Of a stretch of DNA of 64,000 nucleotides, positions 1-64,000 are shown in pieces. The stretch's first letter is position 1. Each line of letters starts with the position of its first letter. The DNA is from Burkholderiales bacterium (GTDB taxonomy: Bacteria > Pseudomonadota > Gammaproteobacteria > Burkholderiales > Burkholderiaceae_D): contig JACQDX010000104.1 in assembly GCA_016200895.1 (NCBI GenBank), positions 124,001 through 188,000 on the forward strand, in the 5' to 3' direction. A model generated the notes under the pieces. That model ran no database searches and had not been told where the DNA came from. It was given only the letters and a program-made list of their open reading frames with translations. Made by a program: the position numbers and the translations under genes.

Positions 1-739
1 GATTGGCATATTCGGCCGCGCTTTTCATCTGGTCATTCGCATCAATAGTCGAGGCGCGTAATGGACCATCAAAACTGCCCTTGGCCTGGTTCACATTGGC
101 GCTGCCTATGGCAGTACGCAAATCATCCAGCGAGAGACCAAGGTTAGCCAGTGCCGTAGGGTTGGCCTGTATCCTGACAGCTGGCCTGCGCCCGCCCGCA
201 ATGCTGACCAGACCTACACCGCGCACCTGCGAAATTTTTTGTGCCAGACGACTCTCGACCAGATCATGTATTCGTATCACTGGCAGAGTGGTCGATGAAA
301 CCGCAATCGTCAACACCGGTGCATCAGCAGGATTGACCTTGCTATATACCGGCGGCATCGGCAAATCACTGGGCAGCAGATTACTGCCCGCATTGATGGC
401 TGCCTGCACCTCTTGCTCGGCAACGTCGAGTGACAGACTCAACTCGAACCGCAGGGTGATCACAGATGCGCCGCCGGAACTGGTCGACGACATTTGTGCC
501 AGGCCCGGCATTTGTCCAAACTGGCGTTCCAGCGGCGCCGTGACCGACGACGTCATGACATCCGGGCTGGCACCGGGGTAAAGCGTGGTTACCTGTATGG
601 TGGGGTAATCAACTTCCGGCAATGCAGCGATAGGTAACAGGCGGTAAGCCAGCAAACCGGCCAGCAAAATCGCCAGCATCATCAGCGAAGTTGCGACTGG
701 TCTTTCTATAAACAGACGTGAGGGGTTCAGGGTAGCCAT
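1..739 (-). CDS. mdtB: RND efflux inner-membrane transporter, MdtB type (N-terminal part, runs off the window)
   Basis: This is the first 246 or so codons of a proton-driven RND drug/metabolite exporter that would sit in the inner membrane. I translated it directly from the minus strand: [20 protein letters not shown] is followed by the first transmembrane helix and then the family signature around [11 protein letters not shown] and YPGASPDVM. The resemblance to MdtB of the MdtABC system is strong ([21 protein letters not shown] and [10 protein letters not shown] blocks). The gene starts 21 bases after the stop of the adaptor gene, so the two form an operon; an mdtC partner and an outer-membrane factor may lie beyond the left edge. 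The C-terminal part is not visible. Confidence 0.93.
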
Positions 740-760
740 GGTGTGATGAGCTAAGCGCCC

Positions 761-2116
761 TTATTTCCTGGTTTCTGCTGCGGAGGCCGGAGCAGGCGCT
801 GATGCTGCTGGCGTCGAAGCAGGAACGGATGTCGACGCAGATGTTGAAGTAGATGCAGAAGCACCACCGCCTCCCTTACGCCGTTTGCCACCACGCGGCT
901 CATCGCCGCCGCCAGGTCTGGCTAATGCCGCTATAACTTCAACTTTGCCGCCATCGCGCAAACGGTCTGCTCCATCGGCCACCAACTGGTCACCTGGCCT
1001 GAGCTCAGCCTTGACGGCCACCCAGTCACCATCGGTAGCCAGCGTGGTGACAGGCTTCAGGGTAACCACACCACCTTCACCGACGACGTAGACAAAATTA
1101 CCTACGGTGCCGCGCTGTACTGATGCGACAGGCACTGCCAGCGCATCTTTCATGGTATCGAGTTGCAAGCGCACATTCACAAACTGGTTGGGGAACAGGC
1201 CATTGTCCTTGTTGGGGAACAGGGCCTTGACCTTGATCGTGCCTGTCGTCAAATCTATGCTGTTGTCGGTATTGGCGACACTGCCTTCGGCCAGGATATT
1301 TTTTTGCTCCCTGTCCCATGCTTCTACCCGCAAAGGCACATCGTTTTTCATTTGCTGGCGCAATTTATCGAGGCGCACATCGGGTATCGCAAATACAATC
1401 GCAACCGGCTGTGTTTGTGTGATCGACACCAGGCCATTGGTGTCTGAACTATGCACGATATTGCCCAGGTCAGCCTGCTTCAAACCAGCAAGGCCAGAGA
1501 TGGGGGCAGTCACACGGGTGTAACTCAACTGCAATTTGGCATTATCTACTGAGGCCTGGTCAGACAGGATGGTGCCGTGCAATTGTTGCACCAGTGCTTC
1601 TTGCGTATCCATTTGTTGTTTTGGGGCGGCCTGTTTTTCGACCAGGTCTTTGTAACGCTGGTAATCCAGTTCGGCATTTTTTAACTGCGCCTGGTCACGC
1701 GCCAGAGTGCCCTGTGCCAGTGACAAGGCAATCTGGAAAGGCTTGGGATCTATCTGTGCCAGCAACTGTCCAGCCTGCACAGCCTGGCCTTCCTTGAAAT
1801 AAATCGCTTTGAGTTCACCATCTGCCTTGGTACGCACGATAGCAGTATTGGCGGCAGAAATATTGCCTATCGCGGTGACAATGAGACGTATGTCGCGCTT
1901 TTGCGCAGGTACGACGGACACAGGCTGCACCTTATTGCCGCCATCACGCCCGCCGCCTCGCTTACCTGAATTCCCTGAATTTCCTGAAGGGCCATTGCCT
2001 GCCTCTGCTGGCGCACTGGCATCAGTGCGATGGTAATACCACCAGCCCCCTGCCGCTACTGCAATAACGACCAATACGGCAGCAGCCGATTTCCAATTGA
2101 CGATTCTTGATGTCAT
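761..2116 (-). CDS. mdtA: RND efflux periplasmic adaptor, MdtA type
   Basis: Membrane fusion protein linking the RND pump to the outer membrane. Residues about 10-27 form one hydrophobic anchor. A Gly/Ser/Asn/Arg linker and then the adaptor fold follow: lipoyl half-motifs around residues 95-130 (TKADGELKAIYFKEGQAVQAG), an alpha-hairpin at about 130-190, and beta-barrel and membrane-proximal domains to about 390. The last 50 or so residues are a low-complexity Ala/Ser/Thr/Pro tail that is unusual for the family and probably disordered. It is the first gene of an operon with the downstream mdtB-like gene. Length (451 aa) is slightly above usual because of that tail. Confidence 0.93.
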   Translation of the reverse strand: MTSRIVNWKSAAAVLVVIAVAAGGWWYYHRTDASAPAEAGNGPSGNSGNSGKRGGGRDGGNKVQPVSVVPAQKRDIRLIVTAIGNISAANTAIVRTKADGELKAIYFKEGQAVQAGQLLAQIDPKPFQIALSLAQGTLARDQAQLKNAELDYQRYKDLVEKQAAPKQQMDTQEALVQQLHGTILSDQASVDNAKLQLSYTRVTAPISGLAGLKQADLGNIVHSSDTNGLVSITQTQPVAIVFAIPDVRLDKLRQQMKNDVPLRVEAWDREQKNILAEGSVANTDNSIDLTTGTIKVKALFPNKDNGLFPNQFVNVRLQLDTMKDALAVPVASVQRGTVGNFVYVVGEGGVVTLKPVTTLATDGDWVAVKAELRPGDQLVADGADRLRDGGKVEVIAALARPGGGDEPRGGKRRKGGGGASASTSTSASTSVPASTPAASAPAPASAAETRK

Positions 2117-2613
2117 CTTAATGCCTTCACACTGTCAGTACTAAATCGAATAGCAAATTCATGGGTATTCATGCGTATCTTGCAGAGAACTTCTGGCACC
2201 TGGCAATATTCACCACAGGTAAAAAGCTGAGCTGCACAGTTTATTGCATGAGTTTGAATAGCGAAAAACAGGCGCATACAGCAGGAGCAATACAGCAGTA
2301 GCGGTGTGGCTATATCAATAGTTGCCTATGCGCGCAGCAATGTCAACGATAGTCTGGCGCGGGAAAGATAGATACATCCGCATGCAATCCCGCAAGTAAA
2401 GAACCGCGCGTCACCGTCAATGGTGATCATTCTCTCAGGAAATAAGTTCTAGTTGAAACCATACTATCGGAAAACAACTAGTCTATTCAAGGCAGAATTC
2501 AATTCGTTACGAAAGTGAGAGAATACGTTACTTGCAAGGACGTGCATTAGGTTAATAATCTTTCCAATGGTTAAATAAGCGCTTGTTCAGCCACTCGTTT
2601 TAAGGATGCATAC
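2117..2613. other. Intergenic region between divergent mdtA and a small membrane protein gene
   Basis: About 500 bases without a convincing gene. It must hold the divergent promoters of mdtA and the downstream membrane protein. I found no clear operator, repeat or terminator in it. Confidence 0.5.
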
Positions 2614-2982
2614 GTGGAAAACACGATATTTTCAGAATTGAAGTTTTGGCTGATGATGATAGCCTCTGTTGTCATGCCTTTTGGCATATACAGCTACCTG
2701 ATATTGAAAAGAGCTATCTCTAAAAAAACCACCCTGATATTTGGGTTTGCCCTGGTTGCCATTGCAGGCATGGATGTTTATTTTCTTAAAATACTTTCCG
2801 CCGCAGCAAAACTGTCTCCTTCACTTGCTGACGATACGATATTTGTCTCAGAGATTTCGCTGGCACTGTATCTCGTGCCCGCCATGTTCGGTGGTATTGG
2901 GGTTAACATCATTTCACATGTGCTGATTCAGCATCTTGACGAGGCGAACCAGCGCTTCAAGAAAGAACATCCAGACACATGA
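2614..2982 (+). CDS. Small integral membrane protein of unknown function
   Basis: A 122-residue protein starting at GTG, with AAGGA placed 7 bases upstream, which supports this start. Three hydrophobic segments are visible, at about residues 10-30, 40-60 and 85-105, followed by a short charged C-terminal tail (HLDEANQRFKKEH). I do not recognise a family. It is monocistronic, with an oleate hydratase gene convergent downstream. Confidence 0.7.
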   Translation: MENTIFSELKFWLMMIASVVMPFGIYSYLILKRAISKKTTLIFGFALVAIAGMDVYFLKILSAAAKLSPSLADDTIFVSEISLALYLVPAMFGGIGVNIISHVLIQHLDEANQRFKKEHPDT

Positions 2983-3067
2983 GTTCTGTGGTTGTCGAAG
3001 GACATTTTTTCGAAACAATGCTGCCTCCTCTATGGAAGGCCGCATTGCTTTTAAAGCCGAAAGCTAC

Positions 3068-4639
3068 TTATTTAAACGCCTTGACCAAGGCTTCAAACTT
3101 CGTCCCCATGGATTTGTCATGGGCTGTAATTGGCGGCACTTCGCGATTCACACCCAGCAACTGATACACTGCCATCTGGGCAGCACGCACTGAATATTCC
3201 ACCGTGAAGACCACATCATCCGGTACTTCGACAAACTGGCTGATGAAAGCAAAGTTTTTTGTACCGGGTGGCACAGGCAAAGGCCGATCGCCAACAGAAC
3301 GGGGCATGAACATGCTGGTGATGTAAGGCATGCGGCAAGGGATGCAATTGGCGTTGTCAAACACTTCGGCATCAAAGCGCAGGTGACCCAGCAATTCTTC
3401 CAGGATTTCTGCGCCACTGCATTCACTCATGGGCTTCGCCACATAGTCACCGATGCGGTCAGGGTAGAGCGCATAACCCCAGAATACCTGGACACCAGCA
3501 GGCTGGTCGATGAAGTGCGGCTGGTGTGCCAGCACGATAGACATCAGCCAGTTGTAATCCTTGAAAGTCACCAGCCCACCAGTACCAGCTTCGTTACCAC
3601 TGAATTTTTGCATCAAATCAAAGAAGCGCGGATCTTTGAGTGTGACCGTAAATGATTCCCACCAGGACTGGGAGATGCAGGTATTGAATGCTGCAGGATT
3701 GCCCATGTCCGGTCTTTCAGCTGCCAGTTGTTCCCACAAGCGCCAGCCGCAACTATCGATTTTGCTACGTTTTTCCGGCGCGCTGCTCATAGAGCCGAGA
3801 CTGGATGCATCGGTCATGGAGCCGTTTTGCAGGAATACCAGGTCACCGTCAACAACCACGATGCTTTCTACAACGCCATCACGCAGGCATTCCAGGCCCG
3901 TGACCTGGAATTGTTCATTGATCGCAGTGTGCGTCATTTTTTGCACCTCGCAATTCGTGATGAACTGCACGCCGTTTTGTTTCAACCAGGTTTGCAGCGG
4001 CAAGACCAGTGAATCATATTGGTTGTAGATAGTGCGTTTCACACCCGCCAGGGTCTCAATACGCGAAAATTCCATCATGAATCTGTGCAAATAGCGCTTG
4101 AACTCGACAGCGCTGTGCCATGGCTGGAAGGCAAAGGTGGTTGCCCACATAAACCAGAATTCAGTCTCAAAGAAAGAAGGCGACAACCAGTCAGTAATGG
4201 TGCTGTTGCCCATTTCTGTCTCATCTGCCTGGCTCAGCTTGAGCAATTCCATGCGGTCTTGCATGGAGAAACCCATGGACGATACCGGCACCTTGGCGCG
4301 GCGCTTGTCTACCAGCCTGGCCTTTGAGTTGGACTTGTAGTGCTCATTGAACTCTACGGTTTCTTCAAATACCGATCTTCCCGGATTATGCAGTGAAGGG
4401 ATGGATTTGAACAAATCCCAAGTGCATTCATAATTGTCGGTCGTCAGCATACGGCCACCGCGCAATGAATATCCCTGGTCAGGATTACCTGCACCATCCA
4501 GACTGCCACCGATGAGAGGGTTTACCTCGAAGACAGAAATGTTGCCGCCCTTGATTTTTCCGTCGCGTATCATGAACGCCGCAGCTGCCAGTGAACCTAT
4601 ACCGCCGCCGATCAAATATGCTTTTGTATTGCTGGTCAT
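3068..4639 (-). CDS. ohyA: Oleate hydratase (myosin-cross-reactive antigen family)
   Basis: FAD-dependent hydratase adding water to the cis-9 double bond of oleic and related unsaturated fatty acids, giving 10-hydroxy acids; in bacteria it is linked to detoxifying free fatty acids. The N-terminus carries the dinucleotide-binding motif LIGGGIGSLAAAAF (about residues 8-21) and then the family blocks GGSLDGAG and GGRMLTTDNYECTWDLF. An upstream in-frame ATG at 4789 exists, but the ATG at 4639 has AAGGA at a good distance and directly precedes the FAD motif, so I chose it (523 aa). The neighbouring upstream gene encodes a copper-storage-like protein in the same direction. Confidence 0.93.
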   Translation of the reverse strand: MTSNTKAYLIGGGIGSLAAAAFMIRDGKIKGGNISVFEVNPLIGGSLDGAGNPDQGYSLRGGRMLTTDNYECTWDLFKSIPSLHNPGRSVFEETVEFNEHYKSNSKARLVDKRRAKVPVSSMGFSMQDRMELLKLSQADETEMGNSTITDWLSPSFFETEFWFMWATTFAFQPWHSAVEFKRYLHRFMMEFSRIETLAGVKRTIYNQYDSLVLPLQTWLKQNGVQFITNCEVQKMTHTAINEQFQVTGLECLRDGVVESIVVVDGDLVFLQNGSMTDASSLGSMSSAPEKRSKIDSCGWRLWEQLAAERPDMGNPAAFNTCISQSWWESFTVTLKDPRFFDLMQKFSGNEAGTGGLVTFKDYNWLMSIVLAHQPHFIDQPAGVQVFWGYALYPDRIGDYVAKPMSECSGAEILEELLGHLRFDAEVFDNANCIPCRMPYITSMFMPRSVGDRPLPVPPGTKNFAFISQFVEVPDDVVFTVEYSVRAAQMAVYQLLGVNREVPPITAHDKSMGTKFEALVKAFK

Positions 4640-4785
4640 GATGTCCTTAATATGTTGAGTTGAGCCGAATATTTTTTTGCATATAGCATCCTCGCACGCA
4701 TACCCTGGCATGTTTTGCGCTATGACAAACAAATGAAATGTTTGCTGCCCGAGTGGCAACAGCCATGCTTCTCGAGAAGCGGATG

Positions 4786-5127
4786 TCACATATCAGTGCA
4801 ACTATCTGCGCAGGTCCGGCAAGCTTTTGCGCACTCGCTCATCATGCCGTCAGCATCCGCATGGGCTTCGCAGAAGGTCGCGCAAGACAGGCAAATTTCT
4901 GCACATTCTCTTGCCAGATGCACATGGTGCGGCGAACGACGCGCCATGAAATCTGCATGCACCAGGCAAATCTGCGCGCAGTCCAGCAAGCTGACCAGGT
5001 GCAAGACTTCACTATGATGGCTGTCGCCATGCATGACATGGGCAGCGGTTGCAGTGCAAATGCGGTGACATGCCAGGCAGTTGGCCAGGCATTGCTCCAT
5101 TTTCTCATTGAGTGCTTGTAAGCTCAT
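4786..5127 (-). CDS. Four-helix-bundle Cys-rich copper-binding protein (DUF326/Csp-like)
   Basis: A 113-residue protein with many Cys residues spaced along helices: CLANCLACHRIC, CAQICLVH, CAEICLSCATFCEAH and CRTCADSC. This is the pattern of the copper storage protein (Csp)/DUF326 four-helix bundle, where Cys thiolates inside the bundle bind Cu(I). His residues (HGDSHH, PHHVH) add possible entry-site ligands. No signal peptide is visible, so it resembles the cytosolic Csp3 type rather than exported Csp1. The start at 5127 is supported by GAGGAAA upstream; a longer reading frame to 5217 lacks such a site. It lies 146 bases upstream of the oleate hydratase start. Confidence 0.85.
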   Translation of the reverse strand: MSLQALNEKMEQCLANCLACHRICTATAAHVMHGDSHHSEVLHLVSLLDCAQICLVHADFMARRSPHHVHLARECAEICLSCATFCEAHADADGMMSECAKACRTCADSCTDM

Positions 5128-5256
5128 TGCTTTTTCCTCGAGTGCGGATGGCTGATACCGAACTGGATAATGTCCGCATGCATTACCCGAACCCCAAGGG
5201 GCTTGAGTTTCAGGCATATGTTCAGGTATATGTATACGTCATTTTTTTAAAATGGA

Positions 5257-5274
5257 ATGTACGTTGGCGTACAT
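5257..5274. repeat. Short palindrome ATGTACG-ttgg-CGTACAT
   Basis: A perfect 7-bp inverted repeat with a 4-base centre, located between the copper-protein gene and the pectate lyase remnant. It could be an operator for the minus-strand gene, but nothing else supports that. Confidence 0.3.
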
Positions 5275-5342
5275 GGAGAGATCTGGCGATGAAGTTTTGA
5301 TGTGTCGTTCGCCGCGATCTTGTGACAGCTGTGTTTTAATTT

Positions 5343-5810
5343 TTAGTAGCAGAACATTCTCATTGGTGCGGACGGTGTCCATTGCAATGGTAATTGCAAG
5401 ATAGAAAATGTGTACTGGGGTGATGTCGGTGAAGATGCTGCGACACTGAAAGGCCCGGATACGATGACAGTGACCGGCGGTGCTGCTTACAAGGTAGCTG
5501 ACAAGATCTTTCAGAATAATGGCAAGGGCGGAAAAATTGTCATCACCAATTTTTATGCAGAAGAAGCTGGCAAGCCGTATCGCTCCTGTGGTAACTGCAG
5601 TGCATCCAAACAAAGCGCACGCTTTGCTGATATCAGTAACGTGACAGTCTTCAATGTCAGTCATCCTGTTATCGTCAACAGCAGTTTCAATACCAGCAAG
5701 TTGCCCGATTTGAAAAATGCTTTTCATGTTGCCACTATCAAAGACCTTACCTCGAATATCACACCTGTTTGCACTGGCAGTGTTGGAACGGTATCGGGCA
5801 ACTTTATCCC
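5343..5810 (+). pseudogene. Remnant of a polysaccharide lyase family 3 pectate lyase
   Basis: The frame read from a TAG near 5346 gives NILIGADGVHCNGNC, IENVYWGDVGEDAATLKG, GGAAYKVADKIFQNNG and NFYAEEAGKPYRSCGNCSA. These are the central motifs of family 3 pectate lyases, including the calcium-site and beta-helix segments (DGVHC, W-DVGEDA, DDK-F-HNG, YRSCGNC). Everything upstream (signal peptide and about 80-100 residues) is missing, no start codon or ribosome site precedes the homologous part, and the C-terminal part loses the frame after about 5800. I read it as a decayed gene. An intact form would cleave pectate outside the cell. Confidence 0.8.
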
Positions 5811-5866
5811 GATCCCATTACTGGCAAACTTGACTGGGATTTGGTGCTTGCTCCGGGAGGGGCATC

Positions 5867-6037
5867 ATGGGTATCAAAAGCGCTTCTCGTGCCAGCAGTA
5901 TTAAACGCAGTTTTACTGAAGGTGATTTTACCTATCTGGATGGCAAAGGACGATATTGCGACTGGGTTTTTGCCTATGTCATGGCCTGCGGTGCCAACTG
6001 CAAGGATGGCGAGAAAGCTCAGGGCGAAATGAATTGA
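5867..6037 (+). other. Short open frame of 56 codons after the pectate lyase remnant, status unclear
   Basis: Starts at ATG with GGGAGG about 7 bases upstream and ends with TGA. The peptide is Cys-containing (YCDWVFAYVMACGANC) and not recognised. The adjoining stretch also reads open in another frame. It may be the frame-shifted tail of the decayed lyase or of a second lost gene rather than a functional small protein. Confidence 0.3.
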
Positions 6038-6253
6038 AGTGAGTGTCTTTTAATCAGTATTGCGTCTCACTACAATGAAATCTGTCATCGTGTCATTTTG
6101 ATATTCTAAGATTTATAGTGCCCCTTCAGGAATAAGCACGAAATTTATGTGTGTCAGCGTACAGACCGGATATTCAAAAAAGATAATGCTGTTCTCCATG
6201 GTGCCTTGGTATGGATATATCGTTCATACTGGCTCTCTTGCTAAGTCTGAATG

Positions 6254-6284
6254 AGCGGGATAGAAATATCCGCTGTGTTTTTTT
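6254..6284 (+). terminator. Intrinsic-terminator-like hairpin just upstream of the crystallin-type gene
   Basis: AGCGGGATA-gaaa-TATCCGCT forms a stem (one bulged G) closed by a GAAA loop and followed by GTGTTTTTTT. It ends only about 24 bases before the ATG at 6309. Either it terminates transcripts coming from the left, or it acts as an attenuator in the leader of the next gene. Confidence 0.6.
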
Positions 6285-6308
6285 CAGATTTCTACCTTGG
6301 AGAAACAA

Positions 6309-7112
6309 ATGAAACAACAATTAAAATTCATCTTTGGTGTGTCCAGCCTGTTATTGGTCGCTCATGCGAGCGCGCAAATTGTGTTCTATGAAGGCGAAGG
6401 CTTTCGCGGGCGTACCTTTAGTACCAATGGGCAACAAAACGATTTCAGGAATAGCGGCTTTAATGATCTGGCCTCGTCTGTCGTAGTTACTTCTGGCCGC
6501 TGGGAAGTCTGTGATGATGCCAATTTCGGTGGTCGTTGCATGATTTTGAGTAAAGGCAGTTACGATACCTTGTCAGGTATGGGTATGAATAACCGTGTTT
6601 CTTCAGTTCGCCCTGTCAGTAACAGGCGTCGTTATGACAATGAAATAGAAGCGCCGTTGAGTTCGCCGAATTATGATTATCGTCGTCGTCCAAACGAAGG
6701 TGTGTATGACGCACCTGTGACTTCCGTGCGCGCCGTGGTGGGCCCGCCCAATGAGCGTTGCTGGATAGAACGCCAGCAAGTCCAATCCGAACGTAGCGAA
6801 CCAAATGTTGGTGGCGCGATTGCCGGTGCTCTGATCGGCGGTATTCTGGGTCATCAGGTCGGGGGTGGTACCGGGCGTGATCTGGCAACTGCTGGTGGTG
6901 CGGTGGCTGGTGGTGCACTGGGTGCCAATGCTGGACGTAATAATGGCGGTACCTACGAGCGCGATGTCCGCCGTTGCCAGACCACGGCCAACACGACCCC
7001 ACAATACTGGGACGTGACTTATAACTACCGTGGCATTGAGCATCGCGTACAGATGAGTTATCCTCCAGGATCCACCATTGCAGTGAACCGTTATGGTGAG
7101 CCCAGGCAGTAA
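6309..7112 (+). CDS. Secreted beta/gamma-crystallin domain and glycine-zipper 2TM protein
   Basis: A 267-residue exported protein. Residues 1-22 form a signal peptide ending at ASA-QI. Residues about 24-100 form one beta/gamma-crystallin domain with Greek-key motifs (VFYEGEGFRGRTF, WEVCDDANFGGRCMILSKGSY), a fold that often binds calcium. A basic linker follows, then a glycine-zipper segment at about 165-215 (GGAIAGALIGGILGHQVGGGTG, GGAVAGGALGANAG) of the Rick_17kDa/2TM kind, and a C-terminal beta-rich tail. The reading frame opens earlier at TTG 6297, but GGAG upstream points to the ATG at 6309. It stands alone, with an upstream terminator-like hairpin and a terminator downstream. Crystallin plus glycine zipper recurs in environmental proteobacteria; the function is unknown. 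Confidence 0.85.
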   Translation: MKQQLKFIFGVSSLLLVAHASAQIVFYEGEGFRGRTFSTNGQQNDFRNSGFNDLASSVVVTSGRWEVCDDANFGGRCMILSKGSYDTLSGMGMNNRVSSVRPVSNRRRYDNEIEAPLSSPNYDYRRRPNEGVYDAPVTSVRAVVGPPNERCWIERQQVQSERSEPNVGGAIAGALIGGILGHQVGGGTGRDLATAGGAVAGGALGANAGRNNGGTYERDVRRCQTTANTTPQYWDVTYNYRGIEHRVQMSYPPGSTIAVNRYGEPRQ

Positions 7113-7140
7113 AAATAGTTATCAGTAGATTGAAGTGAGA

Positions 7141-7176
7141 AAGGTCCGATACTGAAAAGTATCTGGCCTTTTTTTT
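7141..7176 (+). terminator. Intrinsic terminator after the crystallin-type gene
   Basis: AAGGTCCGATAC pairs with GTATCTGGCCTT (one G-U and one mismatch) around a 6-base loop and is followed by a run of T. It sits 29 bases after the stop codon. Confidence 0.75.
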
Positions 7177-7319
7177 GCCTTCTATCAGAACCCATCAGTA
7201 GCTGTGAAAATCATCGCATCAAATAAGCGAATGTCGTCGCGCCATTTGCGATGAGTCTTGTCAAGCCAGATTCTGTCGATTCCCATTCATTGCTTCAATA
7301 GCATGCATGGCCCTATATT

Positions 7320-7384
7320 GCAGGAGTAGCTTTAGCCGCGAATGTACGACACGGCCAGATGTTCGCGGCCAAAGCCTTTCCTAC
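7320..7384. repeat. REP-like imperfect palindrome
   Basis: The left arm 7320-7342 (GTAGCTTTAGCCGCGAA core) and right arm 7362-7384 (TTCGCGGCCAAAGCC core) are imperfect inverted copies around a 19-base centre. The sequence style is that of extragenic REP palindromes. It lies between two converging terminators. Only one copy occurs in this window. Confidence 0.5.
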
Positions 7385-7521
7385 GAAATCGAGGAAGCTT
7401 GTATTAAGCGCTGTTCTTAAAAATCAACTCCTGTGCATATGTGATTCCAGCACGGCTGCCAACATTCAATCAGCGATACCCGAAAATTTTTAGGAAGATC
7501 ATTCACACTTTCGCCCATGTT

Positions 7522-7556
7522 AAAACCCGCTCTCGCAAAAGCGACAGCGGGTTTTT
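7522..7556 (-). terminator. Terminator of the cyclic glucan synthase gene, possibly bidirectional
   Basis: AAAACCCGCT and AGCGGGTTTTT are inverted repeats around a 14-base loop. The A/T runs on both sides allow termination in both directions. It lies about 70 bases beyond the minus-strand stop at 7625. Confidence 0.75.
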
Positions 7557-7624
7557 AACTTGGTATTCAGCTTTGGAAAACACTAAGCTGCCGACTGAAT
7601 AATTTTCCTCAAGTTAAGGTTAGA

Positions 7625-10600
7625 TTATTTTTGAACCGGTTGCACATAGTTGAGTTCCACTACATGCTCACGCTGATCATCCATCAAAGGAATCAATAAA
7701 CTACCCATCGCGATATCATCAATAAACAACAGGCTTTGCCCGTAAGCCACATCCCTGAGCTTGACGGTGATCAGGTAAGTGCTGCTCAGATGCTGGTAGC
7801 GCAGGCTGAAGCTGGTCCACCCGTCAGGTACGCATGGTGTCAGGCTCAGGTGTTTGCCTTCGCGTTTTAATCCCAGCAATGACTCCATCATGAAGGTATA
7901 CATCCAGCCGGCTGAACCGGTGTACCAGCTCCAACCGCCGCGTCCTGTATGTGGTTCGACTGCATATACGTCGGCACAAATGACATAGGGTTCGACCTTG
8001 TAGCGGGCGATTGTGTCAGGAGAGTTGCCGTGATGTATGGGGTTGATCATGTCAAATGCTTCCCAGGCACGGGCGGCATCTCCCATTTTGGCGAATGCCA
8101 TGCCAGTCCAGATAGCAGCATGGGTGTATTGCCCGCCATTTTCGCGTACACCTGGCACATAACCACGGATATAACCGGGATTTTGTCCTGAGCAATCAAA
8201 GGCGGGATCGAGCAATTGTATGATCTGCTTGTCTCGCCGCATCAGGCGCTTATCCAGAGACTGCATGGCTTGTGTTGCTCTTTGCGGGCTGCAAGCAGCA
8301 GACAGGATAGCCCAGCTTTGCGAAATCGAATCTATCTGGCATTCTGCATTTTGTGCCGAGCCCAGTGCACCGCCATCATCAAAATAAGCCCGTCTGTACC
8401 AGGCACCATCCCAGGCGTTGGCATCAATATTTTTCGATAGCTGATTGGCCTGGCTCAGACAATGAGCTGAAAACTCTTTGTCGTTACGGCTCAGTGCAAT
8501 GACCGAAAATTTTGTCAAGACCTGATGCAGGAAGAAAGCCAGCCAGACACTTTCGCCCCTGCCCAGGTGACCAACCTTGTCCATACCATCGTTCCAGTCG
8601 CAGGAGCCGATCAGCGGCAAGCCATGGCTACCAAATCTCAAGCCATGTTCTATCGCTTTGACACAGTGCTGATACAAGCTACCGGTTTGCCCTGATCTGG
8701 CAGGCATGTCGTAGTATGAATCTTCTTCCTGATTAACTGCACGCCCTTCCAGATAATGCAGTTCTTCATCGAGTATGCCAAAGTCACCGCTACTGTTCAC
8801 ATAGCGTGCGACTGCCAAAGGCAGCCATAGATAATCATCAGAGCAATGGGTACGCACACCACGACCAACTGGTGGATGCCACCAGTGTTGCACATCGCCT
8901 TCCAAAAATTGATGGGTGGCAGATAAGAGTATTTGTTCACGCGCCAAGATTTGACCGGTATGCACCAGAGCCATGCTGTCCTGTAACTGGTCCCGGAAAC
9001 CAAAAGCGCCGCCAGACTGGTAATAACCGCTACGCGCCCACAGGCGACAGGCGATGGTTTGATACAGCAGCCAGCCATTGGCCAGCAGATTCAAATCCTG
9101 GTCGGGGGTAGTCACCTGTACCGTACCCAAAGTGTTGCGCCAGTATTCATGGACTTTATTCAGTGCCTGCTCGGCTGCAGCAATGCCTCTGTGCTGTTGT
9201 ATGAATTGCGTGATATTGCCATTTTCCGCCATTGCCATACCAAGCACAAATACCAGACGTTTTTCTTGCCCTGGACTAAGTTCAAATTCTTGCTGCAAAG
9301 CTGTGCAGGGATCCAGGCCTGCGCCGGTTTTTCCTGACAGGCGTTGTCTTTCCATTGCAGCCGGGCTGCGGAGGTTGCCATTGCGGCCTATGAATTCATT
9401 GCGGTCGCCACTGACACTACGATTGCCGCCGTCCAGGTCAAAAAAAGCCCTGCGCCCAGGGAATTCGGTATTGTACGGGTTGCGTGCCAACAGGCAGCCA
9501 CTGGCAGGATCAATTTCCGTGGCGATATGCATCAGGGATTTCGGTCTCAAATCTCCCAGCACCCATTCCACATAACCGGTAGCGGACAATTTTCTTTGCT
9601 CATCCGATTCATTAATGACACGTAGTACAGAATATTTGGCTGCCGTATCTATGCTGACAAATACCGTCAACTCGGTACGTACACCTTGTTCCTGGTGTGT
9701 GAACACACTATAGCCAAAACCGTGACGCGTTATATAGTCTCCACTGCCCCGGCAGGGCAGTGCCGTGGGTGACCAATAGGCCCCGGTGTCTTCATCACGT
9801 ATATAAAAGGCTTCACCGCTGCTATCGCAGACAGGATCATTATTCCATGGGGTCAGGCGGAATTCATGAGCATTTTCAGCCCAGGTATAGGCTTGTCCGC
9901 TTTCAGAAATCACACTGCCAAATTGAGGGTTTGCAAGCACGTTCACCCAGGGTGCAGGGGTTGCTTGTCCTTCCCTGGTGGTGATGACATATTCGCGGCC
10001 ATCTTCAGAAAACCCACCCATACCATTGAAACTCTGCAGTTTTTCAGGCAGATGGCTCAGCTTGTTACCGGCCAGTGTTTGATAACCGGTTTGTTGATAC
10101 ATCTGCTTGGCTGGCAACAGCTTGGGTGCCCGCAGTTCCACCAGGTCACGGCGGTTCAATTGCTCTAGCAAGCTGCCGCGATGATCATTCAATATCACCC
10201 TGGCTACTGCCTGGAACAGGATTTTGTCTTCCGGTGAAATCTGCTCTGCCATTCTGACAAAGATACCACCGGGGCGCTCTATGGCATGGGTGCCGATGAC
10301 AGAGGAGATCATGCCCATGATTTGTTCCTGCAGGGCCTGGCGGTAAGTGGCATGGTCTTCATTCCAGATCACCAGATCGACTGCCAGACCTTTGGAGCGC
10401 CAATAGGCATGTGCCTGCACCAATTGCCTGACCAGCTCTATATGATCCTGATGATTGATTTGTAGCAGCACTATCGGCAAATCACCAGATATGGCATAAC
10501 CCCACAAACCAGACTGGCCACGGTGATTGCGGCTAAGCGTACTGGCATCGGCACGCAGTAGCGGATTCATATAGATGACGGAATTAGCCAGACGCCCATA

Positions 10601-13600
10601 CAACTGCGCGTCAGCTTCACTGATATTTAGCTGACGTAATACCACCTGGCTATGCGTCCAGGAAAGCTCGATAACCCGGTCAGCCAGATGCTTGTCCTGG
10701 TATTTATCTATCATCGCCAGACAGAGTTCACGGTTTTCTGCAACGCCAGTGACTACATCCAGCGTGGCAGCCTGTTCCGGTTCCAGCGTAATCTGATAGC
10801 GTATGGCAACGACCGGATCGAGTACTGAACCCTGACTGTCTGACAAACGGCTGACACGCATGGCGGCGGGGGCTTCCAGTGTGTTGCCGCGTCCTATGAA
10901 TTGGGCCCGGTCGGTTTCATAAGAAACGCTTTCCATGCTGGCCCCATGCAAGGCCATCAGATGGAACATGCTGGGTATTTTTTCATCGACAGAACGCGGG
11001 CGGCGGGTACACAAAATTGCATGCTGCCCATCCAGGATTTCTGTTTCAACAAACAGCTTGCTGAACGCCGGGTGCATGGCATCCGCGGCTGCGGGCGCCA
11101 GCACAACTTCAGCATAGCTGGTGAAGTCTATGGTGCGGCGGTGGCGTGAGCGATTGACGATGCGGGTGCGGCGTAATTCAATATCGTCTTCGGGTGAAAC
11201 GACAATCTCGGTATGCATGTCGAGATTATTGTCGCTACGACGGAATTCTGCCCGTCCTTCAGAAAAAATCACTTCATAGGTAGGTGAGTTGACCAGGCAA
11301 GGCTGGAATGCGGTAGACCAGTAACGCCCGCTGTTGACATCGCGCACATAGCAGAAAGTACCCCAGTGATCGCGGGTGCTGTCTTCATTCCAGCGGGTGA
11401 CGGCCAGGTCATTCCAGCGGCTATAGCTGCCGCCCACACTACTGATCATCACGTGATAACGACCATTTGACAGCAATTGCACTTCCGGTGTGCGGGTATT
11501 CACATGATGCAAGACACGTAACGGGATTTCCTGATCACCGCTGGCATTGCGTATGTCAGCCAACTCGGTAGTATTGGAATACACGGCACTGGCCTTGGGC
11601 ACGCGCTCATGCAGCAGTGACATAGTGGCCTGGAACAGCGGATCAGATTCAAAGCGTTTTTGCAAAGGCCGGTCGAGCAGCAGATAAGCCAGTGACAAGA
11701 AACCCATACCTTGATGATGGACCATGAAAGAACGTATCAATGCATGCGCCTGTCCGCGCGGCAAACGAGATGGCGTGTAATCTATCGCCTCGAAGAAACC
11801 ATACATTCCCTCGAAGCCCAGAGCTGATAATTGCTCCAGATTGCTACAGGCTTGTTCAGGTGCGACCATCAAGGCCATCATGGAAGCATAAGGCGCAATC
11901 ACCAGATCATCACCCAGACCACGTTTAAAGCCAATACCAGGAACACCAAAGGCGCGATATTGATAATTCAAATGGGCATCAAAAGTGTTGTAGCCGGATT
12001 CGGAAATACCCCAGGCTACGCCGCGTTGTTGTCCATACTCTATCTGGCGTTGTACGACGGACCGGTAAGTCTGATCCAGCAAGGTGTTCTGGAAATTTGG
12101 CATGACCAGCAAGGGCATCAGATATTCAAACATCGAGCCACTCCAGGACAGCAGTATAGGTTCGCCACCTGCAATGGTCAGCTGACGTCCCAATGCGAAC
12201 CAGCTTTCCTGCGGGATTTGTCCCTGGGCAATAGCGATAAAAGTAGCCAGCCTGGCTTCTGATGCCAGCAAATCATAGCTGGCGTTATCACGCCTGCGTT
12301 CGTTAACGTTATAGCCTATAGTTAGCAAGTGCGTGTTGGCATCATAGAGGAATTCATATTCCATCCTGGCAAACTCGCCGGTTTGCATGACCAGTTGCTC
12401 AATTTGCAGGATACGGTCAGTAGCGCGTTTGCTGGCTGTCATCAACAATGCCACCAGGTCAGTATTGTGTTTTTCTATTTGTTGAGCCTGATCAAGTGAA
12501 AGACCGTCTTCCTTGGGGGAGACATATGCATAAGCCAATTTTGCCAGTCCCTGCAAACTTGGTATGCTATCAAGCAGAGGAAATGCATGTATCCAGTTGG
12601 CAGGATCAGGCAGGCTCAGCCACGGCGCCAGGTAAAGCAGTTCTTCCAACTGCGCATGGGTTTGCCTGCTCAGGGCGCTTGCCCAGATGTGGCTGGCATT
12701 ATCGGCAGTCACAGTCACGCTGGACAAATAGGTATCTGCATGATGCGTCAGTCGCTTCAGGCAGTCATAGACAACGATCAAGGATTTTGGTGCACCCAGG
12801 CACAATACATCCAAGTCAGTTTCAAATTCCGCTAGCCTGTTTGCAATATTGGCCCTCACAGAATTGCGCAGTAGCAGATAAGTATCATGCAAGCCACAAA
12901 ACAGGCGGGGCTGGCAAATTGGTGCGTCAATTAATTCGCTTAAGCCTGGCTTTAGTGTCAGCAGATGCCCGGCCAGATTCCCACTATCCACCGTTGATAC
13001 ATACAAAGGCTGTAAGGGTTGCAGGCTTTTGGTGTCATACCAGTTGTAAAAATGGTCTTGATAGCGTTCCAGTCTGGCCAGACTGGTGTAGGCATTTTGA
13101 GTACGTTGCAAAAGCTGTCCAGCGGGGATATAACCAAAGTCATAGGCGGCCAGATTGGCCAGCAGGGACAAGCCTATATTCGTCGGCGAAGTGCGGTGTG
13201 CAACCACGCCTACAGGCTGGAACTGCACATTGTCCGGTGGCAGCCAGTTATCTTCGGGGCCGACATAAGTTTCAAAAAACAACCAGGTTTTGCGGGCTGT
13301 AGCTTGCAAGAACTCTACTTGCGTTGCGCTTAACTGTGATTCGCGTCTTTGCTTGGCCTTACTCATCTGATAGGCAATGAGTGGTGAAATAAACCAGAGC
13401 AATAATATTGGTGCTGCTGCCTGCAAGGCAAACGGATTGAAATATCGCAGGAGGAAAAACGTAGCGATCGAAAACGCCGGTGCTATCCACATGCTGCGGA
13501 TATTATTCCACAAGCTATTCTTGAACTGATGATTGCTGAGCGTGGATGGATTCCACTCCAGCAAACGTCTGCGCGAAATCAGTATGCGCCATTGCGTGCG

Positions 13601-16405
13601 CAGTATGGCATCAAGACTGATCCATGCTTCATACGGTAGGAAAATCAGGCTCAGGAATGCATGGATGAAATGCTGGCTACTGGAGCGCAATAAGGACAGC
13701 AGATGTTGACGGAAAAAAACGTCATCTGGCTTTTTACTCAGGCTCCAAAAAAATGCGCTGGCAGCTGGAATCAGCAAAAACCCGATAGCTGCTGCAGACC
13801 AGAACCAGGCATTTGGCAAGCTGCTCCAGGCGATCAGTAAAAAGGCAGTAAGGGCAAACGGCACCATGCTGCGTCGCAGATTATCCAGCAACTTCCAGCG
13901 CGACAGCAAAGACAATGAATTACCCAGTTGAATGGATTGCCCGCTGGCTTCATCTCTCGGGCCAGGTACTTTGGGCAACAACCATGAAGCTATTTGCCAG
14001 TCACCGCGTATCCAGCGATGGCGACGGCGTATATCCGCCAGATAGCTGGAAGGATATTCTTCATACAGTTGCACGTCACTCAACAGACCGGCACGGGCAT
14101 AGCAGCCTTCGAGTAAATCATGGCTGAGTATGCGGTTTTCCGGCATGCGGTTTTTCAGTGCTTTTTCAAATACATCGATATCATAAATACCCTTGCCTAT
14201 GAAGGACCCTTCATCGAATACATCCTGATAAACATCAGATACGCTACGTGTGTATGGGTCTATGCCAGCCTCGCCACCGCAGAGCAATTCATAGCAAGAG
14301 GCGTCGCTGGCTGGCAGACCGACCGCTACGCGCGGCTGCAGAATGCCGTAACCGTCGGTCACTCTTTTCAGGTTTTCATCGTAATGGGCGCGATTCAGCG
14401 GATGCGCCATCGTAGCGATGAATTTGCGTGCCGTATCACGTGGTAATTCAGTGTCAGTGTCCAGGGTAATCACATATTTCATGTATTGCAGGCCAGCCGC
14501 ATTACCAACGATACGCATGAAAGCTTGCGCGCCTGTGCCACGCAGATAGGCATTCAGCGCACCCAGTTTGCCGCGTTTTCGCTCATATGCCATCCAGGTT
14601 TTTTCTTGTGCATTCCATACCCTTGGCCTGTGCATGACCAGGAAATGATCGCCATTCGGGCGCGGGTACTTTTTATTCAAGGCTTCAATGCTGCTGGTGA
14701 TGTGGATCAGCAAGGATTCATCTGTTGGCAGCACTTCCTGATCGGCATCGGCAAAATCAGTCAGCAGGCAAAAGCGCAGATTGGCATCGTTATTCGCCAG
14801 AAAACGCACTTCCATGGCTTCACATAAAGCGTCGATATTGTGCGTGTTGAACAGCATGGTAGGCACCACGACCAGGGTACTGGATTCCAGCGGTATCCCT
14901 AGTGAAAAATCCATGCGCGGCAAAGGGCGGGGCAGAGCAATACAGGTCACCAGCCAATTCACCATGGATAATGCAAACTGGCTACTGGCAATCAGGCTGA
15001 CGACGATGAAACAAGCCAGCAAATAAGGATTGATGGCAGCATGTCTGGCCTGGTGCAGGAATAATCCGGTGCTGAGCAGACTCAAGATAGTGATGCTGCC
15101 CAGATAAATACTCAGGGCTGATTCACGCCCTGCCCGTTTGACAGATTCAGGGAAGCTGTGTCGCATCGCGGTGGAACGCTCCAGTTCGGCCCGGCCTTTC
15201 CCTATCAGGAAATAACCTATATGGGCACTGCGCGCAGTCTGACCTTGCTTGATAGCTGCTTCACGCGCAAAGCGCAGAGCATTGTGAGCTACATCGGCTT
15301 CAGAAAAGCTGCTGCCCTTGGCAATTTTCTCAACTGCATGACGATACAGATCACGCGTAGCGAAATCCATACGGCCATAGATGCCAGTTGGGTCATCGCG
15401 CAGGCAACGATCAACCACACTCATGTTTTCTACAAATTCGCGCCAATCCATGGATGTCAGCAAACGCAGGCTACCTATGCTGTTGCTGATGGAAATCTGA
15501 TCAGCAGCTTGTTGCTGTGAATCCAGATGTACCAGATGTTCTATGGTCTGCCCGGTTTCTGCCAGACGCTGTGAAAGCCAATTCAAAGGTAACGCCAGGG
15601 CAGGCCCCTGACCTTGCAGGCGTCTGAGCATTTCGGCCACGAAGGAGCTGTCAAGTGGCGGTTGTGAGCGCGACATATCGGCCACCAGCAAGATTAGATT
15701 GCTGGGGTCTTTCTCGGCAGTTTCTGCCATCTCATCTGCCCATTTGGCAGCCAGATTGCGGTGATTATGAGTCGTAGTCAGATTGGTGGCGACCCTGCGC
15801 AGGTTTTCTATCAATGCCAGGCGCAGCATGATGGGTATGGCCCAAAGTTCGCCCAGTTTCAACACGGATACCAATTGATAAGCGCTGATGAAACGGCTCA
15901 GGTTTTCAGGATCAACCCTGCCATCCCCATGTGAAATAGTTTCCAGTGCAATGTCATATACCCGGGGGCGTCCGGCTGAACTGCCGCGCAGCAGTCTTGG
16001 CAATTCCTTGCTGTAATCTTTCGGCAAATGACGCTTGGCCGTGCGTATCTGTTCTTCTATCAGATAATAATTATCCAGCAACCATGCTGCAGCTGGCGTT
16101 ACTGGCCGGCCATCCTTGATGGCTTCCGTCAGCAAGGTACAAGCATTCATGATCACGTCCTGATTATCTGCCAGACGTGAGAGGAGCTGATCCTGACCAA
16201 AAACAGAACTCAGTTTATGACTGTTCGCCAGTATGCGACCATGCTGCTCCATTTGCAGCGCGCTGTACAAGTCAGCCCGTAAAGGCAGTTCTGCACCAGC
16301 CTGTGCAACATAGGCGCGCAAGCGTACCCGGCTGTTTTTCAAGACATTTTTTAGCTGATACAAGCTGGATGACAGCATATCTTTGGCTGATTTCAAATCG
16401 CACAC
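7625..16405 (-). CDS. ndvB: Cyclic beta-1,2-glucan synthase (NdvB/ChvB/Cgs family)
   Basis: A giant inner-membrane enzyme of 2926 residues that makes cyclic beta-1,2-glucan from UDP-glucose, a periplasmic polymer used in osmoadaptation and host interaction. The glycosyltransferase part (about residues 500-900) shows VVVPTML, LDTDTELPRD near residue 650 and RRRHRWIRGDWQ near 795. Membrane helices lie around 425-485 and 835-1000. The C-terminal half holds carbohydrate-binding and GH94 phosphorylase-like modules, with IGSCDWNDGMDKVG near residue 2605 (general-acid region), which sets chain length. Members are usually about 2800-2870 aa, so this one is slightly long but complete. The start is GTG with AGAAAGAA upstream; an ATG nine codons later is possible. 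It is monocistronic. Confidence 0.95.
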   Translation of the reverse strand: MCDLKSAKDMLSSSLYQLKNVLKNSRVRLRAYVAQAGAELPLRADLYSALQMEQHGRILANSHKLSSVFGQDQLLSRLADNQDVIMNACTLLTEAIKDGRPVTPAAAWLLDNYYLIEEQIRTAKRHLPKDYSKELPRLLRGSSAGRPRVYDIALETISHGDGRVDPENLSRFISAYQLVSVLKLGELWAIPIMLRLALIENLRRVATNLTTTHNHRNLAAKWADEMAETAEKDPSNLILLVADMSRSQPPLDSSFVAEMLRRLQGQGPALALPLNWLSQRLAETGQTIEHLVHLDSQQQAADQISISNSIGSLRLLTSMDWREFVENMSVVDRCLRDDPTGIYGRMDFATRDLYRHAVEKIAKGSSFSEADVAHNALRFAREAAIKQGQTARSAHIGYFLIGKGRAELERSTAMRHSFPESVKRAGRESALSIYLGSITILSLLSTGLFLHQARHAAINPYLLACFIVVSLIASSQFALSMVNWLVTCIALPRPLPRMDFSLGIPLESSTLVVVPTMLFNTHNIDALCEAMEVRFLANNDANLRFCLLTDFADADQEVLPTDESLLIHITSSIEALNKKYPRPNGDHFLVMHRPRVWNAQEKTWMAYERKRGKLGALNAYLRGTGAQAFMRIVGNAAGLQYMKYVITLDTDTELPRDTARKFIATMAHPLNRAHYDENLKRVTDGYGILQPRVAVGLPASDASCYELLCGGEAGIDPYTRSVSDVYQDVFDEGSFIGKGIYDIDVFEKALKNRMPENRILSHDLLEGCYARAGLLSDVQLYEEYPSSYLADIRRRHRWIRGDWQIASWLLPKVPGPRDEASGQSIQLGNSLSLLSRWKLLDNLRRSMVPFALTAFLLIAWSSLPNAWFWSAAAIGFLLIPAASAFFWSLSKKPDDVFFRQHLLSLLRSSSQHFIHAFLSLIFLPYEAWISLDAILRTQWRILISRRRLLEWNPSTLSNHQFKNSLWNNIRSMWIAPAFSIATFFLLRYFNPFALQAAAPILLLWFISPLIAYQMSKAKQRRESQLSATQVEFLQATARKTWLFFETYVGPEDNWLPPDNVQFQPVGVVAHRTSPTNIGLSLLANLAAYDFGYIPAGQLLQRTQNAYTSLARLERYQDHFYNWYDTKSLQPLQPLYVSTVDSGNLAGHLLTLKPGLSELIDAPICQPRLFCGLHDTYLLLRNSVRANIANRLAEFETDLDVLCLGAPKSLIVVYDCLKRLTHHADTYLSSVTVTADNASHIWASALSRQTHAQLEELLYLAPWLSLPDPANWIHAFPLLDSIPSLQGLAKLAYAYVSPKEDGLSLDQAQQIEKHNTDLVALLMTASKRATDRILQIEQLVMQTGEFARMEYEFLYDANTHLLTIGYNVNERRRDNASYDLLASEARLATFIAIAQGQIPQESWFALGRQLTIAGGEPILLSWSGSMFEYLMPLLVMPNFQNTLLDQTYRSVVQRQIEYGQQRGVAWGISESGYNTFDAHLNYQYRAFGVPGIGFKRGLGDDLVIAPYASMMALMVAPEQACSNLEQLSALGFEGMYGFFEAIDYTPSRLPRGQAHALIRSFMVHHQGMGFLSLAYLLLDRPLQKRFESDPLFQATMSLLHERVPKASAVYSNTTELADIRNASGDQEIPLRVLHHVNTRTPEVQLLSNGRYHVMISSVGGSYSRWNDLAVTRWNEDSTRDHWGTFCYVRDVNSGRYWSTAFQPCLVNSPTYEVIFSEGRAEFRRSDNNLDMHTEIVVSPEDDIELRRTRIVNRSRHRRTIDFTSYAEVVLAPAAADAMHPAFSKLFVETEILDGQHAILCTRRPRSVDEKIPSMFHLMALHGASMESVSYETDRAQFIGRGNTLEAPAAMRVSRLSDSQGSVLDPVVAIRYQITLEPEQAATLDVVTGVAENRELCLAMIDKYQDKHLADRVIELSWTHSQVVLRQLNISEADAQLYGRLANSVIYMNPLLRADASTLSRNHRGQSGLWGYAISGDLPIVLLQINHQDHIELVRQLVQAHAYWRSKGLAVDLVIWNEDHATYRQALQEQIMGMISSVIGTHAIERPGGIFVRMAEQISPEDKILFQAVARVILNDHRGSLLEQLNRRDLVELRAPKLLPAKQMYQQTGYQTLAGNKLSHLPEKLQSFNGMGGFSEDGREYVITTREGQATPAPWVNVLANPQFGSVISESGQAYTWAENAHEFRLTPWNNDPVCDSSGEAFYIRDEDTGAYWSPTALPCRGSGDYITRHGFGYSVFTHQEQGVRTELTVFVSIDTAAKYSVLRVINESDEQRKLSATGYVEWVLGDLRPKSLMHIATEIDPASGCLLARNPYNTEFPGRRAFFDLDGGNRSVSGDRNEFIGRNGNLRSPAAMERQRLSGKTGAGLDPCTALQQEFELSPGQEKRLVFVLGMAMAENGNITQFIQQHRGIAAAEQALNKVHEYWRNTLGTVQVTTPDQDLNLLANGWLLYQTIACRLWARSGYYQSGGAFGFRDQLQDSMALVHTGQILAREQILLSATHQFLEGDVQHWWHPPVGRGVRTHCSDDYLWLPLAVARYVNSSGDFGILDEELHYLEGRAVNQEEDSYYDMPARSGQTGSLYQHCVKAIEHGLRFGSHGLPLIGSCDWNDGMDKVGHLGRGESVWLAFFLHQVLTKFSVIALSRNDKEFSAHCLSQANQLSKNIDANAWDGAWYRRAYFDDGGALGSAQNAECQIDSISQSWAILSAACSPQRATQAMQSLDKRLMRRDKQIIQLLDPAFDCSGQNPGYIRGYVPGVRENGGQYTHAAIWTGMAFAKMGDAARAWEAFDMINPIHHGNSPDTIARYKVEPYVICADVYAVEPHTGRGGWSWYTGSAGWMYTFMMESLLGLKREGKHLSLTPCVPDGWTSFSLRYQHLSSTYLITVKLRDVAYGQSLLFIDDIAMGSLLIPLMDDQREHVVELNYVQPVQK

Positions 16406-16759
16406 TTCTTTCTTTTATTGGGATTTGTCAGTGACCGTAGTGATGGTCATGGTTGCCACGCCTTTGGCCATGTTTGCATTTATTGAATTCCACCATAAAA
16501 AAACGATGGTACGGCTCTATGGGAGCGGCTGTGCCTTGATAATAAAACATCAGCGCAAGAGTGTAAGTTCGTTAGCGTACATACACGCCTGATACAAGCG
16601 TCTAATAGCACCCGGAGCAACGCATTGCGCATCCTCAGCTCATGATGGAAGTGTGCGGCAACGAACAGACCCGGTCTGACGATGAACGGTATAAAGACGG
16701 CGAAGATCACAATAAATGTGGCTTGCGAGGGTATAGATATTTATCTACTGGAGAAAAAA
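16406..16759. other. Intergenic region between divergent ndvB and a DUF4398 lipoprotein gene
   Basis: About 350 bases that must carry both divergent promoters. Open frames here are short and do not resemble proteins. No clear hairpin or operator was found. Confidence 0.5.
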
Positions 16760-17146
16760 ATGAATAAGAACTTGAAAACCGGTCTTTTGGCTTTGTGCAG
16801 CGTGAGTATGGTAATGACGACAGGTTGTGCCAGCAGCATGAAAACACCGGCGACGGCAGAAGTTGCTGTCTCTAAAGAAGCAGTCGATAACGCAACAGTA
16901 GCTGGCGGCAGTGAATTTGCTCCTGCAGAAATGAGTTCTGCGCGTCAGAAATTGGCATTAGCAAACAAGGCCATGCAAGACAAAGACTATAAGCTGGCCA
17001 ATGACCTGGCGACACAAGCGCAAGCAGATGCCAAGCTGGCACAAGCCAAAGCCAATTCTGCAAAGGCAGAGAAGGCTGCTAACGCTCTGCAAGACGATAT
17101 CCGCATTTTGCGTGAAGAGTTGCAACGCGCAAATAACAAACAATAA
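16760..17146 (+). CDS. DUF4398 lipoprotein
   Basis: A 128-residue lipoprotein with lipobox MVMTTGC (Cys at about residue 22) and a helical DUF4398 domain of Ala/Lys/Gln-rich repeats (AEMSSARQKLALANKAMQDKDYKLANDLATQAQADAKLAQ) ending in a predicted coiled coil. GGAG lies 8 bases before the ATG at 16760, which I prefer over an upstream in-frame ATG at 16682. It lies 89 bases upstream of an OmpA-type lipoprotein carrying a similar N-terminal region; the two are commonly neighbours and probably act together at the outer membrane/peptidoglycan interface. Confidence 0.88.
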   Translation: MNKNLKTGLLALCSVSMVMTTGCASSMKTPATAEVAVSKEAVDNATVAGGSEFAPAEMSSARQKLALANKAMQDKDYKLANDLATQAQADAKLAQAKANSAKAEKAANALQDDIRILREELQRANNKQ

Positions 17147-17235
17147 GTAATAACAATAAGTAATAAGAACAAGCAATTACAAAACATTGTCAGCAACTCT
17201 GAATAGAGTTTGCAATTACATTTTTAGGGGAAATC

Positions 17236-18147
17236 ATGAATAAGAAAATATTTGCACCAGTCATCTTGATGACAGCAATGCTGCTTTCAGCTTGCGGCAC
17301 CGCACCAAAAACTACGAGTTTGCTAGATCAAACTCGTATGGATTATCAGGCGGCGCAAAACAATCCTAATGTACAGACTTTGGCACCCTTGGAAATGCGC
17401 CAGGCTGACGTGGCAATGAACGACGCCAACAAGGCGGCCAAAGATAATGAAAGCTCAGAAAAAATAGACCGTCTGGCTTATATCGCCAAACAAAAAATAG
17501 GTATGGCGCAAGAGTTGGCCAAGCAAAAACAGGCGGAAGCCAGTGTTGCTGATGCAGCCAAGGCCCGTGACCAGATTCGTCTGGAACAACGTACCAATGA
17601 AGCTGACAAGGCAAAGATGCAAGCTGACCAGGCCAGACTGGCAGCACAAATAGCGCAGGGTGAAGCCAGTGATGCGCAGCGCAAAGCACAAGATGAGCAG
17701 GCCAAGGCGCTGGAAATGCAAAACCGCAATGCTGCTCTGGAAGCACAGCTGGCAGACTTGCAAGCCAGGACTACCGTGCGCGGCATTGTCATCACCCTGG
17801 GTGACGTGTTGTTTGGTGTGGATCAATCCAAATTGAATCCTGACGGTATGCGTACAGCTCAAAAACTGGCAGTTGTTTTGTTAAATAATATGCAAAGGAC
17901 CGTGCTGATTGAAGGGCACACCGACAATACCGGCACACACGCACACAACCAGGATTTGTCAGAACGCCGTGCCAATGCAGTGAGAAGTGCCCTGGTCCTG
18001 ATGGGCGTATCACGTGATCGTATCGAAACCAGAGGTTATGGCGAAGCCTTCCCCATTGCTGAAAATAATACAGCACAAAACCGTCAGTTTAACCGTCGCG
18101 TAGAGATCATCTTGTCTGATGTCAACGGCAAGATATTGCCACGCTAA
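17236..18147 (+). CDS. OmpA-family lipoprotein with DUF4398-like N-terminal region
   Basis: A 303-residue lipoprotein: lipobox MLLSAC (Cys about residue 20), a long Ala/Gln/Lys-rich helical DUF4398/coiled-coil region to about residue 178, then an OmpA C-terminal peptidoglycan-binding domain with VLFGVDQSKLNPDG, IEGHTDNTGTHAHNQDLSERRANAVRS and NRRVEIIL. The Asp and Arg positions that bind diaminopimelate in OmpA domains are present (HTDN, NRRVEI). The likely role is tethering the outer membrane to peptidoglycan. AGGGGAAATC precedes the ATG. It forms a likely operon with the upstream lipoprotein and the downstream BON gene. Confidence 0.92.
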   Translation: MNKKIFAPVILMTAMLLSACGTAPKTTSLLDQTRMDYQAAQNNPNVQTLAPLEMRQADVAMNDANKAAKDNESSEKIDRLAYIAKQKIGMAQELAKQKQAEASVADAAKARDQIRLEQRTNEADKAKMQADQARLAAQIAQGEASDAQRKAQDEQAKALEMQNRNAALEAQLADLQARTTVRGIVITLGDVLFGVDQSKLNPDGMRTAQKLAVVLLNNMQRTVLIEGHTDNTGTHAHNQDLSERRANAVRSALVLMGVSRDRIETRGYGEAFPIAENNTAQNRQFNRRVEIILSDVNGKILPR

Positions 18148-18177
18148 TTACCAGAGTCTGAAAAGAAAGGAATGATG

Positions 18178-18759
18178 ATGAGCTACTTACTACATGCAAA
18201 ATCCATGAAATATATCGTACCCCTGCTATCTGCCTCTCTGCTGGCACTGGCAGGTTGCAATAAAGCGCCAGATGGCACTGCGTCAAATGCCTCCACTACT
18301 ATCGGTGTGGAAATTGACGACTCTGTCATTACCACCAAAGTCAAAACTGCGCTGATGTCTGACGATATCGTCAAAGGCATGGACGTTAAAATTGAAACTC
18401 GGAAGGGTGAAGTTTTGCTGAGTGGTTTTGCCGACAATCAAGCGCAGATCGACCATAGTGCCGCTGTAGCGATGGCTATCGAAGGCGTCAAGAAAGTCGA
18501 TAATAAACTAACGCTCAAAGAAGGCAAACAGACGGTAGGTAATAAAATCGATGATAGCGTCATCACCGCTGGCATCAAAACAGCCATGCTGCAGGACACA
18601 CAAATGAAAAGCATGGATGTCGCTGTTGTCACCCGAAAAGGTGAAGTACAACTGAGCGGCTTTGTTGATAGCGAGTTACAGGCAGCGCATGCCATTGAGG
18701 TCGCAAAGAGTGTTTCTGGTGTTCAGAGCGTTATCAATAATCTCAAGGTAAAAAACTAA
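18178..18759 (+). CDS. BON-domain lipoprotein with two BON modules (OsmY-like)
   Basis: A 193-residue envelope protein with lipobox LALAGC, then two tandem BON domains at about residues 45-115 and 120-190. Each has the pattern IDDSVITTKVKTALM...KGEVLLSGF and ends in a VKKVDNKL-like strand. BON proteins bind phospholipid surfaces and respond to osmotic stress. Three ATG codons occur in a row (18172, 18175, 18178); AAGGA ends at 18171, so only the third has proper spacing and I chose it. It starts 30 bases after the OmpA lipoprotein stop, in the same direction. Confidence 0.88.
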   Translation: MSYLLHAKSMKYIVPLLSASLLALAGCNKAPDGTASNASTTIGVEIDDSVITTKVKTALMSDDIVKGMDVKIETRKGEVLLSGFADNQAQIDHSAAVAMAIEGVKKVDNKLTLKEGKQTVGNKIDDSVITAGIKTAMLQDTQMKSMDVAVVTRKGEVQLSGFVDSELQAAHAIEVAKSVSGVQSVINNLKVKN

Positions 18760-18848
18760 TCACGCTTTTGTCAGTTTTTTTTCAGTTTCGTACTTCCTCA
18801 CATCTTTAAATGATGCGGGGAAGTTCTGTCAATTATTGCAGAGTAAAT

Positions 18849-19061
18849 ATGATGACCAATGAACTAAACAAAAAACCAGCGTCAGAACCAGCACCCGTGC
18901 CAATCAAACCTGAGACAGAAAAAAAGAAAAAGGTAATTGAAAAAAAGGAAGATGATCTGGATGAGGCCCTGGACGAGGGCTTTCCTGCCAGCGATCCGGT
19001 GGCTATCTCAATTACACCGCAAAAGGTGGCAGATATACCAGCATCTGAAAAGAAGAAATAA
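18849..19061 (+). CDS. Small acidic/basic conserved protein with DEALDEGFPASDP motif
   Basis: A 70-residue, very charged protein. A Lys-rich segment is followed by DDLDEALDEGFPASDPVAIS, a motif recurring in short hypothetical proteins of proteobacteria. The function is unknown to me. Two adjacent ATG codons could start it (18849 or 18852), and the ribosome site is weak. It is the last plus-strand gene of the lipoprotein cluster. Confidence 0.7.
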   Translation: MMTNELNKKPASEPAPVPIKPETEKKKKVIEKKEDDLDEALDEGFPASDPVAISITPQKVADIPASEKKK

Positions 19062-19195
19062 TTGCTGTAACCGCCGAGTGCACACTTACTGGAGTCTGCC
19101 CAATTTACTGTCCGGTGATGAATGGATTTATTATTTATGGCATCTATGATTAGCTGACTCAGGTATATGCGGCGAATTAAGTATGGCAGGCCATA

Positions 19196-20614
19196 TCACA
19201 GCCAGTATTCAAGTCGCCTGGCCAGCCATTCTTTCAGTTTATTTATTTGCGGACGTTGTTGCCAGCTTTCGAGGGTAATTTCTGTAGACAGGCGCAAATC
19301 TTCTTCAAACGCATTTTCCATCGCCACTGCAAATTCAGTATCAATGACGACGACGTTGATTTCTTTATTGTGCAAAAAACTGCGGGTATCAATATTGGTG
19401 GAGCCCACTGTTGACCACACTTGGTCGATGACAGCAGTTTTTGCATGCAGCACGGAAATATTTAATTGATAGACTTTGATTCCTCCCGCCAGCATCTCAT
19501 CATAAAAAGATTGACCAGCGTGAAACACCAGGCCGCTATCAGTTACCCCAGGCATGATGATTTTCACATCCACACCGCGTTTAGCCGCTGCAATCAGTGC
19601 TTTTAATATCTGAGCATCAGGTACAAAATAAGCGGACGTAATATGAATGCTGTTCCTCGCTTCTTGTATCGCCAGTAAATACGCTTTATAAATAGCAGGG
19701 TTACTTTCCGGCTCACTGGCAAGTACACGAACCATTTTATTGCCCTGGTTTTTCAGAACAGGGAAATACAATTTATCAGCAGGGGGGCTGTCATCGACAT
19801 TGAGCCATGTTTCCAGAAATATCCACTGGAATGCGGCGACGGCTGGCCCTGTAATCTGTATATGCGTGTCACGCCAGCCAATCTTACCTGGATCTTTTGA
19901 TTTCGAGCGGAATAGCGAGCTATTCGCATAGCTGGCACTGATATTGACACCTCCTGTGAATGCAACTTCACCATCCACAATCAGGATTTTTCTATGGTCA
20001 CGCCGGTTTGGTAACCATGGGCCCCGCAGTTTGGCCGGATTGACTGGATTAAATGCCAGGAGATGTATACCCGCTGCCTTCATATTATCAAAAAATCCTT
20101 GGGGCGTACCTATGGTACCGACACTGTCATAGATGATATTGACCTCTACGCCAGCTTGCTGTTTTTCTATCAGCAGTCTGGCAAATTCCAAGCCGAGTTC
20201 ATCCTGGTCAAAGATGTAGGTTTCCAGATGTATATGGTCTTTTGCCTTTCTGATGGCGGTCATCATCGCATTCATGGTTTGCGGACCATCGAATAGCAAA
20301 GTGACATGGTTGCCAGCAATGAGCGGACTACCGGTAACGGCTTCCTCCAGCGCAGCCAGGGCTTGCATATTGGCTAGGCCAACGCTGGAATTTTTCCATC
20401 GCTGATGCATCAAGGCACGGGCTTTCGAGGTACTCAGCTCGCCCTTGGCATTATTAATAGTAGGTTTGGCTGATGCATTTTTTTTTGGCTGGTCAAGAGC
20501 AGGCTCCAGATAATTGATTTCTGGCAGCGAACTGCAGGCATTGAGCACGATGATAGTGGCTATGCTCACAGAGCTCATCAAGAAATGAGGCGGTAATCTA
20601 TGGCGAGCTGCCAT
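19196..20614 (-). CDS. Phospholipase D-superfamily lipoprotein, cardiolipin synthase-like
   Basis: A 472-residue protein with two HKD motifs: HRKILIVD followed by AFTGGVNIS near residue 225, and HAKTAVID followed by VGSTNID near residue 410. These give the paired active site of cardiolipin synthases and phospholipase D. Instead of two N-terminal helices it has a signal segment ending in VLNACSS, which looks like a lipobox (Cys27), so it may be anchored on the periplasmic side. It may transfer phosphatidyl groups during envelope stress. The substrate is not certain from sequence. Confidence 0.88.
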   Translation of the reverse strand: MAARHRLPPHFLMSSVSIATIIVLNACSSLPEINYLEPALDQPKKNASAKPTINNAKGELSTSKARALMHQRWKNSSVGLANMQALAALEEAVTGSPLIAGNHVTLLFDGPQTMNAMMTAIRKAKDHIHLETYIFDQDELGLEFARLLIEKQQAGVEVNIIYDSVGTIGTPQGFFDNMKAAGIHLLAFNPVNPAKLRGPWLPNRRDHRKILIVDGEVAFTGGVNISASYANSSLFRSKSKDPGKIGWRDTHIQITGPAVAAFQWIFLETWLNVDDSPPADKLYFPVLKNQGNKMVRVLASEPESNPAIYKAYLLAIQEARNSIHITSAYFVPDAQILKALIAAAKRGVDVKIIMPGVTDSGLVFHAGQSFYDEMLAGGIKVYQLNISVLHAKTAVIDQVWSTVGSTNIDTRSFLHNKEINVVVIDTEFAVAMENAFEEDLRLSTEITLESWQQRPQINKLKEWLARRLEYWL

Positions 20615-20634
20615 GTCCAGTCCTTTTTGTAGAG

Positions 20635-20850
20635 TCAGGTTGTAATAGCGACTTTCAATACGCCATCGTGCTGATTGGCAAATAAGTCATAGGCTTGTTC
20701 TATATCATTCAGTTTAAAGCGGTGCGTAACCATGGCATCAAGCTTCACGCGCCCTGATTTGACAACATTCATCAGACGGCGCATACGTTCCTTGCCACCC
20801 GAACATAAGGCAGTAATGATTTTGTGGTCCAGGCTGGGCAATCTTCCGCC
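20635..20850 (-). pseudogene. C-terminal fragment of a zinc-dependent alcohol dehydrogenase
   Basis: The last 70 or so residues of a threonine/alcohol dehydrogenase-like medium-chain enzyme are recognisable: SGGKERMRRLMNVVKSGRVKL, MVTHRFKLNDIEQAYDLF and HDGVLKVAITT. The zinc-binding and NAD-binding parts are absent, and the frame upstream of about 20850 is unrelated. It is therefore a truncated relic wedged between the phospholipase D gene and a small exported protein gene. Confidence 0.8.
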
Positions 20851-20948
20851 TGGTTTTAATGCACGTAAATATGCAGATAGACGGCTGCTTTCATAGTTAG
20901 TAGGCATAGAACGCATCTCATTACCTAAAGATGAAGTGAATTCTGGTA

Positions 20949-21275
20949 TCAACGTGGACGGATGCCCGATTTTCTATAGGCGTCAGCCATATCCTGCTGC
21001 ATGGTCGCTTTGGCTTCGCGCAGGCAAGCACTTTGCTGGCTGCGTTGTCCTCGTTTACATTCATTCACTGACAGCTGATACACGGCTTCCGCTTCTTTTT
21101 TCAGGGTTTTGAAGTATGCCATTGGCGTCATTTCTTCCTGATACCAGCGTTCAGGATCACCGCGCTGGGCAATCGCTGTTGGATCAACATCGGCAGCCAG
21201 TACCGGGCTCAGCATTGCGCCACTGATCAACACAAACAGAATGCCGGTCACAAATTGTTGTTTTGTCGTTTTCAT
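20949..21275 (-). CDS. Small exported protein of unknown function
   Basis: A 108-residue protein with an N-terminal signal peptide cleaved after VLA-AD. The mature part is helical and contains two Cys residues (NECKRGQRSQQSACLREAKA) that could form a disulfide. The spacing resembles the Cys pattern of the repeat protein at 22958-23500. AGGAG lies upstream of the ATG. It belongs to a run of minus-strand stress-type genes up to 22641. Confidence 0.75.
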   Translation of the reverse strand: MKTTKQQFVTGILFVLISGAMLSPVLAADVDPTAIAQRGDPERWYQEEMTPMAYFKTLKKEAEAVYQLSVNECKRGQRSQQSACLREAKATMQQDMADAYRKSGIRPR

Positions 21276-21339
21276 GATAACTCCTTAAAAGTGAGAATTG
21301 AGAAATTAAGAAACTGCATGCATTACAAATGCAAGGACA

Positions 21340-21492
21340 TTACAAACGGCCTGTCAGTAGTAATATAACGAGAATAATCACGATCAGGCCAGTAACGCCA
21401 CTGGGACCATAACCCCAGGAACGGCTGTGCGGCCAGCTTGGAAATACACCAATCAGGGCCAGGATGAGTATGACGAGTAGTATGGTGATCAT
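21340..21492 (-). CDS. DUF3309 small membrane protein
   Basis: Fifty codons that I translated by hand from the minus strand. The peptide begins MITILLVILILALIGVFPSW, has a central Pro/Ser/Trp/Gly-rich turn with a WGYGPSG motif, and ends in a second hydrophobic helix. This two-helix hairpin with WGYGPSG is the DUF3309 signature. It is a common tiny inner-membrane protein of unknown role in proteobacteria, often found near CsbD and other stress genes, as here. Confidence 0.85.
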   Translation of the reverse strand: MITILLVILILALIGVFPSWPHSRSWGYGPSGVTGLIVIILVILLLTGRL

Positions 21493-21580
21493 TTTGTAGC
21501 CTATGGAGTTAGTGAAATCGGGTAAAGGTTCAATTTTTGTCGGATGTTTTTTGACTCAGCCTGCATCCTGCATTCAGGAT

Positions 21581-21877
21581 TTATTTATCCTGGAGTTGCG
21601 CTTTAAAATAGTGGCAAGAATTGACAAAAGCATCGCGTACTTTTTCGGTCGTGGCGATCATGCTTTCCCAATTACTTTCACTCGCAGATTTGATTTCATC
21701 CAGCTTTTCGCGTACTTGTTGTGCCTGTGCATGTAGTTTTTGCATTTCTTTCGTATACTGCTCATGCAGTACTTCTTTGGACGCAGCAATTCTTTCTTCC
21801 ATCTCAGTCATGCTGAGATTTAATTCATCCAACTGTGCCTTGATACTGGCTATATATGCTTCGCGTTTCGCCATCAT
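21581..21877 (-). CDS. Coiled-coil protein of unknown function
   Basis: A 98-residue, almost fully helical protein with heptad-like Leu/Ile/Met/Ala spacing (KAQLDELNLSMTEMEERI, KLHAQAQQVREKLDEIK). It has no membrane segment and no Cys. AAGGAG lies 7 bases before the ATG at 21877, which sets the start. It resembles small coiled-coil stress proteins found beside CsbD and BON genes. The function is unknown. Confidence 0.75.
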   Translation of the reverse strand: MMAKREAYIASIKAQLDELNLSMTEMEERIAASKEVLHEQYTKEMQKLHAQAQQVREKLDEIKSASESNWESMIATTEKVRDAFVNSCHYFKAQLQDK

Positions 21878-21922
21878 GGTGTTTCTCCTTATTGGATAGG
21901 GTAACAATTTCTCCGGCCAGAC

Positions 21923-22396
21923 TTAGATATTGGCGTAATCCCCATGCAGATCTTTCCATGCTTCCAGCTTTTGTTGATCATCGGTTCTGGCTATCGGGCA
22001 AAAACTAGCATTGGATTCCAGATCAGTTTCCAGTTGTTCAAATTTCTGACTGGAAATTCCCCAACCCAGCAAGGAGCCGATGACAGCTCCAAAAACTATG
22101 CCCATAGCTGCGCCTGTCAGCGCTGCCACCATGGGTTCACTGATCAGTAAATCGAAGCCAGGGACAAAAAACGGAGAAATCATGACCGCAAGTGTCGCGT
22201 TGATCATACCCAGCACACAGCCGACTGCCATACCTATACTTGCACCAGTGCTGATACTGGAGCTGAACTGCAAATGTTCCATGGTTTGCCTTTTGAAGTC
22301 GCTGTGTCGTGAATAAAGATGTACGGGCAGAGTGTGGGGGGACTGCGTTCCTGTGCTGTTCATGTTCAGTGATTGGGTGTCATTGATAGTGATCAT
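21923..22396 (-). CDS. Glycine-rich membrane protein of unknown function
   Basis: A 157-residue protein with two hydrophobic Gly/Ala-rich segments in the middle (STGASIGMAVGCVLGMINATLAVMI and MVAALTGAAMGIVFGAVIGSLLGWG), reminiscent of glycine-zipper membrane hairpins, and a soluble C-terminal tail. The start at 22396 is a choice among several in-frame ATG codons; the ribosome site is weak (GGGAA). It lies between the coiled-coil gene and csbD in the same direction. Confidence 0.65.
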   Translation of the reverse strand: MITINDTQSLNMNSTGTQSPHTLPVHLYSRHSDFKRQTMEHLQFSSSISTGASIGMAVGCVLGMINATLAVMISPFFVPGFDLLISEPMVAALTGAAMGIVFGAVIGSLLGWGISSQKFEQLETDLESNASFCPIARTDDQQKLEAWKDLHGDYANI

Positions 22397-22446
22397 GATG
22401 TCTGGTTCCCTGGTAAAAGCTGGCTCACACCGGGTGAGCACTGTTC

Positions 22447-22641
22447 TTATGGCTTGGTGATTTCTTTCACGGTTTTTTCTATGGCATCACGGGCATTACC
22501 CATGGTTTGTTCCATCTTGCCGACTACTTGCTTTTGCTGACCCTTAATTTCCTGGTCCTTGCTGCCTATGATTTTTCCTGAGTTTTCTTGCACTTTACCG
22601 GCGATGTTTTTAGCGACGCCTTTGATTTGGTCTTTGTTCAT
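22447..22641 (-). CDS. CsbD family stress-response protein
   Basis: A 64-residue hydrophilic protein starting MNKDQIKGVAKNIAGKVQE and continuing with the family pattern G..IGSKDQEIKGQQKQVVGK. CsbD-like proteins are induced by general stress in many bacteria; their biochemical role is not known. AAAGGA lies 7 bases before the ATG. It is the first gene of a minus-strand run of small stress proteins. Confidence 0.9.
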   Translation of the reverse strand: MNKDQIKGVAKNIAGKVQENSGKIIGSKDQEIKGQQKQVVGKMEQTMGNARDAIEKTVKEITKP

Positions 22642-22957
22642 GTTTTTTCCTTTAGTGGCAAGCACATTTGTTTATTTAGCGAGGTACGAAGAGCAATTTG
22701 ATTCAGATAAGAATCTGGCACATAACAAATTTATGCTCTTCCGGGTCTTGTCTCTGTGCGCTGGCACACTCTGTAAAAGAAATTTCAAGAAAACGCATAT
22801 TTATGCTGTGTTATTGGAATATATATTGAGCAATGTTCGATACCGCACAGATGTGTAATTGAGCTGATATCAGAATCAGGCATCGGACTTTTCCGACGCT
22901 GCAATTGTTGACGGCAACTAGTTGATCTGCCGGATATTCACACCTAAGAGGGAAAAA
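22642..22957. other. Divergent promoter region between csbD and a repeat protein gene
   Basis: About 315 AT-rich bases separating csbD (minus) from the next plus-strand gene. No gene or clear hairpin was recognised. Confidence 0.45.
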
Positions 22958-23500
22958 ATGAACAAAAAAATCGCCATGATGCTGGTTTGTACTGCCACAC
23001 TGAGTGGTGCCGTTTGGGCCGCCGCAGATGAAAAATCAGTTGCTTATACGGCTGCAAAAGAAGCTGCAAGTACTGAGTTCAAACTGGCAAAAAGCAAGTG
23101 TGACGCTATCACCGGAAATCCCAAAGATGTTTGCCTGGCTGAGGCTAAGGCTGCCCGCGTGCATACTGAAGCAAATGCCAAAGCGGAATACAAAAATACA
23201 GTGGCAGCACGTACCAGTGCCAGAAAAGATATTGCCGATGCTGACTACGATGTAGAGAAAGCCAAATGCGGCAGCATGACTGGCAATGATAAAGATGTTT
23301 GTATCAAGCAAGCCAAATCCAATAAAGTCGCCGCTGTATCAAATGCTAAAGCCGATAAAAAAGTAGTCGATGCCCGTGTTGATGCCAATGACGATAAAGT
23401 CAATGCAGAATACAAAGTTGCGATAGAAAAATGTGATGCCTTGTCTGGTCAGGGCAAAGACAGTTGTGTCGCAGCAGCCAAATCAAAATTCGGTAAATAA
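22958..23500 (+). CDS. Exported protein with three Cys-pair repeats
   Basis: A 180-residue protein with a signal peptide (cleavage after VWA-AA). The mature part has three similar units of about 50 residues, each with an Ala/Lys-rich helix followed by KCDAITGNPKDVCLAEAK, KCGSMTGNDKDVCIKQAK and KCDALSGQGKDSCVAAAK. The paired Cys residues, 11-12 residues apart, probably form a disulfide that closes a helical hairpin in each repeat. AGAGGGAAAAA precedes the ATG. Similar Cys-pair proteins occur near BON genes in Burkholderiales. The function is unknown. Confidence 0.8.
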   Translation: MNKKIAMMLVCTATLSGAVWAAADEKSVAYTAAKEAASTEFKLAKSKCDAITGNPKDVCLAEAKAARVHTEANAKAEYKNTVAARTSARKDIADADYDVEKAKCGSMTGNDKDVCIKQAKSNKVAAVSNAKADKKVVDARVDANDDKVNAEYKVAIEKCDALSGQGKDSCVAAAKSKFGK

Positions 23501-23598
23501 GTTCGCTTCAACACACAGTCGTACCGGAAGCGTTACGCACCAAGCGGCTTTGTGTTCAATTAATGTACGTAATTTTAATTAATCTCTGAAAGAAAAAA

Positions 23599-23910
23599 AT
23601 GAAAATCGCTCAACGCATGATGACTATGGTATTCGTCGGTTCCCTGATGGTGATCACTGGCTGCGCTTCCACTTCAACAAAAGAAGGCACGGGTGAATAT
23701 GTCGATGACTCCGTCATCACAACCAAGGTCAAAGCTGAAATTTTTAACGAACCTACATTGAAGTCAGCAGAAATCAATGTCGAAACATTTAAAGGCACAG
23801 TGCAGCTCAGTGGCTTTGTGACTTCCAGTGCCAATATTGAAAAAGCAGTCTCCATTGCACGTAACGTCAAAGGTGTACATTCTGTGAAAAATGATATGCG
23901 TTTAAAATAA
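23599..23910 (+). CDS. Single-BON-domain lipoprotein
   Basis: A 103-residue lipoprotein with lipobox VITGC (Cys about residue 22), a short Ser/Thr linker and one BON domain (YVDDSVITTKVKAEIF, FKGTVQLSGFV, VKGVHSVKNDM). It is a close relative in sequence of the first BON module of the protein at 18178-18759. The likely role is at the outer membrane or periplasm under osmotic/envelope stress. It lies 98 bases after the Cys-repeat gene and is followed by a strong terminator. Confidence 0.88.
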   Translation: MKIAQRMMTMVFVGSLMVITGCASTSTKEGTGEYVDDSVITTKVKAEIFNEPTLKSAEINVETFKGTVQLSGFVTSSANIEKAVSIARNVKGVHSVKNDMRLK

Positions 23911-23927
23911 TACTCAGCTTGCATGAG

Positions 23928-23957
23928 AAAGCGCTGTCAATTGACAGCGCTTTTTTT
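23928..23957 (+). terminator. Perfect-palindrome terminator
   Basis: AAAGCGCTGTCAATTGACAG and the following bases form a perfect 26-bp palindrome ending in a T run. It ends the BON lipoprotein transcript. Confidence 0.85.
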
Positions 23958-24210
23958 ATGTCCAGAGAATGCCAGCCAGTTCGTAGACTTAGTTCTTTCT
24001 GCAAAGCGCTACCCTGCTTGAACGCAGTAAGTAAAATCTGTTTAGCTGATCATATACCCAGCTCAATTTTCTGACGAGTAGTAAGGTTCTCTCTACTTGC
24101 AGCTACATGTACAAGGGGCTCTTCTTAAGATTAGCTTAAGTACGTATGCCATCAACGCTTTGCTTTGGGCTACATGCGCAACATTGATATTTAAGGATGT
24201 TGATCAGTGA

Positions 24211-24240
24211 AAAAAACGGGAGCCTGGGCTCCCGTTTTTT
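24211..24240 (-). terminator. Terminator of the ompA-like gene
   Basis: AAAACGGGAGC-ctg-GGCTCCCGTTTT is an inverted repeat with A/T runs at both ends, placed 16 bases beyond the stop of the minus-strand OmpA gene. Confidence 0.85.
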
Positions 24241-24255
24241 CTCATCCAGCATTGA

Positions 24256-25293
24256 TTATTTTATACGTTTTTCAACTGTAAACTGCTCAATTTCTACGCG
24301 GCGGTTAGGTTCCAGGCAAGCAATCAGGTCAGCACGTTTTTTGTTGTTGCAAATAACGACTGGATTGCTTTCGCCTTTGCCGACGGCATTCAATCTTTGC
24401 CCATCAACGCCCTTCTCGTTTAGATAGGTTTTGACAGAATTGGCACGTCTTTCAGACAATTTCAAATTATATTGATTTGAACCTATGCGGTCTGCATAGC
24501 CAGTGATTACTACCTGGTTGATTTGGGGATTGGCATTCAGCGCTGCAGCGATGTCATCGAGTTTTGGTTGCGGTATGCTTAGCAATGAACTGTTGAAGGC
24601 AAACAGCTCAGTCGCAGACAGGGTGATTTTTTGATAAACCGGTGGTGGTGGTGGTGGTGCAACTGGCTCAGGTGGTGGTGCCTGTACAACGACTGGTTCA
24701 GGAGGTGGCGGAGGTGTGTAGCTGGCAGTTTTGACTGCGGCCCTTGGCTTGTCGAACGCGTAGTTCAGGCCAAATGACAGATGGGAATTGCTGGCCTGGC
24801 TGAAACCAAAGTCATTGCCATGTAAGTAGCCATGTACTTTGCGCCATTCTACCTGTGCAGACCATTGGTCGTTCAACGCAAACTGCGCGCCCAGACCACC
24901 GCTGACTGCAGGGGCTGTGCTGTCACCAGCTTTCAGGCCGCCATTGCTTCTATCACGATTTGCTGCAACACCTAACACCAGGTAAGGGCGGAATGCTTCA
25001 CGGGAAAACAGATACAGCACATCAACACCAAGGGCATTTTGCTGATAGCGTTTGCCATTGTCTGAGGAGCGAGTGTAATTGGTATTGATTTGCGCATCCC
25101 AATTTGCCGCGAGCGGCTTACCCAAACGCAACCCTACGCCATAACCGCGGTTGCCCGCGCCAAATGTTTCATCTGTTTCTGCCGCGTGGATACTGCCACC
25201 AATGTACCAGGATGGATTGTAATCTTCTGCCATTGCGCTACCTGCGCAAAACAGCAATGCCAGTGCGGTGGGAAGTGCTTTTAATTTGCTCAT
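24256..25293 (-). CDS. OmpA-type porin: 8-strand barrel plus peptidoglycan-binding domain
   Basis: A 345-residue outer-membrane protein. The signal peptide ends at SAMA-ED. The barrel (about residues 22-200) begins WYIGGSIHAAETD and ends in LSFGLNYAF. A Pro-rich hinge (PPPPPEPVVV... PPPPPPVY) then leads to the OmpA domain at about 235-345 (FAFNSSLLSIPQPKLDDIAAAL, GYADRIGSNQYNLKLSERRANSVKTYL, NRRVEIEQF). A CNNKKRADLIACLEPNRRVEIE segment with two Cys is typical of betaproteobacterial OmpA domains. The start at 25293 has AGAAAG upstream; a longer frame to 25362 lacks support. Confidence 0.92.
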   Translation of the reverse strand: MSKLKALPTALALLFCAGSAMAEDYNPSWYIGGSIHAAETDETFGAGNRGYGVGLRLGKPLAANWDAQINTNYTRSSDNGKRYQQNALGVDVLYLFSREAFRPYLVLGVAANRDRSNGGLKAGDSTAPAVSGGLGAQFALNDQWSAQVEWRKVHGYLHGNDFGFSQASNSHLSFGLNYAFDKPRAAVKTASYTPPPPPEPVVVQAPPPEPVAPPPPPPVYQKITLSATELFAFNSSLLSIPQPKLDDIAAALNANPQINQVVITGYADRIGSNQYNLKLSERRANSVKTYLNEKGVDGQRLNAVGKGESNPVVICNNKKRADLIACLEPNRRVEIEQFTVEKRIK

Positions 25294-25780
25294 GGATATT
25301 CTTTCTAAGTAGGTAAATGCAGGGAAAATGTTTTGCTCATCCGGAATGTTACGAAAACACATTTTTTTCCTTCGAGAAATGGGTTTTACGTAATTAAATC
25401 CTGAGCGCCAGACTAAAGCCGATGCAATATTCCATCGGTGCGTTGGCGCACAATGTGGTTTTTTTGCATAATTTTTTTGCGATCAGCTTGCTGATGCAAT
25501 TTGGAAAGAGGAGGGGCGGGCACGAAAGATGGTAGTTTTCTTAGCCAGAATCTTTGCAAATATATAGCGCGATACCGTCTGCGCACGGGATAAACTCAAT
25601 TGACTATTTCCCAAATGACTGCGATGGAAGGCGAGATGTACGGAGTACAGGAGAGAGTATAAGAGAGGGGAAAATTGATAGCCGAACTATTGCTGCCGAC
25701 TATCATTTCAGTTGACCGGTAAAGATTGTTACGCATACCGGGTTACCTGCGACGAAAACTATTTTTTCTGCATTGCCGTC
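25294..25780. other. Intergenic region upstream of ompA-like gene
   Basis: About 490 bases holding the ompA promoter region and the downstream end of the Yip1-type gene. Several T-rich stretches are present. I saw no gene and no repeat convincing enough to name. Confidence 0.45.
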
Positions 25781-27007
25781 TTATTGTTTTACGCCTTCGT
25801 TCTTCATCGCTTCCAGTTTGTCGTAACCAATAGTTGCTGAGGCTGTTTTGATAGTCGCCATATCGACATTATCACCATGGGTTTCTACCAGGAAACGGCC
25901 ACCGACCAGCAGACTGTATTCGCCGGATGGACCATCTTTCTGAAATCTTTCATGGGTGGGGCGGCCATTCACTTTGCCCATCTTTTCATAGCCAGTGTCA
26001 GTTTCTTTGTCTTGCTCCATCATGCCCCAGGCGAACATGGCACCAAACATCTTGCTGCCCCCGGTATCGGTGATCGTCATTCTGATCTGGTGATTGTTTT
26101 CATCACCGTAGCGTGCTTCTGCCTTGGCAACCTTGAACTCACCCATGGCAGATTTTTCACCTTCCAGGCTATTGCGTTTCAAATTGCCGATGGCTTCCGG
26201 GAACAAGGCTTTCAGCTTGTCTTTGTCTACCACTTCTGCCTGACTACCAGCGCCCAGTGCTACACCCAGTGCTTCTGTCGCGGCTTTCATTTCAGCCTGC
26301 GGGTCACCAGATTTTTTAGCCGCTTCCATCTTCTTGTTAGCCTCTTCCATTTTCTGGCCCATCTTTTCCAGCTCACCCAGAGCACCGGTAGTTGCATGCG
26401 TATTGTGTGATGCCGACATACCCGCGCCATACATGGCACTTCCGCCGATAGCACCGATTACCATGCTAAACACCACCATCAGCACAATGGAACAGATGAC
26501 AGATACTGCCGTGTAGGCAGTGGCCTTTTCTTCGGGGGCTTTCATCAGTACCGGCAAGCCCAGGTACAGTATATAAATGCCATATGCGCCAGCGATCAAG
26601 CTGAGTATGCTCAATGATGGCAGCAAGGATAAAATGCCGGCCAGCCACGATGGGGTAAAAGAATAGACGGCGACTTTCAAAGCCTGTGCGGGATTTTTCT
26701 CTGCACCAAATTGCGGAGCCAGTGCATCGATAATCAAGGAGATCAGATAGACCCCGACGAAGGCAAAGACAAAACTCAGCACCATCGCAGTAATACCAGT
26801 GACGATAGGGAGTCGTATATTGCCTAGCATGGGTACACCAAAGCCAATAATGCTCATGCCAATGAAACTGGCCACCGCCGGAATGGCGGCAAGTGGCGCG
26901 ACATAGTTTTTAAACAGGTCTGCCGTGCTGGTGGTTTCTGCGGCAATGACTGGCCATTCAGTTTTAGGCGTCAGGACAATATTTTTCGCGCGTTCAACGA
27001 GATTCAT
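25781..27007 (-). CDS. Yip1-domain membrane protein with C-terminal soluble extension
   Basis: A 408-residue protein. It begins with the Yip1-like signature (RAKNIVLTPKTEWPVIAAE) and five hydrophobic segments to about residue 205. A Lys/Glu/Met-rich coiled region (MGQKMEEANKKMEAAKKSGDPQAEMKAA) follows, then a soluble domain with VNGRPTHERFQKDGPSGEYSLLVGGRFLVETHGDNVD. The N-terminal part matches a widespread bacterial YIP1 family of unknown role, and the extension may be a periplasmic or cytosolic sensor module. AAAGGAAAAAACCC lies before the ATG. It is monocistronic. Confidence 0.82.
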   Translation of the reverse strand: MNLVERAKNIVLTPKTEWPVIAAETTSTADLFKNYVAPLAAIPAVASFIGMSIIGFGVPMLGNIRLPIVTGITAMVLSFVFAFVGVYLISLIIDALAPQFGAEKNPAQALKVAVYSFTPSWLAGILSLLPSLSILSLIAGAYGIYILYLGLPVLMKAPEEKATAYTAVSVICSIVLMVVFSMVIGAIGGSAMYGAGMSASHNTHATTGALGELEKMGQKMEEANKKMEAAKKSGDPQAEMKAATEALGVALGAGSQAEVVDKDKLKALFPEAIGNLKRNSLEGEKSAMGEFKVAKAEARYGDENNHQIRMTITDTGGSKMFGAMFAWGMMEQDKETDTGYEKMGKVNGRPTHERFQKDGPSGEYSLLVGGRFLVETHGDNVDMATIKTASATIGYDKLEAMKNEGVKQ

Positions 27008-27181
27008 GGGTTTTTTCCTTTAATAAAGGGTAAGGCCGGTATCTGCGACCAAAAACAGGAAAACTGAAGAAAACAGGCTACTTAGCTTTTGACTAACTGA
27101 CAAAGTTTATTACAGTTTTTTGCAAGTAGGACAAAATTAAGTACTTTTCTGCTGTTTTTGCACAATGAATCTCATGTCTTG

Positions 27182-27878
27182 CTAGGTATCATCATTTCCC
27201 ACCATGGGCAGGAGCTGTATCCCTGTTTTATTGACCAACTCCTTATAGCTTATGGGTTTGCTGGCATGTGCCTGGTCCGTGTTTTCTACCCAGTACGCCC
27301 AGGCACGCCCGCTGGTATGGTCATATACCAGCTTGAACAGATATTTGGGTACCCAAACCTTATTGTTTCCCACCGTTGCTGGGCGGGAGCCGTAAACTGG
27401 GCCAGTAATGACGTAAACATCACCTGAAGCCCGCAATACATATTGCCGCGTAGCTTTTTCTATGGCAGCCCAGGTTTTGCGGTTATTGGCCGGTGCCTGC
27501 GGCACCATATTTGCCAGCGAAAAGCTTTGCGCCATCGCCGTACTATCCGCCATGTCGGCAGCTGGTGCCATATGGCCACGGTCATAGCCAGAACCTTTGT
27601 AGTCATCCAGTTCAGCTCTTTCTGCAAGCGGCAGGCGTGCATCGGCATAGAACTACGGCAAATGCCGAGAAACACAGCGCGCGCGGACGCATATCCGTGG
27701 AAGGGCGCATCACCGGAATCTGTCCTTTGGCAAAGAACTGGCGGCACCCGGCAAACTCCCCTGTGTTCTGAGTTGGGAAGTTGAGGATAGCGTTATCCAG
27801 AAACGAGAGATCAACAAAGGAAAGACTGACGACAGCAAAAACGAGCAGGGGACTGAGTTTGGCGAGTTTTTTTAACAT
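27182..27878 (-). pseudogene. DNA/RNA non-specific endonuclease with internal deletion and frameshift
   Basis: The N-terminal part starts MLKKLAKLSPLLVFAVVSLS (a signal segment) and runs in frame through CRQFFAKGQIPVM and PRALCFSAFAV. The rest of the enzyme continues in another frame: FYADARLPLAERAELDDYKGSG, then YDRGHMAPAADM (the catalytic DRGH motif of the NUC1/Serratia nuclease family) and SFSLANMVPQ to a normal C-terminus. At about 27650 roughly 30-35 residues expected between these parts are missing and the frame changes, so no complete nuclease can be made. An intact version would be an exported sugar-non-specific nuclease. Confidence 0.85.
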
Positions 27879-28159
27879 GAATATGAAAGCTGATGCCGGG
27901 TAAGGGCAATCCTGAAGTGAGCCAAATCCATTTGTTGACCAAGCCCCAGAGTGCAATCTGCGACTGGTAAATTGAGCAGAATACGAAAGAGCTGGATTCT
28001 ATATGATTTTTCTCAGGGTATCTTGCCGGTAAGTAAATACCGGCATTTTTCAGCAAAGGCAGTCAGTAACAAATAGAGACTATTTTGACAATAAAATACT
28101 TGCCTATTTAACTTACTTGGCTGACTATGCGGCAAATCAAAAAATGAATACTGTCCTAG

Positions 28160-29080
28160 ATGTTTTCCACCGCAACCCTGACCACTGTCCGAAAAAAATT
28201 GCTCAAGCTTGAAGCGCATTGGGTATTGCTAGGCTTGTGCTTGCTTGAAGCCATGCTGTATTGCCTTGATGAATTCACCGGCCCGCATAGTTTCTATGCG
28301 CCTTTCTATATCTTTCCCATTGCCTTTAGCGCGGCCTTGCTTTCCCGGCGCATGACATTTTTCTTTGTCATGCTCTCCAGCCTGGCCAGGGCGCAGGTAT
28401 TCAGTCAATTTTTTCAGGCGGGCAGCCTGGTGTTGCTGGCATTTGATATCGCCCAAAGCATGTTGTTGTACGGCGCAATTGCTGTTTTGGTGATGACGGT
28501 CAAAAGCATGCACCAACGCCTGCTCAGGTATGCAGAATATTTGCGTGCCAATATCAGGCAGATGCGTCAACAAAGACGCAATAGAGCCAGTATCCGCAGG
28601 GCTTTACCAGACGATGCCGATGGCATTGTGCGCCTGGCTGTGAATGGTGCCAAAAACGGTGATTTGTCCGAAGATATCTCAAATGCGGTTTTGCAACGCA
28701 CACTGGCCACTGCTTTCAGGCAAGGCATAGTCGAGGGACAAACTATCAGGCAGATCTGGGCTGGCGGCCAGCAAAAAGTGCCAGTTGAATTTTGGGTGTC
28801 CATCATCAATGGACGCATGGCAGGTTTTTTCATGCTGTATGGTGTTGATAACCAACAAGGCTCAGAGCGCGAATTACATGCCATGGTGGTGACAGATGAA
28901 TACCGTGGCCTGGGTATAGGTGCTGCCATGACAGATTTCTTTTGCATGCATTTTAAAAACCGTCGTTTGTTTGCTGCCTGCAAGAAAGGTTCAAAGATGA
29001 TGAAGATGCTGAGTCGCCGGGGTTTTAGCCCGTTTTGTACGACAGAAAATGAGTATGTCATCATAGAGCGACATAATTGA
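28160..29080 (+). CDS. Membrane-anchored GNAT acetyltransferase-like protein
   Basis: A 306-residue two-part protein. Residues about 18-115 contain three or four transmembrane helices resembling the MASE-like or histidine-kinase N-terminal membrane segment (LDEFTGPHSFYAPFYIFPI). A basic helix follows, and residues about 145-300 form a GNAT acyltransferase domain with the acetyl-CoA loop VTDEYRGLGIGAAMTDF. The substrate is unknown. The fusion of this membrane segment, usually seen in GGDEF proteins and kinases, to GNAT is uncommon. The ribosome site before ATG 28160 is weak, so the start is less certain. Confidence 0.75.
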   Translation: MFSTATLTTVRKKLLKLEAHWVLLGLCLLEAMLYCLDEFTGPHSFYAPFYIFPIAFSAALLSRRMTFFFVMLSSLARAQVFSQFFQAGSLVLLAFDIAQSMLLYGAIAVLVMTVKSMHQRLLRYAEYLRANIRQMRQQRRNRASIRRALPDDADGIVRLAVNGAKNGDLSEDISNAVLQRTLATAFRQGIVEGQTIRQIWAGGQQKVPVEFWVSIINGRMAGFFMLYGVDNQQGSERELHAMVVTDEYRGLGIGAAMTDFFCMHFKNRRLFAACKKGSKMMKMLSRRGFSPFCTTENEYVIIERHN

Positions 29081-29107
29081 CAGAGTGCTGATACAGCTTG
29101 CACTGAC

Positions 29108-30718
29108 CTACTTATCGCTCAATGCATCCCAGCTCAATCCAAACTTGCTGAGATATTTTTTAAGCCTGTCAGCGTCATTGGGATTGGCTTTATTACTGCG
29201 TGAAGCAGCAAACAATTTCCGGCCTGCTTCCGACATGTTTTTAGAACGCTGGCATACCGCCAGCACAGCCTGTAATTGCACTGCATCGAATAAGTCCAGT
29301 TGTGCGACTTTTTCAGCATCCAGATAGTCATGCAAATCCAGCTCATGCGTTTCACGGCCGCCTTCATGTGCATGTGACCACAGGCGTTGCAGGCGTTTGA
29401 TTTCTTCGCCAGCATTCTGATCATTGATGCGCCCGGCATCGGCCAGTGTGGCCATGCGTGTGATTGAAGCGGATAAATCACGGAAATTGCCTGCCCACAC
29501 CGCCTGGGTCGAAGTGGCAAATTCCATATAGCTGTCTTTCGCTTCTTTATTGAAGCGCACCATCTGCCCATTCTCGGCACTGTATTGCGATAGTAGATAA
29601 TCGATATTCGGCGCAATGTCTTCCACGCGACCACTGAGACCTGGTAATTCATACGACCATAGATTGATGCGCGCATACAAGTCTTCTCGAAAGCGGCCTG
29701 CCGCTACTTCCTTGCCCAGATCACGGTTGGTACCCGCAACCAGCTGGAAATCGCTTTGTACTTCATGGTCGCCACCAACCGGGAAGAAGCGTTTTTCTTC
29801 CACCGCCTTGAGCAACATGGCTTGTTCATCCAGGCCCAGTTCACCAATTTCATCGAGAAACAGCAAGCCCTTGTGCGCCGTCCTCAGCAAGCCGGGGCGA
29901 TCAGACATGGCGCCGGTGAACGAACCTTTGATATGGCCAAACAGGGTAGAACCTGCGCCATCACCACGCAGGGTAGCGCAATTGACTTCGACAAACTTGC
30001 CTTCCAGCCTGTGTCTGGCTTTTTTCAATTCAAAGATCCGCCGCGCCAGGAATGATTTGCCTGCACCGGTCGGCCCCATCAGCAGGATGGCAGCTTTGGA
30101 CTTGATGGCGACACGTTCAATTTCATCGATCATGGTATTGAAGCGTGCATTGCGGGTGGCAATGCCAGACTTTAAAAAAGCCACGCCTTCTTCCTGCTCA
30201 CGGCTAAAGCGTTGAGCGATCTGGTCATAGCGCGACAAGTCCAGGTCAATGATGGTCATCTCACCAAAATTGTCCTTAGTCTGGCGTCGCGGTGGCGAAG
30301 TCTGCAAGAGCTTGCCGGGCAGGTAATTGGCTTCCGTCATCAGGAACAGGCAAATTTGCGCCACGTGGGTGCCAGTGGTGATATGCACCCAGTATTCTTC
30401 TTTATCGGTATCGAAGGGGTAAGACCTGGCAAAGTCAAACAGACAGCCATAGACATCTTCAAAATCCCAGGGATCCTGTATTGATAACTGATGTGAACGT
30501 ACTTTGGTTTCTGGCGAAGTATCGGCAATGTCCTTTTCTAATTGCGCAAGCAACAGTTCATGCTGGCCGCTATGCAGTAAATCGATGCGGTCGATGACGA
30601 TATCTTCATGCTGGGTCAAAGCAACCGTGGGTCGCCATTTTTCCCAGCGACCGCTACCGCGACCGCTATCAAGTTGGGTGCCTATAAAACCGATGACAAC
30701 TTTTTTCTTCTTGATCAT
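29108..30718 (-). CDS. rtcR: RtcR, sigma-54-dependent activator of RNA repair genes
   Basis: A 536-residue bacterial enhancer-binding protein. Residues 1-185 form the CARF-type sensor domain (VVIGFIGTQLDSG, HITTGTHVAQICLFLMTEANYLPG). From about 190 the AAA+ domain has Walker A GPTGAGKS at 215-222, the sigma-54-contacting loop GSFTGA at 265-270 (the canonical GAFTGA with Ser for Ala) and Walker B LLFLDE at 285-290. A C-terminal DNA-binding region follows (VCQRSKNMSEAGRKLFAASR). In E. coli and Salmonella, RtcR senses RNA damage through its CARF domain and activates rtcBA and rsr operons. Here it is divergent from rsr, with a sigma-54 promoter in between. Confidence 0.95.
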   Translation of the reverse strand: MIKKKKVVIGFIGTQLDSGRGSGRWEKWRPTVALTQHEDIVIDRIDLLHSGQHELLLAQLEKDIADTSPETKVRSHQLSIQDPWDFEDVYGCLFDFARSYPFDTDKEEYWVHITTGTHVAQICLFLMTEANYLPGKLLQTSPPRRQTKDNFGEMTIIDLDLSRYDQIAQRFSREQEEGVAFLKSGIATRNARFNTMIDEIERVAIKSKAAILLMGPTGAGKSFLARRIFELKKARHRLEGKFVEVNCATLRGDGAGSTLFGHIKGSFTGAMSDRPGLLRTAHKGLLFLDEIGELGLDEQAMLLKAVEEKRFFPVGGDHEVQSDFQLVAGTNRDLGKEVAAGRFREDLYARINLWSYELPGLSGRVEDIAPNIDYLLSQYSAENGQMVRFNKEAKDSYMEFATSTQAVWAGNFRDLSASITRMATLADAGRINDQNAGEEIKRLQRLWSHAHEGGRETHELDLHDYLDAEKVAQLDLFDAVQLQAVLAVCQRSKNMSEAGRKLFAASRSNKANPNDADRLKKYLSKFGLSWDALSDK

Positions 30719-30728
30719 TTTGGATAAA

Positions 30729-30750
30729 TAATTATCTATTTGGATAATTA
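30729..30750. promoter_or_regulatory. Inverted repeat, candidate RtcR upstream activating site
   Basis: TAATTATC-tatttg-GATAATTA has 8-bp arms. An overlapping direct repeat of TTTGGATAA also runs through the site. It sits about 110-130 bases upstream of the sigma-54 -24 element, the normal distance for an enhancer-binding protein, and next to the rtcR start, which would also allow autoregulation. Binding by RtcR is inferred. Confidence 0.55.
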
Positions 30751-30857
30751 TATATGAAATTGGACTTGATAGTCATTTCGATGGTTTTCTTGTGAATTCT
30801 GCATTTATCTATTTAAATCAATAACTTAAGCCATCTCGTTTGATGTTGGCACAGACC

Positions 30858-30873
30858 TGGCACGCCCATTGCA
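30858..30873 (+). promoter_or_regulatory. Sigma-54 promoter of the rsr-rtc operon
   Basis: TGGCACGCCCATTGCA matches the -24/-12 consensus (TGGCACG, four bases, TTGCA) without mismatch. Transcription should start about 12 bases downstream, near 30885, giving a leader of about 60 bases that contains an AAGAGC/GCTCTT hairpin (30886-30910). It fits with control by the divergent RtcR. Confidence 0.93.
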
Positions 30874-30944
30874 ATAGAGATAGGCAAGAGCGAATAAATA
30901 AACAGCTCTTCAAACATAAAAATAATAGATAGCGAGGAAATGAA

Positions 30945-32510
30945 ATGGTTAATACTCAATTGTTCCAGAGTTTAAAAAACTCACTGACAAATAAATTTTT
31001 GCCAGTCACAGATACAACAAATTTTTCTGGCGTAGCAGCCTACAAGTTCACTGCCGAACACAAGCTGGCGCAATACGCAGCAACCGGTTGTTTGAACGCG
31101 ACTTACTACGCCAGCGCAGAAGCGCAACTGGCTACAGTGCTGGATTTGACAAAAGAGGTAACGCCTCTGTTCGTAGCGCAAACAGCAATTTACTGCCGCG
31201 AACGTGGCTATATGAAAGACATGCCAGCCCTGCTGGTGGCAGCACTGACCATGCGTAATGCAGTGGAGTTGCCGCGTACTTTCAAGCGAGTGATGAATAA
31301 CGGCAAGATGTTGCGTAACTTTGTGCAGATTGTGCGTTCAGGTGCGATAGGCCGTAAATCCCTGGGCAGCCGTCCTAAGAAACTGGTACAGGCATGGTTG
31401 AATACTGCCAGCGAAAAAGAATTGTTGTCAGCTGCGGTGGGCACAACGCCATCACTGGCAGACGTTGTAAAAATGGTGCATCCAAAACCTGCCGAAGCAT
31501 GGCGTGAAGCCTTCTTTGCCTGGTTGATAGGTAAGCCATACAAGGCAGAAGCTTTGCCACCTGTCGTCGCAGCCTTTGAAGCATACAAGAAAGACCGCAG
31601 CCTGGCTTTGCCGGATGTGCCTTTCCAGATGCTGACAGCGATGGATTTGACGACAGAAGACTGGGCGCAGATAGCCCGCCAGGCTGGCTGGCAGATGTTA
31701 CGTATGAACTTGAACACCTTTGGCCGTCACGGTGTATATGCCTTGCCAGGCATGGTGGACTTGATCGCTGCGAAATTGAGTAATGCCGAAGCGATTGCCA
31801 AGGCCAAGGTATTTCCTTACCAGTTGATGGCAGCTTACAAGGCAGCGAATGAAGAAGTGCCATTGCCTATCAAGAATGCCTTGCAAGATGCGATGGAAAT
31901 CGCCTTGAGCAATGTGCCAGAAATATTTGGCAAAGTTGTGGTGTGTGCTGACGTGTCAGGTTCCATGTCGTCTGCAGTCACAGGTTACCGTGGCTCCGCA
32001 ACGACAGCGGTACGTTGCATAGATATCGCTGCCCTGGTTGCTGCTGCCATGTTGCGCAAAAATCCATCGACTCTGGTTTTGCCGTTTGAAAACCATGTCG
32101 TGAAGTGTGATTTGAACCCACGTGACAGCGTGATGACCAATGCACAGAAACTGGCTGCGATAGGTGGCGGCGGAACCAATTGCAGCGCACCACTGGTGCA
32201 GTTGAACAAGAGCAAGGCGCAGGCTGACCTGGTGATCTTTGTCTCTGACAACGAATCATGGATGGATGCAAGCCGTAGTCGTACGACTGCAACCATGGCG
32301 GAATGGAATGTGTTTAAACAACGCAATCCACAAGCCAAACTGGTATGCATAGATATTGCACCTTACGGCACGACACAGGCAGCAGAAAGAGATGATATTT
32401 TGAATGTAGGTGGCTTTTCTGATGCCGTATTTAAAATAATCGCTGCCTTTGCTGCGGGTCAGCTAAGTGCAGAGCGTTGGGTAGGTGAAGTAAAGGCAAT
32501 TGATATTTAA
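30945..32510 (+). CDS. rsr: Ro60 orthologue Rsr: TROVE domain plus von Willebrand A domain
   Basis: A 521-residue ring-shaped RNA-binding protein. The TROVE HEAT-like repeats cover residues about 15-325 (NFSGVAAYKFTAEHKLAQYAATGCLN, ERGYMKDMPALLVAALTMRN). The vWA domain from about 330 has MIDAS motif DVSGS at 336-340 and the supporting GGGGTNCSAPL. Bacterial Rsr binds Y RNAs and, with PNPase, takes part in structured RNA decay and stress survival. GAGG lies upstream of the ATG. It is the first gene after the sigma-54 promoter and is followed immediately by a series of Y-RNA-like modules. Confidence 0.95.
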   Translation: MVNTQLFQSLKNSLTNKFLPVTDTTNFSGVAAYKFTAEHKLAQYAATGCLNATYYASAEAQLATVLDLTKEVTPLFVAQTAIYCRERGYMKDMPALLVAALTMRNAVELPRTFKRVMNNGKMLRNFVQIVRSGAIGRKSLGSRPKKLVQAWLNTASEKELLSAAVGTTPSLADVVKMVHPKPAEAWREAFFAWLIGKPYKAEALPPVVAAFEAYKKDRSLALPDVPFQMLTAMDLTTEDWAQIARQAGWQMLRMNLNTFGRHGVYALPGMVDLIAAKLSNAEAIAKAKVFPYQLMAAYKAANEEVPLPIKNALQDAMEIALSNVPEIFGKVVVCADVSGSMSSAVTGYRGSATTAVRCIDIAALVAAAMLRKNPSTLVLPFENHVVKCDLNPRDSVMTNAQKLAAIGGGGTNCSAPLVQLNKSKAQADLVIFVSDNESWMDASRSRTTATMAEWNVFKQRNPQAKLVCIDIAPYGTTQAAERDDILNVGGFSDAVFKIIAAFAAGQLSAERWVGEVKAIDI

Positions 32511-32517
32511 AGAACCG

Positions 32518-32550
32518 CTGGCGGGGCAAATGCAGTAACAGTCTCGCCAG
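32518..32550 (+). other. Hairpin right after rsr
   Basis: CTGGCG and CGCCAG pair around a 21-base loop, 7 bases after the rsr stop. No T run follows, so it is not a terminator. It lacks the GAAUGC and UUGUC marks of the following RNA modules. It may be a processing or stability element. Confidence 0.4.
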
Positions 32551-32567
32551 TCCAGGTAGTAAAAGTT

Positions 32568-32649
32568 TTTGAACGCAGCATGAATGTAAATGTGATTACA
32601 TCTGAAAACTGTAAAATCACCTTTAATCCTTGTCATGCAGTGCTTCAAA
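32568..32649 (+). ncRNA. Y-RNA-like module 1 (minimal form)
   Basis: Closing stem GCAUGA (32578-32583) with UCAUGC (32633-32638), extended outward past an A-A mismatch to UUUGAA/UUCAAA. The internal loop is AUGUAAAU on the 5' side and ends CCUUG on the 3' side. The inner stem GUGAUU (32592-32597) with AAUCAC (32615-32620) can extend as UUACA/UGUAA. There is no tRNA-like part. The architecture is that of the Ro-binding stem of a Y RNA. Confidence 0.75.
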
Positions 32650-32675
32650 GACCATGTGAGTGTGGTCTTGAGTTT

Positions 32676-32748
32676 GAAATGCAGTACGAATGCGCAGGCG
32701 ATTACATCCCAAAAAAAATCGCAGGCAGACCTTGTCGTACCGTGTTTC
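32676..32748 (+). ncRNA. Y-RNA-like module 2 (minimal form)
   Basis: Closing stem GUACGA (32684-32689) with UCGUAC (32735-32740), extended past an A-C mismatch by GAAAUGC/GUGUUUC. The 5' internal loop starts AUGC and the 3' loop ends CCUUG. Inner stem GCGAUU (32698-32703) with AAUCGC (32717-32722), followed by ACAU and an A-rich loop. Both stems differ in sequence from module 1 but stay paired. Confidence 0.78.
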
Positions 32749-32783
32749 TCAATGCTGCAATCAGATGTCGCAGTACAGGTTTT

Positions 32784-32856
32784 GAATATGGCATGAATGC
32801 TGACGTGATTACATTTGAAACGTAAAATCACTATCTATTTTTGTCATGTCATATTC
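32784..32856 (+). ncRNA. Y-RNA-like module 3 (minimal form)
   Basis: A long closing stem, GAAUAUGGCAUGA (32784-32796) with UCAUGUCAUAUUC (32844-32856), paired throughout with one G-U. The internal loop is AUGCUGAC opposite a strand ending UUUUUG. Inner stem GUGAUU (32805-32810) with AAUCAC (32826-32831), then ACAU. No tRNA-like module. Confidence 0.78.
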
Positions 32857-32883
32857 AATAAATATCATTGTGCTTGTTTTTTT

Positions 32884-32951
32884 GAATGCTACATGAATGC
32901 TTATGTGACTACATGGGGTGTTCACATCAATCACTTGTCATGTGGAGTTTC
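32884..32951 (+). ncRNA. Y-RNA-like module 4 (minimal form)
   Basis: Closing stem CUACAUGA (32889-32896) with UCAUGUGG (32938-32945), including a U-G pair. The 5' internal loop is AUGCUU and the 3' loop ends CACUUG. Inner stem AUGUGA (32903-32908) with UCACAU (32922-32927), with CUACAU following. A short stem without tRNA-like arms. Confidence 0.72.
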
Positions 32952-32974
32952 AAAGAGAAGTTCGTAAAGGTTTT

Positions 32975-33055
32975 GAGTAGCTCAAGAATGCAGTTGTGAC
33001 TACATTTTTTGCAAAAGTGAAGCGGTCACAGCAAAGTTTTGTCTTGTTACTGCTC
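32975..33055 (+). ncRNA. Y-RNA-like module 5 (minimal form)
   Basis: Closing stem CAAGA with UCUUG, prolonged by GAGUAG/CUGCUC at the ends (32975-32987 with 33042-33055). The internal loop is AUGCAGUU opposite a strand ending UUUUG. Inner stem GUGACU (32996-33001) with GGUCAC (33024-33029), then ACAU and a 22-base terminal part. Confidence 0.75.
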
Positions 33056-33067
33056 AATCTGGTTTTA

Positions 33068-33165
33068 CCCGAATGCCATCAGGATTACATCGGTTAAATT
33101 GGTTCGACTCCAGTCTGGTCTGCACCGCAAGGACAGATCAGAAAATCCTGGTAACACTTGTCGGG
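33068..33165 (+). ncRNA. Y-RNA-like module 6 with a T-arm-like hairpin
   Basis: Closing stem CCCGA (33068-33072) with UCGGG (33161-33165), internal loop AUGCCAUC opposite a strand ending CACUUG, and inner stem AGGAUU (33081-33086) with AAUCCU (33144-33149), then ACAU. Inside are a T-arm-like hairpin AUUGG-UUCGACU-CCAGU (33098-33114) and a second hairpin CUGGUCUG/CAGAUCAG (33115-33141). A U-rich tract (GUUUUAUUUUA) follows and may end or pause transcription. Confidence 0.75.
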
Positions 33166-33189
33166 GTTTTATTTTAAAGTAGAGACGTA

Positions 33190-33564
33190 ATGAAAAGCGG
33201 AAAGCAAAGACGGACAGAAATCATGGAAAAGCGGCGCGCCCGCATACCTGTAAAAGAAAGTTTTGATGTTTATGTTATGCCAGCACCTGCTGGAGCAGTG
33301 ATGGCTGATCGTGAGGCATTAAGTCACAATAAGAATGCTATTTTCCTGCCCTTGTTTTATGTGGACTATGCCTTCAACTGTCGTGATTGTGGATGCGCAC
33401 AGATATGGACAGGCAAGCAGCAGAAGTGGTGGTATGAAATCATGCAGGGTAATATCAATAGCGTAGCCATTCGATGTCGTCCTTGCAGGAAGGTAGAGCA
33501 GCAAAGAAAGAAATTAGCCAGGGAAACTCATTTGAGTGGTCTGGCAGCAAAGCACAAACATTGA
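33190..33564 (+). CDS. Zinc-ribbon protein (zf-trcl type) embedded among the Y-RNA-like modules
   Basis: A 124-residue basic protein. The N-terminal half is Arg/Lys-rich (RRTEIMEKRRARIP). Residues about 57-105 match the probable zinc-ribbon domain known as zf-trcl: FYVDYAFNCRDCGCAQIWTGKQQKWWYEIMQGNINSVAIRCRPCRK, with CxxC pairs (CRDC and CRPC) to bind zinc and the invariant QQKWWYE. The molecular role is not established. A basic Zn-ribbon in the middle of an RNA operon suggests RNA binding. It lies 25 bases after module 6 and 8 bases before module 7, so it should be co-transcribed with them from the sigma-54 promoter. Confidence 0.85.
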   Translation: MKSGKQRRTEIMEKRRARIPVKESFDVYVMPAPAGAVMADREALSHNKNAIFLPLFYVDYAFNCRDCGCAQIWTGKQQKWWYEIMQGNINSVAIRCRPCRKVEQQRKKLARETHLSGLAAKHKH

Positions 33565-33571
33565 GTTTTCA

Positions 33572-33695
33572 GGCGAATGCCAGTGAACGTGCAACGGTCC
33601 TAAGGTGGTGAACAGATGCAATATGGTCTGGTGTAGCCTGGGTACTGACTCTTCATTGAGTCTCCCGGCCGTCGGTTTCACAGCCCCTTGTCGCC
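33572..33695 (+). ncRNA. Y-RNA-like module 7, divergent inner part
   Basis: Closing stem GGCGA (33572-33576) with UCGCC (33691-33695), internal loop AUGCCA opposite AGCCCCUUG, and inner stem GUGAA (33583-33587) with UUCAC (33677-33681). The UACAU motif is replaced (GUGCAAC). Inside is a D-arm-like stretch GGUGUAGCCUGGGUA and a GACUC/GAGUC hairpin (33647-33662), but no clear T loop. It may be a degenerate or specialised effector domain. Confidence 0.65.
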
Positions 33696-33742
33696 GCAAG
33701 TAATTTGGAAATGAAAGAGTTTGTGTGGTGAGTAAAAGTTTA

Positions 33743-33880
33743 GGCGAATGCTGGTGAAATTACATCACTTTTAATGAGGCTGTCGCGGGTTCGAAGCCCG
33801 TCACGAAATCTCGGTTTCGTGTAGCTCAGTTGGTAGAGCACCTGTGGGTGACCACATACATTTCACCGAATATTGTCGCC
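33743..33880 (+). ncRNA. yrlA: YrlA-like Y RNA with permuted tRNA mimic (module 8)
   Basis: Closing stem GGCGA (33743-33747) with UCGCC (33876-33880), an internal loop AUGCU opposite GAAUAUUG, and an 8-bp inner stem GGUGAAAU (33753-33760) with AUUUCACC (33860-33867). The distal part copies a tRNA in permuted order: T stem/loop GCGGG-UUCGAAG-CCCGU (33785-33801), a 7-bp acceptor CACGAAA (33802-33808) with UUUCGUG (33815-33821), then UA and a D arm GCUC-AGUUGGUA-GAGC (33824-33839). There is no anticodon arm and no CCA end. This is the organisation described for bacterial YrlA RNAs, which bind Rsr through the stem. Confidence 0.9.
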
Positions 33881-33960
33881 ACCAAAAATGGCAGGTTTTA
33901 AAGTAAGAGAAGCAAGGTAGCGGCTAATAGCGGTTTGGCTGTTGCGGTAAAAAAAGTTTA

Positions 33961-34084
33961 GGCGAATGCGGATGAAACTACATCGCTACGAACGAAGTGG
34001 TCGTGGGTTCGATTCCCGCCATGGTGTAATCTGGCGCCGTGTAGCTCAGTGGCAGAGCACTTGTTTCATCATCCCCTTGTCGCC
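33961..34084 (+). ncRNA. YrlA-like Y RNA with permuted tRNA mimic (module 9)
   Basis: Closing stem GGCGA (33961-33965) with UCGCC (34080-34084), internal loop AUGCG opposite AUCCCCUUG, and an 8-bp inner stem GAUGAAAC (33971-33978) with GUUUCAUC (34063-34070). The tRNA mimic consists of T arm GUGGG-UUCGAUU-CCCGC (34003-34019), a 7-bp acceptor CAUGGUG (34020-34026) with CGCCGUG (34035-34041) closed by an 8-base loop, then UA and D arm GCUC-AGUGGCA-GAGC (34044-34058). It ends 29 bases before the rtcB start. Confidence 0.9.
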
Positions 34085-34113
34085 ACCATGAATTGAAATA
34101 AAAAGAGAAAAAT

Positions 34114-35349
34114 ATGAAGCACGAAGATTATGATGTAATGCAATACAAAGATGGTCGTCCTATCAAAATGTGGACCAAAGGCGTCCCTGTTGAAGACGAA
34201 GCCAAAAAACAATTGGCCAATACTTCGCGTATGCCTTTCATCTACAAACATATTGCCGTGATGCCGGACGTGCATTTGGGTAAAGGTTCAACTATCGGTA
34301 GCGTGATACCGACACTGGGTGCGGTGATCCCGGCGGCTGTTGGTGTGGATATCGGTTGCGGGATGATGGCTGCCAAGACTACCCTGTTCGCCCATGATTT
34401 GCCAGATAACCTGGGTCCTTTGCGTACAGCGATAGAAAAAGCCATACCGCATGGTATGTCACCTAAGACCCGTAGCTTCAAAGGCCGTGATAAGGGTTCA
34501 TGGGAATCGCCACCAAGCGCTGTGGATAATGCATGGGCAGAATTGAAAGATGGTTTTGATGAAATCTGCTTGAAAACCCCGCGTTTGAGAAACACCAATA
34601 ACTACCGTCACCTGGGGACTTTGGGTAGCGGTAATCACTTCGTTGAAGTGTGTCTGGATGAAGCCAATGCCGTATGGTTCATGTTGCATTCTGGTTCACG
34701 TGGTGTAGGTAATGCGATCGGTAGCCATTTCATAGAACTGGCCAAGCAGGATATGCGCACCCATTTCATTAACTTGCCCGATCAGGACCTGGCTTATTTG
34801 CCAGAGGGTACCCAGCATTACAAGGATTACATTGAGGCAGTGGGTTGGGCGCAAAAATTTGCACGTATGAACCGTGAAGTGATGATGCAGAATTTGATTG
34901 CTGCTGTCCGTACCGTGATCAGCAAACCGTTTGAGACTCATGTCGAAGCGGTAAACTGCCACCATAATTATGTACAGAAAGAGCATCACTTCGGTAAAGA
35001 TGTATTGGTAACCCGTAAAGGTGCAGTATCTGCGCGTGCTGGTGAATTGGGGATTATCCCTGGTTCCATGGGAGCAAAAAGCTTCATCGTGCGTGGTAAA
35101 GGAAATGAAGAAAGCTTCAATAGCTGCAGCCACGGCGCAGGCCGTACCATGAGCCGTACCGCAGCCAAGAAATTGTATACCGTCGCCGATCAGATCGCTG
35201 CAACCGAAGGTGTGGAATGCCGTAAAGATGCCAACGTGATTGATGAAATCCCTATGGCATATAAAGACATCGATGCCGTCATGCTGGCCCAAAGTGCCCT
35301 GGTAGATGTGGTGCATGTATTGAAGCAGGTAGTGTGTGTTAAGGGTTGA
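34114..35349 (+). CDS. rtcB: RtcB RNA ligase
   Basis: A 411-residue GTP-dependent ligase that joins 2',3'-cyclic-phosphate or 3'-phosphate RNA ends to 5'-OH ends, repairing cleaved tRNA and rRNA. The metal and GTP site residues are visible: MPDVHLGKG (about 50-58), VGVDIGCGM with Cys82, GSGNHFVE, HSGSRGVGN, NCHHNY (281-286) and SCSHGAGRTMSR with His340 as the guanylylated histidine. AAGAGAAAAAT precedes the ATG. It directly follows module 9 and belongs to the RtcR/sigma-54 operon. Confidence 0.96.
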   Translation: MKHEDYDVMQYKDGRPIKMWTKGVPVEDEAKKQLANTSRMPFIYKHIAVMPDVHLGKGSTIGSVIPTLGAVIPAAVGVDIGCGMMAAKTTLFAHDLPDNLGPLRTAIEKAIPHGMSPKTRSFKGRDKGSWESPPSAVDNAWAELKDGFDEICLKTPRLRNTNNYRHLGTLGSGNHFVEVCLDEANAVWFMLHSGSRGVGNAIGSHFIELAKQDMRTHFINLPDQDLAYLPEGTQHYKDYIEAVGWAQKFARMNREVMMQNLIAAVRTVISKPFETHVEAVNCHHNYVQKEHHFGKDVLVTRKGAVSARAGELGIIPGSMGAKSFIVRGKGNEESFNSCSHGAGRTMSRTAAKKLYTVADQIAATEGVECRKDANVIDEIPMAYKDIDAVMLAQSALVDVVHVLKQVVCVKG

Positions 35350-35362
35350 TTTACGAAAGACC

Positions 35363-35500
35363 ATTAACCACGGAGGCACAGAGGCACAGAGGCACAGAGA
35401 AAGACAAGAGAAAATATCTATGAAATTGAGTAACTCAAATTTTATGAAAAAGAGGTTTCTCTTGCTTTTCCTCTGTGTCTCTGTGCCTCTGTGTTGAGAG
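35363..35500. repeat. Inverted repeat with GAGGCACA units between rtcB and rtcA
   Basis: The left arm (about 35368-35413) contains three GAGGCACA-type units followed by GAGAAAGACAAGAGAAA; the right arm (about 35456-35497) is its near reverse complement (TTTCTCTTGC, CTCTGTGCCTCTGTG). The arms flank an AT-rich centre of about 40 bases. CACGGAGGCACAGAGG-type repeats are dispersed in many genomes. In RNA it would make a long hairpin between the two repair genes. Confidence 0.8.
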
Positions 35501-35540
35501 GTCTTGAACTTGCTTTTGATTTGAATTGAAAATAAAAATA

Positions 35541-36578
35541 ATGAATAAAAAAATGATAGAGCTGGATGGCTCTTTGGGTGAGGGTGGTGGGCAGATATTG
35601 CGTACGTCTTTGAGCCTGTCCATGATTACCGGTCAACCGTTTCGCATCATCAATATCCGTGCTGGCCGCGCCAAGCCTGGCTTGTTGCGCCAGCATCTGG
35701 TTGCCGTGCAATCGGCTGCGGCTGTCAGCGGTGCGCAGGTGACCGGTGCAGAACTGGGTTCGACCACGCTGGAATTTATTCCATCGGGTATCTATGGCGG
35801 TACTTACCAGTTCGCCATTGGCAGTGCCGGTAGTTGCACCCTGGTATTGCAGACCTTGATACCCGCTTTGCTGTATGCCGATAAACCATCGACCATCAAG
35901 ATCACTGGTGGCACCCACAATGACATGGCACCGCCTGCACAATTCTTGCAAAAGGCCTATGGCCGGGTATTGCAGCAGATGGGTGCAGATGTCAGCTTTG
36001 AATTAAAGCGCTATGGTTTTGTACCCGCCGGCGGTGGTGAAATCATCGCCCAGATACAGCCATGCAAGCAGTTGAAAAAAATCGATTTGCAGGAACGTGG
36101 TGAAAGACTCAAAGGATATGCAGAAAGCTTTGTCGCCGGTGTACCTGTCGATGTCGCCAAACGAGAACTGGAATGCGTAGGTGCAGGCATGGGCTGGACT
36201 GCTGATCAGTTGCTGGTGCGTGGCCTAAGCAATGATCAGGGGCCGGGCAATGTACTGCTGATTACGCTGGAACATGAACAGGTCACCGAAGTGTTTTGTG
36301 GTTTTGGTGAAAAAGCCGTCAAGGCAGAAAATGTTGCCAAGCGCACTGTGCAGGAATTGCGTGAGTATGTCGCATCCGGTGCAGCACTGGGCGAGCACCT
36401 GGCAGACCAGGTCATGTTGCCCTTTGCACTGGCGGGCGGAGGAAGTTTTACATGCAGCGTCGTTTCGCAACATGCGAAAACTAATGCGGATGTGATTGGA
36501 CGGTTCTTGCCTGTGAGTACAGAGTTTACATCACAAAATAAGTGTTTCATTTGTGATATGCGTACTAATAATGGCTAA
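35541..36578 (+). CDS. rtcA: RtcA, RNA 3'-terminal phosphate cyclase
   Basis: A 345-residue enzyme converting RNA 3'-phosphates to 2',3'-cyclic phosphates using ATP through a covalent adenylyl-histidine. The family blocks are LDGSLGEGGGQILRTSLSLS near the N-terminus, IRAGRAKPGLLRQH, GSAGSCTLVLQT, GGTHNDMAPP and GEHLADQVMLPFALAGGGSF, the last holding the catalytic His. The frame opens at TTG 35526; I chose the ATG at 35541 (MNKKMIELDG), though 35553 is possible because the ribosome site is poor. It follows rtcB after the long inverted repeat. Confidence 0.95.
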   Translation: MNKKMIELDGSLGEGGGQILRTSLSLSMITGQPFRIINIRAGRAKPGLLRQHLVAVQSAAAVSGAQVTGAELGSTTLEFIPSGIYGGTYQFAIGSAGSCTLVLQTLIPALLYADKPSTIKITGGTHNDMAPPAQFLQKAYGRVLQQMGADVSFELKRYGFVPAGGGEIIAQIQPCKQLKKIDLQERGERLKGYAESFVAGVPVDVAKRELECVGAGMGWTADQLLVRGLSNDQGPGNVLLITLEHEQVTEVFCGFGEKAVKAENVAKRTVQELREYVASGAALGEHLADQVMLPFALAGGGSFTCSVVSQHAKTNADVIGRFLPVSTEFTSQNKCFICDMRTNNG

Positions 36579-36621
36579 TTTGTTATTTGATTAAAAATTG
36601 TGCACTACTTGGGAGTCGAGG

Positions 36622-37353
36622 ATGGCAAACGAAAGTCTTTATAAATTAGCGCTTGATCACATGAGTCATACTGTGGATTTATTAACAAGCAATGTTCCTG
36701 CACCCCAAAAGGTGCCGTATCAAACTTCGTTTGTTTACCGATACGTCGAGAAAACAATTCATCAAGCGATAGTGCAAAAAGTTGCAAGAATTGTTTCCAC
36801 ATTGAGTGCAGCGCATTTGCTAATGCATCATGGTTTCGTGCAAGAGCAAGCATGTTTACAAAGAATTCTTCAGGAGCTGAATGAAGACGTTTATTTTCTC
36901 TCGATCGCAACAATAAATAATGACGTAACTGCACTTCATAAAAGTTATTTAGAAGCATTTTATGAAGAGGAATTTGATGCCAATACACCTCTTGAATCGA
37001 CTCAAAAACGGATCATGATTCCGAGGCAAAAAATTCAAGCATATTTAGCTAGCGTGGGTGGTAGTGGTCTTGACCGAAGTACAGGTAATAATCTATTAAA
37101 AACACTTTCTAAAACATACTCTGGTTTTGTCCATGGCGCTTCTCCTCAAATTATGGAGATGTATGGCGGCGACCCTCCTAAGTTTCATGTGTATGGTTTA
37201 TTGGGAACAAGTCGATATCAAGAGCATAGAGATGATCTTTGGAATTATTTTTATAGAAGCATTCTGGCCTTCGGGTTTGCTGCAAAAGCTTTTGGTGATC
37301 AAAGATTATTTGACCAAATAAGCGCATTTTTATACAAATTTGAGAAAAATTAA
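36622..37353 (+). CDS. Uncharacterised, AT-rich orphan gene downstream of rtcA
   Basis: A 243-residue soluble, mainly helical protein that I do not recognise. The start at 36622 has GTCGAGG just upstream. Features seen: an R-x6-H pair (R40, H47, within YRYVEKTIHQ), HLLMHHGF near residue 70, and a C-terminal block KTYSGFVHGASPQIMEMYGG. The R-x6-H spacing is compatible with HEPN ribonucleases but is weak evidence. Codon use and base composition are clearly more AT-rich than in rtcA or rtcB, which suggests recent acquisition. Confidence 0.7.
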   Translation: MANESLYKLALDHMSHTVDLLTSNVPAPQKVPYQTSFVYRYVEKTIHQAIVQKVARIVSTLSAAHLLMHHGFVQEQACLQRILQELNEDVYFLSIATINNDVTALHKSYLEAFYEEEFDANTPLESTQKRIMIPRQKIQAYLASVGGSGLDRSTGNNLLKTLSKTYSGFVHGASPQIMEMYGGDPPKFHVYGLLGTSRYQEHRDDLWNYFYRSILAFGFAAKAFGDQRLFDQISAFLYKFEKN

Positions 37354-37595
37354 TTTCAGGCCCATTTATAAAATTATTTTTCAGTGTGATGAATGCAGAT
37401 ATAAATGTATTTGATTAGAGGTAAAAACAGGGATGTCGCCACAATGGAGTTCTCTGAAATTTTTTATCAATAAAATTTTATGTTTACACAGTAATTTATT
37501 CTCGTGCAAAATCGAGTCTCTTCGATATGCAGTAATTCCACAATTCTCTGCAATTCGATTTTTTCATTAACACCTAATTCAAGAAAGGAACGGCC
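37354..37595. other. AT-rich intergenic stretch after the orphan gene
   Basis: About 240 bases with no gene. TTTACA near 37490 could be the -35 of a promoter for the leader ORF region, but the -10 is poor. Confidence 0.35.
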
Positions 37596-37637
37596 ATGCC
37601 ACGGAATACGGCTAGCAAGAACAATCAATACTTTTAG
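37596..37637 (+). CDS. Candidate 13-residue leader peptide upstream of the second rtcB
   Basis: ATG to TAG encoding MPRNTASKNNQYF, with AAAGGA ending 6 bases before the ATG, which is unusually good for so short a frame. Its stop codon lies inside the left arm of a hairpin that competes with a terminator. This makes a regulatory leader plausible; translation itself is inferred. Confidence 0.5.
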   Translation: MPRNTASKNNQYF

Positions 37638-37662
37638 CCCCGTGCACGACGCTCGGGGCTAA
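37634..37662 (+). promoter_or_regulatory. Candidate anti-terminator hairpin
   Basis: TTAGCCCCG (37634-37642, including the leader stop codon) pairs perfectly with CGGGGCTAA (37654-37662). The right arm overlaps the left arm of the following terminator (37646-37657), so the two structures exclude each other. Confidence 0.5.
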
Positions 37663-37695
37663 GGCAAATCGCCAACCCGAGCCGGTCGTTTTTTT
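37646..37695 (+). terminator. Terminator overlapping the alternative hairpin
   Basis: ACGAC-GCTCGGG (37646-37657) pairs with CCCGAGC-CG-GTCGT (37676-37689), a 12-bp stem with a 2-base bulge, followed by a T run. Confidence 0.65.
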
Positions 37696-37696
37696 G

Positions 37697-37730
37697 AAAA
37701 CCCCGGTGAGGAAACTCGTCGGGGTTTTTT
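37697..37730 (+). terminator. Second strong terminator upstream of rtcB2
   Basis: CCCCG-GTGAG closes on CTCGT-CGGGG with a GAAA tetraloop (two G-U pairs), flanked by A and T runs. It directly follows the previous hairpin; the second rtcB begins 220 bases further on. Confidence 0.85.
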
Positions 37731-37950
37731 ACTTTTAAAAACGCTGATTTTTTGTTGGAACGCCAGAACTTGCATTGCCTTGCGCGGTGCGAGCAGGGTC
37801 GGTGTTCGTCAAAAAAATACGCAGCCTTATTTGCGAAGAATTATTTGCAAAGAAAAGCAGCCAGATATGTCTCATGTCAGCAGCACGATTTGTTGACTCG
37901 GTGAGAACAACTGACTGAAAAAACACCGGCATGACAAGAAGGAAAATTGT

Positions 37951-39159
37951 ATGCCTATAGCTCAAAGTTTGCACAAGGCCAAAGTGCCTGTGCATTTATT
38001 TACCGATGATGTCGATCACACTGCCATACAGCAGTTGCTCAATATCGCTAATTTAAACATTGTCCATCCTTATGTGGCTGCCATGCCGGATGTGCATGCG
38101 GGTGTGGGGGCTACGGTAGGTAGTGTGATACCTACCCGCTCGGCCATCATTCCTGGTGCTGTGGGTGTGGACATAGGTTGTGGCATGAATGCCGTGCGCA
38201 CGACGTTGACTGCCAGCCAGTTGCCTGACAATCTGGCGAAACTGCGCAGTGCGCTGGAAGCCGAAATACCGGTCGGTTTTCGCCAGCATGCCTGGAACAG
38301 GATGCGCGGGTCTGCCCTGGTCAGGGTAGGCAAGCCCTTGAATGACAGGCTGGACAAGATCGTCGCCAAGCACAAAAGCATCATGAAAATGCTGCCCAAG
38401 TTTTACCAAACCTGGATATGCCAGTTGGGTACCCTGGGTGGTGGCAATCACTTCATTGAAGTGTGTATTGATGAAGAGCAGCGTGTATGGATCATGCTGC
38501 ATTCTGGTTCACGTGGCGTGGGCAATGTCATAGGCCGTCATTTTATCTGGGCCGCCAGGAAAGAAATGTGGCGGCACCAGATACATTTGCCGGACAAGGA
38601 CTTGTCTTATTTCACTGAAGGCTCGGAATTGTTTGACGACTATATCGAAGCCGTGCAGTGGGCGCAGGACTATGCGCTGGCCAACCGCAGTGAAATGATG
38701 CGCAGGGCGCTTGCCGTGCTGGAAAAAGAAGTCACCAGCTTCAAGCTTGATGGTGAAGCTATCAATTGCCATCACAATTATGTGTCGCAAGAAACGCATA
38801 ATAATGAAAATCTCTTCATCACCCGCAAGGGGGCAATTTCTGCCCGCATGGGTGAAATGGGGATTATTCCCGGCAGCATGGGGGCGCGCAGTTATATCGT
38901 CAGGGGCAAGGGTAATCCTGAATCATTCTGCTCCTGCTCGCATGGAGCAGGGCGCAGGATGAGCCGTGGAGAGGCAAGGGAAACTTTTGATGCAGATGAT
39001 CTGGCAGCCCAGACTCAGGGTATAGAATGTCGCAAGGACAAGGGTGTAGTGGATGAAATTCCCGCAGCCTATAAAAATATCGACGAAGTTATGGCACATC
39101 AGCATGACCTGGTCGAGATTGTGCATACCTTGCGTCAGGTTGTTTGCGTAAAAGGATAG
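37951..39159 (+). CDS. Second RtcB-family RNA ligase
   Basis: A 402-residue paralogue of the upstream RtcB with all active-site motifs: AAMPDVHAGVG, VGVDIGCGM with Cys78, GGGNHFIE, HSGSRGVGN, NCHHNY (272-277) and SCSHGAGRRMSR with His331. It differs from the first copy in its N-terminal half and in the central insertion (about 105-155), and belongs to a separate subgroup. AGAAGGAAAATTGT lies before the ATG. It is outside the first operon, after two terminators, so it probably has its own regulation. Confidence 0.93.
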   Translation: MPIAQSLHKAKVPVHLFTDDVDHTAIQQLLNIANLNIVHPYVAAMPDVHAGVGATVGSVIPTRSAIIPGAVGVDIGCGMNAVRTTLTASQLPDNLAKLRSALEAEIPVGFRQHAWNRMRGSALVRVGKPLNDRLDKIVAKHKSIMKMLPKFYQTWICQLGTLGGGNHFIEVCIDEEQRVWIMLHSGSRGVGNVIGRHFIWAARKEMWRHQIHLPDKDLSYFTEGSELFDDYIEAVQWAQDYALANRSEMMRRALAVLEKEVTSFKLDGEAINCHHNYVSQETHNNENLFITRKGAISARMGEMGIIPGSMGARSYIVRGKGNPESFCSCSHGAGRRMSRGEARETFDADDLAAQTQGIECRKDKGVVDEIPAAYKNIDEVMAHQHDLVEIVHTLRQVVCVKG

Positions 39160-39169
39160 AGGATAAGAG

Positions 39170-39337
39170 ATGAAGATCAATATCAAATTACCCAAACCGC
39201 GTAACCCGCTGGCCGTGCTGGTCAAGCAGCGCAATGCTGGTGTCCATGGCGCACTCAATCCCAAGCGTACTGAGCGCAGGCAAGAGAAGCAACGTCTGCA
39301 ACAACTCAAGGGCGGGCGACTGAAGGATGAAGAGTAA
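39170..39337 (+). CDS. Small basic protein following the second rtcB
   Basis: Fifty-five codons starting 10 bases after the rtcB stop, with GAGGATAAGAG as ribosome site. The product begins MKINIKLPKPRNPLAVLVKQ and is strongly basic (KRTERRQEKQRLQQ). It resembles short basic hypothetical proteins with a K-PRNPL start. The function is unknown; coupling to an RNA ligase and its charge suggest RNA binding. Confidence 0.75.
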   Translation: MKINIKLPKPRNPLAVLVKQRNAGVHGALNPKRTERRQEKQRLQQLKGGRLKDEE

Positions 39338-39379
39338 GCTCGCAGCTTGTTTGATTTATTTGAAGTTATTTAAACCAGG

Positions 39380-39412
39380 GCGCTCATTTGGCAACAAATG
39401 GGCGCTTTTTTA
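39380..39412 (+). terminator. Terminator after the second rtcB operon
   Basis: GCGCTCATTTG-gcaa-CAAATGGGCGC is an 11-bp stem with one G-U, followed by TTTTTTAT. It lies about 40 bases beyond the small basic gene. Confidence 0.85.
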
Positions 39413-39512
39413 TTTCCTCAACTTGAAATACTTTGCTGCCACCAGCGAGTGCTGGATAAAATCGCTGGATTAAAAAAAAATACTGCGCCAGGTCGCAGAC
39501 GGGAGATATGCC

Positions 39513-40643
39513 ATGATGCGGCAAAACCGACTACAAGCCATAGACCTCTTGCGCGGCCTGGTCATCGTGCTGATGGCACTTGATCATACCCGCGACTTTT
39601 TTGCGGTCACCCCATTCGATCCGTTGGATTTGCAGCAAGGTTCGCCAGGCTGGTTCTGGACGCGCTGGATTACGCATTTATGCGCCCCCATCTTTGTTGC
39701 CCTGGCTGGCATGTCTGCCTTCTTGCGGGCGCAGCAGCGTGATAAAAAAGATATGACACGCTATCTGCTAAGCCGGGGTGCCTTGCTGGTTTTGCTGGAA
39801 TGCACCTGGGTCAGCTTCAGTTGGCAATTTGACTTTAATGTCTTTATCCTGCAAGTGATCTGGGCGATAGGCGTGGCGATGATGGTGCTGGGCTTGCTGA
39901 TCTGGTTGCCACGCTGGGCTATTATCCTGATCGCTGCGGCACTGATACTGCCACATAACCTGCTCGATGGCATGCATGCCAAAGACAGTCATGTCTTGTT
40001 CATGGCCTGGCACCAGGGTGGCTTTTATCCCCTGACTGACAAACTGGGTATAGTGTTTGCCTACCCGCTCATGCCATGGATAGGCTTGATGGCTGCAGGC
40101 TATGCGCTGGGCCCGGTGATGTTGTGGGAGGCTGACAAGCGTCAGCGTTTCCTGTTATCTGTCGCAGCTATCCTGTTTGTGAGTTTCGCGATTTTGCGCA
40201 GTGGTAATTATTATGGCGACCCTGATTTCTGGTCGGCACAAGGCAAAGGCTGGTCTGTGGATTTCATGTCATTTGTGAAGGTGCATAAATATCCGCCTTC
40301 CTTGCTTTACCTGTGCATCACGATCAGCATAGGATTGGGTACTCTCGCCTTGATGGATAAATACGTGAAAAAGCCTTTGCCATTGCTGATGCTGTTTGGC
40401 AAGACACCGATGTTCTTTTATCTGGTGCATATTGCGCTCATCCATGCGCTGGGCTGGATTTATATGCAGTTGCGTTATGGGCAGATCGTTGATTTCCGCA
40501 AGCCTGAGGCGACACCAGAGTATGAAGCTTCACTACTGGTTTGCTATCTTGCCTGGCTGTTTGCTTTGGCTCTGATGTGGGGGCTGACTAAACTGTGGTT
40601 GGCGTACAACCACAAGGCAAAGGCCAAATTGAGTACTGCCTAA
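39513..40643 (+). CDS. DUF1624 / heparan-alpha-glucosaminide N-acetyltransferase-like membrane protein
   Basis: A 376-residue polytopic membrane protein with about nine helices. It starts with the family motif RLQAIDLLRGLVIVLMALDHTRDFF (residues about 6-30), where the Asp-His pair is conserved in transmembrane acyltransferases of this clan. THLCAPIFVALAGMSAFL and GKTPMFFYLVHIALIHALGW follow. Members transfer acyl groups across the membrane; the bacterial substrate is not known. GGGAGAT precedes the ATG. Its stop overlaps by three bases the stop of the convergent MFS gene. Confidence 0.87.
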   Translation: MMRQNRLQAIDLLRGLVIVLMALDHTRDFFAVTPFDPLDLQQGSPGWFWTRWITHLCAPIFVALAGMSAFLRAQQRDKKDMTRYLLSRGALLVLLECTWVSFSWQFDFNVFILQVIWAIGVAMMVLGLLIWLPRWAIILIAAALILPHNLLDGMHAKDSHVLFMAWHQGGFYPLTDKLGIVFAYPLMPWIGLMAAGYALGPVMLWEADKRQRFLLSVAAILFVSFAILRSGNYYGDPDFWSAQGKGWSVDFMSFVKVHKYPPSLLYLCITISIGLGTLALMDKYVKKPLPLLMLFGKTPMFFYLVHIALIHALGWIYMQLRYGQIVDFRKPEATPEYEASLLVCYLAWLFALALMWGLTKLWLAYNHKAKAKLSTA

Positions 40644-41827
40644 GGCTGTTTTTTTTGTTTTTGAGTAGCTGGATGTAACATGAGCCCCAATAAGCTGATG
40701 CAGGCAAAAATGGCACCTGCATAAAAGGTAAAAGCAGATCCAAATTCCTGCCATAGCAAGCCTGCAACAACACTGGCCAGCAACAGACCGACACCACTGG
40801 CCAGATTAAAAAAACCAAAAGCCGTGCCGCGCAAATCAGCCGGGGCGCTGGCTGCAACCATGCTGGACAACAAACCCTGGGTCATGCCCATGTGCACGCC
40901 CCATAAGGCGATTCCGACTGCCAGTCCATACCAGTGCTGGCTATAGCCGAGTACCACATCCGAGGCCACCAGCACCAGCAGGCCCCATGCCAGTAACTGA
41001 GGGTGCGATATCCGGTCAGACAGTTTGCCAAAAGGGTAGGCTGTTGCTGCATACACGAGGTTCATGGCGACCATGATGAGTGGTACATAAGCGACGGGTA
41101 TCTGCATTTGCTGGGCGCGCAGTATCAAAAACGCTTCACTGAAGCGAGCCAGGGTAAAAATGCTACCCAGTGCCACGACCCACCAGTAGGCAGCACCCAT
41201 GCGGCGCAGATTGTGCATGCTGATGGGGTTGCCAGGCTTGTTCGCAATTTTGTTATCTGGTTCCTCAACACCCACGAAAAGCAAGACCATTGCGGCCAGA
41301 CCGGGGATGACGGCCAGCCAGAATATGCGCCGGTAATCATTCATCCACAACAGCATCAGTGCAGTAGCCAGCAATGGTCCGACCACGGCACCTATGGTAT
41401 CGAGGGATTGCCGCAAGCCGAAAGCCGCGCCGCGTATTTCTGCCGGGGTGATGTCGGTAATCAGGGCGTCACGCGGAGCGCCGCGTATGCCTTTGCCTAT
41501 CCTGTCCATCATGCGGGCTGTCAGCAGCATGCCCATGCCCTGGGCGATGGCAAACAGGGGTTTGGTGAAGGCGCTCATGCCATAGCCAAACACCGCCAGG
41601 GCCTTGCGCTTGCCCAGGCGGTCACTCAGTGCCCCTGAAAACACCTTGACGATGAGGGTGGTTGATTCGGCGATGCCATCGATCAGGCCAACGGCAAACA
41701 CGCTGATGCCCAGCGTGCCAACCATGAACATGGGCAGCAGGCTATGTATCATTTCTGAAGAAATATCCATGAGCATGCTGACAAAGCCAAGTATCCAGAT
41801 ACTTTTAGGCAGTGAAGGTTTGCTCAT
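40640..41827 (-). CDS. Major facilitator superfamily transporter
   Basis: A 395-residue protein with about 12 transmembrane helices. The loop 2-3 motif is GALSDRLGKRKALAVFGYG, and RMMDRIGKGIRGAPRDALITD with GLRQSLDTIGAVVGP in the N-terminal half is typical of a drug/metal-resistance-like MFS subgroup. No substrate can be assigned. It is a stand-alone gene convergent with the DUF1624 gene. Confidence 0.9.
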   Translation of the reverse strand: MSKPSLPKSIWILGFVSMLMDISSEMIHSLLPMFMVGTLGISVFAVGLIDGIAESTTLIVKVFSGALSDRLGKRKALAVFGYGMSAFTKPLFAIAQGMGMLLTARMMDRIGKGIRGAPRDALITDITPAEIRGAAFGLRQSLDTIGAVVGPLLATALMLLWMNDYRRIFWLAVIPGLAAMVLLFVGVEEPDNKIANKPGNPISMHNLRRMGAAYWWVVALGSIFTLARFSEAFLILRAQQMQIPVAYVPLIMVAMNLVYAATAYPFGKLSDRISHPQLLAWGLLVLVASDVVLGYSQHWYGLAVGIALWGVHMGMTQGLLSSMVAASAPADLRGTAFGFFNLASGVGLLLASVVAGLLWQEFGSAFTFYAGAIFACISLLGLMLHPATQKQKKQP

Positions 41828-41910
41828 ATGGGCATCTTCCCGTGGAGGTAATGATGAGAGTGTGCCTTAATTTGTGGATTGTGGGAATGTTGTCTTGTTT
41901 GTTGCAGCGC

Positions 41911-41943
41911 AAACCGGCTTCGGGCCAATACCGAAGCCGGGTT
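41911..41943 (-). terminator. Stem-loop downstream of the TPP enzyme gene
   Basis: AACCGGCTTCGG and CCGAAGCCGGGTT are inverted copies around a 7-base loop, 16 bases beyond the minus-strand stop at 41959. The T run after the stem on the minus strand is short, so termination may be moderate. Confidence 0.65.
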
Positions 41944-41958
41944 AAGAAAGGTCAGCCC

Positions 41959-43656
41959 CTATTTGCCTGCATCTTGCGCAATCTTACGGAGGGTTTCCAA
42001 CGTTGCACCTGGCGTGATCAGATTGCCGTCATAGCGCAGTTCTATCAAGGCTGGCAGATGGTGCTGGCGGCTGTGTGCCAATGCTCTTTCCAGTGCGGGT
42101 GCAAATTCTGCGGTGGTATTGACGATTTCACCACTGCCGCCAAAGGCGCGGGCCAGTGCGGCAAAATCAGGATTATGCAATTCCGTACCTGATACGCGCG
42201 CGGGGAATTCTTTCTCCTGATGCATGCGTATGGTGCCATACATGCCGTTATTAAAGACGATGATGATGACGCCTGCCTTGTATTGCACGGCAGTTGCCAG
42301 TTCCTGGCCATTCATCAGGTATTCGCCATCGCCAGCAAAGGTGATGACAGTACGTTCTGGGTCTATGATCTTGGCAGCAATGCCAGATGGCACGCTATAG
42401 CCCATGGCGCCAGAGGTGGGTGCCAACTGGGTGCGCATGCTGCCGTATGGGAAGTAACGGTGCGCCCAGGTGGCGTAATTGCCTGCACCATTGGTGATGA
42501 TGGTGTCTTTTGGTGCCAGGCGCTTGATGTCCTGTACTACTTGCCACAGGTTCAGGGGAGCGTTTTCTTTGGCGAAAATCGCTGGTTCGGTTTGCCAGGC
42601 CAGCAAGTCGGCTTTGGCTTCGCTGACTGTTGCCTTCCATTTAGTGGCGGCGTCCAGGCCTTCCATCTCGGCCAGGGCTTCGGCAATTTCCTTCATGCCG
42701 CTGTTGATCATCAGGTCAGCCTGATAGACACGGCCCAGTTCCAGTGCGTCGCTATGGATATGTACCAGTTTCTGTTTGGGGATCGGTGCTTCCAGGACGC
42801 TGTAACCGCTAGTTGTCATTTCACCCAAGCGCGGGCCTATGGCAATGATCAGGTCGGCATCCTTTAGTCTTTGTGCCAGCTTGGGGTTGATACCTATGCC
42901 GACGTCACCGATGTAGTTGGGATGGGCATTGTCCATCAAATCCTGGAAGCGGAAGGCGCAAGCTACCGGCAAGTGATTGCTGGTAGCGAATTCGCTGATG
43001 TGCTGGCAGGCTGCCTTGTCCCAGCCGCTGCCGCCCAGTAAAAGTACAGGGCGTTGCGACACGGTCAGCATATTGCGCAGTTGTGCCAGTTGCTGTGGCG
43101 AGGCTGATGCCTGCACCGGTGTGTAATGACGAGTGTCGGCTACTTCCGCCACCTGGGCCAGCATGTCTTCTGGCAATGCCAGTACGACAGGGCCGGGGCG
43201 GCCGCTGGTGGCTACCTGGAAGGCGCGGGCGATATATTCAGGCACGCGGTCAGCGCGGTCTATCTGGGCTACCCATTTCGCCATCTGGCCAAACATGCGG
43301 CGGTAGTCTATTTCCTGAAAGGCTTCACGCTCGACAAAATCATTGCCGACCTGGCCTATGAACAAAATCATTGGCGTTGAATCCTGGTAAGCCGTATGCA
43401 CACCGATAGAGGCATTGGTCGCACCCGGCCCGCGGGTGACAAAACAAATGCCGGGTTTGCCTGTCATCTTGCCATAGGCGTCTGCCATGAAGGCAGCGCC
43501 GCCTTCCTGGCGGTTGATGATGAAACGTATGGGGCTGTCATGCAGGGCGTCCAACACCGGCAAATAACTCTCGCCAGGTACACCAAAGATGGTATCGACA
43601 CCGTGGACTTGCAGGGCATCCACAATCAACTGGCCGCCAGAACGTGATTTCAGCAT
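41959..43656 (-). CDS. Thiamine-diphosphate enzyme of the acetolactate synthase/oxalyl-CoA decarboxylase type
   Basis: A 565-residue ThDP-dependent enzyme. The N-terminal Pyr domain has GVDTIFGVPGESYLPVLDAL and the activating Glu in INRQEGGAAFMADAYG. The central domain follows, and the PP domain has GDGEYLMNGQEL...NNGMYG, the ThDP/Mg motif. It resembles catabolic acetolactate synthase-like proteins. There is no regulatory small subunit or biosynthetic ilv neighbour, so the exact reaction is open. The frame opens at TTG 43665, but ATG 43656 is preferred. Confidence 0.88.
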   Translation of the reverse strand: MLKSRSGGQLIVDALQVHGVDTIFGVPGESYLPVLDALHDSPIRFIINRQEGGAAFMADAYGKMTGKPGICFVTRGPGATNASIGVHTAYQDSTPMILFIGQVGNDFVEREAFQEIDYRRMFGQMAKWVAQIDRADRVPEYIARAFQVATSGRPGPVVLALPEDMLAQVAEVADTRHYTPVQASASPQQLAQLRNMLTVSQRPVLLLGGSGWDKAACQHISEFATSNHLPVACAFRFQDLMDNAHPNYIGDVGIGINPKLAQRLKDADLIIAIGPRLGEMTTSGYSVLEAPIPKQKLVHIHSDALELGRVYQADLMINSGMKEIAEALAEMEGLDAATKWKATVSEAKADLLAWQTEPAIFAKENAPLNLWQVVQDIKRLAPKDTIITNGAGNYATWAHRYFPYGSMRTQLAPTSGAMGYSVPSGIAAKIIDPERTVITFAGDGEYLMNGQELATAVQYKAGVIIIVFNNGMYGTIRMHQEKEFPARVSGTELHNPDFAALARAFGGSGEIVNTTAEFAPALERALAHSRQHHLPALIELRYDGNLITPGATLETLRKIAQDAGK

Positions 43657-43745
43657 GATAGACAATGATTAAAAGTAAAAGCAGTACGCTACCAGAAAGC
43701 CTGCTTAATTTGCATCGTATTTGAGGCTTATGCACGGAATTATCA

Positions 43746-43785
43746 TTGAATAGGTTAGATAAACTAACCCTGGATAAGGTAGAAT
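43746..43785 (+). promoter_or_regulatory. Likely promoter of the RNase P RNA gene
   Basis: TAGAAT at 43780-43785 is a fair -10 located 7 bases before the RNA start. The -35 is unclear (TTAGAT at 43755 or TTGAAT at 43746). A GGTTAG-ataaa-CTAACC inverted repeat (43753-43769) lies where the -35 would be. Confidence 0.4.
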
Positions 43786-43792
43786 AGCGCCC

Positions 43793-44139
43793 GAAGCAGG
43801 CCAGACAATCGCTGGTTGCCTTGAGCAATCAAGGTGACGGGAGGAAGGTCCGGACTCCATAGAGCAGGGTGACGGCTAACGGCCGTACGTTGAAAGCCAG
43901 GGCGCAAGTTTTGGTATAAGACGAGGAATAGGGCCACAGAGACGAGCGTATTTAGTTAAGGTGAAACGCGGTAACCTCCACCCGGAGCAATTTCAAATAG
44001 GCACGCGTTGATGTGGCTCGCGGAGCGTGCGGGTAGAAAGCTTGAGCGGCGGAGCAATCCGTCGCCTAGAGGAATGATTGTCATAGCAGACGGCAGCAAT
44101 GCCTATGCCGTAACAGAATCCGGCCTACCGGCCTGCTTC
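43793..44139 (+). ncRNA. rnpB: RNase P RNA, bacterial type A
   Basis: The 347-nt catalytic RNA of RNase P, which trims tRNA 5' ends. The 5' end GAAGCAGGCCAGACAATCGC and 3' end CCGGCCTGCTTC pair as helix P1. Conserved blocks are present: GAGGAAGGTCCGGACTCC (43849 region), AGAGCAGGGTGACGGC, GGTGAAACGCGGTAACCTCCACCCGGAGCAA, and TAGAGGAATGATTG with ACAGAATCCGGCCTA for P4. It lies between the TPP enzyme gene (divergent) and the GGDEF-EAL gene. Confidence 0.95.
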
Positions 44140-44531
44140 AATTTATTTGGATTTGCACAAAATCGCCCCAGTTGCGCTCAGTTCACTATTTAGCTCCCGC
44201 CTTTACCTTTCCTTGTACTAAAGTACTGTCCTCGTCGCCACGGTGAATTCGGGGTTTCAGGCAATATATTGTCTGCCGACGTAACGAACCGCTCTTGCAA
44301 GGACGGTTTCCTAAAGCATGGCCTTGCTGGCACAATTTTGTGTAAGTCCTATTATTTAATTTGCACATTTCTTTGACTCCGTCCCAAACGCCCTCACAAT
44401 ATGCCGCAGTCCGCACCAGACTGTCGCCATCAAGCATCATTCCTTGCAAGCAAGCCCTTGTTCTGAAAATACCAGTGGTACACTGGTGCAATACGTTCTA
44501 CTGAGGCTGTATCTACAAAAACTGCAAACGC
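44140..44531. other. Intergenic region between rnpB and the GGDEF-EAL gene
   Basis: About 390 bases. It includes a GAACCG/CGGTTTC hairpin near 44287-44312. No gene is recognised; a minus-strand open frame here does not look like a protein. It should hold the promoter of the signalling gene. Confidence 0.45.
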
Positions 44532-47500
44532 ATGGAGACTGGCGGTCTGAAAAAAGAGCGCGATGTGCCTATACTGGCATTCGTAATTTGCATCTGCCTG
44601 ATTGCAGTCGCGATCATAGGGCAGAGCTGGTGGTCTATAGCCCAAGATAAAACACTGACCATCAATGCTGCGCAGGAACATAATTTTCTCGCAGTGCGCA
44701 TGCTTGAAGAGCATGTCAGCGAAGTCATGCGTGGTGTGGTACGAGTCACCACGGTGGCAAGTGGCGAAGTTCTGTCAGAAACCAAAGTATCGGCTCCTGA
44801 CGCCAGGCAGTTGCAGCAAATCCTCGCAATGCAAAGGCAGGAATCTGAATCCATACATGCGCTTTCCGTATTTGACTCTCAAGGAAAATGGCTGGCATCC
44901 AGTCAGATGGGGGCGGCTTTACCTGCGCCTGAAAAAATTGAAAACCAGCGCCATGTAAAATTTTTGCTTGAGCATCCTGACGATACCAGGGTAGTGCTGG
45001 GTGATGCTTATCAATTGAGCCAGTCCGGTCAGTGGGTTTTGCCTGTGCTTAAAAACTTTTTTGATAAAACTGGAAAACGCGCAGGCTTGATACAAGCTGA
45101 TATTCAGCTTCGTTATCTTTATGATTTCTATGAGCGCATTGCTCTTGGCAGTGGTGCCAGCATCGTCTTGTATGATGAGTCCGGCAGAAAATTGGCTGCC
45201 GCTGGCTTGAAAGAGCGTGATTATTCCAAGTCTGTCGTCAATAGCATCATCCGCAATAAGTCACAGGAAGGGGCGCTGCGGGATGACGATGAAGAAGGCA
45301 AGGCCTGGTTGATCAGTTATCGCAAAATCAGTGATTTTCCCTTGATCCTGGTCTATGCACGTGAGAGTAATGTCATATTGACAGACTGGAATGCCAGGGT
45401 CACGCAAAAGATCATGGTGACAGCGGCAACGGCTGGTTTCATATTTTTACTGGCATTGATGCTGTTATGGCAAATTCGGCATTTGCGCGACTCCAAAAAT
45501 CGGCTTGAGGCCAGTGAGAGTCGTTACCGGCTCATTTATCAGGGCGCACAGGATGCCATCCTGCTCATCAGCCGTGACTATATTTATGTCGATTGCAACC
45601 CGGCTGCCGTCGCCTTCTTTGGTGTCAATAGCCAGGAAGAAGTGATAGGGCGTAAGGTAGGCAGTTTCTCACCCAGCGTCCAATCCGTTGTCGGTTATGT
45701 CTCCCAGGACAAGGATGTGCTGGTAGCTACCCTGGTAGACCAGGCTTTTAAAGGACATCCACAACGCTTTGAATGGGTGACAGTCAGGAATGATCAGATA
45801 CAGCACACAGAAATTTCCTTGAGCCGGGTTGAAGTTGATGGTGAAATGCTCTTGTTTTGCGTAGAGCGTGATATCAATGCGCGCAAATATAGCGAGTTAT
45901 TGATTGCCGGACAAAACCGCTTGCTGAAACTCATCGGTGGTGAAGAAGAGCTGACTTCCATATTAGAGGCCATCAGTCAGTTTGTTGAAAAACTGTGCCC
46001 TCATTGGCGTTGCGGCATACAACTGCTGGCTGATGACAGGCGCAGCTTTGCCCATGCTACCGGCAGCCGTTTCCCTGAAGTTTTGCTGGCACAGATTCCT
46101 GGCATGACAGTAACCCACGGTAGCGGCATCTGGTCTGAGACTGTATTGACCATGGAGCCTATCTGGTTGCGTGAATTTTTGCAGGCGCCCGCCATGCAAT
46201 TCGTTAATGGGGCAGAAACCCTGGTCGAATTTTCTTCTTGCTCAGCCTGGCCCATCTTTGGCAAGAACGGCCAGTTGCTCGGCAGCTTCACTCTGTTTTC
46301 ATATAGCCGTGAACCGCTCGGCGAAAAAGACCTGGGCCTGGTCAGGATCACGGTGGATATTGCCGGCATTGCCATAGAAGGTCGGCGTTCAGAAAAGAAA
46401 ATCATGCAGCTCGCCCATTATGATGAGCTGACGGGGTTGCCAAACCGCTTCCTGTATAACCAGCATCTGGCGCGTTCGCTGGCCATTGCTGAGCGTAACC
46501 GCAGTCAACTGGCTGTGTTATTCCTCGACCTGGACCGGTTTAAAAACATCAATGACACTTTTGGTCATGACGAGGGCGACAATGTCTTGCGCACCATTGC
46601 ACTCAGTTTCCGGCAATGCCTGCGCGAATCCGACATTATTGCCAGGATAGGCGGTGACGAATTCATCCTCCTGATCGACCAGTTCAATGAGGCACGTGAC
46701 CTTGGCGATGTTGCTGACAAACTTTTGTATGCGGCTGCCCAGCCTTTCGAGATAGACGGGCAGGAATGCCAGCTCAGTGCCAGCATAGGTATTGCCACTT
46801 TCCCGGCTGACGGCAGGGATGCGCAGACCCTGCTGAAAAATGCAGACATTGCCATGTACAAGGCAAAAAACAAGGGCAAGGATAATTACCAGTTCTATGC
46901 CTCGGAAATGAATACCCATACCGTGGAGAGACTGGCCTTTGAAGCGCGCTTGCGCAAGGCACTGGAGCGACGCGAGTTTGTCGTCCATTACCAGCCTAAG
47001 CTGGATGTCAAAACCGAGCGCATCGTTGGTGCTGAAGCACTGGTACGCTGGAACCACCCTGAACGTGGGGTATTGTCACCGGTTGAATTCATCGCCCTGG
47101 CAGAAGAGGCGGGCCTGATCGCCCGTCTGGGCATGCTGGTACTCGACATCGCCTGCCGCGACATATTGAGTTTCCGTAATGTTGACAAGGATTTTGGCCG
47201 GGTGGCAATCAATCTGTCCGGGGCACAGTTCAATGATGTGCACATGCTGGAAGAGGTCAAGAGCGTCGTCGATTTCTGGCGCGTGCCTGCCAATTCCATC
47301 GAATTTGAGATTACCGAAAGCATGGTCATGCATAACCGTGAGCAAGCCATTTTGCTCATGGATGGTCTCAAGGAAGCTGGTTTTACACTCTCTATAGATG
47401 ATTTTGGTACAGGCTATTCCTCGCTGGCCTACCTGAAGCGCTTCCCTGTTGATAGCGTCAAGGTTGACCGTTCCTTCATTAAAGACATCCCTGAAGACCC

Positions 47501-47705
47501 AAATGACACCGCCATCGTGCTGGCCATAGTCGCCATGGCACATACCTTGGGCATCAAGGTGATTGCCGAGGGCGTGGATTCAGCCATACAGCTGGAAACC
47601 TTGCGTGAATGCAAATGCGATGAATTCCAGGGTTTCTATTTCAGCAAGGCCGTCCCGGACAAGGAATTTTTGCAATTATTGCAGCGTCAAAGAAGGGAAA
47701 CTTAA
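44532..47705 (+). CDS. Membrane sensor with Cache, PAS, GAF, GGDEF and EAL domains
   Basis: A 1057-residue cyclic-di-GMP enzyme. The first helix (about 14-34) and second helix (about 300-318) enclose a periplasmic double-Cache-type sensor. In the cytoplasm follow a PAS domain (about 335-455), a GAF domain (about 470-620), GGDEF from about 630 with intact RIGGDEF near residue 707, and EAL from about 805 with EALVRWNHP near 833 plus DDFGTGYSSL and EGVD motifs. Both catalytic motifs look intact, so it could make or degrade c-di-GMP; the balance is likely set by the sensors. It is monocistronic, and the ribosome site is weak. Confidence 0.92.
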   Translation: METGGLKKERDVPILAFVICICLIAVAIIGQSWWSIAQDKTLTINAAQEHNFLAVRMLEEHVSEVMRGVVRVTTVASGEVLSETKVSAPDARQLQQILAMQRQESESIHALSVFDSQGKWLASSQMGAALPAPEKIENQRHVKFLLEHPDDTRVVLGDAYQLSQSGQWVLPVLKNFFDKTGKRAGLIQADIQLRYLYDFYERIALGSGASIVLYDESGRKLAAAGLKERDYSKSVVNSIIRNKSQEGALRDDDEEGKAWLISYRKISDFPLILVYARESNVILTDWNARVTQKIMVTAATAGFIFLLALMLLWQIRHLRDSKNRLEASESRYRLIYQGAQDAILLISRDYIYVDCNPAAVAFFGVNSQEEVIGRKVGSFSPSVQSVVGYVSQDKDVLVATLVDQAFKGHPQRFEWVTVRNDQIQHTEISLSRVEVDGEMLLFCVERDINARKYSELLIAGQNRLLKLIGGEEELTSILEAISQFVEKLCPHWRCGIQLLADDRRSFAHATGSRFPEVLLAQIPGMTVTHGSGIWSETVLTMEPIWLREFLQAPAMQFVNGAETLVEFSSCSAWPIFGKNGQLLGSFTLFSYSREPLGEKDLGLVRITVDIAGIAIEGRRSEKKIMQLAHYDELTGLPNRFLYNQHLARSLAIAERNRSQLAVLFLDLDRFKNINDTFGHDEGDNVLRTIALSFRQCLRESDIIARIGGDEFILLIDQFNEARDLGDVADKLLYAAAQPFEIDGQECQLSASIGIATFPADGRDAQTLLKNADIAMYKAKNKGKDNYQFYASEMNTHTVERLAFEARLRKALERREFVVHYQPKLDVKTERIVGAEALVRWNHPERGVLSPVEFIALAEEAGLIARLGMLVLDIACRDILSFRNVDKDFGRVAINLSGAQFNDVHMLEEVKSVVDFWRVPANSIEFEITESMVMHNREQAILLMDGLKEAGFTLSIDDFGTGYSSLAYLKRFPVDSVKVDRSFIKDIPEDPNDTAIVLAIVAMAHTLGIKVIAEGVDSAIQLETLRECKCDEFQGFYFSKAVPDKEFLQLLQRQRRET

Positions 47706-48135
47706 TAGCTATATATCGTAACGCAGCCAGTCTGGCATGCAGCGCTGAATGAACTCACTAATTCATCTGCTTTTGACGTGAAAACCTGCCCATGCAGGCA
47801 GGTTTTCAGCGATAATCTGCCCCCGTGTCCATCCTCCTCAGTAAATCAACGTTTATAAATTGTCACTTCAGCGGCTAAAATGCGGCGATCTCCTCTTTCC
47901 TGTAGGCATTTTCCTTAAGTCTTCCATCCCAAAACGCAACAGTCCGGGATAAACACATGGTTATATGTAAGGCGCTACTTTCACTATGTAGTGTAAGTAT
48001 CTAATTTATCAGGATAAATTGTTTGAGGTTGGCTGCGCATCACCTCAAGTGTTAGCGCTAAGTCATTGACTTCATTAGAAATTTTCCCAAATTACCTCAT
48101 AAATACGCTTGACCGGGCTCAAGTCATCCTCTAAA
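47706..48135. other. Intergenic region between the GGDEF-EAL gene and mraZ
   Basis: About 430 bases. It contains a terminator for the GGDEF-EAL gene at 47781-47806 and AT-rich sequence that should include the dcw promoter. No gene was seen. Confidence 0.5.
47781..47806 (+). terminator. Terminator of the GGDEF-EAL gene
   Basis: AAAACCTGCC and GGCAGGTTTT form a 10-bp stem around a 6-base centre with T at the end, 75 bases beyond the stop. Confidence 0.75.
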
Positions 48136-48170
48136 GTGGGCAATAGTGTGAAAAAGTGTAATTTTGTGGC
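48136..48170 (+). promoter_or_regulatory. MraZ operator: four GTG-type boxes at 10-bp spacing
   Basis: GTGGG, GTGTG, GTGTA and GTGGC start at 48136, 48146, 48156 and 48166, separated by 5-base A/T-rich spacers. Repeated TGGG/GTG-type boxes with 10-bp period upstream of mraZ are the known binding sites of the ring-shaped MraZ repressor. They lie 70-100 bases before the mraZ start, overlapping the expected promoter. Confidence 0.8.
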
Positions 48171-48238
48171 ATAGAATTTCCAATTTCGCTTACATTCCAT
48201 GCGTGGCCAGACAGATTTTCAGGAAAAAGGTAGATAGC

Positions 48239-48667
48239 GTGTTTCAGGGGGCGTCCTCACTCAATCTCGATGCAAAAGGCAGGATGTCCATTCCTGCCCG
48301 GCACCGTGACGCGCTCAATGTACAGTGCGAAGGCCGGATTACCCTGACCCGTCACCCTGACGGTTGCCTTTTGCTTTTCCCGCGCCCTACCTGGGAATCC
48401 CACCGTGAACAAATCGCCGCCTGGCCTATACAGGCGCGTGACTGGAAACGTATTTTTCTCGGCAATGCCTTTGATGTCGAAATGGATGGCGCTGGCCGCA
48501 TTCTGGTCGCGCCTGAATTGCGCAGTGCCGTGGGCATGCAGCGCGATGTCATGCTGCTCGGCATGGGTAGCCATTTTGAGATTTGGGATGCTGCCAAGCT
48601 GGCAGAAAACGAAGCGAAGGCCATTGCTGGCGGCGCTCCTGATGTATTAAACAATTTTTCTTTCTGA
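48239..48667 (+). CDS. mraZ: MraZ, transcriptional regulator of the dcw cluster
   Basis: A 142-residue protein of two SpoVT/AbrB-like halves ([25 protein letters not shown] and [26 protein letters not shown]), each with the conserved D-x-x-GR motif. It forms a DNA-binding ring and represses its own operon. The start is GTG at 48239 with AAGGTAG upstream; the longer open frame from 48164 would run through the operator boxes and is not real. Confidence 0.95.
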
Positions 48668-48676
48668 TCGCAGGCA

Positions 48677-49642
48677 ATGAGTATTCAGCAAGCGGCAGAT
48701 TTTACGCACCAGACTGTGCTGTTGCATGAGGCTGTAGACGCCCTCGGCATCACAGATACAGATCAGCGTGCCAGCGGGATTTATGTAGACGGCACCTTTG
48801 GCCGTGGCGGACATAGCCGCCTGATCTTGTCGCAACTGGGCAGCAATGGCCGCCTGATTGCTTTTGACAAAGACACCCAGGCTATCGCCAGTGCAGCAGA
48901 AATACAAGACCCGCGTTTCCATATCGTGCATGACAGTTTTGCAGCTATCGGTGATGCCTTGCCTGACTGTGGTGTAGTCAAGGTCGATGGCATCTTGATG
49001 GATTTGGGCATTTCATCCCCGCAGGTGGATGATGCCAGCCGGGGGTTCAGCTTCAGGTCTGATGGTCCGCTGGACATGCGTATGGATACCACGCGTGGCA
49101 TGTCGGCTGCCGAATGGCTGGCGACTGCCGAAGAAGAACAAATTACGGAGGTTATAAAAAATTATGGGGAAGAACGGTTTGCTTTTCAGATTGCAAAGGC
49201 GATTGTTGCTCGCAGGAAAACAGACGCCATTCGTGGAACACGACAGCTCGCAGAAATCGTCGCACACGCCGTCAAAACTCGCGAGAAGGGTAAAGACCCG
49301 GCAACTCGCACCTTTCAGGCTATACGGATTTTCATCAATCAGGAGCTTGAAGATCTCGAAATAGGTTTGGCCGCAGCGTACGAGGCACTGGCCCCGTATG
49401 GTCGCATGTCGGTGATCAGTTTTCATTCGCTCGAAGATCGCATCGTGAAGCAGTTCTTTGCTTCCAAGGTCAAGGTGGAGCAGCCTGACCGTCGTTTGCC
49501 TATACGTCATGTCGATTTGCCGAAACCGCAAATGCGTTTGCTGAACCGCATCAAGCCTACCGAGGCTGAGGTCAGCGCCAATCCGCGCTCGCGTTCGGCA
49601 ATTTTGCGGGTGGCAGAGCGTTTGCCTGAGGTAGGCGCATGA
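48677..49642 (+). CDS. rsmH: RsmH, 16S rRNA m4C1402 methyltransferase
   Basis: A 321-residue SAM-dependent enzyme (formerly MraW) that N4-methylates C1402 of 16S rRNA. SAM site [16 protein letters not shown] (about 35-50), [19 protein letters not shown] near 110, and the catalytic-region [14 protein letters not shown] near 250. It follows mraZ after 9 bases, and its stop overlaps the ftsL start (ATGA). Confidence 0.96.
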
Positions 49643-49914
49643 GTACCCGCTGGAACATTATCCTGGCAGCGGCATTGATTGCCTGTGCTCTGTCATTGAT
49701 TAATGCGCAGTATCAGGCTCGCCGCCTGTTTATAGAGCTGGAGCGTGAACAAAGTTTAAGCAAGCAATATGAATTGCAATGGACGCAACTGAAACTCGAT
49801 CAATCCACTTTTGGCAAGCACGCACGCATAGAAGCGACGGCGGCGCGTGAATTGAATATGGTGGCAGTCACACCTGACCGTACTCAGTATTTGAAAGCGG
49901 TGGAGACAAAATGA
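49639..49914 (+). CDS. ftsL: FtsL, divisome coiled-coil protein
   Basis: A 91-residue bitopic protein: one transmembrane helix at about residues 7-24 and a periplasmic leucine-zipper-like helix ([26 protein letters not shown]). It joins FtsB and FtsQ in activating FtsWI at midcell. Identification rests on length, topology and position between rsmH and ftsI; it overlaps both by 4 bases. Confidence 0.92.
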
Positions 49915-51674
49915 GCAGATCAGCAAGTACATCCCGTACCGCCGCTGCACGCGGCGTCGCCTTTTCTTCCAGTCCTGTACTGGACGTGAAGCTGCCTGCC
50001 TGGCGTTCACGCTTTGTGCTGTTTTTGTTGTTTGCAGCATTTATCGCGCTGATCGCCAAAGCCCTGTATCTGCAAGGGTTTACCAATGATTTCCTGAAGC
50101 AGCAAGGTGCCAATCGCTACGCCCGTACGCTTGAGTTGCCAGCCACCCGTGGCAAGATCACTGACCGTAACGGCCAGGTATTGGCTTCATCCGTGCCTGT
50201 CAAAGCCATCTGGGCCATTCCAGATGATGTGCTGGAAGCACCAAAAGAAAAACTGCAGCAACTGGCTAAATTGCTGGACATGACGGAAGCTGAATTGCGC
50301 AAGAAGCTCGATTCTGACCGCCAGTTTGTTTACCTGAAACGCCAGGTTGAGCCTGCTATCTCTGACAAGGTCGTGGCACTGGGCATAGTCGGGATAGAAA
50401 CCCGCAAAGAATATAAACGCTTTTATCCAGAAGGCGAAGTCATGGCCCATGTGGTCGGCTTCACCAATGTAGAAGACGTAGGACAAGAAGGTATAGAGCT
50501 GGCATCGGAAAAAAACCTGGCGGGTAAGACCGGGAGTCGTCGTGTCATCAAAGACAGGCTGGGCCATATTGTTGAAGATATACAAGCCGTGCGCGAACCG
50601 CATGATGGCAAGGATCTGACACTGTCGATCGATAGCAAGATTCAATACATTGCGTTTACGCATTTGAAAGAAGCGGTAGAAAAACACAAGGCCAAAGCAG
50701 GTGGTGCTGTGGTGCTGGATGTGCAAACCGGGGAAGTGCTGGCGCTGGTGAACCTGCCTACCTACAACCCGAATGACCGCTCTGTGCTGACGGGCGCGCA
50801 ATTGCGTAACCGTGTCATGACCGATACTTTTGAACCAGGTTCCACCATGAAACCGGTGACCGTGGCACTGGCTTTGGACACTGGCAGGGTAACACCTGAT
50901 ACCGTATTCCAGACTGCGCCTGGTGTTATGGCTATCGGCCCGGCCTTGATCCATGATGCGCACAAGCAAGGCTCTTTGACAGTCGCGCAAGTCATACAAA
51001 AATCATCGAATATCGGTACGGTGAAAATGGCTTTGCAAATGCCACCGCAAGAAATGTGGGAAATGTTCACGACCCTGGGTTTTGGCCAGCAACCTAAATT
51101 CGGCTTCCCCGGTGCAGTGGCCGGGCGTCTGCGTAATTACAAAAACTGGCGTCCTATTGAGCAAGCCACCATGAGCTATGGCCATGGTATCTCGGTATCG
51201 CTGATACAGATGGCACGCGCCTATATGATTTTTGCCAGAAATGGCGACATGATCCCGCTGACTTTCCAAAAGTCGGCTGAATTGCCACAAGGCTCACGCG
51301 TGATTTCTGAAAAGACCGCAAAACAAATGCGCCTGATGATGGAAGCAGTGACTGAGCCGGGCGGCACTGCCACCCAGGCGCGCATTGCTGGCTACCGAGT
51401 CGCTGGCAAAACAGGCACTGCCCACAAGCTTGAGGGTGGCCGTTATGTAAATAAATATGTGGGTGATTTCGTCGGTTTTGCGCCTGTATCGAATCCGCGC
51501 GTCATCGTCGCGGTCATGATAGACGAACCAACCACTGGCGGTTATTACGGTGGTACCGTTGCCGCCCCGGTATTTGCGGCTATTACGGCGAACGTCCTGC
51601 GTTCGCTGAACGTGCCTCCAGACTCATCCGTCACCAGCATTATTCCTGAGACTAGCGTACAGGAAAGCATGTAA
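49911..51674 (+). CDS. ftsI: FtsI (PBP3), septal peptidoglycan transpeptidase
   Basis: A 587-residue class B penicillin-binding protein. One N-terminal helix (about 36-55) is followed by the pedestal domain (RGKITDRNGQVLASS near 85) and the transpeptidase domain with active-site S311-T-M-K314, S365-S-N367 and K500-T-G502. It crosslinks septal peptidoglycan with FtsW. Its stop shares one base with the murE start. Confidence 0.96.
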   Translation: MSRSASTSRTAAARGVAFSSSPVLDVKLPAWRSRFVLFLLFAAFIALIAKALYLQGFTNDFLKQQGANRYARTLELPATRGKITDRNGQVLASSVPVKAIWAIPDDVLEAPKEKLQQLAKLLDMTEAELRKKLDSDRQFVYLKRQVEPAISDKVVALGIVGIETRKEYKRFYPEGEVMAHVVGFTNVEDVGQEGIELASEKNLAGKTGSRRVIKDRLGHIVEDIQAVREPHDGKDLTLSIDSKIQYIAFTHLKEAVEKHKAKAGGAVVLDVQTGEVLALVNLPTYNPNDRSVLTGAQLRNRVMTDTFEPGSTMKPVTVALALDTGRVTPDTVFQTAPGVMAIGPALIHDAHKQGSLTVAQVIQKSSNIGTVKMALQMPPQEMWEMFTTLGFGQQPKFGFPGAVAGRLRNYKNWRPIEQATMSYGHGISVSLIQMARAYMIFARNGDMIPLTFQKSAELPQGSRVISEKTAKQMRLMMEAVTEPGGTATQARIAGYRVAGKTGTAHKLEGGRYVNKYVGDFVGFAPVSNPRVIVAVMIDEPTTGGYYGGTVAAPVFAAITANVLRSLNVPPDSSVTSIIPETSVQESM

Positions 51675-53200
51675 TGACCCAGAAAAATATAACTATGATA
51701 GCAATACTGGACTGGCTGAAGCTGCATGCGCCGAATGCGCAACTGAGCTCAGATTCCCGTTCCATACAAACAGGGGATGTCTTCTTAGCCTTGCGCACCC
51801 ACATTACCGATGGCCGTGCACACATCGCCCATGCAATTGCCAATGGCGCAGTTGCTGTGGTGTATGAAGCAAGTGAGTTCAAATGGGATGATGCTCACAA
51901 TATCCCACATCTGCCTGTAGATAATTTGCAGGACGTGGTTGGCCATGTCGCCCATGCCTGGTATGGGCAGCCAGATAATGGCTGGTTCAATGTTGCCGTG
52001 ACTGGCACCAATGGCAAGACTTCCTGCTCGCAATGGATAGCCAAAGCGCTGTCACTGAGCGGCACACCTGCGGCCGTCATCGGCACGCTGGGCATAGGCC
52101 AGTACCGCAATGGCATCCTGGGGCAACTGACGGAAACTGGTTACACCACGCCAGACGCGATAGGTTTGCAACAAAAACTGGCCGACCTGCAGCGCGATGG
52201 TGCGCAGGCGCTGGCGATAGAAGCTTCTTCCATAGGCCTGCATCAGGGCCGATTGAGCGGCCTGCATTTTGATGTGGCTGTGCTGACCAATCTGACGCGT
52301 GATCATCTTGATTATCATGGTGATATGCAGGGCTATGCTGCGGCGAAAACCAAACTCTTTGACTGGCAAGGTCTGGGTACGGCTGTCATCAATCTGGATG
52401 ACACCTATGGTCTGGAATTGGTAAAGCATCTGCAAGCCAGTCAGCCAGCTACAAAACTGCTGGGCTATAGTCTCGAAAAAGAACTGGTGACGGATATTGA
52501 AGCACTGGTCGCCAGTAATCTGAAAACCAGCCATGCGGGTACCAGCTTTCATCTTGAATCTCCATTTGGTGCAGCACAGGTCAAGACCCAGCTCATCGGC
52601 AAGTTCAATGTCAGCAATATCCTGGCGGTACTCGCCGTCTTGCTGAGCAAGGGCATTGCCCTGAACAAGGCGGTGGGCATCATAGAAAAACTGACGCCTG
52701 TTCCTGGCCGCATGCAATTACTGGGTACTGCTGGTCACGTCATGGTCGTTATTGATTATGCGCACACACCAGATGCGCTGGAAAAAACCATTGAAGCCTT
52801 GCAGCAAGTCGCGCAAGAAAGAGCAGGGGCTTTGTGGTGCGTGTTTGGTTGTGGCGGCGACCGTGATCCGGGCAAGCGTCCACAAATGGGCAAGATTGCT
52901 GAACTGGCGCAGCATGTCGTCGTCACCAGTGATAATCCGCGCAGTGAAAATCCTGCGCAAATCATTCAGGACATACTGAAAGGCATGACGGGTACGCCGC
53001 AAGTCATCGAAGACCGCGCCAATGCGATCTTGTATGCGATCAAGCATGCTGATCATCATGATGTTGTTTTGCTGGCTGGTAAAGGGCATGAAACCTATCA
53101 GGATATCAATGGCAAGAAATGGCCATTTTCTGATGAAGAACATGCCGCCCTCTCACTCGCCACCGTGGCAACCAGCGGTAACATGAAGAGGGGGAGTTGA
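51674..53200 (+). CDS. murE: MurE, UDP-MurNAc-L-Ala-D-Glu:meso-diaminopimelate ligase
   Basis: A 508-residue cytoplasmic ATP-dependent ligase adding the third residue of the peptidoglycan stem peptide. P-loop TGTNGKTSC near residue 112, ATP/Mg site VLTNLTRDHLDYHG near 205, and DNPRSENP near 420, the DNPR motif linked to meso-diaminopimelate specificity. It overlaps murF by 4 bases. Confidence 0.95.
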   Translation: MTQKNITMIAILDWLKLHAPNAQLSSDSRSIQTGDVFLALRTHITDGRAHIAHAIANGAVAVVYEASEFKWDDAHNIPHLPVDNLQDVVGHVAHAWYGQPDNGWFNVAVTGTNGKTSCSQWIAKALSLSGTPAAVIGTLGIGQYRNGILGQLTETGYTTPDAIGLQQKLADLQRDGAQALAIEASSIGLHQGRLSGLHFDVAVLTNLTRDHLDYHGDMQGYAAAKTKLFDWQGLGTAVINLDDTYGLELVKHLQASQPATKLLGYSLEKELVTDIEALVASNLKTSHAGTSFHLESPFGAAQVKTQLIGKFNVSNILAVLAVLLSKGIALNKAVGIIEKLTPVPGRMQLLGTAGHVMVVIDYAHTPDALEKTIEALQQVAQERAGALWCVFGCGGDRDPGKRPQMGKIAELAQHVVVTSDNPRSENPAQIIQDILKGMTGTPQVIEDRANAILYAIKHADHHDVVLLAGKGHETYQDINGKKWPFSDEEHAALSLATVATSGNMKRGS

Positions 53201-54618
53201 TGGAATTCACTCTTCAGGAATTGCAGGCTGCCTTGCCTGCGGCAAAGCTGACAGGTGATGCCGGTGTCATTACCCATATCACTGGCCTGACTACTGACAG
53301 CCGCAAAGTCGGCGCTGGCGATCTGTTCGTCGCCTTGCGCGGTGAAAACTTTGATGCCCATGATTTCTTGCCGCAAGTAGCGGCTTCCGGCGCAGCAGCG
53401 GTGATTGCTGAACGCTTGCCTGATGACTTCAGTCTGCCTGCCTTGCAGGTAGCAGACAGCAAACTGGCGCTGGTAAAAGTAGGGCGCTTCTGGCGTCAAA
53501 AATTTGACTTACCCGTCATTGGTGTGACAGGCAGCAATGGCAAGACTACCGTCAAGGAAATGATTTCCTCGATATTGGCTGCTGCCTTTGGTGCAGATGG
53601 CCGTCTGGCGACTGCCGGTAATTTGAATAATGAAATCGGTGTCCCTCTGACCATCATGCAATTGCATGCAGGGCACAAGGCAGCCGTCATAGAAATGGGC
53701 ATGAACCATCCTGGCGAAATCGCTTTGCTGGCATCTGCTGCCATGCCTACTGTGGCACTGGTCAATAATGCCCAGCGTGAGCATCAGGAATTCATGCAAA
53801 GTGTGGAAGCTGTCGCGCGTGAAAATGGTGTGGCGATACAGTGCCTGCCAGATGATGGCGTGGCTGTATTCCCAGCCAATGATCCTTACACAGCCTTATG
53901 GCAATCCTTTGCGTCTGAACGCGGTCAGCGTAAAACCCTGACTTTTGGTTTGACAGCCGATGCAGATGTGCATGCCACTTACCTGCCCAGCGTGTTTGGT
54001 AGTGATTTGCAAATCAATCTGGCAGGACAGGTCTTGTCAGTGCGTCTGAATGCAGCAGGCCAGCACAATGTATTGAATGCACTTGCCGCTGCAGCTTGCT
54101 GTCATGCGACGGGTGTCAGCAAAGAAGCCATAGTTTCCGGCCTGGAAAATTTCGCGCCTGTGAATGGTCGCCTGCAACGCAAGCAAGCCAAATCAGGTGC
54201 CACTGTGATTGATGATAGCTATAACGCCAATCCTGATTCAGTACGTGCCGCCATTGATGTACTGGCACAAATTGGCGGTGACACTGCGCTGGTGCTAGGC
54301 GACATGGGTGAGGTTGGTGAAAACGGCGCGCAATTCCATCATGAAATTGGTGAATATGCACAGCAGCGTGGAATTAAAAAACTGCTCTTGCTGGGTGAGT
54401 TGGTTGCCCATGCTGCGCAAGGATATGGCGTCGGCGCGCAGCATTTCGCCAGCCTGGAAAACTTGTGCCAGAACCTTGATGCACAAACTGCGGCTGACTC
54501 GATAGTGCTGGTGAAAGGCTCACGTTTCATGAAAATGGAAAGAGTCGTTGCTCATCTGTTGGCAGCAGATGAAGCAGACAAAAACACATTACAACAAAAA
54601 ATAATAGGGAATCATTAG
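53197..54618 (+). CDS. murF: MurF, UDP-MurNAc-tripeptide:D-Ala-D-Ala ligase
   Basis: A 473-residue ligase completing the UDP-MurNAc-pentapeptide. P-loop [14 protein letters not shown] near residue 110, [13 protein letters not shown] near 167, and [15 protein letters not shown] near 345. Overlapping start with murE and one base before mraY indicate translational coupling. Confidence 0.95.
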
Positions 54619-54619
54619 T

Positions 54620-55789
54620 ATGTTGCTCTGGTTGGCTGAAATGTTAAAGCAGGATATAGGCTGGCTGCGCGTATTCGGGTTTATTACCTTCCGCGCAGTA
54701 TTTGCCACGATGACGGCCATCTCCATCGGTATTTTTGCTGGTCCAGCCGTTATCCGCATGCTGACCAGGCTCAAGGTAGGCCAGGCTGTGCGCAGCTATG
54801 GCATGGAAACACATCTGGTCAAATCAGGTACACCCACCATGGGTGGTGTGTTGGTCTTGATTTCGATTGGTATCTCTACTTTGTTGTGGGGCGATTTGAG
54901 TAACCGTTTTATCTGGGTCGTGATGATAGTCACCCTGGGTTATGGCGCAGTCGGCTGGGTCGATGATTATCGCAAGGTGGTTCATAAAGACCCTGAGGGC
55001 ATGCGTTCCAGGGAAAAATATTTCTGGCAATCGCTGATCGGTTTGATCGCCGCTTTTTACCTGGCGTTTTCAGTCTCCGCACCAAGTAATTCGAAAGTGC
55101 TGGAATTGTTTATTGCCTGGGTGCAGTCCGGCTTCAATATGGATTTACCACCCAAAGCAGATCTGATCGTGCCTTTCTTTAAAACGGTCAGCTACCCCCT
55201 CGGTGTCTGGGGTTTTATTGCGTTAACGTATTGTGTCATCGTCGGTACCAGCAATGCCGTGAATTTTACTGATGGTCTGGATGGCCTGGCCATCATGCCT
55301 ACCATCATGGTGGGTTCTGCCCTGGGTCTGTTTGCTTACCTGACGGGTAATGTGGGCTATGCCAAATATCTGTTGATACCGCATATTCCAGGTGCTGGTG
55401 AATTGCTGATTTTCTGTGGTGCGATGGCGGGTGCTGGTCTGGCTTTCCTCTGGTTCAATGCCCATCCTGCGCAAGTATTCATGGGTGACGTCGGTGCACT
55501 GGCACTCGGTGGCGCGCTGGGTACAGTGGCTGTGATTGTCAGGCAAGAAATCGTGTTGTTCATCATGGGTGGTATTTTTGTGGCCGAGACTTTGTCCGTC
55601 ATGCTGCAAGTCAGTTACTTCAAGTACACCAAGAGAAAATATGGCGAAGGCCGCCGCCTGTTGTTGATGGCACCTTTGCATCACCACTTTGAGAAAAAAG
55701 GCTGGAAAGAAACCCAGGTTGTCGTGCGTTTCTGGATCATCACCATGTTGTTGGTCTTGATAGGTTTGTCTTCCCTGAAGTTGCGTTAA
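54620..55789 (+). CDS. mraY: MraY, phospho-MurNAc-pentapeptide transferase
   Basis: A 389-residue inner-membrane enzyme with about ten helices, forming lipid I from UDP-MurNAc-pentapeptide and undecaprenyl phosphate. Diagnostic blocks: [28 protein letters not shown] (catalytic Asp pair), [25 protein letters not shown] and [14 protein letters not shown]. Confidence 0.96.
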
Positions 55790-55840
55790 AAAAGTGAATA
55801 AGTAGTTTGATGTTTGTTTTGTTGGATAGAAATAGCAGAT

Positions 55841-57346
55841 ATGGATTTTTCGGGTAAACATGTACTGGTTCTGGGCTTGGGTGAAACCGGGCTGGCGATG
55901 GCGCAATGGCTGCTGCGCGCCGGTGCGCACCTGCGTGTTGCCGACACCCGTGTAGCACCGGACAGGTTGCCGCAATTGCAGGCTTTGTCAGATCAGGTTG
56001 AGTTTATTGGTGGTACTTTCAGCCCAGCCTTGCTCGATGATGTTGAGTTGGTGACAGTCAGCCCCGGTTTGTCGCCTCTGCGTGAATTGCAGGAGTTGTT
56101 ACCAGTAGCAACTGAAAAAAATATCTTGGTCTGGGGCGAGATAGAATTATTTGCCCAGGCACTTTTGACATTGAAAACTGAGCGCGAATATCAGCCCAAA
56201 GTCATCGCCATCACTGGCACCAATGGCAAAACTACGGTCACCAGCCTGGTTGGTTTACTGGTGGAGCGTGCTGGCCTGACGGTAAAAGTCGCCGGCAATA
56301 TCAGCCCGGCTGTACTTGATGTCTTGCGTGTATGTTTGGAGCAAGACAGTTTGCCGCAGGTCTGGGTACTGGAGTTGTCCAGCTTCCAGTTGCACACTAC
56401 GCATAGTCTGCAAGCAGATGTGGCGACAGTATTGAATATCACACAGGATCATCTGGACTGGCATGGCAGCCTGCAAGCTTATTGCGCTGACAAGGCAAAG
56501 ATTTTTGGCGAACAGACTTTGCAGGTCTTGAACCGTGACGATGCGCTCGTCATGTCCATGGCAAAGCCACTTGGCAATGCCGTCAGCTTTGGTATCGATG
56601 CTCCCAAGCATCTGGCTGATCTGGGTTTGCTGAATGAACACGGCATGGGCTGGCTGGCAGTAGCAAATCCGGCAGAAGATGCACCGGTCGCGACAAATAG
56701 CCGTCGCAAGAAAAAAGAAGTGGAAGAAATGCCGGTAATCGTCAGCCGCCTGATGCCTACCGATGCTCTACAAATCCGTGGTCAGCACAATGCCGCGAAT
56801 GCCCTGGCAGCTTTAGCCTTGTGCCGCGGCATAGGTTTGTCATTCGCTCCCTTGCTGCATGGCTTGCGTGATTACAAAGGCGAACCGCACAGGGTAGAGC
56901 AGGTTGCCAATATAGCGGGTGTTGATTATATCGATGACAGCAAGGGCACTAATGTCGGTGCGACAGTCGCAGCTTTGAAAGGGCTGGGCCAACAGTCCGA
57001 TGCATTGCACAAGCGGATTATTTTGATAGCCGGTGGTGAGGGCAAAGGGCAGGATTTTTCTCCTCTTGCTGATCCGGTAGAACGTTATACCAAGGCTGTC
57101 ATTCTGATAGGCAAAGCCAAAGAAGAATTGCAGCAGGCATTGGCGGTTACGGGTGTTTCTGTACACGATGTCGCGACGCTGGAAACGGCAGTGCAGACCG
57201 CAGCTGAAATTGCGGCAGATGGCGACATCGTTTTGCTCTCGCCAGCTTGCGCCAGCCTGGACATGTTCCGCAATTATGCCCATCGCGCCCAGGTGTTTGT
57301 GGATGCCGTGCGCGAAATCGCACTGGCACGTGGGGAGGTTTGCTGA
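55841..57346 (+). CDS. murD: MurD, UDP-MurNAc-L-Ala:D-Glu ligase
   Basis: A 501-residue ligase adding D-glutamate. N-terminal [19 protein letters not shown]-loop [15 protein letters not shown] near residue 120, [11 protein letters not shown] near 200, and [10 protein letters not shown] near 365. A Lys/Arg/Glu-rich insertion ([13 protein letters not shown]) near 290 is not common. The start at 55841 is 51 bases after mraY; an ATG in the frame at 55814 lacks homology. The stop overlaps ftsW. Confidence 0.95.
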
Positions 57347-58563
57347 TGCGTCAGCTCTTGCTCCCATTGCAAAGATGGTCTCCGTTTGGCACGCCGCCAG
57401 CGAGTACCAACCTGGTCAGCAGGTCCAAGATGATGGACTATGACCAGCCTTTGGTGTGGGTGACAATTATCCTGATGCTGTTTGGCATGGTGATGGTGTA
57501 TTCGGCTTCTATCTCTTTGCCGGATTCGCCCAAGTATGCCAATTACAAGAATTCGCATTTCCTTGTGCGCCAGGCGATCTTCGTCGTAGTGGCCTTGATT
57601 GCCAGTGCTTTGGTGTTCCGTGTCCCGATTGCGATCTGGCAAAAATATGCGCCTTATTTATTTGTTGCGACCCTGGTGTTGCTGGTGGCTGTATTGATAC
57701 CGGGCCTGGGTAAAGGCGTCAATGGTGCCAAACGCTGGTTGTCTTTCAAGGTATTGAATTTGCAGCCATCCGAATTGATGAAGTTGTTCATGGTCTTGTA
57801 TGCGGCTGACTATACCGTGCGCAAGCAGGAATACATGCACAAACTGACCAAGGGTTTCGTACCTATGCTGGCGGCGGTTGGTATCGTGGGCTTGCTGTTA
57901 TTGCTGGAACCTGACTTGGGCGCATTTGGTGTCATCGTTTGCATCGCCATGGGCATCCTGTTTTTGGGCGGTATCAATGGCGTCTGGTTTGGTGGTATTG
58001 CTGCAACCCTGATTGGTATCTTTACTTCAGTGATTTTGCTGTCACCGTGGCGGCGTGAGCGTATTTTTGCCTACCTTAGCCCATTTGAAGAAGATCATGC
58101 GCTGGGTAAGGCTTACCAGTTGACTCATTCACTGATCGCATTTGGCCGTGGGGAATTATTTGGCGTGGGGCTGGGTGCCAGCGTACAAAAACTGCATTAC
58201 CTGCCAGAAGCACACACAGATTTTTTGCTGGCTGTCATCGGAGAAGAGCTGGGCTTCGTTGGTGTCATGGTGGTTGTACTTTTATTTTACTGGCTGCTGA
58301 AACGTGCTTTCGAAATTGGCAGGCAGGCGATAGCGCTGGATCAAACCTTTGCCGGCTTGCTGGCCAAGGGTATCGGTATCTGGATAGGTGTGCAGGCGTT
58401 TATTAATATGGGGGTTAACCTGGGCTTGTTGCCAACCAAGGGTTTGACTCTGCCTTTGATGAGTTACGGTGGTTCTGGTGTCATGATTAATTGTGTGGGT
58501 CTGGCGATATTGTTGCGTGTCGATTATGAAAACCGCGTATTGATGCGTGGAGGCCGCGCATGA
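57346..58563 (+). CDS. ftsW: FtsW, septal peptidoglycan glycosyltransferase (SEDS)
   Basis: A 405-residue SEDS protein with ten predicted helices, polymerising lipid II with FtsI. Family blocks: GMVMVYSASISLPDS, NGAKRWLSF, QPSELMKL, EPDLGAFGVI, LGAS...LPEAHTDFLLAVIGEELGF and LPLMSYGGSGVM. ATG 57346 overlaps the murD stop. An earlier in-frame ATG within murD is not used, because GGAGG precedes 57346. Confidence 0.95.
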   Translation: MRQLLLPLQRWSPFGTPPASTNLVSRSKMMDYDQPLVWVTIILMLFGMVMVYSASISLPDSPKYANYKNSHFLVRQAIFVVVALIASALVFRVPIAIWQKYAPYLFVATLVLLVAVLIPGLGKGVNGAKRWLSFKVLNLQPSELMKLFMVLYAADYTVRKQEYMHKLTKGFVPMLAAVGIVGLLLLLEPDLGAFGVIVCIAMGILFLGGINGVWFGGIAATLIGIFTSVILLSPWRRERIFAYLSPFEEDHALGKAYQLTHSLIAFGRGELFGVGLGASVQKLHYLPEAHTDFLLAVIGEELGFVGVMVVVLLFYWLLKRAFEIGRQAIALDQTFAGLLAKGIGIWIGVQAFINMGVNLGLLPTKGLTLPLMSYGGSGVMINCVGLAILLRVDYENRVLMRGGRA

Positions 58564-59651
58564 GCCAGTCTGTTCAAAAAATGCCAAAAAAATTGCTGAT
58601 CATGGCAGCGGGTACCGGTGGGCATATCTTCCCCGGCCTGGCGATAGCAGACATCATGCGCGAACGCGGCTGGCAAGTCAGCTGGCTGGGCACGCAGACA
58701 GGCATGGAAGGGCAGATCGTCCCCAGACACAATATCGCCATGGACAATATTGATTTCTCTGGCTTGCGTGGCAAGGGTTTATCGCATACGGTCAGCGGTG
58801 CTTTCAAGCTGGTCAAGAGTTTCTTTAGCTGCTTTAGCATTATCGGTCGCCGTCAGCCAGATGTGGTCCTGGGCATGGGTGGTTATGTGACCGTGCCTGG
58901 CGGCATGATGGCTGCCTTGCGTGGCAAACCGGTGGTCTTGATGAATGCGGATGCGGCATTGTTATTGTCGAACAAGGCTTTGCGTCCTTTCGCCAGCAAA
59001 TTATTGTTTGGCCTGCCATCGGTAACGGTAACTGCGGATAACAAAACTACTGTCATCGGCAATCCGATACGCAAAGAAATTTGCGAATTGCCCGCGCCAG
59101 CAGCACGTTATGGAAATCGCACAGGCCCTTTGCGCATACTGGTGGTGGGTGGCAGTCTGGGTGCCAAAGTATTGAATGATGCTGTACCGCAGGCAGTGGC
59201 CTTGTTGCCAGAAGCCCTGCGTCCGCTGATTACACATCAGTCTGGTAAAACACATATAGAAGCTTTGCGCCAGAGTTATGCGCAGGCAGGTGTGCAGGCA
59301 GAAGTGCTGGATTTTATTGACGACATGCCACGTCGCTATGCACAGGCTGATCTGGTGATTTGCCGTGCCGGTGCGATTACTGTATCTGAATTAACTGCTG
59401 CCGGGGTGGCCAGCATACTCGTGCCTTTCATGGCATCGAGTACTTCACACCAAAAAGAAAACGCCATCTGGATGGCAGGGCAAAAAGCCGCCATCCATTT
59501 TCCACAATCTGAATTAAGCCCAGCCTTGCTGGCAGAGAAATTAAAAGTACTGGACAGAGCGCAATGCCTGGCGATGGCAGAAACAGCCTACGCTCTGGGG
59601 CAGCGCGAAGCCAGTGCCAACATCGCCCATATTCTGGAAGCATTAGCATGA
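58560..59651 (+). CDS. murG: MurG, lipid II synthase
   Basis: A 363-residue GT28 glycosyltransferase that adds GlcNAc to lipid I on the inner membrane face. N-terminal [17 protein letters not shown], then [27 protein letters not shown], and [23 protein letters not shown] with SHQKENA. It overlaps ftsW and murC by 4 bases each. Confidence 0.95.
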
Positions 59652-61033
59652 AACACAAAGTCAAACACATCCATTTTGTAGGCATAGGCGGCTCGGGCAT
59701 GAGTGGTATTGCCGAAGTCTTGTTGAACCTTGGTTATACCATCTCTGGCTCTGACCTTGGCAGCAATGCTGCCTCAAAACGTCTGGCGCAACTGGGTGCC
59801 AATGTCATGCTGGGTCATGCGGCAGAAAACATTGCCGGTGCAGATGCCGTAGTGACGTCGACTGCAGTCAAGGGCGATAACCCTGAAGTCATCGCTGCTC
59901 GCGCTAAACATATTCCCATCGTGCCACGTGCAATGATGCTGGCCGAACTCATGCGTTTGAAAAGCGGCATCGCGATTGCTGGTACCCATGGCAAGACCAC
60001 GACCACCAGCCTGGTCGCCAGCGTCCTGGCGCAGGGAGGCCTGGACCCGACTTTTGTTATAGGCGGTTTGCTCAATAGTGCCGGTGCCAATGCCAAACTG
60101 GGCAGTGGTGATTTCATCGTGGCAGAAGCCGACGAGTCAGATGCTTCTTTCCTCAATCTCTTGCCGGTCATCGAAGTCATCACCAATATCGATGCCGACC
60201 ATATGGAGACCTATGGCCATGACTTCGCCCGCCTGAAACAGGCTTTCATCGAATTTACCCAGCGCCTGCCATTCTACGGTGTTGCAGTTTTGTGCCTGGA
60301 TGATGCGAATGTGCGTGAAATCATGCCTTTTGTGTCCAAACCCATCGTCACTTATGGCTTTCATGCAGATGCCGATGTACGTGCAGTTGATGCCACGGCT
60401 GCCAATGGCAAGATGCATTTCACCGTAGTGCAAGATGGTTATGAGAATATGCAAGTCAGCCTGAACCAGCCTGGCATGCACAATGTACAAAACGCCTGCG
60501 CCGCGATTGCGATTGCGCGCGAAGTAGGTGTCAGCGATGAGGCAACGCAAAAAGCCCTGAGCGAATTCAATGGCGTAGGTCGTCGCTTTACCCGTTACGG
60601 CGAAATCGCTCTGGAAAATGGTGGTTCTTTTGCCCTGGTTGATGACTACGGTCATCATCCTGTGGAAATGGCGGCGACTCTGGCAGCAGCACGTGGCGCA
60701 TATCCAGGCCGCAGGCTGGTGCTGGCTTTCCAGCCGCACCGTTATACCCGTACCCGCGATTTGTTTGAAGATTTCGTGCGCGTGATTTCTGATGCAGATG
60801 CGGTTGTGCTGGCAGAAGTGTATGCCGCAGGTGAGGCACCGATACTGGCGGCCGATGGTCGTTCCCTGTCCCGCGCCTTGCGCGTCATGGGCAAGGTGGA
60901 GCCGGTATTTGTTGAAGATATTTTGGAAATGCCCAACAGTATTTTACGGGTATTGAAAGGCGGCGATGTGGTCATCGTCATGGGGGCAGGTTCCATCAAT
61001 GCTGTGCCGGCAAAACTGGCGCAGTCAGTGTAA
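59648..61033 (+). CDS. murC: MurC, UDP-MurNAc:L-alanine ligase
   Basis: A 461-residue ligase adding the first stem-peptide residue. [22 protein letters not shown] at the N-terminus, P-loop [13 protein letters not shown] near 115, [10 protein letters not shown] near 165, and [14 protein letters not shown] near 340. The ATG at 59648 overlaps the murG stop; an earlier in-frame ATG lies inside murG. Confidence 0.95.
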
Positions 61034-61060
61034 ATGTAGAAAACAAGTGATCAGATCATC

Positions 61061-62023
61061 ATGAGCGAATTGAATTTGAAATCTCTGGGCAAAGTTGGTG
61101 TGCTGTTTGGCGGACGTTCGGCTGAACGTGAAATCTCCATCATGTCCGGTACTGGCGTACTGCAAGCTTTGCTGAGCAAGGGCATCGATGCCCATGCTTT
61201 CGACACGGCAGAACGCAGTATCGCCGAACTGGCAGCAGAAAAGTTTGACCGCGTCTTCATCGCTCTGCATGGCCGCTATGGTGAGGATGGCAGCCTGCAA
61301 GGTGTGCTGGAGCAGTTGAATATTCCTTATACCGGCAGCGGCGTGATGGCATCGGCAATTGCCATGGACAAGATTTTTACCAAGCGCATCTGGCAAACCT
61401 ATGGCCTGAGCACTCCTGCTTATGCCGTATTGACAGGACAGACTGAATTGCGCCGAGTACCGGATGAATTGGGTTTGCCACTTATCATCAAGCCGCCACA
61501 TGAAGGTTCTACCATTGGCATTACCAAGGTCGTGGGTTATTCCGACATGCAGGAGGCCTATGCGCTGGCGGCCCAGTTTGATGAAGTCGTGCTGGCAGAA
61601 GAATTTGTCGAAGGCCGTGAACTGACCGTGGCGATTTTGGGCAAGGGAGAGCAGGCGTATGCCTTGCCTATTACCGAAATCGTTGCACCTGATGGTAACT
61701 ACGATTACCAGAACAAGTATTTTACTGACGACACACAGTACATTTGCCCGGCAGTGCTGGAGCAGGATCTGACCGATGCCATCCGCAAGATGGCTGTTGA
61801 TGCCTACCGCGCATTGGATTGCGAAGGCTGGGCCAGGGTTGATGTCTTGTTGCGCAAGTCTGATAACAAGCCATTTTTGCTGGAGATTAATACTTCCCCA
61901 GGCATGACCGGGCATTCGCTGGTACCCATGGCAGCCAAGGCAGTAGGCATCAGTTATGAAGACTTATGTGTGGAAATTTTGAAGACGGCAAGTTTGAAAA
62001 TTAAATCTGAACAAAAAAAGTAA
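61061..62023 (+). CDS. ddl: D-alanine--D-alanine ligase
   Basis: A 320-residue ATP-grasp ligase making D-Ala-D-Ala for Mur[63 protein letters not shown] and [18 protein letters not shown] are all family motifs. The Y/K choice that marks D-Ala-D-Lac ligases was not examined in detail. It lies 27 bases after murC and 17 before ftsQ. Confidence 0.95.
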
Positions 62024-62040
62024 ACGAGTAAGAGTAAAAA

Positions 62041-62832
62041 ATGTGGCATGACAGCAAGCTGATGAACAATACCGCGAATGCCCTGTTTGGGCTGGTGCTG
62101 TTCATCCTGGTGTTGTCCGGTGTGTGGTGGGTAATACAAAGGCCGTTTTTTACTTTGCGCGTAATTCGGGTAGAGGCTAGTAGTACAACAGATGGGACAG
62201 GTTTGCGACATGTGAACTCACTGACGATCAGGAACACGGCTTTACCCAAGATCAGGGGAAATTTTTTTACCGCGAATCTCGATGCAGTGCGGACAGCATT
62301 TGAAGCAGTACCCTGGGTGCGCAAGGCCAGTGTGCAAAGAGAATGGCCCAACAAGCTCATCGTCACTTTGGAAGAACATGTTGCGCTGGGTACCTGGGGT
62401 GAAAACGGGCAATTGATTTCTGCCAAGGGCGATGTGTTCACCGCCAACCTGGCAGAGGCCGAGGATGATGCAGATCTGATTACCCTGAGTGGGCCAGAGG
62501 GCAGTGAAAAAGAAGTGCTCGCGCAGTATATGGAATTTAAAAACTGGTTTGCCAAGATCAACCTGGCACCGGATGAAGTGAATTATTCCAGTCGTTACGC
62601 CTGGAGTCTGAAGTTGAATAATGGCATGCAGGTGCAATTGGGCAGGGTGCAGGATGCAACAACGCTCAAGAGCAGGGTGGATAAATTGATGACAGTTTAC
62701 CCGCAACTGCTGGCCAGTTTGCAGGACAGTATTGAAAGTGTGGACATGCGTTATCCGAATGGCCTGGCGCTCAAATCGAGTCACAGTAATCTCGGATCAA
62801 AAAAGCAAACAAAAGCAAGTGGAAAGACATGA
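62041..62832 (+). CDS. ftsQ: FtsQ, divisome assembly protein
   Basis: A 263-residue bitopic protein with a short cytoplasmic end, one helix at about 13-33 and a periplasmic POTRA domain (FTLRVIRVEASSTTDGTGLRHVNSLTI) followed by the FtsQ beta domain (WVRKASVQREWPNKLIVTLEEHVALGTWGENGQLISAKGDVF). It links FtsL/FtsB to the early divisome. It overlaps ftsA by 4 bases. Confidence 0.93.
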   Translation: MWHDSKLMNNTANALFGLVLFILVLSGVWWVIQRPFFTLRVIRVEASSTTDGTGLRHVNSLTIRNTALPKIRGNFFTANLDAVRTAFEAVPWVRKASVQREWPNKLIVTLEEHVALGTWGENGQLISAKGDVFTANLAEAEDDADLITLSGPEGSEKEVLAQYMEFKNWFAKINLAPDEVNYSSRYAWSLKLNNGMQVQLGRVQDATTLKSRVDKLMTVYPQLLASLQDSIESVDMRYPNGLALKSSHSNLGSKKQTKASGKT

Positions 62833-64000
62833 CAAAAGACGCTAAAAATCTGATCGTTGGTCTCGATATCGGCACCTCAAAAATTGTGGCGGTCGTGGCA
62901 GAAGTCATGCCTGACGGCAGGCATGAAGTCATCGGTTTGGGACAGCATGAATCCAAAGGGCTGAAAAAAGGTGTCGTCGTCAATATCGAGGCGACCGTCG
63001 AATCCATACAGCGCGCTTTGGAAGAAGCCGAGTTGATGGCTGACTGCAAGATACGCAATGTGTACACCGGCATCGCCGGCAGCCATATCCGCAGCTTTAA
63101 TTCCAGCGGCATGGTGGCGATCAAGGATAAAGAAGTCACCGCGGCCGATGTTTCGCGCGTGATAGAAACTGCCAAGGCCGTCAATATCCCGACCGACCAG
63201 CAATTGCTGCATACCTTGCCGCAAGAATTTATCGTCGATAGCCAGGATGATGTGCGCGAACCGATAGGCATGAGCGGCATACGCCTCGAAGTCAAAGTGC
63301 ATATCGTCACAGGTGCTGTGTCTGCCGTTCAGAACATCGTCAAGTGTGTGCGCCGTTGTGGCCTGGAAGTGTCTGACCTCATCTTGCAACCGATGGCTTC
63401 GGCTGAAGCAGTGCTGACCAAGGATGAAAAAGAACTGGGCGTCGTGTTGATCGATATCGGTGGCGGCACGACTGATGTGGCAGTATTCAGCGAAGGCGCT
63501 ATACGTCATACCGCAGTGATCCCGATTGCCGGTGACCAGATCACCAATGATATCGCCATGGCTTTGCGCACGCCGACCTCAGAAGCAGAAGAAATCAAGG
63601 TGCGTTTTGGTGTCGCCAAGCAGGTATTGGCTGACCCGTCCGACACGCTGGAAGTGCCAGGTCTGGGTGACCGCGGACCGCGTTCATTATCACGTCAGGC
63701 TTTGGCGGCTGTTATCGAGCCGCGCGTAGAAGAATTGTTTGCGCTGGTGCACCAGGTGGTGCGCGAATCCGGCTATGAAGATGTGCTGTCATCCGGCATC
63801 GTTTTGACAGGTGGTTCTGCTGCCATGCCGGGCATGGTTGAGATGGCAGAAGACATCTTTTTGAAGCCGACCAGATTAGGTATGCCGGCGTACAGCGGGC
63901 AGTTGGCAGATGTCGTGCGCAGCCTGCGTTACGCCACAGTTTTGGGGTTGTTGTTGGAAGCGAAGAAGCAGTATTTGCGCGGTCATCTGGTCACTCGGCA
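62829..64000 (+). CDS. ftsA: FtsA, actin-like divisome protein (cut by the window edge)
   Basis: The first 390 codons of FtsA, which anchors FtsZ to the membrane. GLDIGTSKIVAVVAEV at the N-terminus, the 1C domain region, VLIDIGGGTTDVAVF (phosphate 2) near residue 205, and GIVLTGGSAAMPGMVEMAEDIF near 320. The C-terminal membrane-targeting helix and ftsZ should lie just outside. Confidence 0.96.
   Translation, partial: MTKDAKNLIVGLDIGTSKIVAVVAEVMPDGRHEVIGLGQHESKGLKKGVVVNIEATVESIQRALEEAELMADCKIRNVYTGIAGSHIRSFNSSGMVAIKDKEVTAADVSRVIETAKAVNIPTDQQLLHTLPQEFIVDSQDDVREPIGMSGIRLEVKVHIVTGAVSAVQNIVKCVRRCGLEVSDLILQPMASAEAVLTKDEKELGVVLIDIGGGTTDVAVFSEGAIRHTAVIPIAGDQITNDIAMALRTPTSEAEEIKVRFGVAKQVLADPSDTLEVPGLGDRGPRSLSRQALAAVIEPRVEELFALVHQVVRESGYEDVLSSGIVLTGGSAAMPGMVEMAEDIFLKPTRLGMPAYSGQLADVVRSLRYATVLGLLLEAKKQYLRGHLVTR

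Follow-up and report, generated by a model that had tools for sequence, protein, structure and literature searches.

The 64 kb stretch of DNA analysed here, referred to as the window, derives from an Undibacterium-like bacterium and carries on its + strand nine Y-RNA-like modules (32578-34084) between rsr and rtcB. The operon is preceded by a divergent rtcR gene (29108-30718, - strand) coding for a sigma-54 activator (NCBIfam RNA_repair_RtcR, 824.6 bits, cut-off 650; Pfam RtcR, 7.6e-86) and by a sigma-54 -24/-12 site, TGGCACGCCCATTGCA (30858-30873, + strand), located upstream of rsr and matching TGGCRYN5TTGCW exactly. This is the single match without mismatch in the window; since matches with one mismatch occur at chance level (21 vs 21.4 expected), the site is identified solely by its exactness and its place. 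The rsr gene (30945-32510, + strand) codes for a Ro60 orthologue of 521 aa, rtcB (34114-35349, + strand; Pfam RtcB, 5.4e-130) for an RNA ligase and rtcA (35526-36578, + strand; Pfam RTC, 7.2e-77; NCBIfam, 433.3 bits, cut-off 352) for an RNA 3'-phosphate cyclase; rtcB starts 29 nt past module 9. Divergent rtcR, sigma-54 site, rtcB and rtcA are the components of an RtcR-type RNA-repair operon. The array is not uninterrupted, since a gene for a 124-aa treble-clef (zf_Tbcl) protein separates modules 6 and 7 (33190-33564, + strand; Pfam PF13451, 8.5e-11); its homologues are found 569-877 nt past rsr in the related loci L074, L075, L076, L077 and L134. Between 30700 and 35600, promoter- and terminator-like sites were not more numerous than in shuffles and no processing site was identified, and Rfam microRNA matches at 35358-35504 were discarded, being below cut-off and over an inverted repeat.

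The assignment of Rsr, first proposed in a sequence-only reading of this DNA, is supported by Pfam (vWA_Ro60, 4.8e-21) and by the predicted fold (mean pLDDT 78.9), a HEAT-ring plus a vWA domain. With Foldseek, D. radiodurans Rsr, Ro60 and a Trove domain account for the 12 best PDB matches (E 9.6e-18 to 8.6e-15), the next match having an E value of 0.024; the best is 2NVO (E 9.6e-18), and TM-scores normalized to the query length are 0.61-0.67, Ro60 chains included. NCBIfam RNA-bind_Rsr covers residues 18-507 with 82.8 bits (E 1.8e-23), below its 900-bit cut-off, and the window Rsr is a diverged branch. The same reading had recognized an RtcR/sigma-54 operon, which the matches to RtcR and the exact promoter site bear out, and had suggested an undescribed ribonucleoprotein system. 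The latter does not hold, because rsr-yrlBA-rtcBA operons were already described in Salmonella Typhimurium, as stated in the available parts of PMC7790460, with the same arrangement (rtcR / rsr - Y RNAs - rtcB - rtcA), an RtcR/sigma-54 regulation, a Ro60 orthologue and a tRNA-like Y RNA; induction of the RtcR operon by broken tRNA was also shown for Salmonella in that source. The locus is thus an enlarged form of the rsr-Y RNA-rtcBA RNA-repair operon already known: the Salmonella operon has two Y RNAs by its name, the array has nine, and several minimal modules, an internal treble-clef gene, anticodon-like hairpins and a 23S-like domain are present only here, as far as those parts of PMC7790460 describe the Salmonella operon.

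We were able to identify, in all nine modules, a common base composed of a closing helix with GA/UC at its end, an internal loop with the strands AUGC and CUUG, and an inner helix that covaries; UACAU is present in eight of them. Bacterial Y RNAs have a closing helix and a conserved internal loop for Ro binding and are encoded next to an rsr/Ro60 gene, and on both features we class the array among them. A strict regular expression (GAATG ... TTGTC and a closing stem of at least 5 bp) matched the nine modules and nothing else in the window, the - strand included, in agreement with the nine modules initially counted between the two genes; a looser pattern (GA[AG]TG, span to 230) added one overlapping chance match, inside the array. 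The idea of one fold in nine copies stands for the base and fails for the apical domains, which differ above the inner helix: five modules are minimal, one has a T-arm and a hairpin, two are permuted tRNAs with an anticodon-like hairpin and one is putatively 23S-like.

Modules 1 to 5 (32578-32638, 32684-32740, 32782-32858, 32889-32945 and 32983-33046, all + strand) are minimal, module 3 having a 15-bp closing helix. Their scores of 63.1, 60.8, 56.2, 49 and 50.8 bits (E 1e-10 to 2e-14) with R1, a covariance model built from 39 minimal modules, are high by construction, since these five are in the training set. Module 6 (33067-33166, + strand), in which a T-arm (loop TTCGACT) and a hairpin follow the Y base and neither a D arm nor an anticodon arm was seen, is also recognized by R1 (30.5 bits, E 8.4e-6); the match of R1 to module 8 is at chance level (E 0.82), and modules 7 and 9 were unmatched. 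The comparison with Rfam YrlA (RF02553) that had been proposed gave scores for modules 9, 8 and 6 (61.7, 51.5 and 29.4 bits), all under the gathering cut-off of 69, which was passed in relatives by single modules of loci L118 (70.1 bits) and L128 (80.2 bits). YrlB is a short Y RNA without a tRNA-like domain, and the minimal modules are like it in both respects; module 3 is the only module of the window to score with Rfam YrlB (RF02565), far under the cut-off (25.2 vs 97 bits). One module of locus L134 reaches 35.3 bits with YrlB, and neither the 274 genomes of the class, with one match below the cut-off, nor 14 controls hold a match above it. None of the nine modules reaches an Rfam cut-off, and R1 detects modules to which the Rfam models are blind or give a score below it.

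The covariation first noticed among the stems of this one array is also present in homologous arrays, where its absence would have spoken against the proposal. For the minimal modules, aligned independently of the structure, 152 cells are changed on both sides vs 55 +/- 8 in shuffles, and the covariation score is 0.58, whereas slid structures do not exceed 0.13. Modules had been selected by their closing helix among other features, but not by the inner helix; the inner helix alone has 76 double-changed cells vs 30.9 +/- 5.4 (0/500 shuffles) and a score of 0.46 vs at most 0.16 when slid, 77% of its cells being paired. Counted instead by pairs that show at least one double change, these modules are not above shuffles (11 vs 10.1 for the whole structure, 7 vs 6.4 for the inner helix). 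For the tRNA-like modules, the alignment of modules 8 and 9 with 31 homologues gives 27 pairs, 99.5% of cells paired and 86 double changes vs 19.5 expected.

Modules 8 (33743-33880, + strand) and 9 (33961-34084, + strand) are circularly permuted tRNA mimics, in which inner helix, T-arm, acceptor hairpin and D-arm follow each other in the permuted order of YrlA, whose structure (6CU1) is a circularly permuted tRNA according to the available text of PMC11472068. They differ from YrlA in scoring below the Rfam cut-off and in having an extra anticodon-like hairpin (TCA-CTTTTAA-TGA at 33765-33777 in module 8, TCG-CTACGAA-CGA at 33983-33995 in module 9), which in the YrlA alignment of both modules appears as the same 14-nt insert ahead of the T-arm. 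An anticodon arm is absent from the Rfam YrlA consensus, and the accessible part of a review lists D, T and acceptor arms only (PMC8394870). Module 9 matches the bacterium's own tRNA-Arg(acg) genes at 88% over 43 nt, and the commonest ARAGORN calls for the de-permuted modules are tRNA-Arg(acg) for module 9 and tRNA-Lys(ttt) for module 8, the latter likewise in the rigid version. Of 73 long modules in which both a T-arm and an acceptor hairpin are present, 55 are called tRNA once rotated vs 0 unrotated. As proof of an anticodon arm, these calls are weakened by a control in which shuffled hairpin letters leave 31.6 of 56 calls (maximum 36) vs 42 with the real letters; because most calls are kept, ARAGORN leans on the other arms, and for this reason the hairpin was assessed by a count in a rigid register. 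In this register the first three pairs form in 30 of 41 distinct sequences (shuffled mean 6.9, maximum 14, n=1000), and 23 of these 30 loops have the anticodon frame Y32/U33/R37 (letter-shuffled mean 3, maximum 12). The stem is short, with three base pairs, the fourth pair forming in 0/30 and the fifth in 10/30. Judged from their sequences, several modules appear to copy the shape of a tRNA, anticodon-like hairpin included.

In module 7 (33572-33695, + strand) the Y base carries a domain with a putative resemblance to 23S rRNA around helix 69. The 23S of genome G117 was taken as reference, since the own-genome 23S was not found in the assembly. Positions 33593-33612 match it in 18/20, the consensus fold has GGCCGT (33667-33672) paired to ACGGTC, and the window score of the local similarity is reached by 3/1000 dinucleotide shuffles. 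When most of the flank was removed from the 23S and the comparison was restricted to T-loop-less modules, the four module-7 orthologues rank 1-4 among 31; three of the four exceed all of 60 letter shuffles, whereas the U. pigrum one does not. An Rfam search left module 7 unmatched, and its assignment as a tRNA was rejected because a T-loop was not found. Modules 8 and 9 are also above shuffles against the untrimmed 23S locus, flanks included, which we take as putative tRNA-like matches in the locus flanks. Module 7 possibly copies a piece of ribosomal RNA.

We consider it likely that the array encodes Rsr-binding Y RNAs with diversified effector domains mimicking tRNA and rRNA, produced along with the repair enzymes. 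The fold, the covariation, the identity of Rsr, the operon context, the linkage to rsr, the permuted tRNA architecture and the grammar of the anticodon loop come from the computations; from these we infer binding by Rsr, processing of the RNAs, their induction in this bacterium, their partners and their function. The base of each module, with its closing helix, AUGC/CUUG internal loop and inner helix, would hold one Rsr ring. The five minimal modules would be this base alone, YrlB-like and probably gating Rsr, and the other modules would extend the inner helix with an effector domain: the T-arm with hairpin, the 23S-like domain and the two permuted tRNA mimics, which would follow the known YrlA plan with an anticodon-like hairpin added. 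Upon RNA damage, active RtcR would give a single transcript supplying Rsr, diverse Y RNAs, RtcB and RtcA, and the Y RNAs, cut free, would spread Rsr across several tRNA- or rRNA-binding partners, candidates being modification enzymes, PNPase and possibly RtcB. In the Deinococcus radiodurans Rsr-Y RNA-PNPase machine, Y RNA tethers Rsr to the effector, as described in the available parts of two sources (PMC8394870; PMC8058203). The array resembles this machine in the Rsr fold and in the putative role of Y RNA as a tether, and is unlike it in having an operon with RtcR, RtcB and RtcA and nine diversified modules.

The tRNA-like (and 23S-like) modules could instead bait RNA-cutting toxins, the cut bait being re-ligated by RtcB or feeding the RtcR signal. 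This is what permuted tRNA mimics with hairpins shaped like an anticodon arm, their genes lying next to that of an RNA ligase, would suggest, and YrlA was proposed as a possible competitive inhibitor of a nuclease in the accessible portion of PMC7790460; we nevertheless regard it as unlikely. The same portion states that YrlA fragments were undetected in Salmonella after damage, and the permuted 5' piece differs from a tRNA 5' half. Loop triplets are not enriched for the anticodons of the own tRNAs (7/30 vs 4.2 for random triplets, 213/2000 reaching 7), and a decoy for specific tRNAs, read from these loops, finds no support with triplets at chance level. Moreover, A is the commonest base 34 of the loops (13/30); real tRNAs mostly avoid A34, and A is not in the top two bases at 34 in the own tRNA set.

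The modules are linked to rsr. Over 91 rsr loci, R1 gave 218 matches at E up to 1, and the 193 that were placed, in 82 loci (the 80 named loci with 178, L058 with 9 and L059 with 6), all lie downstream of rsr and ahead of rtcB or the stretch end. In 195 genomes of the family, R1 matches are found in 26/28 with Rsr vs 1/167 without it (Fisher p 7e-29), and the sole Rsr-less genome with a match retains an rsr remnant. Genome G125 has no R1 match genome-wide, under stricter filters, yet its locus L080 gives 38.8 bits; with R1 alone, no module was found in L102, L125, L139 and L144.

The position ahead of rtcB would also fit an array that stays unprocessed in the mRNA and binds several Rsr rings, so that the Rsr level sets rtcB expression. 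The last detected module lies 16-51 nt from the rtcB match in 42/79 loci, 29 nt in the window; in the other 37 this distance is 59 to 2298 nt, partly owing to missed last modules (e.g., L075), and the purine-rich stretch ahead of rtcB falls outside the module, which makes this scaffold and autoregulator improbable.

Nine modules are an unusual number, as had been claimed: among the 80 named loci, taken as the best of 250 and thus close relatives, 70 of the 76 named relatives have 1-4, the Undibacterium relatives 8-9 and one further relative 13. The counts, obtained from the union of regular expression and R1, are approximate in both directions: U. pigrum has 9 modules and not 10, because a 235-nt match (L076, 1986-2220) is an ORF false positive, the ninth module of L075 was missed because it reads GAATAC, and L074 ends at a contig end and so is incomplete. 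The differing copy number among lineages, and the Massilia arrays, in which a short+mid pair is repeated, could point to selfish or neutral tandem duplication with most copies functionless; this is very improbable, as the copies are old and distinct: for modules 1-6 of five Undibacterium genomes the closest sequence is in 30/30 cases the positional orthologue from another genome, with a best paralogue identity of 0.37-0.78, and the inner helix is maintained through double changes. That a protein-coding region or unrelated hairpins were misread as Y RNAs can practically be dismissed: modules 1-3 do share sequence with an 81-aa frame (32580-32825), but it has no Pfam match, the base pairs covary and the modules are linked to rsr.

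Returning to Rsr-binding Y RNAs with diversified domains, the common base and the differing effector domains make the role of each domain separable and testable one by one. If the mimicry is real, the range of RNAs that Y RNAs are known to imitate would grow, through YrlA-type RNAs with anticodon-like hairpins and through an rRNA-like domain, and Y RNAs would be linked to the damage repaired by RtcB. More tentatively, the array may be a library of Rsr-bound mimics of translation RNAs (permuted tRNAs with anticodon hairpin, a D-loop-broken permutation in relatives, the form with a T-arm, and the helix-69 region of 23S in permuted order), each of which would be an interchangeable adaptor or bait directing Rsr and RtcA/RtcB to damage-hit RNAs. 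The second permutation, broken in the D-loop, is a lead only: relatives gave 17 candidates, five of which were skipped as T-arm or acceptor hairpin was not found, and 7 of the remaining 12 are called tRNA once rotated vs 0 unrotated, five of these seven with only unassigned-anticodon calls. Some of the D-loop-broken candidates may have a long variable arm like that of tRNA-Leu.

Nine Y-RNA-like modules between rsr and rtcB had been proposed from the sequence alone, and a strict regular expression combined with a closing stem of at least 5 bp, applied to both strands of the 64-kb window, bears this out: it gave exactly nine matches, all on the plus strand (32578–34084), and no further match in the window on either strand. 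They share one Y base (a closing helix, an AUGC/CUUG internal loop and an inner helix) and differ in the apical domain above it. The alignment of minimal modules (Y base without further effector domain) from many genera reads NNNNGA/UCNNNN closing helix, AUGC, inner helix, UACAU, loop, second inner strand and CUUG. Modules are separated by linkers of 6 nt and longer, and the final module detected sits 16–51 nt ahead of rtcB in 42 of 79 loci.

The operon region comprises, from the left, rtcR (minus strand), an exact sigma-54 site (30858–30873) upstream of rsr, rsr, modules 1–6, a gene for a 124-aa treble-clef protein (zf_Tbcl; 33190–33564), modules 7–9, rtcB, rtcA, a 251-aa frame (36598–37353; no match in Pfam or NCBIfam) and a second rtcB (37951–39159), the two RtcB proteins being ~52% identical. 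Homologues of the treble-clef gene lie 569–877 nt past rsr in five related loci (L074–L077, which include Undibacterium loci, and L134), and weaker ones (39–52% identity) 1.6–3.3 kb past rsr in nine loci, mostly Variovorax. The window derives from a relative of Undibacterium, its Rsr sharing 97–98% identity with the Rsr proteins of U. umbellatum, Undibacterium sp. TS12 and U. pigrum. This Rsr matches the curated NCBIfam Rsr model poorly (82.8 bits, cut-off 900), yet the 12 top PDB matches of its predicted structure (E 9.6e-18 to 8.6e-15) all belong to Rsr, Ro60 or a Trove domain, the 13th falling to E 0.024. Between rtcB and rtcA, a long inverted repeat of CACAGAGG-type units (35358–35504), for which Rfam gives plant microRNA matches below cut-off, looks like a small repeat element.

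In Salmonella, RtcR responds to broken tRNA carrying a cyclic phosphate end, which it binds, by activating the operon of rsr, Y RNAs, rtcB and rtcA (PMC7790460), and in Deinococcus PNPase is redirected by Rsr and Y RNA (PMC8394870, PMC8058203). By analogy, the same operon logic may apply here, with one transcript giving nine Y RNAs; the minimal ones would occupy Rsr and nothing more, and the others would engage partners through tRNA- or rRNA-like handles. The suggestion of an undescribed ribonucleoprotein system does not hold, as the kind of system is already known; what appears new, as far as could be checked in limited open literature, is the array size, the mix of domains, a 23S-like domain and, compared with the Rfam model, an anticodon-like hairpin.

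Association with rsr was followed with R1, a covariance model built from 39 minimal modules (window modules 1–5 included). Across 91 rsr loci (1.03 Mb), R1 gave 218 matches at E ≤1, of which 193, on 82 loci, were placed, every one downstream of rsr; the 25 left unplaced are 9 weak matches and 16 on nine loci of other families or phyla, seven of these loci having a match at E <0.01 or near. At least one module was found by regular expression or R1 in 79 of the 80 named loci (the best 80 of 250 found), and the remaining one, L148, stops 143 nt past rsr. Among 195 family genomes, 27 were positive for R1 (E 1e-4), 28 for Rsr and 26 for both (p 7e-29 for the 2×2 count, in which genomes are not independent owing to shared ancestry). 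The two Rsr-positive genomes without R1 match are G009, where the contig is short, and G125, with longer modules only (by regular expression). In G106, which has modules without full Rsr, remnants of the rsr end (30 and 21 aa) adjoin the modules. This relic locus (L196, 4500–4636 and 4273–4471) shows rsr-end fragments and then three R1 matches, with no full rsr match.

The expectation that homologous arrays would covary was confirmed in the 39-row alignment of minimal modules. The whole structure has 152 double-changed cells (shuffled, 55 ± 8) and a score of 0.58, against ≤0.13 for slid structures. Because the closing helix was part of module selection, a fair test has to use the inner helix: alone, it has 76 double-changed cells (shuffled, 30.9 ± 5.4; 0 of 500 shuffles as high) and scores 0.46 (slid, ≤0.16), while its pairs with any double change (seven; shuffles, 6.4) are not in excess. 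The slid control weighs more, since kinship alone can lift sequences above shuffles without structure.

Module counts (union of regular expression and R1) in the 76 named loci, from the best 80 of 250, with rtcB in the stretch were one in 4, two in 22, three in 26, four in 18 and at least five in 6, the last being three Massilia (5, 6 and 7) and three Undibacterium loci (8, 9 and 9 after correction). In a relative (genome G001, one contig) we identified 13 non-overlapping modules, seven minimal by R1 and six by Rfam YrlA (E <1e-4; two of the six also by R1), and another genome of its genus has 9, so that long arrays occur in at least three genera. For Undibacterium modules 1–6 in five genomes, the nearest relative was the same position in another genome in 30 of 30 cases, and the best paralogue identity was 0.37–0.78; the copies are therefore old and separately kept. 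In Massilia (L086, L089, L091), a pair of one short and one CCCGA mid-length module is repeated two or three times, which suggests growth by duplication of a pair.

The apical domains are of four kinds. By approximate pattern counts in the 80 named loci (best 80 of 250), two further loci (L058, L059) and the window, a T-arm of at least 4 bp is present in none of 115 short modules (UACAU in 103), in 44 of 80 mid-length modules and in 65 of 92 long modules; a D-arm-like stretch is present in 60 of the 92. In the window, modules 1–5 are minimal, module 6 carries a T-arm plus a hairpin, modules 8 and 9 show the permuted order of T-arm, acceptor hairpin and D-arm, and in module 7 neither T-loop nor UACAU was found. 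The first modules of L132, L133, L136 and L150 keep a GC-rich apical domain (GGCCGC ... CAACGG ... GUAGGCCGC), in which no T-arm was found and whose L133 copy does not exceed shuffles in comparison with 23S.

YrlA is already known as a circularly permuted tRNA (PMC11472068). In an alignment of 33 tRNA-like modules, 99.5% of cells are paired, with 86 double changes (19.5 expected) and a score of 0.34 (slid, ≤0.09). A clear acceptor hairpin was present in 73 of 92 modules >100 nt with a T-arm; when these 73 were rotated to open it and drop the Y base, many end points being tried, ARAGORN called a tRNA in 55 of 73, versus 0 of 73 unrotated, and 0 and 4 of 73 with the cut shifted 25 nt each way.

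Modules 8 and 9 have, ahead of the T-arm, a 14-nt insert absent from the Rfam YrlA consensus, a hairpin whose loop has seven bases (CUUUUAA and CUACGAA, respectively). T-arm and D-arm occur together in 64 modules, of which 58 could accommodate such an arm (41 distinct sequences); in the register set by the T-arm alone, the first three pairs form in 30 of 41 (shuffled mean 6.9, maximum 14, 1000 shuffles), with stems AGA/UCU, AGC/GCU, UCA/UGA, UCG/CGA and CAA/UUG. Y32, U33 and R37 are all kept in 23 of 30 loops (with shuffled letters, 3 on average and at most 12; own tRNA loops, 30 of 32), with 16 forms of the middle triplet. A true anticodon arm, or a decoy of a specific tRNA, is opposed by the three-pair stem (fourth pair in 0 of 30, fifth in 10 of 30), by loops equal to one of 32 anticodon loops found in the own genome in 7 of 30 (4.2 for random triplets, 213 of 2000 reaching it), by A as the commonest base at 34 (13 of 30) and by ARAGORN still calling 31.6 of 56 with the arm shuffled (42 with the real arm). 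In its loop the hairpin thus follows anticodon-arm grammar rather than the identity of particular tRNAs. The last modules of L136, L149 and L150 have the order GGUAGACGC ... long variable arm ... GGCGGAGUG, which we liken to tRNA-Leu and which, as a lead only, may be a tRNA permuted with a D-loop break.

Module 7, whose region has no Rfam match, agrees with 23S rRNA at 18 of 20 positions (33593–33612; 20 of 22 in the TS12 orthologue), and its window score is attained by 3 of 1000 dinucleotide shuffles. When 31 modules lacking a T-loop were ranked by 23S similarity, four module-7 orthologues, the only related sequences found, took places 1–4; three of them exceeded all of 60 letter shuffles each, and the U. 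pigrum copy, also under the shuffle maximum in the dinucleotide comparison, did not, although the same 12 letters recur in it. In the consensus fold, ACGGUC pairs with GGCCGU, the closing strands of 23S helix 69; relative to 23S, the helix is open at the loop end, an arrangement shared with the tRNA mimics. This resemblance to the helix-69 region is suggestive; in U. hunanense the best match is a second 23S stretch, starting ~70 nt further on, in the same order.
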